From a virus, in the IMG/VR virus record IMGVR_UViG_3300042301_001264, positions 1-30,103 of that record: a stretch of DNA of 30,103 nt; one strand, given 5' to 3'. Both the position numbers and the translations under genes were made by a program. The notes under the pieces were generated by a model that ran no database searches, was not told where the DNA came from, and was given only the letters and a program-made list of their open reading frames with translations. Below are positions 1 to 30,103 of this stretch, in pieces; position 1 is the first letter of the stretch; each line of letters begins with the position of its first letter.

Positions 1-184
1 CATCAGGTATAGTCATACCATCTACGTTATAAGTCATATTAAACATCTCAACTTTTAATAATCTATTTATTGCTGACTCTAATTGCTTTTCAATCTCAGC
101 ATCTTTAACCCTATCACGATTGCTTGGATAACCACCAGATAGTATTCTTCTTACTCTTTCTATTAATTGGCTTTTAGTTGTCAT
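1..184 (-). CDS. Head-tail connector or tail-completion type protein, N-terminal part
   Basis: The gene begins with ATG at 184 and runs off the left edge, so only about 61 residues are visible (start MTTKSQLIERVRRILSGG). The visible part is a basic amphipathic helix followed by a second helix containing ESAINRLLK, a pattern I associate with short structural proteins in head-to-tail regions of Bacteroidota phages. Its start overlaps the upstream gene's stop in the sequence TAATG, so the two are probably translationally coupled. The role is inferred mainly from position downstream of the capsid genes; the C-terminus is unseen. Confidence 0.6.
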   Translation of the reverse strand, partial: MTTKSQLIERVRRILSGGYPSNRDRVKDAEIEKQLESAINRLLKVEMFNMTYNVDGMTIPD

Positions 185-1158
185 TATACAGATTGTAATT
201 GTTGAACTGCCAATGCTTGTACTTCTTGAGCGGACAAGTTTACGCCTATATAAGGTAAAGAACGAGCAACTAATTCAACCCAATATACTTGGTCAAACTG
301 AGGGTCTAAAGCTGGTATAGCTTGTAGCACAGATGCATTAGTTGGTGTACCACCTGTTAATGTAATAGTTGGTGGATATTTATAACCATACCCAGGGTTA
401 GTAATTGTTACTGATATAATAACACCAGATGAAATAGTGCAAGTAGCCGTAGCTGCAACACCATTAGGAACTGCATTACCATCAGCATCAACTGGTGCAG
501 ATATTGCAATAGTTGGAGCTACTGCATAACCAGAACCACCATAGTTAATATTAATTTGTTTAATTTGACCTTGCGGTAAAATAGTTAAGCTATTACCAGC
601 GGTTGTGTACTTAAACGCAACATCTTGTGGCATAGCTATATATTGAACTTCTGCTTGATAAGGAGCAGGAAGTTGAGTTCTTGGATATAACTGCATTGTA
701 TCGCCTTCAAATACAAATACTTGATTAGCAGCATCTACAGGATAAAGGGTTGATTTTAATACATCTACAATCTCTGAATTAAGATATTGGTCGATATTGT
801 ATATATTGCCAGAAGCATCTACTTTCATCATTCCAATAAAGTGTCCTAAGTCTGTAATATTATAAGTAGGTTGACCAGTATTATAAAGGTATATAACCCC
901 AGTTGGGCTAGTTGTTTTTAGTACTTTTCTTCTAAAGCTACTTAAGGCATCTAATGTTAATTGAGAAGAACCATAATCAGGATTAGGTGCACCATTCTTA
1001 ATACCAGATGCAGTTTGAGGTAATCCCCAATAGTAATTCCATAAATCAACTTGCCCAGAAGAAAGTGCTTGAGCAACCTCATCTGGAGATAAATAACCTC
1101 TACGGTTCTTATCGGCAATAAAGTTTATGAAATTGTATAAGTCTTGACCGTTTTGCAT
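184..1158 (-). CDS. Putative head-tail connector / tail structural protein with GxGY beta repeats
   Basis: This 324-residue protein has a helical N-terminus (about 1-80), a mixed middle, and around residues 200-268 an insertion with two related beta units of the form GxGYxxxPTIxI. Such Gly-Tyr-Pro units are common in virion surface proteins. The C-terminus returns to helix (SAQEVQALAVQQLQSV). Its place between the lysis cassette and another connector-type gene, in the same transcription direction as the capsid genes, suggests a virion part at the portal or tail. The AACGTATTATAT motif lies 16 bases upstream of the ATG. The connector call is inference; the protein is clearly coding and structural in style. 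Confidence 0.6.
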   Translation of the reverse strand: MQNGQDLYNFINFIADKNRRGYLSPDEVAQALSSGQVDLWNYYWGLPQTASGIKNGAPNPDYGSSQLTLDALSSFRRKVLKTTSPTGVIYLYNTGQPTYNITDLGHFIGMMKVDASGNIYNIDQYLNSEIVDVLKSTLYPVDAANQVFVFEGDTMQLYPRTQLPAPYQAEVQYIAMPQDVAFKYTTAGNSLTILPQGQIKQININYGGSGYAVAPTIAISAPVDADGNAVPNGVAATATCTISSGVIISVTITNPGYGYKYPPTITLTGGTPTNASVLQAIPALDPQFDQVYWVELVARSLPYIGVNLSAQEVQALAVQQLQSV

Positions 1159-1160
1159 TT

Positions 1161-1186
1161 AAACGTATTTATCATATAATACGTTT
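1161..1186 (-). promoter_or_regulatory. Phage motif copy 1, within a perfect inverted repeat
   Basis: On the minus strand the core AACGTATTATAT occupies 1185-1174, just upstream of the ATG at 1158. A second half-site makes a perfect 9-base inverted repeat, AAACGTATT (1161-1169) with AATACGTTT (1178-1186). The element could be a promoter with a very short leader, an operator, or both. Confidence 0.55.
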
Positions 1187-1187
1187 T

Positions 1188-1727
1188 TTATACTATCCCA
1201 ATCAGTCTCATTAAAGGCTTTCTTAACAAAAACAGCAGTATGGCTGCCAAGCCAATATATAGTTTAAATATAATAGAACCTTTTCTTTTGGACTCATTTT
1301 CTAACTCATATATCTTTCTAGCTTGGTTAGAACAAGAGTCAATAAGTATAGCTTCTTTTGCCCTATCCACTACAACGTGAGTTGTTTGCTTATTAATGGT
1401 CCTTGTAGGTACTTGACCCAACCATTTAACCCAAAGGTTGCCATTCTCTAAATACACGCTAAAATCGTTTACTATGGTATCTAAATGACACTCCATAGGC
1501 ATGTTAACTTTAAAGCTGTCGTGGATAACTGTATCCTTATAGATTATTGTATCTTTAAGTATTTCTTCCGTAATTGTGTCATTAACGCATTCTCCATTGA
1601 GGATAACTTGTTTCTTAACTTCGGCATAATATTTGGGATTGCTAAGCACTCTCTTAACAGGGCTACAAGAATATAACACGCCAATAATAGCACCCAATAA
1701 GAATATATAAATAGCTTTAGTACCCAT
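1188..1727 (-). CDS. Lipoprotein with C-terminal membrane anchor, candidate unimolecular spanin
   Basis: The 179-residue protein starts with a lipoprotein signal: a hydrophobic stretch at 5-19 leading into LYSC, with Cys21 the likely lipidated residue. A long, mostly beta or extended periplasmic segment follows, then a charged helix (about 136-150) and one hydrophobic segment at 152-168 before a short basic tail. An outer-membrane lipoprotein end plus an inner-membrane C-terminal anchor is the architecture of unimolecular spanins such as T1 gp11, which fuse the two membranes in the last step of lysis. It lies three bases after a holin candidate and the endolysin, which supports the call. No family match could be tested. 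Confidence 0.6.
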   Translation of the reverse strand: MGTKAIYIFLLGAIIGVLYSCSPVKRVLSNPKYYAEVKKQVILNGECVNDTITEEILKDTIIYKDTVIHDSFKVNMPMECHLDTIVNDFSVYLENGNLWVKWLGQVPTRTINKQTTHVVVDRAKEAILIDSCSNQARKIYELENESKRKGSIIFKLYIGLAAILLFLLRKPLMRLIGIV

Positions 1728-1730
1728 TGT

Positions 1731-1913
1731 TTATTTTTTACGTTTAAGATTTTTCTTAATTTGAATAACATAGTTAATTATAGCAAGTATGGATACAATA
1801 ACACCTAATATAAATGTTACATTAGTCTTGTCTAGGTTAGCAGCTACATTTAAAAACAAGCTTGCTAATAACCAATAATGGTTAGTTGAAGAGTCATGAT
1901 TAGATACTTCCAT
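1731..1913 (-). CDS. Small two-helix membrane protein, candidate holin
   Basis: A 60-residue protein with two hydrophobic stretches (about 14-26 and 33-51) and a strongly basic tail (KKNLKRKK). Two helices, a short loop and a positive C-terminus fit class II or III holins, which form the inner-membrane lesion that starts lysis. The start is fixed by a TAATG overlap with the endolysin stop, so the two proteins are probably made together. The first hydrophobic stretch is weak, so a single-helix membrane protein remains possible. Confidence 0.55.
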   Translation of the reverse strand: MEVSNHDSSTNHYWLLASLFLNVAANLDKTNVTFILGVIVSILAIINYVIQIKKNLKRKK

Positions 1914-2506
1914 TAGAGTAAAATCTTTTTATAGTCATTAAATCTTTCCAATCTGTCGGCAAGTCCGTGAGTGCCACCATTAACTCTTGATGTAATTTTA
2001 ATCAATGTTTTATCATCACGTAAGTTATCTGTATCAGCAATTTTACTCAAACCATTTTTATTCCAAAACCATATAGCACTTAACCCTGCATATTTATCAT
2101 CAGCTACTTGGTCAGGATTGCTTAATATAGTTGGTTCTTTTGCCCATTCACTAAATGCTTTATAATTGTCTTTACCTGTTAATTGAATATAGCCACGACC
2201 TTTGTATTTCCAACCATCTTTACTTGCTTCATCTCCATTACCCATACGATTAGCATAAACCCTAGAAGCAATCTTCTCTGGTTGTCTATGATATCCTTCA
2301 GCAGATGCTGCAGTAAAGTATTTAGGAAACACTTTTAACAAAGATTCTTTGCTATAGTTTAAGTTTTCTGATTTGAATTTAAACCCACCAGACTCATGAG
2401 CTGCTTGCGCTAAAAAATGCGCTGCTCTTAATGGTGTATTGATTTCATGAGAAACCATATCATCTATAAGGGTCTGAGGAACAAGACCTTTCAATTTATC
2501 AAACAT
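1913..2506 (-). CDS. GH19 (chitinase class I fold) endolysin
   Basis: This 197-residue protein is a single GH19 catalytic domain, the size expected of a small phage lysozyme that cuts the glycan chain of peptidoglycan. The likely catalytic acid is Glu38 in QAAHESGGF; Glu47 in SENLNYS is a candidate second acidic residue. The hallmark GRGYIQLTGK follows at about 103-112, then WFW near 146-148 and VNGG near 175-178. There is no signal peptide, so a holin is needed for access to the wall, and a small membrane protein follows directly. The phage motif lies 18 bases upstream of the ATG and a terminator hairpin lies before that, so the lysis cassette seems to have its own promoter. Confidence 0.9.
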   Translation of the reverse strand: MFDKLKGLVPQTLIDDMVSHEINTPLRAAHFLAQAAHESGGFKFKSENLNYSKESLLKVFPKYFTAASAEGYHRQPEKIASRVYANRMGNGDEASKDGWKYKGRGYIQLTGKDNYKAFSEWAKEPTILSNPDQVADDKYAGLSAIWFWNKNGLSKIADTDNLRDDKTLIKITSRVNGGTHGLADRLERFNDYKKILL

Positions 2507-2523
2507 TCTATCTAATTATGACA

Positions 2524-2536
2524 ATATAATACGTTA
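2524..2536 (-). promoter_or_regulatory. Phage motif copy 2, upstream of endolysin
   Basis: The minus strand reads TAACGTATTATAT here, 18 bases before the endolysin ATG and directly after the T-run of the preceding hairpin. Its placement between a terminator and a start codon argues for a promoter. Confidence 0.6.
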
Positions 2537-2537
2537 A

Positions 2538-2559
2538 AAGCCCCCTATAAAGGAGGCTT
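2538..2559 (-). terminator. Intrinsic terminator before the lysis cassette
   Basis: As minus-strand RNA this gives an 8-bp stem, AAGCCTCC with GGGGGCTT, a 6-base loop, and a following U-run. One pair is G-U on the minus transcript but a C-A mismatch on the plus strand, so the element is oriented for leftward transcription. Confidence 0.65.
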
Positions 2560-2587
2560 CAACATATTAAGTTGGTGATACCTAATC

Positions 2588-2605
2588 GCCCCCTAAAAAG
2601 AGGGC
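2588..2605 (-). terminator. Second hairpin between head gene and lysis cassette
   Basis: The minus-strand transcript forms GCCCTC/GGGGGC with a 6-base loop, again with a G-U pair that only works on that strand. No U-run follows, so it may protect the 3' end or assist the next hairpin rather than terminate alone. Confidence 0.4.
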
Positions 2606-2629
2606 TATAGGATTTACACAACACAACAA

Positions 2630-3514
2630 CTACTTCTTAGGCATTGATTTTTTAATACCAACACCATCTACTAATCTAACTAATTCAGCATGAACTTCTT
2701 TACCTATTTTATTACTTGTAACAAAATTTGTATAAGCTGTAATTGCTCCTTCATCTTCAGTAGAAACTAATTTAACAATTTCTCCTTTAGTGTCAGACCA
2801 TTTCAATCGGCTGTCTTCTTTAGATATAAATATTATTTTTTTATCTAATGCTAATGAACAATATGATTCAATATCAAATGATTCATCTTCCATTCTATCT
2901 AAAAAATCAAATGGGTCTTCATGAGCAAAGTTTTCTATATTAAATCTAATTTCTTCTTCTGTTTCATCTATATCAAAACCTAAGATAGAAGCATAACGAG
3001 CTAAATCTTTAGAGTCTAATGCCATTGCTTTTCTAACAGCTTCAAGACGAGATTTCATTTCATTACGTGCTTCTTTAGCTTCTGCTTCAAAGTCTACTTT
3101 TTCTAATATTGCTTTAACTGTAGTATCTCTATTTGGGTTAGCTGCATTGAAAGAAGCCAATTCTAAATATTGATATAACTCATCATCTTTAGAATTACCA
3201 ATAGTTAATACCATATAACCACCATTCTCTTGTGGTTTAACCCACTCTCTACGAATAGTTCTTGACTCTGGATTACCAAACATATCTAATCCACCAACCA
3301 TACCAACTTCAACCCAATCAGATTTAATAGGGTCAAATGTTCTTGACATAGGAGGGATTAATAATGTAGCTTTGTAAACTGGAACTCCATCGTCAGAAAA
3401 AGGGTCTTCATAAGTTTCTAAAAAACGATAGGTTACTTTTGTTCCCCTTGGAGGAAGCTTTGGAAATAATTCTGGGCTAATATCATTATAGATGCCCATT
3501 CTTCTTAGTGCCAT
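2630..3514 (-). CDS. Head-module protein downstream of the major capsid gene
   Basis: The 294-residue protein is directly downstream of the capsid gene. The N-terminal 130 residues are beta-rich (for example GTKVTYRFLETYEDPF); a long charged helical stretch with coiled-coil character follows (about 135-175, rich in E, A, K and R), then an acidic segment and a mixed C-terminal part ending in a basic tail. I do not recognise a named domain. A virion or head-assembly role is inferred from position. The start is preceded by a CA-repeat leader (ACACACAAAAACACATACAC) with no Shine-Dalgarno. Confidence 0.65.
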   Translation of the reverse strand: MALRRMGIYNDISPELFPKLPPRGTKVTYRFLETYEDPFSDDGVPVYKATLLIPPMSRTFDPIKSDWVEVGMVGGLDMFGNPESRTIRREWVKPQENGGYMVLTIGNSKDDELYQYLELASFNAANPNRDTTVKAILEKVDFEAEAKEARNEMKSRLEAVRKAMALDSKDLARYASILGFDIDETEEEIRFNIENFAHEDPFDFLDRMEDESFDIESYCSLALDKKIIFISKEDSRLKWSDTKGEIVKLVSTEDEGAITAYTNFVTSNKIGKEVHAELVRLVDGVGIKKSMPKK

Positions 3515-3557
3515 GTGTATGTGTTTTTGTGTGTGTAAGATTTATTGTTATTAAAAT

Positions 3558-3578
3558 AAGGGGGTATTGCTACCCCCT
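3558..3578 (-). terminator. Terminator after the major capsid gene
   Basis: GGGGGTA and TACCCCC form a perfect 7-bp stem with a 4-base loop, followed on the minus strand by TTATTTT. It lies within 20 bases of the capsid stop and would end or stabilise the capsid transcript. Confidence 0.7.
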
Positions 3579-3595
3579 GTATCTTAATTAGTTGA

Positions 3596-5041
3596 CTATG
3601 CTACTGCATTACCAACTTGGATTTTAGCGAATTTGCTTGGTGCAAATACTTCTAATCCCATGTTTGAAGTCCAAGTAGTTGTTAAGTTCATCTCTTGGTT
3701 AGTAGGAGTAGGAGCAAGACCACCAGTCATGATTTCAGCAGTTTCAGAAGAACCTTGACCAGGAGTTGGTTGAGGTAAATATCTGTAACGGAAGTAATCA
3801 ACCATTCCACCACCTACAGTTTTTACTTTACCCATTGGTAAGAAGTAAGCAGATGCTTGAACAGTAGAACCAGTATAGTTCATAACTTCTTGGTTTGATA
3901 ATACTTTAAACGCTTTTAAGTTGAAAGTAAATCCACCATGCATGAATTTCTCAGCTTCTAAGTCAATTTGACGACCATTAACTGTTAATACACCAGAGTT
4001 AATACCTGATTTGTAATAACCATTAGTTGGATTTGGAGCTGTGATTGTTTGACCAGCACTTGGTAAGTTTTTCAAGAAGTCAGAAATAGTTGCAACAGTT
4101 GCATTAGAACCAGCAATCATATATTCAAATGGAGCACGGTTAGCAATTAATTGAGCTTCGATAGAAGTCAAATCAGCTAAAGTGAAAACATTTCTAGTTG
4201 CAGTATCACCTGTGATACCGTAGTTGCTGATATAGCTATCCATACCACGAGTAGTTTGGTAAGCATATTGTTGAGGGTCAGTTACTGCTTGACCAGCGAA
4301 AGTTGATGCAGAAGCTTCACCTAACCACATAGCCAAAGAGATATCACCACGGTGTTTTTGTAAACCTTGAATCATCTCATAAGGTAAGATGTATGGTTTT
4401 CCGTTGATTTCAATCTCAACTTTAGACATGTTTTGAACGTCAGTAATTTGCAATGCATTACGGAAAATTTGAGTTTGGTTACCCAATTTACCAACTAACC
4501 AACGACGAGCTTGTGGTCTGTCAGAACCTTCAACTTGAGCATTAGAGAATGCAGAAGCTACAGTTGCATTAGCAACAGCGAAAGAAGCACCAGTTACAGA
4601 AGCAACAGTAATTGTGTTAGAACCATTTTTAGAAGTTACACGAACAACACCGTTTGCACAACGTAATAAGTCACCAGCTACAACGAAATCATAAGAAGCT
4701 GCATCTAAAACTAAGTTTCCACCAGCTGCAGAAGAATAACCAGTAACAATGTTAATTGGTTTGTATAATTTGTCATTGAAGAAAGAGTAGTAAGTTGGCA
4801 TAGAAGTAGCTTCTTTTTTACCAGCTAACCACATAAAATCTAACCACTCAGCGTCATCTTGAATATCTACTAATTGTTTGTAGATATCACGTTGGTCTAA
4901 AAGTGAAGTAGATTGAATTAAAGATGCAGTATTAGTACCATTTACTGTACCACCAGTTCTATTCGCGGATACGTAAGGTTTGTCGGTTGCTCCTGTAGAG
5001 CCATTGAACTGTTGTCCAGTCCAGTTATTAGTATATGCCAT
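3596..5041 (-). CDS. Major capsid protein (HK97 fold expected)
   Basis: The length of 481 residues, the position after portal and scaffold candidates, and the overall make-up fit a major capsid protein of the HK97 fold, near the usual size in crAss-like and related Bacteroidota phages. A Gly/Thr/Asn-rich N-terminus is followed by an aromatic segment with WLDFMWLAGKK (about 66-76). Residues about 115-155 are a compact beta stretch (DLLRCANGVVRVTS) likely to be an inserted domain. The central helical part contains LPYEMIQGLQKHRGD, and the C-terminal half includes the FRYRYLPQPTPGQ segment near 418-430. The terminator-like hairpin directly after the stop fits a highly expressed gene. The fold is inferred. 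Confidence 0.8.
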   Translation of the reverse strand: MAYTNNWTGQQFNGSTGATDKPYVSANRTGGTVNGTNTASLIQSTSLLDQRDIYKQLVDIQDDAEWLDFMWLAGKKEATSMPTYYSFFNDKLYKPINIVTGYSSAAGGNLVLDAASYDFVVAGDLLRCANGVVRVTSKNGSNTITVASVTGASFAVANATVASAFSNAQVEGSDRPQARRWLVGKLGNQTQIFRNALQITDVQNMSKVEIEINGKPYILPYEMIQGLQKHRGDISLAMWLGEASASTFAGQAVTDPQQYAYQTTRGMDSYISNYGITGDTATRNVFTLADLTSIEAQLIANRAPFEYMIAGSNATVATISDFLKNLPSAGQTITAPNPTNGYYKSGINSGVLTVNGRQIDLEAEKFMHGGFTFNLKAFKVLSNQEVMNYTGSTVQASAYFLPMGKVKTVGGGMVDYFRYRYLPQPTPGQGSSETAEIMTGGLAPTPTNQEMNLTTTWTSNMGLEVFAPSKFAKIQVGNAVA

Positions 5042-5072
5042 TTTTTAGCGTTTTATTTTGTTATTTAATTTA

Positions 5073-6242
5073 TTAATATCCGAAAGGCTTACCATCTATA
5101 GATTTAATAACAAATGCATTGTTCTTTTGAGGAGCAACATATCCATCATCATTTCTAGTATTTTTTAGCTCATCAAACAATCGTTTTTCTCCTGCGCTTT
5201 TACCTGAGTTAAATAAAGCCTTTTCTACTGCTCCTGGGTTATTAGCATAAGCCCAAACCCTTTGCCATTTTGCTACATCGACTTGGCCATCGTCTTTCAC
5301 AAATTTAGAAAAGAACTTTTGTTGGTCTAAGGTTTCGCCTAAGAAATCAGCACTTTTGTCAATTTCAAATCTTACTTTGTTCTCTTGGTCTCCAAACTCT
5401 ACAAGTCTGCTCGTCTCGAATTGCTTGTACTCTGGAGTTTGAGTAAAGTAGTTTTTAAAATCTTCAACTTGTTTTTGTGCTTCCAATTGTTGAAGTTCTA
5501 ATTGCTTTTTGAACTGCTCCACTTCATTAGGTCTGGTAGGCGGTTGATATTCAGCTTGCTGTTGTTTTAACCCATCTCGGATATCTTGAGCAGCTAATTT
5601 CATCATTAACTTACCAGCTCTTGAATCTTCGCTATTCAAATCGCTGATGTTAAAGTCTTTCTGAAGTTTCATTTGGAATATCAAGTCTCTATCGTCTTCG
5701 CTAAGATTCTTATATTGACTATCAATTTGCATACGAATAATGTCTGCATCACTTATTGCATCATAATCCGTATGGGTTGTAATTAGGAACTCATCTAATG
5801 CATCATTCTTGTAAGCTTCATAAAGCTTTTTAAAATAAGCATCATCTTTAACTCCTAACTTTTCAAATGGGTCGAACTCTTCAGTTTGACTTGACGCTGC
5901 TGTTTCAGCAGTATCTTGTTTATAATTTTCAGGTACAAGTTTTAAAACACCATCATCTTGGGTTTGTTCAGCTTGAGCCTGAGGTTGTTCCTGTACTTGT
6001 TCTTGTGGTTGTTGTTCTTCATAATATTCTTCTTGCCTGTCGTAAAGACCACCTTCAGAATTTATTGATTTAATTTTCCAACCAGAAGTTTGTTCTTGAA
6101 ACTCGTTTTGCGGTTGAGATTGTTCTTGTACTTGTTCTTGTTGAATTGGTTGAGCTACTTCTTGAGGAGCTTGACTAGTTTCAACAGGAGCAGAGTTCTG
6201 AACATCTTGCTCTACTTGTTGTTCTTGTACTTGGTTTTCCAT
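5073..6242 (-). CDS. Gln/Glu-rich protein between portal and capsid, candidate scaffold
   Basis: The first 120 of 389 residues are low-complexity, built almost entirely of Q, E, V, P and A (repeats such as QEQVQEQ). The rest is highly charged, acidic and helical, with coiled-coil potential around 190-265. A disordered acidic helical protein encoded between portal and major capsid genes is typical of a capsid assembly scaffold, which fills the procapsid and leaves before DNA entry. No protease is visible nearby. The phage motif lies 24 bases upstream and the leader before the ATG is CA-rich (ACACACACAAAACAACAT). Confidence 0.65.
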   Translation of the reverse strand: MENQVQEQQVEQDVQNSAPVETSQAPQEVAQPIQQEQVQEQSQPQNEFQEQTSGWKIKSINSEGGLYDRQEEYYEEQQPQEQVQEQPQAQAEQTQDDGVLKLVPENYKQDTAETAASSQTEEFDPFEKLGVKDDAYFKKLYEAYKNDALDEFLITTHTDYDAISDADIIRMQIDSQYKNLSEDDRDLIFQMKLQKDFNISDLNSEDSRAGKLMMKLAAQDIRDGLKQQQAEYQPPTRPNEVEQFKKQLELQQLEAQKQVEDFKNYFTQTPEYKQFETSRLVEFGDQENKVRFEIDKSADFLGETLDQQKFFSKFVKDDGQVDVAKWQRVWAYANNPGAVEKALFNSGKSAGEKRLFDELKNTRNDDGYVAPQKNNAFVIKSIDGKPFGY

Positions 6243-6265
6243 ATGTTGTTTTGTGTGTGTTGATA

Positions 6266-6278
6266 ATATAATACGTTA
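6266..6278 (-). promoter_or_regulatory. Phage motif copy 3, upstream of scaffold and capsid genes
   Basis: The minus strand reads TAACGTATTATATTATC here, in the short gap between the portal stop and the scaffold start. It matches the plus-strand copies at 27109 and 28951 over 16 bases. Confidence 0.6.
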
Positions 6279-6281
6279 TTA

Positions 6282-8870
6282 TTAAGCCTGTTGTAAATAT
6301 TGCTCCATCATTCTTCTTCTAATATCAGTTGGAGATTCTTCAACTTGCTCTTCTTCCATAGGCATTTCTTGTTGTTGACCCATAGCTTCTTCCATTCCCA
6401 TTCCCATTTGAGCGCCTGGTTGTGCCATAGCTTGCTCTTCTGGTGTTGGTTCATCTGCAAAGTTTATATCAGCTCCACTTAAATCTAATGGCTGTCCACC
6501 TGCTGTTTCTGGTGCAACCCTAGATTCTAATTCTGCTGGAACATCAATTTCTCCCATGTTCTCCATCTTATCGTCTTGCAATAACTTAGTTTTATTATCT
6601 CTAATGTTAGCTGCATCTCTTTCTTTAGCTTGAACAAATGAAGACTCAACTCTACCAGTTGCTGCAATTCTTTCTCTCTCTAAATCAAACTGACCACGTA
6701 ATTCAATTAGTTTAGCTTCCATTTCTGCTTTAGCTTGTACTAACTGAATATCAATCTGAGCTTGTAGCTGAGCAGTTTGTTGTTTAGCTTGTTCAGCAGC
6801 CATTGCAGATTGCTGTTGAATCTGACCATTTTGCTGTTGCATTTGTAAAGCTTCTTGTTGTTTTCTTTCCATGTTCTTACGAACTTTATAAGCTAAGAAC
6901 AATTCAGCTTGTTTTATATTCTGTATGTTGTTTAATCTAATAACATCACTAATGTCTAATTGACCTTGTTGTAATGCTACTTTAATTAACTCATCTAATT
7001 TAGCTTTTTCTTCTGCTGTAGGTTTATCAACAATAGAAATGCCAAATGTGTATTTAGTAATATCTGGAGAAACTTTTAATAAATCGACTGTTCCTCTTCC
7101 TAATGATTCAGCTATAGCATCTCCATTAGTTGTTCTAACTATATCTTGTATTCTAATGATAATAGCTTCAGATAATGACTGGGTAATTTGTTTGTCTGAA
7201 TAGATAATATCGCTAAGTGCGTTATTAGTACCAGATGCTGCTAACTGAGCAACAGTAGTCAATAACTTAGGGTTAGGAGTAGAGCCATCTGTTAATTCAT
7301 TTAACCCAAGTGTTTGACGTATCATGTCAAGGTTTTGGTTAATTAAATTCCAGTATTCAGCTATAGCTCCACCTGTTCCACCTTGTAATTCTTGTATTGC
7401 TGGAGGATTTGGTCTACCATCAAATGTAGTAGAACGACTTACTAATACCCCACGTTGTAAATACAAATCAATAATATCAGATGGTTTCATTGTTTGTCCA
7501 CCACCAGATAAACTAACTTCTTCTAATGCTGCTAGGTTAATGTTAAAACCTTTAGGTACAGATGTATTTAATTCATGCTGTAATCTATAGTAAGCTAATT
7601 GTATTGCATCAGCGTAAGGAATAATAGCTTCCATACGGCTGAATGTTTTCATATCAAAAAAGTCACAAGCATTTATGTGGTAACTTGATTTAGCACGAGC
7701 CATATTAACTGGGTCGCGTTTAATATCGTATTGCTTTCCGTAGTCAAATATGATGTCCGTACCAACAATCCATTTAGCCCTATATACACCTTGTACTTGC
7801 TTTCTTTTATATTTATCTTTCTTGTTATTATAGTCATCATATGAAGCTCTTCCAAAAATAGTATTTCCTCTTCTGTCAATTCGTTCTTCACGAACTAACT
7901 CATCAGCAGATATAATTTCTAAATCTAAAACCTGTACTTTACCTCTATTCCAAAAGTCAGAATAACTACCATAGTAAGCATTACCTACTGGGGTAGATGG
8001 TCTCCATTGGTTTGTAGAAGCATATTTGTAAATCATTTCAATGTCTTCATTGGTTAATTCACCATTAGACATTTGAATAACTTGCGCTACTGGAACTTCT
8101 AATATTTCTCCTGCATATCTTAAATCTCTAAAGTCAGGATATGTACAATAGCTTAATATTAATCTTCTTGGGTCAACTCTTCTAAATCCTACTAACTCAC
8201 CATCTCTGTAATCTTTATATGCAGATACACCATAGTCAAACAAATCTTGTAAAGTTTGTCTGCGTTGGCTTTCGTAATCATTTTGGCTAAATGTTAATTC
8301 AATTGCTTGTTCTGCTTCCATAGCAGTTTTATGACGCAACCCAATCTCATATATTTTAATGCCATCAATATCTTCTGGTTCTCCTTCTCCTGGTTGTATA
8401 GGAGCTGGTATTTCAGCTTGTTCTCCCATGACTTCTTTTTGAAGTTCTCTCATAGAGGCCTTCATCTTCATCATAGTAATTTGCTGTTCTAATTCTGTTT
8501 GTGCTAATGGGTCAATTGGGTCTATTTGAACGTCCCAATTTTGTTTTTCTAATAACCCTAAAGCTATTCTTCTAAACTTAGGAATAATAGGAAGTACCGA
8601 CCAATCTACTACTAATGTGTTATTTGTAGGGTCTTGGTCAGGAGTTAATACCTTTTTGTATCGGTCGATTGTTTGAGAACCACGCGCATAGGTTTTAACC
8701 CATTCGTATTTGTCTCGGCTTCTCCAACCTATTGAACCAAATGGGGTATCCCCATAAGCCGAATATGCAGCTCTACAATACTGTAATAAAAAAGGTTTCT
8801 CGGTTTTTCTTTTTGGGTCAATATTTTCGTCTGGAAAATTTACACCGACACTTGATACTATTTCTGCCAT
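6282..8870 (-). CDS. Portal protein
   Basis: The 862-residue protein follows the large terminase, as portals do, and would form the dodecameric ring through which DNA enters the head. The first 600 residues are mixed alpha/beta with portal-like segments such as RRVDPRRLILSY (about 226-237) and SYHINACDFFDMKTFSRMEA (about 394-413). The C-terminal 200 residues are long helices very rich in Gln and Met (QQQNGQIQQQSAMAAEQAK), probably a coiled-coil crown, ending in an acidic Met/Gln/Glu-rich tail. This length is large for portals in general but common in crAss-like phages. The call rests on order, size and composition. Confidence 0.82.
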   Translation of the reverse strand: MAEIVSSVGVNFPDENIDPKRKTEKPFLLQYCRAAYSAYGDTPFGSIGWRSRDKYEWVKTYARGSQTIDRYKKVLTPDQDPTNNTLVVDWSVLPIIPKFRRIALGLLEKQNWDVQIDPIDPLAQTELEQQITMMKMKASMRELQKEVMGEQAEIPAPIQPGEGEPEDIDGIKIYEIGLRHKTAMEAEQAIELTFSQNDYESQRRQTLQDLFDYGVSAYKDYRDGELVGFRRVDPRRLILSYCTYPDFRDLRYAGEILEVPVAQVIQMSNGELTNEDIEMIYKYASTNQWRPSTPVGNAYYGSYSDFWNRGKVQVLDLEIISADELVREERIDRRGNTIFGRASYDDYNNKKDKYKRKQVQGVYRAKWIVGTDIIFDYGKQYDIKRDPVNMARAKSSYHINACDFFDMKTFSRMEAIIPYADAIQLAYYRLQHELNTSVPKGFNINLAALEEVSLSGGGQTMKPSDIIDLYLQRGVLVSRSTTFDGRPNPPAIQELQGGTGGAIAEYWNLINQNLDMIRQTLGLNELTDGSTPNPKLLTTVAQLAASGTNNALSDIIYSDKQITQSLSEAIIIRIQDIVRTTNGDAIAESLGRGTVDLLKVSPDITKYTFGISIVDKPTAEEKAKLDELIKVALQQGQLDISDVIRLNNIQNIKQAELFLAYKVRKNMERKQQEALQMQQQNGQIQQQSAMAAEQAKQQTAQLQAQIDIQLVQAKAEMEAKLIELRGQFDLERERIAATGRVESSFVQAKERDAANIRDNKTKLLQDDKMENMGEIDVPAELESRVAPETAGGQPLDLSGADINFADEPTPEEQAMAQPGAQMGMGMEEAMGQQQEMPMEEEQVEESPTDIRRRMMEQYLQQA

Positions 8871-8896
8871 CTCAGCAATTAAGTTTAATTTACATT

Positions 8897-8910
8897 AGAT
8901 AATACGTTAT
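8897..8910 (-). promoter_or_regulatory. Phage motif copy 4, upstream of portal
   Basis: The minus strand reads ATAACGTATTATCT, 31 bases before the portal ATG and overlapping the stop codon of the large terminase. It has the full core except for one change in the last bases. Confidence 0.5.
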
Positions 8911-10922
8911 AAATACTTCCCAAATAGGCGGTTAGTACCTTTTGACTTATAAAAACTAAAGTAGTCTTCTATCCTTTCAGTTTTAACTTCTTTTCTTTTA
9001 GGGTTAAATTGTGGGTTATACATCATCATTAATGCATACCCTACAGCCATAGCTACGTCATACTCAGTCGTGTCATCTGGACTAAACCCTAACCAATCCT
9101 CCAGTATCTGCTCGTACCAAATATTATCTATGTTATCATTGATATATTGGTCCGTTAGTTCAGCTATGTATATATTGTTTGAAAGGGTAGCTGCAATACC
9201 TGGTTTATCTTTTCCTGGAACTTTAAAACAAAAGTCTGTATAACCCCTTTTTTCAAAGTAATGGAGTATCCCTGGCTTGTTGTTCTCTATAAGTGCTTGG
9301 CAACCATAATAATGAAGAGCCATCAAACAATCCTCATAAAATACTTCTGGGCTAGGACGTGCAACATATAACAATACAGGAGCATTATCAGCATCTGTTT
9401 GTCTTAATGGATTAGACTTTTTCATTATACATAAAGCCCCATTAGACATTCTTGACTCATGACCTTTACTTACATTCACATGGTCATAAGGGTCAATACC
9501 CCCACAATACATATGTTTGTTTTGAGCAAATGCAATATCCCCTTTTCTAGTCACATTGTTAACTTGGTCAGGAAACTCTATTATCTGGAATTTACCATTT
9601 GGGTTTTCATGGAATGTAACAGTACCGTCACGTTTCATATCGTCCCATTGTAAGTTGCCAGTAACTACTTTTTTCTTTGCCCACTTAAGTATATCTAATC
9701 TATCGTTTAAAAGAATAGGATTAAATACGCAAGTTGATGCATCGGTTTGAAACGCTTCTTTCTCATCTAACGGTTCTTTTCTTTTTGCAGAAGATAAAGC
9801 TCTTGGGTCATTCTGTAATGCTTTTCTTTCTTCTAATATATCCATACGCGCTAACTCTCTATTAGCGTTACCAAATTTATCTATATGGCGAGTCTCATCA
9901 GCAGGAGTAAAAAACTTATACATACCTGATTGGGTTCTTCTTCCTTCCTTTGTTGTTTGGTCAGACCCTTTCCACATTTGCAAGTAAGGTTTACCACCTG
10001 CGTCCATTTCCTCTACCGTTGTAGTATGGAGAGCCTTTCCTATAATACGCCCCTCATCGTCCATCAAACAATACTTAACTACATTCCATCTTCTATTGAT
10101 ATCTACAAGGGTTGTTTTACCAGCCTCATCACCAATATAAAATCCTAGCTTCTGTCCATCATAAGCACCCTCTGTTGATGATTTAAAGTCTATTCCTGAC
10201 ATTAACTCTTCGCCATCTATATCTACCTTACCACTTTGAAACTTAAGACCTGTAGCAGGAACTTTACCTGTGTTAGGCATATCTGATACTGGCTTAAAGA
10301 AAGAAGGCAACTTTCTAAATGGGTTAACTATTGCTTTCCTAAATACCGACTTAGCATCGTCATCTGTTTTAGATTGGATACCTGTCCAAAAGTTTTCTGA
10401 CCTAGTTGTTTGTTCTAATGCAATAGCACCTGCTCTGTAGGTTTTACCACTACGACGTTTAGTAGTTTCACATAACCCAAATGCATTATCATCTTCTACT
10501 GTATATTGCCATGCATAAAAGAAGTCTCTATCTACTTTTCTATACTTAGGTAACCCAATATCAAGATGGTAACAAGAAAGGTAAAACCAATGAGTACCTG
10601 TTATATAGGTAGGTTTATTATTATTCATAAACCAATGGCCACCTATCCTACGTATCCAGCAATACTCTTTAAATTCTTTTAAATCTGGGTGTATGTATCT
10701 AGGGTCTTGCTTTTGCTTTTCTGCTTCTTCCTTTTCCCATATTGGAAACTTTTCCCAACGCTTGTCTATTTCCCAATAGCAATTGTCATATTTAATTGCT
10801 CGCCTTTCAACACCTACATCTTGGTAGTCACCAGTATATGGATTATATACATATCCTTCTTTAGGAAGATTACATATCAACCCTTGTATATTTTCTGATT
10901 TACCACCTACATTCTTTATCAT
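8907..10922 (-). CDS. terL: Terminase large subunit (ATPase and nuclease)
   Basis: The 671-residue protein pumps phage DNA into the procapsid and cuts the concatemer. The ATPase part shows a Walker A-like TKRRSGKT at 154-161 and a Walker B with catalytic acid, FYIGDEAG, at 261-268. The RNase H-like nuclease part shows GGIDPYD near 474-480, ALIENN near 543-548 and YDVAMAVG at 621-628, which supply the expected acidic residues. Length and motif spacing are normal, and the portal gene follows. The start overlaps the upstream gene by 4 bases (ATGA), so the two are coupled. Confidence 0.9.
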   Translation of the reverse strand: MIKNVGGKSENIQGLICNLPKEGYVYNPYTGDYQDVGVERRAIKYDNCYWEIDKRWEKFPIWEKEEAEKQKQDPRYIHPDLKEFKEYCWIRRIGGHWFMNNNKPTYITGTHWFYLSCYHLDIGLPKYRKVDRDFFYAWQYTVEDDNAFGLCETTKRRSGKTYRAGAIALEQTTRSENFWTGIQSKTDDDAKSVFRKAIVNPFRKLPSFFKPVSDMPNTGKVPATGLKFQSGKVDIDGEELMSGIDFKSSTEGAYDGQKLGFYIGDEAGKTTLVDINRRWNVVKYCLMDDEGRIIGKALHTTTVEEMDAGGKPYLQMWKGSDQTTKEGRRTQSGMYKFFTPADETRHIDKFGNANRELARMDILEERKALQNDPRALSSAKRKEPLDEKEAFQTDASTCVFNPILLNDRLDILKWAKKKVVTGNLQWDDMKRDGTVTFHENPNGKFQIIEFPDQVNNVTRKGDIAFAQNKHMYCGGIDPYDHVNVSKGHESRMSNGALCIMKKSNPLRQTDADNAPVLLYVARPSPEVFYEDCLMALHYYGCQALIENNKPGILHYFEKRGYTDFCFKVPGKDKPGIAATLSNNIYIAELTDQYINDNIDNIWYEQILEDWLGFSPDDTTEYDVAMAVGYALMMMYNPQFNPKRKEVKTERIEDYFSFYKSKGTNRLFGKYL

Positions 10923-11494
10923 TTCTTCTTCATTTGAGCAGCTATGTATTCTGGAGTAAATTTCCTTGACTCATCAAACTCGTCCATAGCATCGGTATCC
11001 CCAGAGAACAACTTGTTATATAATGCCTCTATCTTATTAATCATTTCGTCCATTTGATTAATAAGTTTGTTTTTAATTTCTACTGCCTTTAATATATCTA
11101 TTTCCTTGCCACCTTCCTGGTCCTCAATTCTTTTATTAACCCTTTCAGCGTATTCTTCAAATGTTGCCTCTAATGAACAAATAAGTGTCCATACACGGCT
11201 ATTGATAACATACCTTGTAAAGTTAAGCATCAACTCAAAGTTAGGTTTTTCTGTTAAACCTACTGTTTGCTTAGCCCATTCTTTTCTTCTGGTTATATCA
11301 CTAAACTCTTTTACAGCTGGGGAGTTATAGTCATAAACCCAAGCCATGTATTGTATTTGTTTATTTATATCTTTTGTAAAGCTTTGTTTTGGCAATATAT
11401 CATTTAACCTAGGATATGACGCAATCATATCTTGGGTATTAGGGTCTATAACCATTTTAGCTATTTGTTGTTTAGTATATCTACTCATAGCCAT
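10919..11494 (-). CDS. Helical protein in the small-terminase position
   Basis: A 191-residue, largely helical protein whose stop overlaps the terminase start by 4 bases. The N-terminus (MSRYTKQQIAKMVIDPNTQD) could be a short helix-turn-helix, the centre is rich in aromatic residues, and residues about 110-160 look like a coiled coil. Position and size would suit a small terminase subunit that recognises the packaging site, but I see no decisive motif. Its own start overlaps the GroES-like gene by 14 bases, so three genes form one coupled unit. Confidence 0.55.
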   Translation of the reverse strand: MAMSRYTKQQIAKMVIDPNTQDMIASYPRLNDILPKQSFTKDINKQIQYMAWVYDYNSPAVKEFSDITRRKEWAKQTVGLTEKPNFELMLNFTRYVINSRVWTLICSLEATFEEYAERVNKRIEDQEGGKEIDILKAVEIKNKLINQMDEMINKIEALYNKLFSGDTDAMDEFDESRKFTPEYIAAQMKKK

Positions 11495-12068
11495 AGATTA
11501 ATTCTGAACTTAAAATCATTCTTTCCTTTCCATCTGGAAATCTATAATACGCTCTAAATTCTTCTTTAAAATGACATATAGTTTCTTTAGGTAGCTCTAA
11601 TATCCCACCATTATATAAACCACAACCTTTTTTTCTCTTTGAACTAATACTATCAGGTATAATAATAAGAGATGATTTAGGGTTTGCTTTTTCTTCTATA
11701 TCTTCTAATACAACCCATCTACCTACACCTTCCCAATGGTCACCAACTTTTCTAGCCAATATCATATCTTCATCAGCTTCCCAAACAACTTCTCCATCAT
11801 AATACTTTACATTAAGATATGTTCTATCTTCACCATTTGTAAAAAACTGAGATGTAACTAAATAATGAATAACAACTGTTTCTCCTTTCTGCAAATCAAG
11901 TTTACATCTTCTACCAACTGAATGGATTACACCTTCTACGGTTGACCAATCCTCATGGTTATATGAGCCATCAATAAATAACTCAAGACCACTTTCTGTT
12001 TTGATTTTTTCTTGTAATGCGTTAGGCAAGGTTATAAAAACCTTGTTTCCTATTGGGTGTTTAATCAT
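11481..12068 (-). CDS. Tandem GroES-like co-chaperonin
   Basis: The 195-residue protein looks like two GroES-type beta-barrels in a row. Residues 1-107 follow the GroES plan: MIKHPIGNKVFI opening strand, a mobile-loop-like region about 20-42, EGVIHSVGR, KGETVVIHY, and a closing strand DGEVVWEADEDMILARKV. Residues about 115-195 repeat it in diverged form (GRWVVLEDI, GGILELPKETICHF, DGKERMILSSELIYGY). Phage GroES analogues such as T4 gp31 redirect the host chaperonin to fold the capsid protein; placement beside the head genes fits. The family call is from pattern recognition, so the second barrel is less certain than the first. Confidence 0.65.
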   Translation of the reverse strand: MIKHPIGNKVFITLPNALQEKIKTESGLELFIDGSYNHEDWSTVEGVIHSVGRRCKLDLQKGETVVIHYLVTSQFFTNGEDRTYLNVKYYDGEVVWEADEDMILARKVGDHWEGVGRWVVLEDIEEKANPKSSLIIIPDSISSKRKKGCGLYNGGILELPKETICHFKEEFRAYYRFPDGKERMILSSELIYGYE

Positions 12069-12095
12069 TGTTGTGTGTGTTTGTGATTTGTTGTT

Positions 12096-12133
12096 ATACG
12101 CAAAGATACGGAAGTTATCCGTATCCTGCGTAT
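12096..12133 (-). promoter_or_regulatory. Long hairpin carrying a host-type -7 box
   Basis: ATACGCA (12096-12102) pairs with TGCGTAT (12127-12133) and GATACGGA (12105-12112) with TCCGTATC (12118-12125): 15 bp around a 5-base loop and a small internal loop. The minus strand inside it contains TATCTTTG (12108-12101), matching the Bacteroidota -7 consensus TAnnTTTG, upstream of the GroES-like gene. It may be a terminator for the gene before, a promoter with an operator, or both. Confidence 0.45.
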
Positions 12134-12138
12134 TTGAT

Positions 12139-12345
12139 TTACTTTTTCTTTGCTGCAGCTTTTTTACCAGCTACTGCTTTTTTAATCATTTCAGCTTTAC
12201 CGTACTTTTTCATTCCGACTTTAGCTGCGATTGCTTTACCAATCTCTTTTGCTTTCTCTGCTGATTTACCTTTTTTCATGTACTCTTTAGCAGCGCCTTT
12301 TGCTAAGGCTTTGAATCCGACTTTGATTGCTTTTTTCTTTTCCAT
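12139..12345 (-). CDS. Short lysine/alanine-rich basic protein
   Basis: A 68-residue protein composed mostly of Lys, Ala, Gly and Met, with repeats such as AKGAAKEYMKKGK and a tail GKKAAAKKK. It resembles histone H1-like C-terminal tails and probably binds nucleic acid, perhaps DNA in the virion. I chose the ATG at 12345 because the phage motif at 12391-12401 lies upstream of it; a longer reading from 12432 would place the motif inside the gene. No enzymatic role is visible. Confidence 0.7.
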   Translation of the reverse strand: MEKKKAIKVGFKALAKGAAKEYMKKGKSAEKAKEIGKAIAAKVGMKKYGKAEMIKKAVAGKKAAAKKK

Positions 12346-12390
12346 ATTATTTACCTTGACCCCTATATTTTTTAGGACGGGGTGTATGTT

Positions 12391-12401
12391 TATTATACGT
12401 T
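12391..12401 (-). promoter_or_regulatory. Phage motif copy 5 (variant), upstream of the lysine-rich gene
   Basis: The minus strand reads AACGTATAATA, differing from the consensus at one position, 46 bases before the chosen ATG. It is weaker than the other copies. Confidence 0.4.
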
Positions 12402-12449
12402 TTTTTTGGACTTCCTTTTTTTCTTCTTCCAAAATTTACTTTGTTTGAA

Positions 12450-13280
12450 TTACTTACTTGTTTTGCCACCTTTCATTGATTTAAAAATTTTCATTAATTG
12501 CTCTTTGGTGTGTTGTACTGGTGCGTTAGGATTAATATATGTTTTAGCAATATCTGCTAATTCTGGGTTCTTTTTAATTACATTCTCTCTCAAGTCTATA
12601 ATTTGTTTACCATATAAAGGGTTTTCTTTCATATCAATTCCTTCTTCTGGTAAATCAACACCATATATCTTAGCCATATTATATCCATGGTAACCTGCAT
12701 CTGATTGTGGGAATATTCTACCTAACCCATTATATGCTTGTATTTGTTGAGCTTCATCATTTAAACCTAATCTTTCAGCTACACCTTTCTTTTCCATCAA
12801 TGCTCTAACTAACATATCAGCAGAATACTTTTTTTGATACTCATCAAAATTTTTTTTCTTTTCTGCTTCAGTTAACTTAGGAAGTTTAGATTCAATTGCT
12901 GTAGGAACATCTTGTATATGGCCCAAATTAAAATCTTTATTACCTAATTGGCTTTCTTGTAAAGCTACAGCCAATGCAGTATATGGGTCATAGTTATATC
13001 TTTTAGCTGCATCTAATACATGCTGAACTACATCTCTATTAAATTCACCAGATACTAAATCTTTATTAGGGTTGATTTCTTTTTGTGTAGTTGCTCTGAC
13101 TTTCCTTAAATCTTCAATAGATATTTTACCTTTCCCTAAAGGTTTAGACTCTGGAGCTTTAGCTAATTCATACACAGGAGTATCTACTTCCGTAGAACTA
13201 ATATCTATTGTACCAAGACTTGGCTTTGGCATATTTTTTAATAATGCCTTTATTTGTTTAGGTGTTAACTTTGTTGCCAT
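12450..13280 (-). CDS. Transglycosylase-like (lysozyme-fold) protein, possibly virion-borne
   Basis: The 276-residue protein contains a soluble lytic transglycosylase-like core at about residues 80-205. The pattern YDPYTALAVALQESQLGN at about 97-114 has the usual helix with catalytic Glu (Glu109) followed by Ser, and QAYNGLGRIFPQ near 181-192 matches the AYNxG motif. The N-terminal 75 residues are polar and probably linker; the basic C-terminus ends in KSMKGGKTSK. Such enzymes in structural regions often ride in the virion and open the wall during DNA injection. There is no signal peptide. It overlaps the upstream gene by 23 bases. Confidence 0.65.
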   Translation of the reverse strand: MATKLTPKQIKALLKNMPKPSLGTIDISSTEVDTPVYELAKAPESKPLGKGKISIEDLRKVRATTQKEINPNKDLVSGEFNRDVVQHVLDAAKRYNYDPYTALAVALQESQLGNKDFNLGHIQDVPTAIESKLPKLTEAEKKKNFDEYQKKYSADMLVRALMEKKGVAERLGLNDEAQQIQAYNGLGRIFPQSDAGYHGYNMAKIYGVDLPEEGIDMKENPLYGKQIIDLRENVIKKNPELADIAKTYINPNAPVQHTKEQLMKIFKSMKGGKTSK

Positions 13281-13473
13281 TTAAATTTAATGTATGGTTT
13301 GTACTAAGTTGAATATCATTTGAATCGTAATGGCGAACTCTTCCATCGTTCTTATTTGCCACCACCCATATTGTGTTTTGATGTATTCCATAGTCTATAA
13401 TTAAGATTGCGATACCTTCTCCATGGGGAGTATCAACCCATATAGTAGATTGAAACTCGTGGATTGTTGTCAT
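13258..13473 (-). CDS. Small beta-rich protein of unknown function
   Basis: A 71-residue protein with alternating strand-like segments, STIWVDTPHGEGIAILIIDY and TIWVVANKNDGRVRHYDS, which read as a small SH3- or KOW-like barrel. I recall similar short proteins in Bacteroidota phages but cannot name a family. Its start overlaps the upstream stop in TAATG and its end overlaps the next gene by 23 bases, so it is translated as part of the basic-protein operon. Confidence 0.6.
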   Translation of the reverse strand: MTTIHEFQSTIWVDTPHGEGIAILIIDYGIHQNTIWVVANKNDGRVRHYDSNDIQLSTNHTLNLNGNKVNT

Positions 13474-13871
13474 TATTTTAAATTTTGACCTTTACCTAAA
13501 TTTAAATAATCTTCTTGTTTATTATTTTGAATCAGTTGATTCCCAAATTTCTGAATAATATTTTTATAAAACATTTTACCCATTTCGTCCATAGTATCTT
13601 CAGGGTTTTTATTTTCTTTTTTAGCTTTCATTAATGCTTGATGAATTTGCATATACTGCAATAATTTATTTTTTGGACTATTGGGATTTTCAAAATCCAT
13701 CATGTCATTCTTTCTTTCATCTTCAGACATAGCATCAATTTCTTCTTGTGTTTTATTTTTGAATTTATCAGCTACGCCAATATATACATTTAAACTATCT
13801 GAAGGAGATAATTGAACTGCTTTAGGATTATTTTTTAAAACTTCTAATGTTTCTTTTTTTATTGTTGCCAT
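13473..13871 (-). CDS. Charged helical protein of unknown function
   Basis: A 132-residue Lys/Asn/Glu-rich helical protein with a stretch EIDAMSEDERKNDMMDF near 40-56. I do not recognise it. It starts and stops in TAATG overlaps with its neighbours, which makes coding status firm. Its place between the short basic virion-type proteins and the transglycosylase-like protein suggests a virion or late role. Confidence 0.55.
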   Translation of the reverse strand: MATIKKETLEVLKNNPKAVQLSPSDSLNVYIGVADKFKNKTQEEIDAMSEDERKNDMMDFENPNSPKNKLLQYMQIHQALMKAKKENKNPEDTMDEMGKMFYKNIIQKFGNQLIQNNKQEDYLNLGKGQNLK

Positions 13872-14197
13872 TACTTTTTCTTTTTAGTTGATTTAAATCT
13901 TTCCCCTTTGCCAGATGATTTGCCTTCTCTATATACTTTAGAACCTGCACTCCATAAGTCATGGTATGCCCACCAGCCTGCTGTTAGTTTAGAACTATTA
14001 GCTTCTTTAGCATGACGCTTTCTATATTGCTTACGAGCTTCTGGGCTATAGTTAGAACTATATCCTTTAGCACCATAATGCACTATTTTTTCTTTCCCAT
14101 TAGCGCAAGCTTTAACTACTCGCTTATGTTTACCATCTGTATCAGCCTTAGGCTTATTACAAGGCATTTTTGATTTGTCAAGTTTCTTTGCTGGCAT
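13871..14197 (-). CDS. Short basic protein, ARKQYRKRH type found in aquatic viruses
   Basis: A 108-residue basic protein. The pattern VHYGAKGYSSNYSPEARKQY, followed by RKRH and LTAGWWAYHDLW, matches a family I know from aquatic phages and from some giant viruses, where the end is often WSCK and the centre ARKxFRARH. The function is unknown; the high charge and small size suggest a DNA-associated or packaged protein. It sits in a chain of TAATG-coupled basic proteins. The family relation is from memory of the pattern, not a search. Confidence 0.65.
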   Translation of the reverse strand: MPAKKLDKSKMPCNKPKADTDGKHKRVVKACANGKEKIVHYGAKGYSSNYSPEARKQYRKRHAKEANSSKLTAGWWAYHDLWSAGSKVYREGKSSGKGERFKSTKKKK

Positions 14198-14466
14198 TAT
14201 CTAAACTTTTTAGTTTTTTGTTTAATTGATTTAGGTTGGGATACAAACTGTTTCCCTTTCTTTGTACCTTCTGCTTTAGCTTTATTAGTAGCTGCCTTTT
14301 CTCCTTTGCTTAAAGAAGACCAAGCTTTCTCTGGTAAGTATCTTTTCTTTCCTTCAGACTTTACTTCTTTAGATGAACCTTTCTTCTTATTAGCATGAGT
14401 ACCAGATGTCATCCACTTTTGTTCTGTCCAATCTTTTAAGGACTTCTGTGATTTTGCTATAGCCAT
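14197..14466 (-). CDS. DUF5872-like short basic protein
   Basis: The 89-residue protein opens with SLKDWTEQKWMTSG and continues with KRYLPEKAWSSLSKGEKAAT, then GKQFVSQPKSI near the end. This order (DWTxQKW, RYLPExA, LSxxEKAAT, GKQFVxQP) is what I know as DUF5872, widespread in aquatic phages and large DNA viruses, function unknown. Strong positive charge again suggests nucleic-acid contact. It is coupled on both sides by TAATG overlaps. Confidence 0.72.
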   Translation of the reverse strand: MAIAKSQKSLKDWTEQKWMTSGTHANKKKGSSKEVKSEGKKRYLPEKAWSSLSKGEKAATNKAKAEGTKKGKQFVSQPKSIKQKTKKFR

Positions 14467-14651
14467 TACTTATACCCTCCTCCTTTAGCTTTATATTCTT
14501 TAGCAAGCATCTGTGCTTTACGAGCAGACCATTGACCAGGGTTACCACCTTTACTTCCTGCTTTAATCTTTTCAAACAAAGACTTTCTCATAGAAGGTTT
14601 AGTATAGTTACCTGCTTGGTTTACTTTTGATTTAGGTTTAGCTGTTGCCAT
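14466..14651 (-). CDS. Short basic protein with GNYTKPxMRK and QWSARKAQMLAK motifs
   Basis: A 61-residue protein. VNQAGNYTKPSMRKSLFEKI, then KAGSKGGNPGQWSARKAQ and a KGGGYK end make a conserved pattern I have seen in many aquatic phages and algal viruses (I believe DUF6321, not certain). Function unknown. Its start shares one base with the previous stop (TAATG). It would be easily missed by length alone, but the motif order makes it secure. Confidence 0.72.
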   Translation of the reverse strand: MATAKPKSKVNQAGNYTKPSMRKSLFEKIKAGSKGGNPGQWSARKAQMLAKEYKAKGGGYK

Positions 14652-14803
14652 TACATTCTTTTTTTAGCCATTTTAGATTGAACTTTAGTCTTTACCTTGT
14701 TAGGTAACTTAACTCCTTTAGGAGTTTCTTTTTCCCAACGCTTAGCCATCTCTGGTTTGTTAGCGTACATAAATCCTTTTTGTGCTTTACTTTTAAATGG
14801 CAT
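14651..14803 (-). CDS. Very short basic protein, MPFKSKAQKGFMYANKPE type
   Basis: A 50-residue gene. It reads MPFKSKAQKGFMYANKPEMA, then KRWEKETP and a lysine-rich tail ending AKKRM. The pattern PFKSKAQxxFMxAxxPEMAKxWxxETP is a common small protein in phages of many hosts, of unknown function. The stop overlaps the next start in TAATG, and only 3 bases separate it from the gene before. It belongs to the same basic-protein cassette. Confidence 0.75.
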   Translation of the reverse strand: MPFKSKAQKGFMYANKPEMAKRWEKETPKGVKLPNKVKTKVQSKMAKKRM

Positions 14804-14806
14804 AGT

Positions 14807-15205
14807 TTAATATTTATCAAGTATGTATTTTCTTCTTATATATCTTGCTCGTCTTATTAAAGCACTATCCAATGAATTACCCATATCTTCAAATGCTTTC
14901 TTCAACCCTTCATTATAACCGAACAATTGGTTATTAGCCATAATAGCAATATCCAATCTTTCTTTCAAACTATCAATTACAGCTTTATTCCCAACTTTGC
15001 TAAGTAAGAATAAACTATCGATTTTATTTTTTTGAATACTAATTGTTTCATTGTAGTTATTAAATTTAGTGTTAATATCATCTGCTTGGCTTTTCAATAA
15101 AAGCACTACAGTATCCCCATTAATTATTTTTGTCTTTGGATACGATTGGCTTAAGCTCAAATGGCTCACCAACAACATCATCATCAGTACCGTTAACCTT
15201 TTCAT
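14807..15205 (-). CDS. Exported coiled-coil protein, possible outer spanin-like partner
   Basis: A 132-residue protein with an N-terminal signal peptide (basic MKR, hydrophobic 4-18, then SQS). The mature part has KIINGDTVVLLLKSQADDIN, a pattern I know from many Bacteroidota phage proteins, followed by a long coiled coil (about 45-110) and a basic end. There is no lipobox Cys, so it is not a classical outer spanin. The gene overlaps the upstream membrane gene by 86 bases in another frame, an arrangement seen for Rz/Rz1 pairs. A periplasmic lysis role is possible, not proven. Confidence 0.55.
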   Translation of the reverse strand: MKRLTVLMMMLLVSHLSLSQSYPKTKIINGDTVVLLLKSQADDINTKFNNYNETISIQKNKIDSLFLLSKVGNKAVIDSLKERLDIAIMANNQLFGYNEGLKKAFEDMGNSLDSALIRRARYIRRKYILDKY

Positions 15206-15476
15206 TTAGTTTTTTATTTTCTTGTTTTAATTCAGTTACTACTTCTTTAAAGCTATCACATGCTTTCTCTGCATGTTTCAATTCACCCACACGCTTTTCA
15301 ATAAAAGCACTATTCTTCTTTACGGTTACCATAACCATAGAGTCCATATTCATATTATGCCAACCCTTTACTGGGTGAGGCCTAATAGCTTTCTGGGCTA
15401 CAATAGAAGTTAACATTATAAATATTAACCCAAGTATTGTTAGAATAATTACTAATCCTATTTTATTTGGTTGCAT
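15120..15476 (-). CDS. Inner-membrane anchored coiled-coil protein, possible inner spanin
   Basis: A 118-residue protein with one N-terminal membrane helix (about 6-28) and a long charged coiled-coil (about 60-95: ELKQENKKLNEKV) facing the periplasm by the inside-out rule. This is the layout of an inner spanin (Rz type). Its 3' end overlaps the exported protein gene by 86 bases in another frame, and its start overlaps the upstream gene by 14. The partner lacks a lipobox, which weakens the spanin reading. Confidence 0.55.
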   Translation of the reverse strand: MQPNKIGLVIILTILGLIFIMLTSIVAQKAIRPHPVKGWHNMNMDSMVMVTVKKNSAFIEKRVGELKHAEKACDSFKEVVTELKQENKKLNEKVNGTDDDVVGEPFELKPIVSKDKNN

Positions 15477-15765
15477 TGATAATGGCTTGTTGAGCTATGA
15501 TATTATAAATGATTGAGTCTTTTTTATCTACTGTCTTTTGGAGATTACGGTTATCTTCAATACAGTTATCTATCCCCTTGCTAGAGCCAGCCTTCATATC
15601 CTTGTATACATATATAATACCAAATACACAAAGGAAAGCTACCGCTGCAATAGGGTACTTTCTAAATTGGTTGAAACTAACAGGTAACTTAACAGCACCT
15701 GAAGCAGTATCAACTACTTTTTTTGTTGCTGTTTTTTTAGTTGCTGGTTTCTTCGCTTGAGTCAT
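15463..15765 (-). CDS. Membrane protein with Lys/Ala/Thr-rich N-terminus
   Basis: Read from the ATG at 15765 (MTQAKKPATKKTATKKVV), this is a 100-residue protein with a low-complexity basic cytoplasmic tail, one membrane helix at about 37-53, and a helical C-terminal part (DNRNLQKTVDKKDSII). A longer start at 15810 is possible but would deepen the overlap with the upstream gene from 29 to 74 bases. It is one of four consecutive membrane or exported proteins; a lysis or injection role is a guess. Confidence 0.55.
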   Translation of the reverse strand: MTQAKKPATKKTATKKVVDTASGAVKLPVSFNQFRKYPIAAVAFLCVFGIIYVYKDMKAGSSKGIDNCIEDNRNLQKTVDKKDSIIYNIIAQQAIINATK

Positions 15766-16018
15766 CAGTTCCGTTTTTCTTTCCAAAATATCCGTCAATA
15801 GCTTTCTCAACTACTTTCAACCCTAATAGAGCAGCAATTAATAAAGTTACTGAATATACTAAAGCTTCAGAAGGAGCTACGTGTTGCTCACTAAAGCTGT
15901 TATGGTATAGGGTTACTCCTAATAGGATACCTAAGAATAAAGCAATTAAACGCTTCATAGAAGGAGCATCTGGTTTGTCTAAAAAGAAACCTGCGATAAA
16001 GTTTATTAGTTTTTTCAT
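15737..16018 (-). CDS. Small membrane protein with two helices, second holin candidate
   Basis: The 93-residue protein has hydrophobic segments at about 22-39 and 52-70, an amphipathic N-terminus (MKKLINFIAGFFLDKP) and an acidic hydrophilic end. The two-helix hairpin with short tails resembles class II phage holins. It is preceded by a terminator hairpin, so it may start its own transcript. It competes with the small protein at 1731-1913 for the holin role. Confidence 0.5.
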   Translation of the reverse strand: MKKLINFIAGFFLDKPDAPSMKRLIALFLGILLGVTLYHNSFSEQHVAPSEALVYSVTLLIAALLGLKVVEKAIDGYFGKKNGTDDSSEETSN

Positions 16019-16037
16019 AGTTTTTAATTTTTAAAAA

Positions 16038-16055
16038 GGGGGAACTTAATCCCCC
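16038..16055 (-). terminator. Intrinsic terminator
   Basis: GGGGGA and TCCCCC form a 6-bp stem with a 6-base loop, followed on the minus strand by TTTTT. It lies 8 bases after the stop of the 48-residue gene and separates it from the membrane-protein cluster. Confidence 0.7.
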
Positions 16056-16063
16056 TCTTATAA

Positions 16064-16210
16064 TTACTCAGCTTCGATTGTTTCAGCTTCTTGAGACTTG
16101 ATAGCCTCGTTTAAGAAGTTTACGATTGGAGCACCGTACTTCATTGGTAACTCTTGTAAGAAAGCATCTAAAGCTTTTAATTGTTCTTCGTTTAATACTA
16201 CTTGTTTCAT
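16064..16210 (-). CDS. Small acidic helical protein of unknown function
   Basis: Read from the ATG at 16210, it encodes 48 residues beginning MKQVVLNEEQLKALDAFLQE and ending in an acidic EAETIEAE tail. A longer reading from 16288 would run into the upstream gene; the A/C-rich leader (AAAACACAATACACG) before 16210 supports the short form. I recall similar small proteins beside tail-fibre genes of Bacteroidota phages, without known function. A strong terminator follows it. Confidence 0.6.
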   Translation of the reverse strand: MKQVVLNEEQLKALDAFLQELPMKYGAPIVNFLNEAIKSQEAETIEAE

Positions 16211-16242
16211 CGTGTATTGTGTTTTATGGTTAAAAAAAAAGT

Positions 16243-17574
16243 TTATGAAGTTACGCAATTTAATTTTAAATCTGCTTTTACCCAGCACTCAACCCCTGTT
16301 GAAGCATCAGGTTCTACAATAAATTCTATTGTGTTTGCTGCATTGCTTAAAATAGTATAATTGCCAGATGTATGCTGTCCGTATTGTTTAATAACGGCTT
16401 GGTCTATTGTAACATTACCTATACTGTCAACGCAAATTAAACCACCTATATATTCTACATAGTTACCATTAGATGAAGTAACTGCATTTGATACGGAAAC
16501 AATTTTTAATTCAAAGAAATAAGATGAGTTACTTAATAATTTAATTTGACTTTCTCCTTGAGAATTTAATAAAGGAAAATTTAAAGAACCATCTAGAAAA
16601 TGGTAAAACAATTGAATGTCTTCTATTTGTACTTGACCTAAATCTGTTGAATTGTTTTCAAATGAATTAGCAACTACTCTTGAAAATTTATTTGTTACTA
16701 ATGCTTTATTACCTTGAATTGTAACTCCATATAGATTAGTGCCGCTAAATTCGTGATTAGCTGTTACATATACATTGCTTAAACTATCAAAATAGTCGCC
16801 ACCTAATATAACAACACCAGAAGCATTTGCATCAGTAACAACGCTTGAAGCATTTACTGAAAATACATTACTAGTTTTTTGATTATACTCAAGGTCACTA
16901 CCATTAATAACCACTACATTGGTTGGTGTATTTACACTATATATATTTAAATTATTTGGACCTATATCGTTATTTAAACCAAATAATAAAGAATTACTTA
17001 TTCTTTCTCCTAAAGCATAATCTGGAGAAGAAACAATAGTAAAAATTTCATTATTTAAAAAACAGTTATTAATTAAAGTAGCACTACTTATATTTAAATT
17101 ACCATTTGTATTAATAATAGTATTGTCTGTAAAAAGATAATTTACAGGATTTGCAAATATTGACCAGTCGCAATTAGTAATTACATTTTTATGAAATCCA
17201 GCATTTAAATTATAACTACCCAAAAAACTTGTAAGTACATTACCTTGTACACCATCTAAAACTATAGAAGTTCCATAAGCCATTAATGTTATTGCTGGCC
17301 CTGTTCCAACAGCAGTTATATCTATATAAGTATATGTTGCATAACCATTGTAATCTCCAAATCTATAATTAGAGGTATCAAAGTTTAAATCCATACCTCT
17401 CTCTGTTCCAGAGTTTATAGTTTTTAATCTGTTACCAGCTAGCTGTAATGGAGTAGCATTACCTAATCCATCGGATATAGTTATAGCCGTTGAAGGGTCT
17501 AAGCTACCATTAGTGTTTATCTTTAATAAAGATTGATAAGTATTTTTTATCTGGGTTCCTGTTAATGTTGCCAT
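16243..17574 (-). CDS. Tail fibre / spike-like protein
   Basis: A 443-residue protein. The N-terminus MATLTGTQIKNTYQSLLKIN, then SDGLGNATPLQLA, matches the attachment segment shared by many phage fibre-type proteins. The middle (about 75-330) is rich in Asn, Ile, Val, Gly and Ser in short strands (for example NNCFLNN, NVVVINGSD), as in a right-handed parallel beta-helix. The C-terminal 100 residues look like a compact beta domain. Such proteins contact the host surface or the base of a spike. No catalytic motif is evident. It lies just downstream of the spike-base-type gene. Confidence 0.65.
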   Translation of the reverse strand: MATLTGTQIKNTYQSLLKINTNGSLDPSTAITISDGLGNATPLQLAGNRLKTINSGTERGMDLNFDTSNYRFGDYNGYATYTYIDITAVGTGPAITLMAYGTSIVLDGVQGNVLTSFLGSYNLNAGFHKNVITNCDWSIFANPVNYLFTDNTIINTNGNLNISSATLINNCFLNNEIFTIVSSPDYALGERISNSLLFGLNNDIGPNNLNIYSVNTPTNVVVINGSDLEYNQKTSNVFSVNASSVVTDANASGVVILGGDYFDSLSNVYVTANHEFSGTNLYGVTIQGNKALVTNKFSRVVANSFENNSTDLGQVQIEDIQLFYHFLDGSLNFPLLNSQGESQIKLLSNSSYFFELKIVSVSNAVTSSNGNYVEYIGGLICVDSIGNVTIDQAVIKQYGQHTSGNYTILSNAANTIEFIVEPDASTGVECWVKADLKLNCVTS

Positions 17575-17593
17575 TAGTTAATTTTTTATATTG

Positions 17594-17716
17594 TTAAGCT
17601 TCCCAATTGTTTGAGTCATTCTCCCAATTAAGTGTAACTAAATTCCATATGTTAGATATAATAGTAGAAGCAACATCTGCTGTATCTGTTATTATATTCC
17701 ATATTACGTTTACCAT
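17594..17716 (-). CDS. 40-residue Trp/Asn-rich protein
   Basis: The sequence starts MVNVIWNIITDTADVAS and ends NWENDSNNWEA. The ATG overlaps the stop of the spike-base gene by 7 bases (ATGGTAA), suggesting re-initiation, and the stop falls 20 bases before the fibre start. Trp-rich ends of this kind occur in small virion proteins. Function unknown; coding status is inferred from the tight overlap. Confidence 0.5.
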   Translation of the reverse strand: MVNVIWNIITDTADVASTIISNIWNLVTLNWENDSNNWEA

Positions 17717-18003
17717 AAACCCATAATGTTTGTAGCAGTAGAAGTAGAACTAACTTTCTTTACTTGAATAGGTAAGAAAGTACCAGCTACTACACTATTG
17801 AAAGTAACTAAGGTGTCAGTAGTATCTTGTGCCATAACAACAATCAAGTTACCAGCACCACCAATGTACAATCCACCACAATATCCTGGCTGACCGTTAG
17901 CTGATAAATCAACATTATATGCTACTTGACCAGCAGTAGGTGTAGTATTCACAAAAAGCTTTGCTTGCCCTGCTTGGTAATTAGTATCTTTAGTAAAACT
18001 CAT
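17710..18003 (-). CDS. Spike base protein, Rcc01079-like
   Basis: A 97-residue beta protein. The C-terminal pattern, a GGLYIGGAGNLIVVMAQDTT strand pair followed by GTFLPIQVKKV and STSTATNIMGLW, matches the small spike-base family first described in the Rhodobacter gene transfer agent (RCAP_rcc01079), where it sits under a head or tail spike. The length is normal for the family. It has the phage motif 17 bases upstream and heads the tail-fibre unit. Confidence 0.75.
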   Translation of the reverse strand: MSFTKDTNYQAGQAKLFVNTTPTAGQVAYNVDLSANGQPGYCGGLYIGGAGNLIVVMAQDTTDTLVTFNSVVAGTFLPIQVKKVSSTSTATNIMGLW

Positions 18004-18019
18004 TTTAATTAATTTACAA

Positions 18020-18033
18020 ATATAATACGTTAT
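18020..18033 (-). promoter_or_regulatory. Phage motif copy 6, upstream of the spike-base gene
   Basis: The minus strand reads ATAACGTATTATAT followed by TTG, overlapping the RepL-like stop codon and 17 bases before the next ATG. This copy also contains a TAnnTTTG-like string (TATATTTG). Confidence 0.6.
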
Positions 18034-18452
18034 TTGAACTTAGATATTCTAACCCCATTAAACATTAGATTAGGGTTAACCCTGTAGACGTACTTCCTTT
18101 CTGTCTTGGCAATCACATTACGCTTTATTAGCTCCTTTACGCCATTATAATACCCTGTCTTACCAATATTACCTATTATTGATTTAACGTCCGTATAGTC
18201 GATATAAACTAGGTTATTGCCCTTTTCTAACTTAAACACTACATATGACAATAGCTGGTAGCCAATATAAGGCAACCCATAGATAGCCTTGGCGAACTCA
18301 TCAGTATACACCTTGACAAAAGGTAAGCTATCAATAGTCAGAAACCTATCATCTTCCATTACGTCCATAACCTCACCATTGTCTACATCTACCAAACGCT
18401 TAACAGGTATCTTTTTGGCAACCCTGCGTATGCCTTTTAACTCATTGTCCAT
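18030..18452 (-). CDS. RepL-like replication initiator (winged helix)
   Basis: Read from the ATG at 18452, this is 140 residues (an upstream TTG would add 5). The core is a winged-helix: FVKVYTDEFAKAIYGL, then GYQLLSYVVFKLEKGNN, YTDVKSIIGNIGKTGYYNGVK (likely recognition helix) and RKYVYRVNPNLMFNG at the end. The last part matches the VYxVNPxLxxxG end of RepL-type plasmid initiators, which bind DNA and start leading-strand replication; RepL homologues are reported in some crAss-like phages. It faces away from the large non-coding hub, a plausible origin region. Confidence 0.65.
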   Translation of the reverse strand: MDNELKGIRRVAKKIPVKRLVDVDNGEVMDVMEDDRFLTIDSLPFVKVYTDEFAKAIYGLPYIGYQLLSYVVFKLEKGNNLVYIDYTDVKSIIGNIGKTGYYNGVKELIKRNVIAKTERKYVYRVNPNLMFNGVRISKFK

Positions 18453-18456
18453 AGCA

Positions 18457-18488
18457 CAAATGTACAACTACTTTTTCCGCTATACAAA
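18457..18488 (-). promoter_or_regulatory. Bacteroidota-type promoter for the RepL-like gene
   Basis: On the minus strand TTTG (18488-18485) is followed after 20 bases by TACATTTG (18464-18457), matching the TTTG / TAnnTTTG consensus. The predicted start would fall at or next to the ATG at 18452, so the transcript could be leaderless. Confidence 0.45.
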
Positions 18489-19000
18489 AATAATTATTCA
18501 CATATACGGAAAACCTACTACGCCCCATAAGGGTTTGAACCACCTTACTTCTTATAATAAAAGAAGGAGGCACTAAGTGTACTAATGGAAGTTAGCTACA
18601 TAAAGGTGGGGATGATATACATACTTTGTCATGATGGTCCTTTTTGGGGAATTGGCTTTTTTTTAATGGGTACCTTTGTACTTTGTAATTTTTTTTTACT
18701 TATATAAATTGATTTTAAGTACCTTATATTGAGTAACTAAAGGTAAAAAGCATATGGGACTATCTAAATACCTATAAATTACCCTTTTATATGCTTTGAG
18801 TAACTTATTAGTTTAGGTAATATCTCATAACTCATTGATTATTAATACTTTTCTTTATTGTAGTTACTTTTATAGTCGGGTAAATTGTAGTTTTATAGGT
18901 ACAAAATAACGCTATAATATAGTATTGACGCTATTTTAACTATTATTTTTTGTATAGTATTAATTCATTTTTTTAACTAACAAAACAAAAACAAAAAATT
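18489..19000. other. Divergent non-coding region between the two arms
   Basis: No credible ORF. It holds a hairpin (CTTCTT/AAGAAG, near 18548-18566), a plus-strand -7-like box TACCTTTG at 18671-18678, a direct repeat TTGAGTAACT (18729-18738 and 18796-18805) enclosing inverted repeats AAAGCATAT (18747-18755) and ATATGCTTT (18789-18797), and near the next gene two copies of TATAGTATT (18918 and 18953). Composition is very AT-rich. Likely promoters and operators, possibly an origin; nothing is decisive. Confidence 0.5.
18729..18805. repeat. Nested direct and inverted repeat
   Basis: TTGAGTAACT occurs at 18729-18738 and 18796-18805 in the same orientation; between them AAAGCATAT (18747-18755) is repeated inverted as ATATGCTTT (18789-18797). 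The unit is about 77 bases and may be a regulator or initiator binding array. Confidence 0.45.
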
Positions 19001-19516
19001 ATGTCAACACAATTAAACACTCCGCAAAAAGCTAAAAACATTAAAGCTACCAACAAAAGCAAAGAAGCTATTAAACCAATTAATAATAGCATGGCAAAAA
19101 CAAATAAGAAAAAAGCCGCTAAAAAAGTACGTATAGTATTTTTAAATGAGGGTATAACGGGTAAAAAGTTAGCCGAAATTAAGGGTATATCTTACGAAAA
19201 TTACGCCACGGCTGAATTAACTTTGAGTGCACACCTTAAAAACATTTTAACACACGGCAAAGCGTTTTTAAATAGTTTTTCTAATTATAATGATAATACC
19301 TATAAATTGCCTTTAATATTAGATAGTTTAACAGAAGAGCAAAAATATGTTACAAAGATAGAAAAAAATAAAGACGGGAGTACAAAACTTGATAAAAAAG
19401 GCAATATAGTACGTACGTTTATACTTGACAAAGACGGCAATAAAGTAAAAAGGTACTTTACTTATAAGCAAGTACAAAACTTTGTAGCTAATTACTACAA
19501 AAACTTAAGCAAGTAA
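19001..19516 (+). CDS. Lysine-rich protein of unknown function, first gene of the right arm
   Basis: The 171-residue protein has a disordered, Lys/Asn/Thr-rich first third, then a globular part from about 40 (KKVRIVFLNEGITGKKLAEI) with a helical segment, and a beta-hairpin-like repeat of KDGS and KDGN turns near 125-150. I do not recognise it. As the first gene facing right from the hub and bounded by a perfect 12-bp hairpin, it is probably an early, separately transcribed gene; the charge suggests nucleic-acid binding. The leader is A/C-rich (CAAAACAAAAACAAAAAATT). Confidence 0.6.
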   Translation: MSTQLNTPQKAKNIKATNKSKEAIKPINNSMAKTNKKKAAKKVRIVFLNEGITGKKLAEIKGISYENYATAELTLSAHLKNILTHGKAFLNSFSNYNDNTYKLPLILDSLTEEQKYVTKIEKNKDGSTKLDKKGNIVRTFILDKDGNKVKRYFTYKQVQNFVANYYKNLSK

Positions 19517-19521
19517 TAATA

Positions 19522-19551
19522 TATAGGGCTATATTAATTTATAGCCCTATA
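19522..19551 (+). terminator. Perfect 12-bp hairpin after the first right-arm gene
   Basis: TATAGGGCTATA pairs perfectly with TATAGCCCTATA around a TTAATT loop, 5 bases after the stop codon. No U-run follows, so it is a 3'-end stabiliser or the first stem of the structured region rather than a textbook terminator. Confidence 0.5.
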
Positions 19552-19679
19552 ATTGCCTTATAATAGTAGGTATTTTTAATATGTTCAATTCATATATAGG
19601 GCACTATAATATAGTTAATGTAATTTATACAAAGTTATGCAATTTAAAAAAAATGTACGCCATATTGCCGTAAGGTAAC

Positions 19680-19962
19680 AGCGAAATGATATAGTACATT
19701 TTTCAATTTTACGGGTAAAGTAACTATAAAAGCGAAATGCTTTTTACTCCCGTAAGCCGTACAAAGTACGCTAATTGTTTTTATTAGTTTTGTTTTTATA
19801 GCCTACATTTATAGGGTATAATTAAGCAAGTGCCGTTAATACGGCTTGTATGCAAATAGTTAGGTATTTAATATATCTTAATAGCTCAATGAGTACACAA
19901 TAAAGGGTATTTATTTATAAGTTAGCGAAATGCTAATTAATAAATACAAGTAGCGAAATGCT
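19680..19962 (+). repeat. AGCGAAATG(CT) repeat, four copies
   Basis: AGCGAAATG occurs at 19680-19688, 19731-19739, 19924-19932 and 19952-19960; the last three extend to AGCGAAATGCT. In those three the flanks differ but remain complementary (AAAAGC/GCTTTT, TTAGC/GCTAA, TAGC/GCTA), so each is a hairpin with a GAAAT loop. The first copy lacks the pairing. Confidence 0.7.
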
Positions 19963-19972
19963 ATTTTATTGT
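19897..19972 (+). ncRNA. Three-way junction with two GAAAT-loop hairpins
   Basis: ACAATAAA (19897-19904) pairs with TTTATTGT (19965-19972). Inside, GTATTTATT (19907-19915) pairs with AATAAATAC (19939-19947) and carries TTAGC(GAAAT)GCTAA; next to it stands TAGC(GAAAT)GCTA (19951-19963). All stems are perfect in the sequence. Confidence 0.5.
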
Positions 19973-20077
19973 TATATGGCTTATCCCATTAAGGTATCTT
20001 ACAAATAATGTAAGGTATTCAATATAATAAATATCTAATCAAGTAATTATTAATCATTTTATTTATTACAGAGCAAA

Positions 20078-20138
20078 GGTAGTAGTAATTTAGAATTGAT
20101 AACAGCAATGTTATGCGGTTCATTTACCGCCTACTATC
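20078..20138 (+). ncRNA. Compact three-way junction with a GNRA loop upstream of a gene
   Basis: GGTAGTAG (20078-20085) pairs with CTACTATC (20131-20138) with one G-U. Inside are ATAACA(GCAA)TGTTAT (20099-20114) and GCGGT(TCATTT)ACCGC (20115-20130), which abut each other and the closing stem without spacer, as in coaxially stacked RNA. The next ATG is 30 bases downstream, so it may act as a leader element. Confidence 0.5.
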
Positions 20139-20167
20139 TCATTTTATAACTTTTAAAATATATAATC

Positions 20168-20428
20168 ATGAATAAAGATATCAATTTTCTTCAATCAAGA
20201 AGATATAAACCAATGAGCAAAAATAATATCAAGCCCTTAACTTACGGCAATGTTAATAAAAGCTATACTAACGCTATTGATATTAACACAAACAGACAAA
20301 TTAATCTTAATCAATTAATTGTCAATACCCATAATGCAATAAAAGATACTAAAAAGATAGTATCTAATACTATAATTAAAACTAATTATCACCGACAATC
20401 AAGGTCTACAATAGGATTAATAAAATAA
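20168..20428 (+). CDS. Asn/Lys-rich small protein of unknown function
   Basis: An 86-residue protein rich in Asn, Ile, Lys and Thr, starting MNKDINFLQSRRYKPMSK. No domain is recognisable and the low complexity leaves some doubt about coding. It is the first ORF after the structured non-coding region, with a 30-base leader after the last junction, and may be controlled by it. Confidence 0.45.
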   Translation: MNKDINFLQSRRYKPMSKNNIKPLTYGNVNKSYTNAIDINTNRQINLNQLIVNTHNAIKDTKKIVSNTIIKTNYHRQSRSTIGLIK

Positions 20429-20463
20429 TAATACATAATCAATAACTCTTAAAACAAAACAAC

Positions 20464-20628
20464 ATGAGAGAAATCCAATTCCAAAACCGAACCGAGCAAG
20501 GCTTCCGTTTGGCTTACATGAACCTAAAATCTAGGTACAGAAATGTAAAATTTGTTTGTAGTAATATCCACGGCTTACTAAGTGGGTATTTTATTGTTTC
20601 ATCTTATAAAAAGTATAGCCATGTTTAA
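20464..20628 (+). CDS. 54-residue protein coupled to a membrane protein
   Basis: It begins MREIQFQNRTEQGFRLAYMN and ends SSYKKYSHV. The A/C-rich leader (AAAACAAAACAAC) is the type used by its neighbours, and its stop overlaps the next start by 8 bases (ATGTTTAA). Basic and aromatic, with a strand-rich second half; function unknown. Confidence 0.5.
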   Translation: MREIQFQNRTEQGFRLAYMNLKSRYRNVKFVCSNIHGLLSGYFIVSSYKKYSHV

Positions 20629-20800
20629 ACTTCATCACTTGCTTGCTGTGTTATCTTTATTGTTAATCGGAGGCTCAACAATTACAATGATACACGGGCA
20701 AACAATGACCGAGCTAATCATGTCCCTAATCGGTATGGTTGAGGGCGGTATTATCTTTCTTATCTACGCAAAGATAGATGAGAAGATAAATAGCAAATAG
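20621..20800 (+). CDS. Small two-helix membrane protein
   Basis: Read from the ATG at 20621 (MFKLHHLLAVLSLLLIGGST), it has 59 residues and two hydrophobic helices (about 7-25 and 33-52) with a charged C-terminus KIDEKINSK. A start further upstream at 20582 exists, but the 8-base overlap with the preceding gene favours 20621. Unknown role; early phage membrane proteins of this size often modify the host envelope. Confidence 0.55.
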   Translation: MFKLHHLLAVLSLLLIGGSTITMIHGQTMTELIMSLIGMVEGGIIFLIYAKIDEKINSK

Positions 20801-20813
20801 CACTTTCTTTTTC

Positions 20814-20828
20814 TCCACGTTCATCTTT
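20814..20828 (+). repeat. Leader repeat TCCACGTTCATCTTT, copy 1
   Basis: This 15-mer in a pyrimidine-rich stretch lies 26 bases before the ATG at 20854. An identical copy at 25218-25232 lies 28 bases before the ATG at 25260. The same position relative to two unrelated genes suggests a shared promoter or post-transcriptional element. Confidence 0.55.
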
Positions 20829-20853
20829 TTCTTTTACCTACAAAACACAACGT

Positions 20854-21018
20854 ATGTCCTTTTTGACAATTTTAAAAATCAGTTTTACAATAGCCCTAAT
20901 TACGTTAGGGCTTCTTTCTTGCTCAACGCCAAAAGCGTCATGGGGCAAAGGCGATGGCATGAATAAACATTGCCAAAACAAATATGTATCTAATCGTGTA
21001 CCCTTTAATTTTAATTAG
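20854..21018 (+). CDS. Small lipoprotein
   Basis: A 54-residue protein with a classical lipoprotein signal: MSFLTILKIS, a hydrophobic core, then LGLLSC with Cys23 as the lipidated residue. The mature part of about 32 residues starts CSTPKASWGKGDG and has one more Cys. A tiny phage lipoprotein in an early region could act in superinfection exclusion, as some phage lipoproteins do, but that is conjecture. Confidence 0.6.
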   Translation: MSFLTILKISFTIALITLGLLSCSTPKASWGKGDGMNKHCQNKYVSNRVPFNFN

Positions 21019-21022
21019 TACT

Positions 21023-21298
21023 ATGGAACAAAAACCAATTTACCTCGTTAAGTATTCATTAGGTGAATACGGAGATTACAGAGAGAATGTGCATTCAGCA
21101 TATGAAGATGAAGATGATGCTCGTTTGGTTAAACTAGATGTTTATATCAATATCCTAAATGCATTTAGACAATGGGAAATAGGAATGATTGACAACTACA
21201 CCTCTTTAGAAGATGAGCAAATAAAAGATTGGGACGAATTTATAGTTGACAAAAATAAAGTATGGGTTGAACAATTAAATTATTATCCTAAAAAATAA
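21023..21298 (+). CDS. Acidic protein of unknown function
   Basis: Starting at the ATG at 21023 (4 bases after the lipoprotein stop), it encodes 91 residues beginning MEQKPIYLVKYSLGEYGDYR. It is acidic, alternates strand and helix, and has a SAYEDEDDARLVKLDVYIN segment typical of short phage proteins that I cannot assign. The start at 20984 would overlap the lipoprotein gene and is less likely. Confidence 0.55.
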   Translation: MEQKPIYLVKYSLGEYGDYRENVHSAYEDEDDARLVKLDVYINILNAFRQWEIGMIDNYTSLEDEQIKDWDEFIVDKNKVWVEQLNYYPKK

Positions 21299-21304
21299 AA
21301 CTAT

Positions 21305-21562
21305 ATGGCACAATACAAAATAACACGAGAAAGATTTCTTGATTGGTACTTTTCTGACAGCGACGAAGTAAAATCATTCGGTTACAGCTGTATGAATGAA
21401 TTGATTAATACAGGAAAAATTGAAAAAAGCGTACAAGGTTTAATTGACGAGTGTGGGTATATTCCTAAATATATATGCGAAGGAGAGCAAGATAAAGAAT
21501 ACAATGGTGTATCCCCATTAGATTTAGAATTATGCCCTTCGCAAGTAGAACTTATTAATTAA
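21305..21562 (+). CDS. Small acidic protein of unknown function
   Basis: An 85-residue protein beginning MAQYKITRERFLDWYFSDSD. The N-terminal part, with FLDWYFSDSDEVKSFGYSC, recurs in my memory of Bacteroidota phage genomes as a short conserved opening motif, function unknown. It lies 6 bases after the previous gene in the same operon. Confidence 0.55.
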   Translation: MAQYKITRERFLDWYFSDSDEVKSFGYSCMNELINTGKIEKSVQGLIDECGYIPKYICEGEQDKEYNGVSPLDLELCPSQVELIN

Positions 21563-21579
21563 CCCTATAAAACAAACGT

Positions 21580-21795
21580 ATGTCACAAACAATCCAAGTA
21601 AACCCTGTAGAATTGGCTACTTACTTAGCCCAATCTCAATTAGATACGATGTATCAAACAAGTGAAATCTTCTATCCCTATTTGGATAGTGATGACGATG
21701 ATGAGCCCTCCAAATATACAGAAGAAGGGCAAAAACATTTTGACAATTGGTATGATTGGTATTATGGCGTAGTAACAGGACACAAAATTAATTAA
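21580..21795 (+). CDS. Small acidic protein of unknown function
   Basis: A 71-residue protein (MSQTIQVNPVELATYLAQSQ) with a helical start and an Asp/Glu-rich middle (DSDDDDEPSKYTEEGQ) followed by a Trp/Tyr-rich end. No family recognised. It has an A/C-rich leader (CTATAAAACAAACGT) and lies in an unbroken small-gene operon. Confidence 0.5.
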   Translation: MSQTIQVNPVELATYLAQSQLDTMYQTSEIFYPYLDSDDDDEPSKYTEEGQKHFDNWYDWYYGVVTGHKIN

Positions 21796-21813
21796 CCTAT
21801 AAATAAAACTACA

Positions 21814-22851
21814 ATGGCAACAATTAATGTAGGCGACTTAGTTCGCATCACCGACAGAGATTACAATTACAGTTCTTATAGAGAAATGTTTAGAGCAATG
21901 GGATTTGCTAATGACAATATAAGAAATTCCCAATTTAATAATGGTGATGTTGTTAGAGTATTTGATGTAAGACCCCACCCTGACATGTCATATAGAACTC
22001 TCTATGGTTTAAGAGCTTTGAATGTTGAGCAAGAAATACTTATGAATGACTTAGGTATTGAGTACTTGTTACCTGGCAATTGGCATATCAAAGTAACAGA
22101 AGAAAACAGAGAGATGTTAGGTCGTTGGAGAATGGCAGGTCATTTAGACACACTTGAAGGCTATATACTTAGCGAACACAACAATCAGCGTGGTTATTGG
22201 GTAGCAATTGAACGAAGTATCCCAACCCATTGCCAAATAGAAATATCAACCGAACAATTTATTGAATACGTATTAAACCAACCTTTTAATACTATGCCTG
22301 AGCAAACAAACAACCTCGAGAACGAGGCACAAGATGAGGTAGTAGTAACTACCGAGAAAGTAGTTTGTCTTACTGACAAATGGAATTATGTAAACCTAGG
22401 TGGTGTGTATGAGGTAACTAAGCGTGACGAATACTATACCTATGTCAAAGATGAGGTAGGTGGTGAATCAAGATATGCCCACCATTACTTTGAGGAATGG
22501 GTACACGAAGACCTTAGGGCTAAGCGTGACCAATTCCGTAACCTATTCGGTGACCATTCAGCACGTATGTTTTTAGATAGTGGCGATGAAGTTAAGAAGT
22601 TATTAGCCGAGTTATATCCTAAGTTATACAAGTATAACGATTGGATAAAGTTAACAAGGGCTGACAACAACCTTTCTTATACTCCATTAAAAGCTGAAAG
22701 CAATAGCTATTATCCCTTGGTGTTAATGAATGAAGACATTACAACTAATGAGTCGCTTCATGGGTACTTACGATTTGACCATAGCGATATTGAAATGAAT
22801 ACGTTTATAAGCAAAGGTTATACCTATATTAGATTTAGACCTAGACACTAA
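21814..22851 (+). CDS. Large unknown protein with SH3/KOW-like N-terminus
   Basis: The 345-residue protein begins with a beta segment VGDLVRITDRDYNYSSYREM and NNGDVVRVFDV, like a small barrel of the KOW/SH3 kind. A similar beta unit appears near 190-225 (VVCLTDKWNYVNLGGVYEVT), so the protein may hold two barrels linked by an acidic spacer (about 160-183), then a helical stretch and a final beta part. No catalytic motif is seen. Codon choice shifts to more CGT and GAG in the second half, like the next two genes. Function unknown. Confidence 0.6.
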   Translation: MATINVGDLVRITDRDYNYSSYREMFRAMGFANDNIRNSQFNNGDVVRVFDVRPHPDMSYRTLYGLRALNVEQEILMNDLGIEYLLPGNWHIKVTEENREMLGRWRMAGHLDTLEGYILSEHNNQRGYWVAIERSIPTHCQIEISTEQFIEYVLNQPFNTMPEQTNNLENEAQDEVVVTTEKVVCLTDKWNYVNLGGVYEVTKRDEYYTYVKDEVGGESRYAHHYFEEWVHEDLRAKRDQFRNLFGDHSARMFLDSGDEVKKLLAELYPKLYKYNDWIKLTRADNNLSYTPLKAESNSYYPLVLMNEDITTNESLHGYLRFDHSDIEMNTFISKGYTYIRFRPRH

Positions 22852-22863
22852 ACCCTATATCAT

Positions 22864-22995
22864 ATGATACACGAAATCTTCCACGCTATTGGGTTATGTC
22901 CTGATAGCCCTGCCTTTCAATTGTGCCACTCAATACTTGCCGAGTGGCATATTTATTTTAACCATATCAAATCATTGTTCACTTTTAAATTCTAA
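22864..22995 (+). CDS. 43-residue protein of unknown function
   Basis: It reads MIHEIFHAIGLCPDSPAFQL, followed by CHSILAEWHIYF and a short basic end. The pattern IxxAxGLCxDS recurs in small Bacteroidota phage proteins. Two Cys and several His could bind a metal. It sits 12 bases after one gene and 3 before the next, so it is probably translated. Confidence 0.5.
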   Translation: MIHEIFHAIGLCPDSPAFQLCHSILAEWHIYFNHIKSLFTFKF

Positions 22996-22998
22996 TGT

Positions 22999-24240
22999 AT
23001 GCCAACAACAACAGAAGAGCAAGATGTACTTCATTGTGCTGATTGCTCAACAGAAATAACAAGCGAAGATTATGTAGACAATGTAGGTGACCCTATATGC
23101 GAAGATTGTAACGACAACTATCACTCATGCGCTGGTTGTAGTGATGTTATCCACAGCGATGATACTTATTTCGCAAATGATGACTCTTGGTGTAATGATT
23201 GTTACGTCAACAGATTTTCTACATGTGATGATTGTAATGAAGTAATTCGCAACGACGATATATGCCAAGTCCATGGTAGAAGTGGTAGTGAAAGATATGT
23301 ATGTGATGATTGTCGTTCTGATTACTATTGGTGTGAGAGTTGTGATGAGTATGTTCATGAGGATAACTATTGTCAAGACGATTTGTGCAATGATTGTTAT
23401 AACGATAGATATGGTGACGATGATGATGACGGTAGCAGCAGCAGTAAAGAAATCATACGCAGCTACAATTACAAACCTACCCCTAAGTTCTACAAGGTGT
23501 CCGAGAATGACAACGTGTATCTAGGTATTGAGTTAGAGGTAGAGCGTGGAGATAGTAATGTAACACACAAGGCTATGGCTGAAATGGTTAGCAATGACTT
23601 CTTATACTTCAAGAGTGACGGTTCACTTAACAATGGGTTTGAGATTGTAACCCACCCTATGACTATATCGTATATCAAGAAGCATAAGAATGTATGGGCA
23701 GATATACTTAACCTATTGCGTAGCAACAAGTATCGTAGCTATGACACTCGTACTTGTGGTATGCATATCCATATCAGCAAGAATGCCTTTACAACCTGGC
23801 ATCTATATCGCTTCATGAAGTTCTTTGTTGACAATAGTGACTTTGTTACCAAGATATCTCAGCGTAAGATAGAGAACCTTGACCGATGGGCAGCCCTTAC
23901 CGATGACCCAAGCGAGAGTACTAAAGAGTACACACAAGAGACGCTTATGTACAAGGCAAAGAAAAAGCGTGGCAATAGCAAGCGTTATCTTGCTGTAAAT
24001 TTACAGAATGATAATTCAGTAGAAGTTCGTATCTTTAGGGGTACGCTTAATGACTCATCGTTCTTCAAGAACATCGAGTTTGTTCAAGCGTTGTATGACT
24101 ATACCAAGTCTATCCCTGACCCTGATATGAGTCTAAAATCTTTTCTAACTTTTATTAAAGATAACAATGAATATCCGTATCTTCGCAAGTTCATTGCTGA
24201 TAAAAATATTAATCCTTTCACTAACAATCAAAACAATTAA
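22999..24240 (+). CDS. Zinc-ribbon amidoligase (COOH-NH2 ligase superfamily)
   Basis: The 413-residue protein has two parts. Residues 1-135 carry a series of CxxC pairs (C13/C16, C34/C37, C44/C47, C65/C68, C76/C79, C102/C105, C112/C115, C130/C133) that should form several zinc ribbons. After an Asp/Ser linker, residues about 172-400 match the putative amidoligase family: LGIELEVE (175-182), SDGSLNNGFEIVTHP (206-220), CGMHIHIS (253-260), AVNLQN and VEVRIFRG (341-348). Relatives of glutamine synthetase, these enzymes are predicted to join a carboxylate to an amine using ATP. The glutamine amidotransferase gene follows after 3 bases, so the two are likely partners. The substrate is unknown. Confidence 0.75.
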   Translation: MPTTTEEQDVLHCADCSTEITSEDYVDNVGDPICEDCNDNYHSCAGCSDVIHSDDTYFANDDSWCNDCYVNRFSTCDDCNEVIRNDDICQVHGRSGSERYVCDDCRSDYYWCESCDEYVHEDNYCQDDLCNDCYNDRYGDDDDDGSSSSKEIIRSYNYKPTPKFYKVSENDNVYLGIELEVERGDSNVTHKAMAEMVSNDFLYFKSDGSLNNGFEIVTHPMTISYIKKHKNVWADILNLLRSNKYRSYDTRTCGMHIHISKNAFTTWHLYRFMKFFVDNSDFVTKISQRKIENLDRWAALTDDPSESTKEYTQETLMYKAKKKRGNSKRYLAVNLQNDNSVEVRIFRGTLNDSSFFKNIEFVQALYDYTKSIPDPDMSLKSFLTFIKDNNEYPYLRKFIADKNINPFTNNQNN

Positions 24241-24243
24241 ACT

Positions 24244-25149
24244 ATGTGTATCGCAATCGTAAATCCAAAAGCAGTAACCCTTAAGAAACAAATCCTACAG
24301 AATTGTTGGGATAATAATAATGATGGTGCAGGTATCCTGTATATCAATAACAACAAAGTAGTAGCCAAGAAAGAAATGACTGACTTCAATATCTTCTATG
24401 GTTATTATCAAGAAGCCAAGCGTTCAGGTAATGACGTTATCCTTCACTTCCGTATCGGTACAAGTGGTGGTGTTAACGAACACAACTGTCACCCATTCCA
24501 TGTACAAGATGATACATGGTTTGTACACAATGGTATGTTAGATGTTCATGTCCCACACAACAGCCCTATATCTGACACCCAGATATTCAACAATGGGTTC
24601 CTCAAAGGCTTACCTAAGGACTTTATGTATAACGATACTTTGCTTGACCTTATTGAGTATAGTATAGGCAATGGTAACAAGTTCATATTCTTTAACGAGC
24701 ACGGCCATTGGCGTATCGTCAACGAGCAAGCAGGTACGTGGGACTTGGGTTGTTGGTTCAGTAACAAGTCTTATAGTTATAGTTATAAAAAACCTACGTA
24801 CAATAACTATACGTATGGTAGTGCATACTCCCCAAGTACAAGCGTAGGTTATCCTCGTGTGTACAATGATTGGGACGATACCTATGATGTTAAGTCTGAA
24901 TACAAATGGGATAGCGACACTAATAGTGAGGATATGATGTGTGAGTCTTGTTGTGAGTTATACCACAAAGATGAGTTAGAAGAGTTGCCTGATTTCAATA
25001 ACGCTATGGTATGTTGGGATTGCTATGACTCTATGATGTATGAGATGTATGGCGATGAATACATTAGCGAGCGTGATGAAGAAATTGTCCACTATAATAA
25101 ATCTTACGACCAACCAAAGTCAGCTTATGACCCTTTGGCTTGGAAATAA
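24244..25149 (+). CDS. Class II glutamine amidotransferase with C-terminal zinc ribbon
   Basis: The 301-residue protein starts MCIAIV; after Met removal Cys2 is the N-terminal nucleophile of the Ntn-hydrolase fold, which releases ammonia from glutamine. Other family marks are DGAGILY (27-33), LHFRIGTSGG (67-76), NCHPFHV (81-87) and FVHNGML (93-99). The glutaminase part ends near 170. A Tyr/Ser-rich linker (175-210) and a CxxC...CxxC ribbon (C233/C236, C257/C260) follow. It is shorter than PurF or GlmS and lacks their synthetase domains; the neighbouring amidoligase could supply the ligase function. Confidence 0.78.
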   Translation: MCIAIVNPKAVTLKKQILQNCWDNNNDGAGILYINNNKVVAKKEMTDFNIFYGYYQEAKRSGNDVILHFRIGTSGGVNEHNCHPFHVQDDTWFVHNGMLDVHVPHNSPISDTQIFNNGFLKGLPKDFMYNDTLLDLIEYSIGNGNKFIFFNEHGHWRIVNEQAGTWDLGCWFSNKSYSYSYKKPTYNNYTYGSAYSPSTSVGYPRVYNDWDDTYDVKSEYKWDSDTNSEDMMCESCCELYHKDELEELPDFNNAMVCWDCYDSMMYEMYGDEYISERDEEIVHYNKSYDQPKSAYDPLAWK

Positions 25150-25183
25150 TAACGATGTTTTGTTTTGATTAGTACAGCATTGA

Positions 25184-25200
25184 TGGGGGCTTGTCCCCCA
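25184..25200 (+). terminator. GC-rich hairpin after the amidotransferase gene
   Basis: TGGGGG and CCCCCA pair around a 5-base loop; the U-rich tract after it is interrupted. It separates the amidoligase unit from the next one, which starts with its own leader repeat. Confidence 0.5.
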
Positions 25201-25217
25201 CCTTGTTGCTCTTTTCT

Positions 25218-25232
25218 TCCACGTTCATCTTT
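25218..25232 (+). repeat. Leader repeat TCCACGTTCATCTTT, copy 2
   Basis: Identical over 15 bases to 20814-20828 and flanked by the same kind of pyrimidine tract. It lies 28 bases before the ATG at 25260 and right after a terminator-like hairpin, the position expected for a promoter or leader. Confidence 0.55.
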
Positions 25233-25259
25233 CTTTTCTTTAACTATAAATTTTATCCA

Positions 25260-25556
25260 ATGACAAACCAAAACAACCTTGAGCACTTGCCTGACCACTT
25301 AAAACGTCTGGCTATGTTTACCACAATCCTTGAAGCTTGCCATAAGTCAACTGTATGCAGTAAGCTTTTAAACAAATTGTACAAAGATGTCTTAACCCAA
25401 TCGGAGAAAGAAGGGTTCAAGCTGTGTACTTTATTCCCACTAGAAACACCTGTGGTAGGTCTGTATAGTGACGACCAAATTGACCAACTTCATGCAGACC
25501 AATATGACTTTGCTCGTAGAGAAGTTCTTAACGAAGGTAACAATCACCCATTCTAA
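25260..25556 (+). CDS. Helical protein of unknown function
   Basis: From the ATG at 25260 (MTNQNNLEHLPDHLKRLAMF) it is 98 residues, helical, with two Cys in the first half (EACHKSTVCSKLL). A start at 25191 would read through the hairpin and leader repeat and would give an artificial hydrophobic N-terminus, so I reject it. No family recognised. Confidence 0.55.
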   Translation: MTNQNNLEHLPDHLKRLAMFTTILEACHKSTVCSKLLNKLYKDVLTQSEKEGFKLCTLFPLETPVVGLYSDDQIDQLHADQYDFARREVLNEGNNHPF

Positions 25557-25568
25557 AACTATATAACT

Positions 25569-25796
25569 ATGGTATATCGTCAATATCTATTCCTATCATT
25601 AATGCAGAATGAAATACCTTACTTTGAGTCTATGCCATACGATGACCAATTCTATGTTGGCTCGTCTATATGGAGGCAGTTTGTTAATAGCAAATGGGAC
25701 GACTTCAGGAAAGGTGAATACGAAGCTATACAAGATTATATCAAAGACAATAAAGACAATATTATATTAACCCTGAAAGAAGAAAGAAATGGCTAA
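25569..25796 (+). CDS. Small protein of unknown function
   Basis: A 75-residue, aromatic and acidic protein starting MVYRQYLFLSLMQNEIPYFE and ending in a charged helix. It overlaps the next gene by 8 bases. The N-terminus is hydrophobic but too polar for a membrane helix. No family recognised. Confidence 0.5.
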   Translation: MVYRQYLFLSLMQNEIPYFESMPYDDQFYVGSSIWRQFVNSKWDDFRKGEYEAIQDYIKDNKDNIILTLKEERNG

Positions 25797-26079
25797 AGAG
25801 AAAAAAGATTACCCTAAGATTTGTGCAAACCCTGATTGTCTCAAAGACTTTGTAGCTAAGTATAAAGAAGCTATGTATTGTTCTAGGCTATGTGCAAGGG
25901 TATATGGTAAGAATCATATTAATAGAGAACATGGGGTAGATTATTTCCCCGTAACAGACCAAGGCTTCTTTGATGCTGATGCATTCTGTACCTACTTCTA
26001 TCCTAAAGATAAAGTAGAAAAAGCAATGAGACCTATCGGTGGCGAAGTACCAGTAAAAGCAATATTTAGTAACATGTAA
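25789..26079 (+). CDS. Small zinc-finger-like protein
   Basis: A 96-residue protein with CANPDC (12-17) and YCSRLCARVYG (about 30-40), spaced as a C-x4-C...C-x3-C finger of the kind found in small DNA-binding phage proteins. The C-terminal half has no clear motif. It may be a DNA-binding regulator or an HNH-like remnant, but I see no HNH catalytic residues. It overlaps the previous gene by 8 bases. Confidence 0.55.
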   Translation: MAKEKKDYPKICANPDCLKDFVAKYKEAMYCSRLCARVYGKNHINREHGVDYFPVTDQGFFDADAFCTYFYPKDKVEKAMRPIGGEVPVKAIFSNM

Positions 26080-26089
26080 AACCAAACTT

Positions 26090-26251
26090 ATGACAGACTA
26101 CAAAAAAATGTACGAAGATTTATTAGTTAAGTATACAGAACTCCACATCAAATACTCGGAGTTACTTGACAAGCATTACGAGGAGGAAGCTTTACGCATA
26201 TCCCAAGAAGATGACCTCAACGATAACCCTTTAAAACGTAGAGATGGATAA
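26090..26251 (+). CDS. 53-residue coiled-coil protein
   Basis: It begins MTDYKKMYEDLLVKYTELHI and forms an almost continuous charged helix with heptad-like Leu/Ile/Tyr spacing, then an acidic tail. Its stop overlaps the next start by 8 bases (ATGGATAA). Unknown role, perhaps an oligomerisation partner. Confidence 0.5.
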   Translation: MTDYKKMYEDLLVKYTELHIKYSELLDKHYEEEALRISQEDDLNDNPLKRRDG

Positions 26252-26384
26252 AAAAGATAACTATTGGCTTGCAATACTTATTCATATACCAATATTTATC
26301 AAGCAAACATTTGAATACTTTGTTGTTTCTTTAATGTTATTTGCTGTTTCTCTTTTAATCATACTACAATTCCGAAAGAAATGA
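26244..26384 (+). CDS. 46-residue membrane protein
   Basis: It starts MDKKDNYWLAILIHIPIFIK and has a second, strongly hydrophobic helix (about 24-42) and a short basic tail FRKK. It overlaps the gene before by 8 bases and the gene after by 4 (ATGA), so it sits in a translation chain. Unknown function. Confidence 0.5.
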   Translation: MDKKDNYWLAILIHIPIFIKQTFEYFVVSLMLFAVSLLIILQFRKK

Positions 26385-26716
26385 AACGATTGCCTAACAA
26401 GTCCAATAGAAATGTATCTACCGAAACAGTTAAGAGTTCGGTAGGTACTCACCTATCTTTAAGAACTACCTATGGGTCTAAGCTATGTGGCTATATGATG
26501 ATGAAGTATTGTGGGTTATCTACAAGAAGATGTGCAGAAGAATTAGGGTTGAGCCATACAAATATGGTACACCATATCAAGTCAGTATCCGAAATGAAAA
26601 AGAAAGACCCTGAGTTTTTAGAGTTATACAAATCTATTGAGGCTTCTATATTGCTTAGGACCAATGGAGTAAGAAAACGTATTATGTATCGTAAATATAA
26701 TAAAGATGCCAAATAA
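26381..26716 (+). CDS. DnaA domain IV-like DNA-binding protein
   Basis: The 111-residue protein carries a helix-turn-helix like the C-terminal domain of DnaA: GYMMMKYCGLSTRRCAEELG followed by LSHTNMVHHIKSV (about 37-69). In DnaA the segment DHTTVLHA binds the DnaA box; here SHTNMVHH takes its place. There is no AAA+ ATPase part, so it can bind DNA but not assemble like DnaA. Two perfect DnaA boxes lie nearby, just upstream of -7 boxes at 27033 and 29069, so it might read or block host DnaA sites. The rest is basic. Confidence 0.65.
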   Translation: MKRLPNKSNRNVSTETVKSSVGTHLSLRTTYGSKLCGYMMMKYCGLSTRRCAEELGLSHTNMVHHIKSVSEMKKKDPEFLELYKSIEASILLRTNGVRKRIMYRKYNKDAK

Positions 26717-26993
26717 AGCTAAAGGTAAATCATCTGCCCAATACTATAAAGAAAACCCTACTTCTAAGGCTAAGAAAGCAGCTTATGATGTGAAGAATGA
26801 TAAAGCACCAGCACGTAAAGCTAAAAGAGTAGCATTAAATCAAATCAATAGAAAGAAAGGTACTTATGGTAATGGTGATGGGTTAGATGCTTCCCACAAG
26901 AAAGGCGGTAAGGTAGTAATGGAGAAAGCTTCTAAGAACAGAGGCAGTAAATCTAATATGCCTGGTGATAAACGAGCACGTGGTGGAAAATAA
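26706..26993 (+). CDS. Basic protein of a family common in aquatic phages
   Basis: A 95-residue Lys/Arg-rich protein. SSAQYYKENPTSKAKKAAYD, then RVALNQINRKKGTYGNGDG, then DASHKKGGKVVMEKASKNRG match a family I know from phages and large DNA viruses of aquatic habitats (often DVSHTKxGxxVLExxxxNRARN). Function unknown. It is the right-arm counterpart of the basic-protein cassette on the left and overlaps the DnaA-like gene by 11 bases. Confidence 0.65.
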   Translation: MPNKAKGKSSAQYYKENPTSKAKKAAYDVKNDKAPARKAKRVALNQINRKKGTYGNGDGLDASHKKGGKVVMEKASKNRGSKSNMPGDKRARGGK

Positions 26994-27040
26994 TGTGGAT
27001 AACTTTATTAGGAATAATAATAAAACATTCTGTATCTTTG
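26994..27040 (+). promoter_or_regulatory. DnaA box plus host-type promoter
   Basis: TGTGGATAA (26994-27002) is a perfect DnaA box on the minus strand (TTATCCACA). Thirty bases later TATCTTTG (27033-27040) matches the Bacteroidota -7 element; no good -33 box is seen. The same arrangement recurs at 29031-29076. Confidence 0.5.
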
Positions 27041-27066
27041 TAAAAGATTGTTCATAGTTGATTAAG

Positions 27067-27104
27067 GCGTAGAGATTTTCTACAGATTTGTCTCTACGCT
27101 TTTA
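27067..27104 (+). terminator. Terminator just downstream of a promoter, attenuator-like
   Basis: GCGTAGAGA (27067-27075) and TCTCTACGC (27091-27099) form a perfect 9-bp stem followed by a U-run. It lies about 25 bases after the -7 box at 27033-27040. An alternative hairpin GTAGA/TCTAC (27069-27073, 27079-27083) would break it, as in attenuation. Confidence 0.6.
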
Positions 27105-27108
27105 ACTT

Positions 27109-27124
27109 TAACGTATTATATTAT
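27109..27124 (+). promoter_or_regulatory. Phage motif copy 7, plus strand
   Basis: TAACGTATTATATTAT, immediately after the terminator and 92 bases before the initiator ATG. Together with the following TG it is identical over 18 bases to the copy at 28951-28968. Confidence 0.65.
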
Positions 27125-27129
27125 TGTAT

Positions 27130-27192
27130 AACCTGTCGCAGAGGTTTTAAAGACATAAATGGCTTTTAAATGAGAAGGAACTGCGACTCCTT
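27130..27192 (+). promoter_or_regulatory. 5' leader with two hairpins whose loops are complementary (kissing loop)
   Basis: Hairpin 1 is AACCT(GTCGCAG)AGGTT at 27130-27146. Hairpin 2 is AAGGA(ACTGCGAC)TCCTT at 27175-27192, perhaps inside an outer GGCTT/AAGCC stem (27161-27165, 27202-27206) followed by a U-run. The loop GTCGCAG is perfectly complementary to CTGCGAC, so the loops can pair over 7 bp. The leader ends 24 bases before the initiator start codon. Confidence 0.55.
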
Positions 27193-27216
27193 TGATTTTT
27201 TAAGCCTTTTTTATTT

Positions 27217-27717
27217 ATGAACCATAATTGGTATGCAGTTATTACTGCTAAAGTCTTAATGGCAAAAGACTTATCTTCAACCCAAAAGTTATTAATGGCT
27301 TTAATAAGTAACCTCTCTAATGAGAAAGGGTATTGCTATGCATCTAACAAATATCTTGGAGAATGTTTAGACATTAGTCAAATCACAGCAAGCAAAAATA
27401 TATCTGACTTAGAAGAGAAAGGTTACTTATCTAGGGTGTTAAACATTGACCCTGTTAGTAAGGAAATTAAGATGAGAGTATTAGTAATTAGGGAACACCC
27501 AAATACGTTTGGTATGGTTGAAAAAGGAAAGACCTCTAGTCGAAAAAGGAAAGCCCCTATGGTTGAAAATGACCATACCCCTATGGTTGAAAAGGGAAAA
27601 GATAATAACAAAGTATTAATAACAAATATAATAACAAATAGAATAGAAGATAACATAAATGATTTTAACCCATTTGATGATGACTCATGGATTGGGTTAA
27701 CTCCTAAAAATAAATAA
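27217..27717 (+). CDS. Winged-helix replication initiator / replisome organiser
   Basis: The 166-residue protein has an N-terminal winged-helix (about 1-95): WYAVITAKVLMAKDLSSTQK, ALISNLSNEKGYCYASNKYL, then SQITASKNISDLEEKGYLS (recognition helix and wing). This matches phage DNA-replication HTH proteins that bind the origin and load the replisome. Residues about 100-130 repeat MVEKGK and MVEN and are encoded by DNA repeats that probably serve as binding sites within the gene, like lambda O. The C-terminus is acidic (DFNPFDDDSW), possibly a helicase or loader contact. It sits behind an elaborate leader, so its synthesis looks tightly controlled. Confidence 0.7.
   Translation: MNHNWYAVITAKVLMAKDLSSTQKLLMALISNLSNEKGYCYASNKYLGECLDISQITASKNISDLEEKGYLSRVLNIDPVSKEIKMRVLVIREHPNTFGMVEKGKTSSRKRKAPMVENDHTPMVEKGKDNNKVLITNIITNRIEDNINDFNPFDDDSWIGLTPKNK
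27511..27600 (+). repeat. In-gene iterons of about 22-24 bp, candidate replication origin
   Basis: TATGGTTGAAAA occurs at 27513-27524, 27558-27569 and 27582-27593. A fourth, diverged unit (CTAGTCGAAAAAGGAAAG, about 27536-27553) lies between the first two in a different reading frame. Unit spacing is 22, 23 and 24 bases. Frame-independent conservation points to a DNA-level function. Confidence 0.6.
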
Positions 27718-27719
27718 CT

Positions 27720-27917
27720 ATGGGACAAACAAACTACAAAGGGTTTCCTGTAACCTATACAGCATATCATCAACCCAAAGAGTCAGACTTAGGGATACAA
27801 GAACACTACATCATTGAAGATATACTAATGTGTGGTATTGACCCTGATGAATTACTTGGTGATGAAGGTATGGAAGAACTAATAGAATTTATAAACAAAG
27901 AATTGTTAAACTATTAA
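27720..27917 (+). CDS. Small acidic protein of unknown function
   Basis: A 65-residue protein beginning MGQTNYKGFPVTYTAYHQPK and rich in Asp and Glu at the end. It follows the initiator by 2 bases, so it is co-translated with it; a replication-associated accessory role is possible. No family recognised. Confidence 0.5.
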   Translation: MGQTNYKGFPVTYTAYHQPKESDLGIQEHYIIEDILMCGIDPDELLGDEGMEELIEFINKELLNY

Positions 27918-27927
27918 ACTAATAATC

Positions 27928-28245
27928 ATGGCTAACCCAATAACTAAAATCAAAGCAGTAAAGGATTTTGTAGAAGATATCCTTAATAACTACCCTCAAG
28001 CAAGAGAAAGTGATAACTATTTAAGTGCTGTTGTATGGCACAAACAAATAAGGGCTACCACACAAGGTGATGTAACCTTTGAGAACTTCCTTACTATGTA
28101 TAGCAATAACATGTTAGCATCAGCAGATAGCATAACAAGGGCTGCTCGTAAGTTAAAAGAAACTAACCCTCAATTCAGGGGTAGTAACTACGACAACAGA
28201 AAACAATTAGAAGTAGAAACAAGAATGAATATTAATAAACTTTAA
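27928..28245 (+). CDS. Helical protein of unknown function
   Basis: A 105-residue helical protein (MANPITKIKAVKDFVEDILN) with a segment TSADS-like helix ASADSITRAARKLKETNP near 70-87 that resembles the restriction or replication accessory proteins seen near phage initiators, where RAARKLQE patterns are common. Not assigned further. Confidence 0.55.
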   Translation: MANPITKIKAVKDFVEDILNNYPQARESDNYLSAVVWHKQIRATTQGDVTFENFLTMYSNNMLASADSITRAARKLKETNPQFRGSNYDNRKQLEVETRMNINKL

Positions 28246-28256
28246 AACTAAAACAA

Positions 28257-28502
28257 ATGAAAAAGAAAGTGTACGAAATTGACGGAGAAGGTGTTATGCT
28301 AAAAGGGTTAGAAGAGTTTAAAAAAGAACTGTTCTCTAAAGCTCCTAAAGACATGCATGAATTATTTGAAATAGATATGGTAAATAGTTTAATGGAACTA
28401 TGTTACAAAGCAGGGTTTCAAGATGGGGCTATAGATATAGGCGAGATGATACAAGACATTATCAAAGGAGAAGTTGAAGGACCTAACATAAATCTTAATT
28501 AA
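28257..28502 (+). CDS. Small acidic helical protein of unknown function
   Basis: An 81-residue protein beginning MKKKVYEIDGEGVMLKGLEE, mostly helical, with a Met/Leu-rich centre (LFEIDMVNSLMELCYKAGF). Nothing diagnostic. It lies within the tightly packed initiator operon with a 1-base gap to the next gene. Confidence 0.5.
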   Translation: MKKKVYEIDGEGVMLKGLEEFKKELFSKAPKDMHELFEIDMVNSLMELCYKAGFQDGAIDIGEMIQDIIKGEVEGPNINLN

Positions 28503-28503
28503 T

Positions 28504-28713
28504 ATGAGACAACTAATATACTGGGAAGTAGAACACCTACTTAAAATGGCTAACATATCTAACCCAGAGGTAACTAACTCTATAACAGATAACATCTGTA
28601 AGATAGCCAAAGAACACTACGAAGGAAAAGATGATGAGTCTAACGTAGTAAGAAAAGGTAAATGGTATGATAAGATTATGCCAAGATGGTTTGACAATGA
28701 AAGTAAATTCTAA
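28504..28713 (+). CDS. Small helical protein of unknown function
   Basis: A 69-residue protein (MRQLIYWEVEHLLKMANISN) with a helical N-terminus and a basic, Trp-containing end. Its stop shares one base with the next start (TAATG), so the genes are coupled. No family recognised. Confidence 0.5.
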   Translation: MRQLIYWEVEHLLKMANISNPEVTNSITDNICKIAKEHYEGKDDESNVVRKGKWYDKIMPRWFDNESKF

Positions 28714-28949
28714 TGGAACTATACGTAAAGATACACGACGCAGAAATTAAAGAAGGAAAGATTGTAATCAACAAGGTTGTAATCGTAGATGAGTCTGGTA
28801 AGATTGTAAGAGAAGCTACTATGAATGAGAAGCTATTAGAATTACTAAAAGATATTCACACCAATACAAGGTTTCAAGAAGCTAAAGATTTATGGAAAAA
28901 AGAATTTGGAGAAGAGCCTAACCCCTTGTATATATTAACTAACAGATAA
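28713..28949 (+). CDS. Small protein of unknown function
   Basis: A 78-residue protein, MELYVKIHDAEIKEGKIVIN, with a beta-hairpin-like first half (IVINKVVIVDESGKIV) and a helical second half. It is coupled to the previous gene and ends just before phage motif copy 8, so it closes its transcription unit. Confidence 0.5.
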   Translation: MELYVKIHDAEIKEGKIVINKVVIVDESGKIVREATMNEKLLELLKDIHTNTRFQEAKDLWKKEFGEEPNPLYILTNR

Positions 28950-28950
28950 T

Positions 28951-28966
28951 TAACGTATTATATTAT
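28951..28966 (+). promoter_or_regulatory. Phage motif copy 8, plus strand
   Basis: TAACGTATTATATTAT, identical to 27109-27124. It lies only 5 bases before a tiny ORF and 127 bases before the gene at 29093. Confidence 0.6.
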
Positions 28967-28970
28967 TGAC

Positions 28971-29039
28971 ATGAAAAATACAATCATTGTCGAAATCCAA
29001 GTAATTAGTGACGTTAAGTTTGAAGAAGGTTGTGGATAA
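28971..29039 (+). CDS. Possible 22-residue leader peptide
   Basis: ATG at 28971 opens MKNTIIVEIQVISDVKFEEG and ends with Cys-Gly and a stop at 29037-29039. It lies directly behind the phage motif, and its last codons and stop form the perfect DnaA box TGTGGATAA. Coding status is uncertain because the ORF is so short. Confidence 0.3.
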   Translation: MKNTIIVEIQVISDVKFEEGCG

Positions 29040-29076
29040 GTATTAACCTAATGGTTAAACAATGTGCATATCTTTG
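29031..29076 (+). promoter_or_regulatory. DnaA box plus host-type promoter, second copy
   Basis: TGTGGATAA (29031-29039) is followed after 29 bases by the -7 box TATCTTTG (29069-29076), nearly the same layout as at 26994-27040. The ATG at 29093 lies 16 bases after the -7 box. A phage motif copy stands 65 bases further upstream. Confidence 0.5.
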
Positions 29077-29092
29077 TTATAAACTTTAAACT

Positions 29093-29467
29093 ATGGGCAG
29101 TAGACCTCAAAGAAAGAAAGAGTACGTACGCTTTAGTATGAACCCTGACAATTATCGTATTGTTATGGGTGGCATTCTGCATTTTGAAGTAGAATGTAAT
29201 GATGACTCTACGCCTGACTTAGGGTTAGAAGGGATAGAAGGTTTAGATAGTAAATGCTGGATGGATATGGCAATCAAAATGGAATCTATTGTAGCTATCA
29301 AACCAACTGGTTCATTAGAATCTGAAATCACCCATGGTAAAGCTTCAATAGTATTAGATAGTGGTCCTTGGGAAACTATATCTACTAATATACCATACGA
29401 ATATATGTGTGCTATATGGGAAGATTACCTAGCAGGACCAATTAAAACAATATATCGTGGGCAATAG
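29093..29467 (+). CDS. Protein of unknown function upstream of the sigma factor
   Basis: A 124-residue beta-rich protein (MGSRPQRKKEYVRFSMNPDN) with FEVECNDDSTPDLG in the middle and a C-terminal helix with Trp. I do not recognise a family. It overlaps the sigma-factor gene by 11 bases and probably shares the host-type promoter, so it may act with that factor in the switch of transcription. Confidence 0.55.
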   Translation: MGSRPQRKKEYVRFSMNPDNYRIVMGGILHFEVECNDDSTPDLGLEGIEGLDSKCWMDMAIKMESIVAIKPTGSLESEITHGKASIVLDSGPWETISTNIPYEYMCAIWEDYLAGPIKTIYRGQ

Positions 29468-30103
29468 CTTCAAATCAATATCTGTAAACCCTACTAATGT
29501 AGACTTTGACAATGATTACTCGCTGTCAATACTACTTAATGACCCTATCTTTAAAAGAAAGGCAGCCCAAATGAAGAATGAAGAAGCTATGGAGCTATTC
29601 AAACTTTATAAGTCAACAGGTGAGTTAAAGTATAGAGATAAAATTGTTGAAGGTTACATGAAGCTTATGCTATATGTTGCTATTAAGTATTGGCAACCTG
29701 GGTTTTTAGTTAGTGACCTACTGCAAGAAGCCGTTATGGGTTTCATGTTAGGGATAGACAAGTATAACAATGAGAAGTATTCAGAGTTCGGTAAAGCTAA
29801 GCTATCATCTTATTGCTTCTTCTATAGCAGGAAATACATAATAGACTTTATAGAAAAGAATAAATGTATAGTAAAGATTACCTACTCACCGTTAAGAGCA
29901 TCACAAAAACTTAAGAAGATGATGGACACAGCAGTAGCTGTAATGGAGTTGGACGAAAGAATGATACCTTTAGATGTTGTATTAAAACAAAACGTAACTA
30001 TGGAAATGGCAGCAGCACTCGGTGCACTATCTGCGACAACTGCAATCGTATCAACAAATAACCACGACGAGATAGACTTTGTATCCGATGGTGGTATATA
30101 CTC
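29457..30103 (+). CDS. Sigma-70 family RNA polymerase sigma factor, N-terminal part
   Basis: The reading frame is open to the right edge (215 residues seen). An in-frame TAG at 29430 limits the start; the only good start is GTG at 29457, the next ATG being at 29571. Sigma region 2 is clear at about 60-137: KLMLYVAIKYW, FLVSDLLQEAVMGFMLGIDK, then SSYCFFYSRKYIIDFIEKN, the residues that bind the polymerase clamp and melt the -10 element. KITYSPLR (140-147) may begin region 3. Region 4 is not recognisable in the visible part. A phage sigma factor could direct host polymerase to the AACGTATTATAT promoters of the window. Confidence 0.75.
   Translation, partial: MGNSFKSISVNPTNVDFDNDYSLSILLNDPIFKRKAAQMKNEEAMELFKLYKSTGELKYRDKIVEGYMKLMLYVAIKYWQPGFLVSDLLQEAVMGFMLGIDKYNNEKYSEFGKAKLSSYCFFYSRKYIIDFIEKNKCIVKITYSPLRASQKLKKMMDTAVAVMELDERMIPLDVVLKQNVTMEMAAALGALSATTAIVSTNNHDEIDFVSDGGIY

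Follow-up and report, generated by a model that had tools for sequence, protein, structure and literature searches.

Few large RNAs are known from phages. The ROOL and GOLLD classes form homo-oligomeric particles composed solely of RNA, and their proximity to tRNA genes is a tendency, rather than a strictly defining property. According to one account, the functions of ROOL, GOLLD and OLE are still poorly understood (PMC12286853). Smaller RNA elements recognised by proteins provide a second point of reference: in another article, phage boxB loops are described as including GNRA-like pentaloops that are bound by N peptides, and RNase MRP as containing a GNRA-like pentaloop in which an extra residue after the last A faces protein (PMC12550061).

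The locus described here lies in a 30,103-nucleotide stretch of viral DNA, hereafter the window, in which an ORF-free gap on the + strand (19517..20167) is the putative body of a large structured RNA of about 620-650 nt. We consider the odds somewhat better than even, at a probability of roughly 0.57, that this gap encodes a large structured RNA belonging to a new, modular phage family. A literature search of titles and abstract openings, covering few subscription journals, found no description of such an RNA.

The folded gap and its surroundings

The gap forms one side of a genomic hub. Directly 5' of it is an ORF for a basic protein of 171 aa (19001..19516, +), and directly 3' of it an 86-aa ORF (20168-20428, +). 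The main genes across the hub from the gap are on the - strand, and this divergent side carries the gene for a RepL-like protein (18030..18467, -; Pfam PF05732, E 3.2e-4). The terminase, portal and capsid proteins encoded in the window match phage families. Among the matches listed, the terminase shares 29% identity with that of Flavobacterium elemo phages across 95% of its length, and of its 88 matching records, 83 come from Flavobacterium or Cellulophaga phages, suggesting the host probably belongs to the Bacteroidota; as judged by such similarity, the nearest isolates to this group of phages infect Flavobacteriia. A DNA search of annotated phages with the locus returned no match.

Elsewhere in the window, a sigma-factor-like protein (29457-30101; PHROG 351; Sigma70_r2 at 22.9 bits, against a Pfam cut-off of 24) is truncated by the window's end, and an amidoligase-like protein adjoins a glutamine-amidotransferase-like protein (22999-25149), with similar neighbours in loci L062 and L125 by eye. 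Three contigs near the window's lineage (L120/L208, L121/L209 and L212) end either inside the RepL-like gene or at most 600 bases to its hub side, and assembly may stumble at the hub.

The initial annotation, made from the letters, described the region as gene-free, filled with stems and structured beyond chance, and each of these statements was borne out. Firstly, the longest ORF within 19517-20167 encodes 34 aa. Secondly, the minimum free energy (MFE) of its + strand was -160.9 kcal/mol, compared to -122.7 +/- 5.8 for 60 dinucleotide shuffles (z -6.58); repeat runs with 20 and 40 shuffles gave z values of -5.85 and -6.62, and none of the shuffles in the three runs was as stable as the native sequence. 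The - strand is also folded (z -5.53, and -5.83 in a second run), as near-perfect stems would lead one to expect. Folding was at the shuffled level in the neighbouring gap at 18453-19000 (z -0.46 for the + strand, -1.09 for the - strand), as it was in the ORF at 19001-19516 (z 0.04 and 0.17). The signal is uneven within the gap, with 150-nt pieces ranging from z -0.70 to -4.18 on the + strand, and the gap 3' of the 86-aa ORF (20429-20983) is mildly folded (z -3.80, +) and, by eye, contains a short ORF that starts at 20464.

Thirdly, all of the stems that had been assigned coordinates are present in the letters, the repeat list and the MFE fold. All lie on the + strand, beginning with a perfect 12-bp hairpin (19522-19533/19540-19551) that stands where nine relatives have the junction termed module A below. 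A 10-bp stem in the MFE fold (19649-19658/19694-19703) surrounds a possible GNRA hairpin, TTGCC-GTAA-GGTAA (19665-19678), which was identified by eye and is absent from the MFE fold. Next is a stacked hairpin of 17 pairs (19709..19755) capped by C-GAAAU-G, with its loop at 19734-19738. The same cap recurs on both hairpin arms of the module B junction (19897..19972), which is closed by an 8-bp stem (19897-19904/19965-19972) and has its pentaloops at 19927-19931 and 19955-19959. The 3' terminal junction (20078..20138) consists of an outer stem, the hairpin ATAACA-GCAA-TGTTAT, and a GCGG/CCGC hairpin. All four copies of AGCGAAATG in the 30-kb window are on the + strand of 19517-20167, compared to an expectation of 0.10; the copy at 19680 is outside any GNRA-type hairpin. 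At the 3' end, no stem with a U-tract was found near 20140, no ribozyme was found by Rfam (E<=10, 18450-21000), and neither the terminator pattern nor the twister pattern seen in relatives is present in the gap.

Hub gaps of related phages

Two contigs are near-identical to the window, with zero differences inside the gap. As the block over which they match is longer than the gap, this identity is no evidence of selection, and no covariation is countable on the window's own stems, since its full relatives are identical there. More distant relatives were collected by three routes. Searching viral contigs for two copies of GCGAAATGC within 36 bases returned 111 stretches, among which L021, L046 and L062 are hub homologues, and L069 and L074 are on near-identical relatives; the remainder were judged unrelated from their letters, without gene-by-gene annotation. 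Protein searches brought L125, L129, L130, L132 and L213, with the 80 protein-search loci being used only where a hub was recognisable (L129, L130 and L132, besides known contigs). Finally, L230, L231 and L234 came from a search with the module A consensus.

Including the window, this gave 12 phages in which a small basic gene is followed by an ORF-free gap of 546-905 bp. A relative of the RepL-like protein is encoded across the hub in nine of the 11 others (L021, L046, L125, L129, L130, L132, L213, L230 and L234; blastp E 0.010 to 1e-13, across ten sequences), and was not seen in L062 or L231. Pfam scans for RepL in four of these phages placed the window's protein alone above the cut-off, with L130 below it and no match for L021 or L132; the L130 protein had no match among annotated phages. 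A RepL search of genome contigs produced 86 pattern matches, none of which was confirmed.

In all 12 gaps, the native sequence was more stable than any of its 40 shuffles (z ranging from -2.53 for L230 to -7.37 for L132). The stretch upstream of the small gene was ordinary in 11 of them (z 1.60 to -1.52, the controls for L062 and L231 being cut stretches), the exception being L129 (z -5.44). By eye, the L046 gap as folded takes in a short ORF that was left outside the L021 gap. These are not independent observations, as gaps share DNA: L062 and L125 are 97% identical over 377 bases, L046 and L062 86% over 514, and L230 and L234 92% over 546, with the 3' end being common to L021, L046, L062, L125 and L132 at 76-97% identity. 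Hence the terminators represent about two lineages, and the tandem hairpins about four, one being the window, whose gap resembles none of the other 11 at the DNA level (blastn E<=1e-3). The middle parts of the gaps vary between phages.

Two further leads were set aside. The L213 gap has a single 41-base match to Erwinia phages among annotated phages, which was taken as chance, and in L217-L219, which have the RepL side in common with the hub phages, the gap measures about 1.2 kb and has neither a module A match nor a tandem pentaloop pair. In these three related phages (reverse complement, 4448 to about 5700), the hub gap is of another make-up, and is partly variable among them.

Module A is a 58-nt three-way junction just 3' of the small gene, represented by the model R1, which matches nine of the 12 hub phages. 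R1 has no match in L062, L132 or the window, where the best score was 11.1 bits on the - strand; in L062 and L132 the 5' fold looks like module A by eye, yet without an R1 match. The first arm bears an 11-nt loop, UUGAAAAUARA in eight of ten sequences, with the core UGAAAAUA in all ten, and the loop of the second arm is UYGRA; four of the ten sequences came from a pattern requiring these loop letters. That pattern, which fixed the loops and a few stem letters and left the outer stem free, detected 11 stretches in viral contigs, ten of which are R1 matches: the six model-building contigs, and L230, L231, L234 and L237 (R1 scores of 53.8-70.9 bits). The eleventh, L235, matched the pattern and not R1, and none of nine stretches detected in genome contigs was confirmed by R1. 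L237 carries a lone module A (7660-7716; 70.9 bits) in a 199-bp gap of another phage with no recognised hub, and was left out of the 12.

Across six sequences, 99.1% of the cells in module A's stems are paired and 14 of the 18 pairs have changed on both sides, with none of 500 shuffles attaining any of five measures. Across ten sequences, in a MAFFT alignment that has the L237 outer stem out of register, 94.4% of cells are paired and 65 are double-change cells, compared to 21.2 in shuffles; the count of doubly changed pairs (14) was attained by 50 of 500 shuffles, and is unexceptional. As the structure was written from the same sequences that were tested, controls in which it was slid out of place matter, and in these the paired proportion drops to 31-58%. 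G-U pairs are near absent (1 of 107 cells with six sequences, 3 of 179 with ten).

A structural feature that the window shares with some of its relatives is the pentaloop hairpin. At least two C-GNAAY-G hairpins on the + strand, and none on the - strand, are found in seven of the 12 gaps (the window, L021, L046, L062, L125, L230 and L234), and two or more occurred in none of 1000 shuffles of each gap. Three C-GAAAU-G hairpins are present in the window, two of them in tandem; L021, L046 and L062 have two each, with a third of the wider C-GNAAY-G type in L021, whereas L125 has two C-GCAAU-G, and L230 and L234 each combine one C-GCAAU-G with one C-GCAAC-G. None is present in the gaps of L129, L130, L132, L213 or L231. 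This motif was the basis for selecting L021, L046 and L062, and not for selecting L125, L230 and L234. Outer stems able to close the hairpin pair, as in module B, can be written for all seven gaps; these stems were registered by hand, the MAFFT alignment being too poor for pair counts, and the closed junction appears in the MFE folds of the window, L062, L230 and L234, and not in those of L021, L046 and L125. Across 4.86 million bases (both strands, with overlapping loci recounted), L125, L230 and L234 were the only new contigs with tandem pairs among those not fetched by the motif. Seven loci that were fetched by it (L013, L029, L040, L050, L063, L077 and L078) have tandem pairs outside hubs, so the pair alone is not diagnostic. 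Judged from its letters, a loop of G-N-A-A plus one residue is compatible with a GNRA fold in which a base is inserted before the closing pair.

The 3' ends of the gaps are of more than one kind. The terminator pattern AAGAAGGG...CCTTTCTTTT is present in six of the 12 (L021, L046, L062, L125, L132 and L213), and the core letters of a twister ribozyme in two (L129 and L130); neither is found in the window, L230, L231 or L234. The L130 motif matches Rfam twister-P1 at 44.3 bits (E 1.5e-6), below the gathering score of 67.2, and that of L129 has no Rfam match at E<=5. Rfam detected no ribozyme in L021, L132, L213, L230, L231 or L234. By eye, the motif in L129 and L130 comes after a hairpin that can be aligned with the terminator stem. 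Two unlike devices at a corresponding 3' point suggest that the sequence preceding them serves as a discrete RNA, released as a separate molecule. The twister-type motif is 5' of the next gene (6103-6156 in L130; near 5999 in L129). In L021, L046, L062, L125 and L132, another hairpin is seen just 3' of the terminator, with an AGCCRA loop and stem letters that, by eye, seemingly change in pairs; a TGGC following it could pair with the loop as a pseudoknot.

The upstream protein and competing explanations

The window's 171-aa protein has a pI of 10.0, and its first 50 residues include 13 K+R and 2 D+E. This tail is of low AlphaFold confidence and predicted to be disordered, with the rest forming a helical domain of moderate confidence; the model is weak overall (pLDDT 66.1). 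It had no fold match at E<=0.001 in a structure search, and the sequence matched no Pfam or PHROG family. Comparison with L004 found eight substitutions in the gene and two amino-acid replacements, each of them conservative (I to V), a pattern that is as in a real gene. The 12 upstream proteins all have a pI of 9.3-10.1, and Lys-rich N-termini, their first 50 residues containing 8-13 K+R. They are linked by blastp in 11 of the phages, with that of L231 similar to none. The window's protein is directly related to those of L021, L046, L062, L230 and L234 (E 1.7e-6 to 2.0e-4; 35% identity for L021 and 31% for L062), and through these to those of L125, L129, L130, L132 and L213; the L021 protein had no match among annotated phages.

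The small ORF has strong folding of its own (z from -3.19 to -6.15) in eight of the 12 phages, these being L021 (10762-11178), L129 (4985-5437) and six others, and not the window, L230, L231 or L234. Hence, in many of the phages, part of the coding region may belong to the folded unit, and coding sequence and RNA structure may overlap there.

The juxtaposition of a GNRA-like pentaloop RNA with a basic-tailed protein perhaps invites the idea of binding, and the tail of the 171-aa protein is perhaps the candidate partner. The basic gene partly defines the set of 12 phages, so its presence is no independent proof of partnership. If the gap does encode a large structured RNA, that RNA would be produced by + strand transcription 3' of the small basic gene and then released; the gap would be homologous to the other gaps, rather than hold a different RNA at the same place; and the pentaloops would be sites at which a protein docks, the likeliest being the upstream protein with its basic N-terminal tail, to form an RNA-protein particle early in infection. 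A large phage RNA was the initial annotation's own proposal. In its favour are a fold energy well beyond the values obtained from shuffles and the presence of equivalent gaps at this position in distant phages, together with the compensated stems of module A and a terminator or ribozyme motif in eight of the 12 gaps; against it, the window itself is without module A. The window's putative membership of the family rests on the locus and module B, not on module A, the 3' end or DNA similarity. A more specific version of this proposal is tentative: that the gaps constitute an additional class of giant, ornate RNA in phages, one made with its own small basic protein or else assembling via its GNRA-like pentaloops in the manner of ROOL and GOLLD, with 3' release by a terminator or a self-cleaving ribozyme depending on the phage.

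Of the alternatives, the one that best survives is a cis-acting leader for processive antitermination, like lambda N/nut or HK022 put, in which the basic protein would bind boxB-like pentaloops on the nascent RNA and enable polymerase to pass a terminator before the early genes. The order of basic gene, pentaloop hairpins, intrinsic terminator and early genes in L021, L046, L062 and L125 is that expected of such a system, as are the binding of N peptides to pentaloops and the basic, Lys-rich N-termini of the 12 upstream proteins. However, L129 and L130 have the twister motif with neither a terminator nor a pentaloop pair, L132 and L213 have a terminator without the pair, and in the window, L230 and L234 the pair is present and the terminator pattern absent. 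Furthermore, antitermination sites need far less than some 600 nt, and the known N peptides are rich in arginine, rather than lysine. This explanation is doubtful.

It is unlikely that the structure is specific to the window, whether as 3' UTR or 5' leader stems of early genes or as another RNA at the same place, with no function shared with the other gaps. Without DNA similarity, module A or a recognisable 3' end, the window's gap may hold a different RNA; the variable middles of the gaps and the mild folding of the next gap fit the same explanation. Nevertheless, the tandem C-GNAAY-G hairpins are strand-specific, and common to six other hub gaps.

Least probable of all, and very unlikely, is a DNA element, either an origin of replication or DNA hairpins extruded at the hub: the adjoining RepL-like gene, on which the initial annotation had drawn for this alternative, is real but marginal (20.7 bits, compared to a Pfam cut-off of 20.3), and there are changes of sign in AT and GC skew (near 18.5 kb and between about 18.5 and 20.5 kb, respectively), folding on both strands, and almost exclusively Watson-Crick pairs in module A, as a DNA cruciform would give, but little specific support emerged, with skew also tracking gene direction, no tandem iteron array in the window's repeat list, a somewhat stronger fold on the + strand, the pentaloop motif on one strand only, and terminator and twister signals in other hub gaps that suit RNA.

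Comparison with described systems

Rfam returned no match at gathering score across the window, and nothing of note even at E<=10 across 18450-21000, in agreement with the initial annotation's remark that the gap has no likeness to ROOL or GOLLD motifs; neither class was matched in 12 relative loci on 11 contigs (E<=1). The twister-P1 family (RF03160) resembles the 3' part of the L130 gap, and L129 has the same core letters, but the similarity is confined to these two relatives, does not extend to the window, and is below the Rfam gathering score. The likeness to the boxB elements of lambdoid phages lies in hairpins with GNRA-like pentaloops, close to a small basic protein of the phage, with a terminator behind them in some relatives. 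The hub gaps differ from boxB in their GNAAY loop, the arrangement of the hairpins as a tandem pair, and a context of 550-900 nt.

The window's gap is similar to ROOL and GOLLD in its length class, its position in a non-coding gap of a phage genome and its elaborate nested structure, and the hub family resembles GOLLD in having one conserved end and a variable rest (PMC12286853). Yet tRNA islands often lie close to ROOL and GOLLD, whereas the window, itself a fragment, has no tRNA genes in its 30 kb, and the hub gaps are instead directly behind a small basic protein gene. The hub locus would represent a family whose candidate protein partner is the product of the neighbouring gene, and whose small covarying modules are testable one by one. 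Distinguishing this putative family from ROOL and GOLLD are features of its own: a 5' module, a pentaloop junction, and an end formed by a terminator or a ribozyme.

Follow-up and report, generated by a model that had tools for sequence, protein, structure and literature searches.

Two adjacent genes in an IMG/VR virus record (IMGVR_UViG_3300042301_001264) are predicted to encode an amidoligase with a glutamine synthetase (GS) fold and a class II glutamine amidotransferase (GAT), and their pairing is nearly obligate among the relatives examined. We lean towards reading them as a glutamine-fed, ATP-dependent amidating pair whose target is a carboxylate on a host protein or peptide. The stretch analyzed, hereafter the window, comprises positions 1–30,103 of the record (30,103 nucleotides). 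Both reading frames are open and start with ATG, and the gap of exactly 3 bases between them agrees to the base with the original prediction, which had placed a GAT gene directly after a ligase gene (Table 1). The pair is located in a rightward region beyond the leftward structural genes (terminase, portal, and major head protein), so both genes are probably expressed early. The nearest record (IMGVR_UViG_3300042555_000449, 62,956 bp) shares 98.7% identity across 12.3 kb and represents a close relative but a different virus; scans with a single window protein alone matched solely this near-identical virus. A 71-aa gene without a recognized family (window positions 21580–21795) has weak homologues in three other loci: in L017 and L026 they directly precede the ligase, and in L016 one follows the GAT.

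Table 1. Predicted features of the amidoligase–GAT pair (window coordinates).
Feature	Position	Strand	Description	Evidence
GS-fold amidoligase (PF12224)	22999..24240	+	413 aa, stop codon included	Pfam, AlphaFold2, Foldseek
Ligase N-terminal LIM-like tandem zinc-ribbon array	23035..23397	+	residues 13–133; 8 CxxC, strongly acidic	
Ligase catalytic motifs	23521..24033	+	residues 175–345	alignment of 81 homologues
Class II GAT	24244..25149	+	301 aa, stop codon included	profile, AlphaFold2, Foldseek
Glutaminase catalytic residues	24247..24579	+	C2, R70, T73, H83, H95-N96-G97, D111	54-homologue alignment, GlmS alignment
GAT zinc ribbon near C-terminus	24931..25032	+	about residues 230–263	AlphaFold2 model, motif count

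The ligase matched Amidoligase_2 (PF12224; E-value 8.2e-10, 39.4 bits), passing the curated cut-off of 22, and its AlphaFold2 model (mean pLDDT 87) has a predicted GS fold. Foldseek ranked glutamine synthetase first (9e-5), followed by gamma-glutamylmethylamide synthetase (GMA synthetase) and PafA (E-value 5e-3), with LIM domains weakly behind these matches. Profile and fold thus bear out the original assignment as a COOH-NH2 ligase. The GS-like fold is accompanied by the acidic, His, and Arg catalytic motifs expected of PF12224, namely GIELE (E178, E180), DGSLNNGFE (D207, E215), GMHIH (H256, H258), R329, and VEVR (E342, R344), all invariant or near-invariant in 81 homologues (invariant: E178, E180, K205, D207, S209, G213, E215, C253, G254, H256, H258, R289, E342, and R344). 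In an hhalign comparison with a single E. coli GlnA sequence (overall probability only 20%), GMHIHIS aligned with GMHCHMS (H269, H271) and VEVR with IEVR (E357, R359). The spacing of 8 between D207 and E215 equals that of E212 and E220 in GS, and the ExE motif has the spacing of E129/E131, a reading that follows established GS biochemistry. The GS motifs for the metal and phosphate sites are invariant.

The GAT scored slightly below the Pfam cut-off for GATase_4 (PF13230; E-value 7e-5, 22.3 bits against 23), a limit that concerns detection, not biochemistry, and the class II assignment stands on fold and profile evidence. It is backed by PHROGs, and the AlphaFold2 model (mean pLDDT 81, mostly >90 in the catalytic domain) was most similar to the glutaminase domain of GlmS (Foldseek E-value 8e-7), then to PurF and EgtC. 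The Ntn class II residues checked are all present, with a Cys nucleophile behind Met1 and the glutamine-site R, T, H, HNG, and D. Across 54 homologues, C2 was near-invariant and the remaining catalytic residues were invariant, and the R..T, HP, and HNG motifs line up with E. coli GlmS. We assign the protein to the class II GATs with predicted glutaminase activity, as originally proposed. Loss of catalytic residues had been named as evidence that would count against the pair; instead, they are conserved in both proteins, and both look active as judged from these alignments.

Relatives were collected with the ligase from IMG/VR (best 80 of at least 514) and from bacterial and archaeal genomes (best 80 of 357, mostly gut Clostridia), a selection in which distant members are under-sampled. 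Ligases were grouped at 70% amino acid identity, and a GAT was sought within 1.5 kb. Among the matches listed, one was found in 71/73 testable groups, downstream of the ligase in 70, with a median gap of 2.5 nt (≤35 nt in 58/70). The two unpaired ligases belong to Clostridioides phage AR1086-1 (L006, a ligase without CxxC motifs) and to L104. In the reverse scan from the GAT, likewise confined to the best 80 matches, a profile-detectable ligase occurred at 72 of the 77 testable loci among the matches listed, and the remaining five (L215, L220, L223, L235, and L209) adjoin a divergent GS-fold ligase below Pfam detection. The alignment of these divergent ligases retains E180, E182, D207, S209, G213, E215, C253, G254, H256, E342, and R344; CGGHIN/H/T replaces CGMHIH, and their N-terminal region is mostly cysteine-poor. 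Every testable GAT locus among them (77/77) therefore has an adjacent ligase partner. The conserved pairing across other phages that the original prediction proposed as a check is near-obligate, and the lack of co-occurrence that it named as contrary evidence is not the case. Together with the structure models, near-universal pairing excludes chance as the source of the observation.

Adjacent pairs were present in Methylophilales phages MEP401 and MEP402, a Manatee Spring podovirus, Mycobacterium phage Marvin, and unannotated faecal contigs, and in a Christensenellales phage the two genes were separated by 1.1 kb. In Clostridia elements and in L043 the GAT is another class II subtype, detected by Pfam as GATase_6; the ligase thus retains a glutaminase partner even where the GAT has been swapped. 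Catalytic-domain distances of ligase and GAT were correlated in a mirror-tree comparison (r 0.90, 54 pairs, 0/2000 permutations). No fused ligase–GAT protein occurred among the matches listed. Three phages (L034, L035, and L042) carry two tandem ligase genes with a single GAT, an arrangement suggestive of ligases that act in pairs or as heteromers, or of two different substrates. Approximately 3.5 kb 5' of the unpaired amidoligase in L104 (2061–4150) lie two short genes resembling nucleotidyl cyclases; two PycC-type matches came from this neighbour set, whose members the match table leaves unnamed.

The original count of about eight CxxC pairs in the ligase proved to be exactly eight (residues 13, 34, 44, 65, 76, 102, 112, and 130), a number reached or exceeded in 3/10,000 shuffles of residues 1–140. 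They pair as 13/34, 44/65, 76/102, and 112/130, with 6 to 7 residues between units. In a canonical LIM domain, 2 residues separate the paired zinc fingers, so we call the array LIM-like rather than LIM. A profile search retrieved the LIM proteins PINCH and FHL1 (E-value 8e-5), a match to be read with caution given the cysteine-rich composition. The GAT was described as ending in a zinc ribbon; the ribbon is there, with two CxxC motifs (233 and 257) behind a disordered linker (about 182–226), but some 40 residues follow it. Residues 1–150 of the window ligase contain 41 D/E versus 7 K/R, and net acidity extends to the N-domain of 80/81 ligase homologues and to the GAT tail in 54/54. This charge on both domains disfavours docking on nucleic acid, one of the options first raised, and the LIM-like resemblance and acidity would fit protein binding rather than nucleic-acid binding.

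The zinc ribbons themselves are unevenly shared. Among the matches listed, dereplicated phage-type pairs carried them in both proteins (27), in the ligase only (5), in the GAT only (5), or in neither (4), whereas the 20 dereplicated Clostridia-type pairs had them in the ligase and none in the GAT. Matched ribbons as a rule of the system were rejected because either protein can be without them, and the proposal that shared ribbons mean docking on a common partner is correspondingly weakened. In the L017–L031 group and the divergent ligases, the length of the N-terminal region is retained and most cysteines are gone, a pattern that a scaffold role would fit better than joint docking on one zinc-ribbon receptor. 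In Clostridia GATs (e.g. L145:8735–9667), the place of the phage zinc ribbon is taken by a tail resembling helical repeats, e.g. FGYSPEDIDxLLxxGFTxDEIEEYLY.

No third gene was conserved across groups, so a link to a substrate through gene context is lacking. GGACT genes and a second COOH-NH2 ligase (PF14395) were each found in 0/45 pair-bearing virus contigs among the matches listed, the 63-kb near relative included, while both positive controls (StenR_269 and L173) were detected; the pair therefore looks self-sufficient. A tyrosine integrase was present in 5/45 of these contigs among the matches listed, and most carriers accordingly look lytic, though the contigs are mostly incomplete. Around Clostridia pairs lie resolvases, DUF3846 genes, and relaxases, together with scattered matches to defence systems (AbiE, PycC, and type I RM), a gene content that marks putative mobile-element territory. 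In several elements of gut Clostridia (L005:6167–6550 and similar) the GAT is followed by a DUF3846 gene; DUF3846 and resolvases were rejected as a third conserved partner because their recurrence is confined to Clostridia elements. In a Thermoproteota MAG, one small contig (L173:1–6373) carries an amidoligase, a 129-aa gene, a GAT, and a PF14395 COOH-NH2 ligase in that order. This contig could be from an archaeal virus or misbinned, and its gene order is a possible bridge from the pair to larger phiEco32/LUZ24-type systems. An archaeal occurrence of the pair is unsupported, with a match in 1/29 Thermoproteota genomes.

An association of phage amidoligases with GATs was predicted by Iyer et al. 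in 2009, as related in two later papers (PMC10580990; PMC11318856). The phiEco32/LUZ24-like clusters (UFV-P2, PMC3890496) likewise place a PF12224 amidoligase together with a class II GAT among their early genes, but add a PF14395 ligase, an ATP-grasp protein, and a GGCT/AIG2 gene, whereas the window has two genes only. It shares the joint ligase and GAT of the phiEco32-type cluster, lacks the extra PF14395 and GGACT genes, and differs in the LIM-like zinc ribbons fused to its ligase. The window pair is a variant of these systems. In MEP401 and MEP402, overlapping ligase and GAT genes precede the replication genes, and the authors noted the pair (PMC10580990); there, the long N-terminal region of the ligase has only 2 CxxC and the GAT has no zinc ribbon. 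Marvin gp105–gp106 are an adjacent zinc-rich PF12224-type ligase and GAT with about 26–29% identity to the window proteins, separated by a 79-nt gap and both annotated as glutamine amidotransferase domain proteins. The Marvin study reportedly noted the amidoligase–GAT association.

Among cellular enzymes, GlnA and GMA synthetase share the fold and active-site motifs of the window ligase, but GS forms dodecamers that use free ammonia and glutamate, whereas the window ligase has a glutaminase partner and an extra docking array. PafA, the Pup ligase, is a GS-fold ligase that acts on proteins, yet has no glutaminase, unlike the window ligase family with its nearly always adjacent GAT; we know of no Pup-like protein for the window pair. 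MurT–GatD is also a two-protein system for glutamine-fed carboxylate amidation, built on unrelated folds (a Mur ligase and a class I type GAT).

We consider amidation by the pair likely. The two genes would form a bipartite glutamine-dependent enzyme in which the class II GAT hydrolyses glutamine through its N-terminal cysteine and hands ammonia to the GS-fold subunit, which would use ATP to convert a carboxylate, via an acyl phosphate, into a carboxamide. The ligase's acidic LIM-like array, like the smaller end domain of the GAT, may serve as a protein-docking module outside the chemistry, selecting the target or keeping the complex together. The target would most likely be a host protein or peptide, modified early in infection at an Asp/Glu or C-terminal carboxylate to the presumed advantage of the phage. 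We rate peptide tagging, also raised in the original prediction, below amidation, since the partner, a glutaminase, would supply ammonia. Ammonia donation should nevertheless not be taken as proven, since the gamma-glutamyl hydrolase EgtC is likewise among the GAT's fold neighbours. The two unpaired ligases, the lack of fused ligase–GAT proteins among the matches listed, and the lack of a third conserved gene also count against this reading. More tentatively, and with some doubt, we propose a protein-amidating enzyme of phages and mobile elements whose acidic LIM-like array docks host proteins and which turns specific carboxylates into carboxamides, so that the host is taken over or disarmed.

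It seems unlikely to us that the substrate instead lies in the cell wall or at the cell surface, where amidation of a stem peptide of peptidoglycan or of a surface carboxylate would keep out superinfecting phages or modulate lysis. Two papers citing Iyer et al. 2009 assign such a role to phiEco32 (PMC10580990; PMC11318856), and glutamine-fed wall amidation has a precedent in MurT–GatD (PMC3267633). Yet the MurT–GatD folds differ from those of the pair, no wall gene is linked to it, and its spread across phages with Gram-negative or mycolate hosts and across Clostridia mobile elements makes one wall substrate hard to sustain; the Thermoproteota contig, perhaps misbinned, would further place a pair in a group without peptidoglycan. 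We give a similarly low probability to amidation of a small molecule, be it a metabolite, a nucleotide, or a signal, in an auxiliary metabolic or counter-defence step. GlmS, PurF, and GS do act on small molecules, and the MEP401 (PMC10580990) and ZRK32 papers use the label "auxiliary metabolic genes", but large LIM-like docking arrays are unusual in such enzymes and the pair comes without accompanying pathway enzymes.

Two further explanations appear quite improbable. Under one, the ligase would form a gamma-glutamyl amide for the GAT-like Ntn hydrolase to cleave off or edit, in the manner of EgtA and EgtC in the ergothioneine pathway. EgtC does appear in the Foldseek list of the GAT and glutamate is a common substrate of GS-fold ligases, but GlmS tops that list, the glutaminase residues are conserved, and the swap in Clostridia to another Pfam-detectable glutaminase is easier to reconcile with ammonia supply than with a specific hydrolase. 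Under the other, the pair would be cargo of defence or inter-element conflict that shields the element, or the host carrying it, instead of serving a lytic cycle. In an Ignavibacteriae MAG (L097:9456–12203) the pair adjoins QatD, QatC, and QatB, a same-strand QatA not being obvious, and the defence matches near Clostridia pairs, which carry no control for background enrichment, point the same way. PADLOC, however, has no model for ligase or GAT, and the few tyrosine integrases, counted on mostly incomplete virus contigs, argue against a cargo role.

The amidoligase–GAT idea, predicted in 2009, and the pair in MEP401 and Marvin were already on record; this analysis adds how nearly obligate and how widespread the two-gene form is, along with the exchanged GAT subtype, the ligases that have diverged beyond the reach of Pfam, and the zinc-ribbon test. 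The literature searched yielded no report of an experimental substrate for a phage amidoligase–GAT system. To our knowledge, no phage-made post-translational carboxylate amidation of host proteins has been demonstrated. The two-gene form reduces the system to its likely core, and the same pairing in very distant phages and mobile elements indicates that its target is probably worth finding. Marvin, a phage of the laboratory strain M. smegmatis mc2 155, also carries this form, so that its substrate can be sought by deleting the genes and by mass spectrometry. Should the target indeed be a protein, carboxylate amidation would join ADP-ribosylation and acetylation among the ways in which phages rewrite host proteins.

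Follow-up and report, generated by a model that had tools for sequence, protein, structure and literature searches.

Control of replication initiators by RNA is a classic theme of plasmid biology. The rep leaders of pT181 and pIP501 are structured and place a terminator-like stem with a poly(T) run just 5' of the initiator start (PMC5703833). In the IncI-complex plasmid ColIb-P9, pairing with a loop occurs within the leader of the mRNA for the initiator repZ (PMC10724649). According to titles of cited work, the repZ pairing activates translation and an antisense RNA competes with it. In phages, GOLLD and ROOL are encoded RNAs, often near tRNA genes, with covarying kissing loops that join separate molecules (PMC12286853).

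We analysed a 30,103-nt stretch of viral DNA (the window; positions 1 to 30,103 of IMG/VR record IMGVR_UViG_3300042301_001264). Positions 27119-27216 very likely form a conserved, uncatalogued cis-acting leader RNA of replication initiators in phages that are probably of Bacteroidota; this rests on sequence comparison, and function is inferred. Comparison shows that a promoter box is followed by a hairpin (P1), which lies at the predicted 5' end, and then by a linker and a helix (P3) bearing a second hairpin (P2); the P1 and P2 loops are complementary and covary, and a U-run comes after P3. As in pT181, a terminator-like stem and U-run stand upstream of the initiator start, with U-runs weak in some members. 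The pT181 and pIP501 countertranscript is an antisense RNA from an opposing promoter, whereas the phage leader carries the complement within itself. Loop pairing within an initiator mRNA leader, the feature of ColIb-P9 repZ, is also met, but in the phage leader two hairpins pair, usually over 6-8 bp, without an evident antisense gene (TAnnTTTG-type promoter search only). These plasmid leaders are, by analogy only, the nearest functional counterparts; both depend on an antisense RNA, which that search did not find here. GOLLD and ROOL are large RNAs that build multimeric cages, in contrast to an mRNA leader of ~90 nt.

Rfam 15 gave no match in the window at the gathering threshold, none at E<=1 in nine loci and, in nine more, one unrelated weak match away from the element. 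No phage leader of such build was found in Rfam 15 or the open-access literature searched, in agreement with the original prediction, which knew of no described phage leader of this form.

Architecture of the leader in the window

The features are as follows, all on the + strand.

27033..27040, +: upstream promoter-like box TATCTTTG, exact TAnnTTTG, about 90 nt upstream of the proximal box (sequence; also in L001)
27067..27099, +: extra 9-bp hairpin GCGTAGAGA/TCTCTACGC between the two boxes (sequence, folding)
27119..27126, +: proximal promoter-like box TATTATTG, one mismatch to TAnnTTTG, 3 nt 5' of P1 (sequence; TAnnTTTG boxes at the matching position in relatives)
27130..27146, +: hairpin P1, AACCT-[GTCGCAG]-AGGTT, which would stand at the 5' end of an RNA started from the proximal box (sequence, covariation, folding)
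27135..27141, +: kissing loop L1, GTCGCAG (sequence, covariation)
27147..27160, +: linker from P1 to P3 (sequence)
27161..27165, +: P3 5' strand, GGCTT (folding, covariation)
27174..27193, +: hairpin P2, GAAGGA-[A CTGCGAC]-TCCTTT, nested within P3 (sequence, folding, covariation)
27181..27187, +: kissing loop L2, CTGCGAC, complement of L1 (sequence, covariation)
27202..27206, +: P3 3' strand, AAGCC (folding, covariation)
27207..27212, +: T6 run immediately 3' of P3, a terminator-like U-run (sequence; T enrichment in relatives)
27217..27717, +: replication initiator-like ORF, HTH_36, 166 aa (PF13730, E 3.9e-9; phrog_19658, E 1.1e-17)

Read directly, L1 and L2 are complementary at 7/7 positions with five G-C pairs. 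P3 is capped by P2, and its 3' end abuts T6 shortly 5' of the initiator ATG (27217). The original prediction of two hairpins with 7-base complementary loops held, with two refinements: P2 is 5 bp plus one G-U pair, and its loop has 8 nt, of which only the 3' seven pair with L1. The predicted location between a phage promoter motif and the initiator ATG also held and is conserved in relatives, and the downstream gene is initiator-like. P3, the U-run, the spacing from promoter to P1 and the spread of the family had not been foreseen.

The minimum free energy fold of 27127-27216 contains P1, P2 and P3 with both loops open. In 27117-27230, P2 and P3 form with loop 2 open and the P1 region folds into a short 3-bp hairpin instead. 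In a fragment that cuts into P3 (27130-27200), a long-range 7-bp stem between the loops wins.

The window by itself is unremarkable. Fold z-scores at the leader are -1.93 (114 nt), -0.22 (71 nt) and -4.79 (221 nt, which takes in another hairpin). A relaxed scan for kissing pairs gave 3-22 matches in 20 shuffles, as many as the window holds, and a claim of genome-wide significance from the window alone was rejected on these grounds. A strict scan requiring both loops to be exactly 7 nt found none in the window; it misses this pair because the second loop has 8 nt. That the kissing pair is real is settled by comparative data, not by the window sequence.

In Flavobacterium the TAnnTTTG box lies at -12 to -5 (PMC9723704), and in relatives the box mostly ends 1-6 nt 5' of P1, which would put P1 at the RNA's 5' end. 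The predicted start from the proximal box is near 27131, and a start near 27045 from the upstream box is possible; both are inferred. L001 and L031 carry different hairpins at the place of the window's 27067-27099 hairpin. G-U cells outnumber A-C cells by 11 to 3 in the elements, which points to an RNA of this strand. A search of 58 elements for an opposing promoter, of this type only, saw two minus-strand TAnnTTTG boxes against 8.8 expected, rarer than background (one member, L104, is probably a false entry left in the set, which also served the linker test below). A conventional antisense RNA from a TAnnTTTG-type promoter is thus improbable.

Covariation of the kissing loops

The first homology search returned 28 loci, and later searches enlarged the set. 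Among the leaders of these loci the same architecture recurs in different letters. The loop pairs include GTTGCAG/CTGCAAC, GTCGGAT/ATCCGAC, ATGCGAC/GTCGCAT and GGACGAG/CTCGTCC, with GTAGTG/CACTAC in a longer-spaced form. Alignment A3 holds 15 elements and omits L069 (cut too short in A2), L157 (a near duplicate) and L032 (6-nt loop, longer spacing). All four helices covary: 23/24 pairs change on both sides, comprising every pair of P1, P2 and P3 and 6/7 of the kissing helix. Pairing is satisfied in 92.6% of cells, compared with 35-45% when partners are slid, and the few unpaired kissing cells fit L011, the only misaligned row, whose loop is two bases longer.

Covariance model R1 contained P1, P2 and P3 only and no kissing pairs, so loop complementarity was not selected. 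Its strong matches in phage contigs (72 in 83 sources and 13 in 84 further, 85 in total) correspond to 40 unique sequences with 9 different loop sequences, and every one has complementary loops. By model columns 39/40 show 7 contiguous complementary bases; L329 shows 6 by model boundaries and 8 pairs when the full loops are read. The 40 include the 15 model seeds, five of which (L039b, L072b, L154, L165, L169) were first spotted by a complementarity scanner. Swapping loops between types leaves 6/110 pairing at >=7, the number expected because three rows share loop 1 GTTGCAG; between different loop sequences there are 0/104 matches. Across 45 viral records R1 finds a strong match in 25, exactly one in 24 of them and two in G009. 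In L002 and L031 an accessory gene directly precedes the initiator ATG, and the R1 match sits upstream of that gene instead.

A second class was tested in a different way, with P2 blocks found through their conserved flanks and P1 through hairpin strength, and L1 not consulted. Loops are complementary over 6 or 7 bases in 16/17 unique blocks, the sole exception (L307) having 5 contiguous pairs and a bulge. The class-2 alignment, A6, has P1 misaligned and was excluded from model building. Among divergent members upstream of initiators, L069 and L133 (GGTCTCAC/GTGAGACC) differ from L131 (CCTCTCAC/GTGAGAGG) by a double compensatory change; L111, L112, L113 and L126 are further examples of such members. 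A pattern scan of 85 loci (L294-L378) gave 43 forward matches, whereas the reversed sequence gave 5 and the reverse complement 6. Pattern scans (these loci, a 77-pattern set and the cultured phages) are biased towards complementary loops and were left out of the independent proof, and roughly 15 low-scoring or AT-rich members of the 77 are regarded as chance. The independent proof is the loop-blind R1 matches and the second-class block test.

These comparisons show that the loops are maintained complementary by compensatory change, meeting the structural criterion for kissing loops. The original prediction was to fall if related phages varied one loop without a matching change in the other; this was checked and did not refute it, as 40/40 unique R1 sequences and 16/17 second-class blocks stay matched. 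A genuine conserved RNA with a kissing contact is strongly indicated, on sequence comparison and without data on physical contact. The mutually exclusive long-range stem, also raised originally, is less supported: nearly all types lose complementarity beyond the loops, and the stems of the two hairpins covary independently of each other, as loop-loop contact predicts. Linker length against helix (arm) length gave a Spearman coefficient of -0.45, which lends no support to an intramolecular geometry; helix boundaries set by the parser confound this test.

Nucleotide searches of phages returned nothing, and cultured phages were reached through protein searches, which led to 93 Flavobacterium phage records. 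The element precedes replication genes in 13/13 of those inspected, in three distinct leader sequences, with carriers in Lillamyvirus, Muminvirus, Hattifnattvirus and Elemovirus. The pair GTGAGAAG/CTTCTCAC of morran9-1 is compensatory to GTGAGACG/CGTCTCAC of snork6-1 and relatives. Pattern scans of morran9-1, snork6-1 and elemoA matched only these leaders and one before an endonuclease gene (snork6-1), with 2 matches in 8 control scans of reversed sequence; on the window the same scan gave one minus-strand AT-rich match, considered chance. Passages of the paper describing the first cultured group (PMC7077304) mention neither promoter nor terminator, and neither secondary structure nor RNA-seq. 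Because the family is spread over many phage contigs and also occurs in cultured phages, a possible tuning of tailed-phage replication by an RNA attenuator becomes directly testable. The natural matched loop pairs are also a collection of candidate orthogonal kissing pairs.

The family has limits. No such leader was seen in the stretches inspected upstream of the distant initiators L013-L028, nor upstream of the start in the sample inspected of L073-L107, which have no strong R1 match. A Bacteroides phage and a faecal clone (L386, L387) hold no convincing element. A first scan of prokaryote genomes found no relatives; in a second, the only relatives came from bacterial assemblies whose titles mostly name Clostridia, Bacilli and similar groups, and a control on those assemblies (544 kb) gave one promoter-anchored pattern match scoring >37, at 41.5.

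Proposed attenuation and rival readings

We propose that this conserved element acts as a transcription attenuator of the initiator. We assign this main reading a probability of roughly 0.5; attenuation is inferred without transcript, termination or reporter data. Taken separately, attenuation could as readily prove wrong as right. P3 and the U-run would form an intrinsic terminator that limits expression of the initiator and the downstream replication operon. The kiss between P1 and P2 could form before the P3 3' strand is transcribed and may set how often P3 closes. We lean to a kiss that favours read-through rather than termination, because linkers of ~11-17 nt look short, by a rough estimate and not a computed one, for the kiss and a closed P3 to exist together. 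This direction is tentative and held with low confidence.

At least 6 of the 8 nt that follow P3 are T in 26/32 unique leaders; the mean is 6.1, versus 2.2 where other ORFs start (the minus-strand row was left out of this count). In the cultured phages about 26-50 nt separate P3 from the start of the annotated gene, and the U-run is still on P3. A U-run tied to P3 even at this distance from the gene moderately favours attenuation. Against this reading, the window's proximal promoter box carries a mismatch, and U-runs are weak or interrupted in several members, e.g. CACTTTTATTTT. A simple terminator scan did not flag the element, but such a structure falls outside its loop limit of 8 and its rule for short stems. 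The T-rich stretch before the ATG might instead help ribosomes to bind in a phylum that lacks Shine-Dalgarno sites. The originally suggested control of copy number or translation remains unproven.

Translational control is a possible but less likely rival. P3 and the kiss would keep a structured block near the start codon, where it would gate an AU-rich ribosome site or insulate it. In favour of this, P3 and the ATG are 8-14 nt apart in 32 unique class-1 leaders, Shine-Dalgarno sites are absent from Flavobacteria (PMC9723704), and pseudoknot-dependent initiator translation is known for plasmid ColIb-P9 (a title cited in PMC10724649). The distant gene starts of the cultured phages, where the U-run stays on P3, speak against it, as do the accessory genes between leader and initiator in L031, L072, L301 and L332, though these could take over the ribosome site. 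Less probable is a role at the 5' terminus, where the structure would protect the end of the mRNA or adjust how fast it decays and the kiss would serve as a stable scaffold. The predicted start on the first bases of P1 would suit such a role, and so would a structure kept while its sequence is free, but a GC-rich P3 fixed to a U-run is left unexplained.

Action in trans is likewise doubtful. Here termination would release the leader as a small RNA, which would use its two loops to pair with other leaders and so act as its own antisense or form a dimer. Both partners are present on every RNA, the loops diversify yet stay matched as expected of specificity determinants, and GOLLD and ROOL oligomerise in this manner (PMC12286853); however, intramolecular kissing should win at low concentration and there is no evidence of a free small RNA. 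A bolder version, also unlikely, makes one leader RNA both target and antisense: terminated leaders, made in proportion to genome copies, would kiss nascent leaders in trans, break their internal kiss and shut off initiator synthesis. If true, this would be a copy-number brake for a replicating phage without a separate antisense gene, and loop divergence would set compatibility groups among co-infecting phages. A DNA-level element, with inverted repeats or single-stranded hairpins of an origin beside the initiator gene, is very hard to sustain. It would account for the adjoining initiator, and inverted repeats exist in DNA as well, but the excess of G-U over A-C, the promoter box at narrow spacing and the copies before endonuclease genes all count against it. 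A chance hairpin pair, which the window under relaxed criteria would allow, is all but excluded by the covariation and the loop-blind tests.

Genes behind and around the leader

phrog_19658, matched by the window's initiator, is a phage replication-initiator family. Initiators behind the leaders differ in N-terminal domain (HTH_36, DUF1376, DUF6291 or unassigned), and several classes have in common a C-terminal segment with KNWKQKM, which indicates that the leader stays with the replication locus. From its promoter boxes and from the relatives in culture, we infer that the phage probably has a bacteroidote host.

In the initiators of L296, L310, L049, L165, L169, L113 and L304, N-terminal DNA-binding domains are swapped and C-terminal segments are common within groups. 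The genes between leader and initiator in L031, L072, L301 and L332 are of accessory or homing type; the kinds seen are VSR-like (by eye), C5 methylase (PF00145), T5orf172/MUG113 and HNH. In L039:7118-7222, L185, L380:698, L381:686, L394:46 and L396:30, an endonuclease gene is preceded by a second kissing-loop leader that has a promoter box of its own; this endonuclease is annotated in the cultured phages, and in L039 it looks NUMOD/HNH-like by eye. A short way 5' of the leader there is a tRNA gene in L031:3181-3255 (Ile), L382:1372-1448 (Ala) and L383:1374-1448 (Met). Elsewhere in the window, adjoining ORFs at 22999-24240 and 24244-25149 are amidoligase-like (PF12224) and weakly class II glutamine amidotransferase-like (PF13230), and 29457-30101 is a phage sigma-factor-like ORF (PF04542 just under the cut-off; phrog_351).
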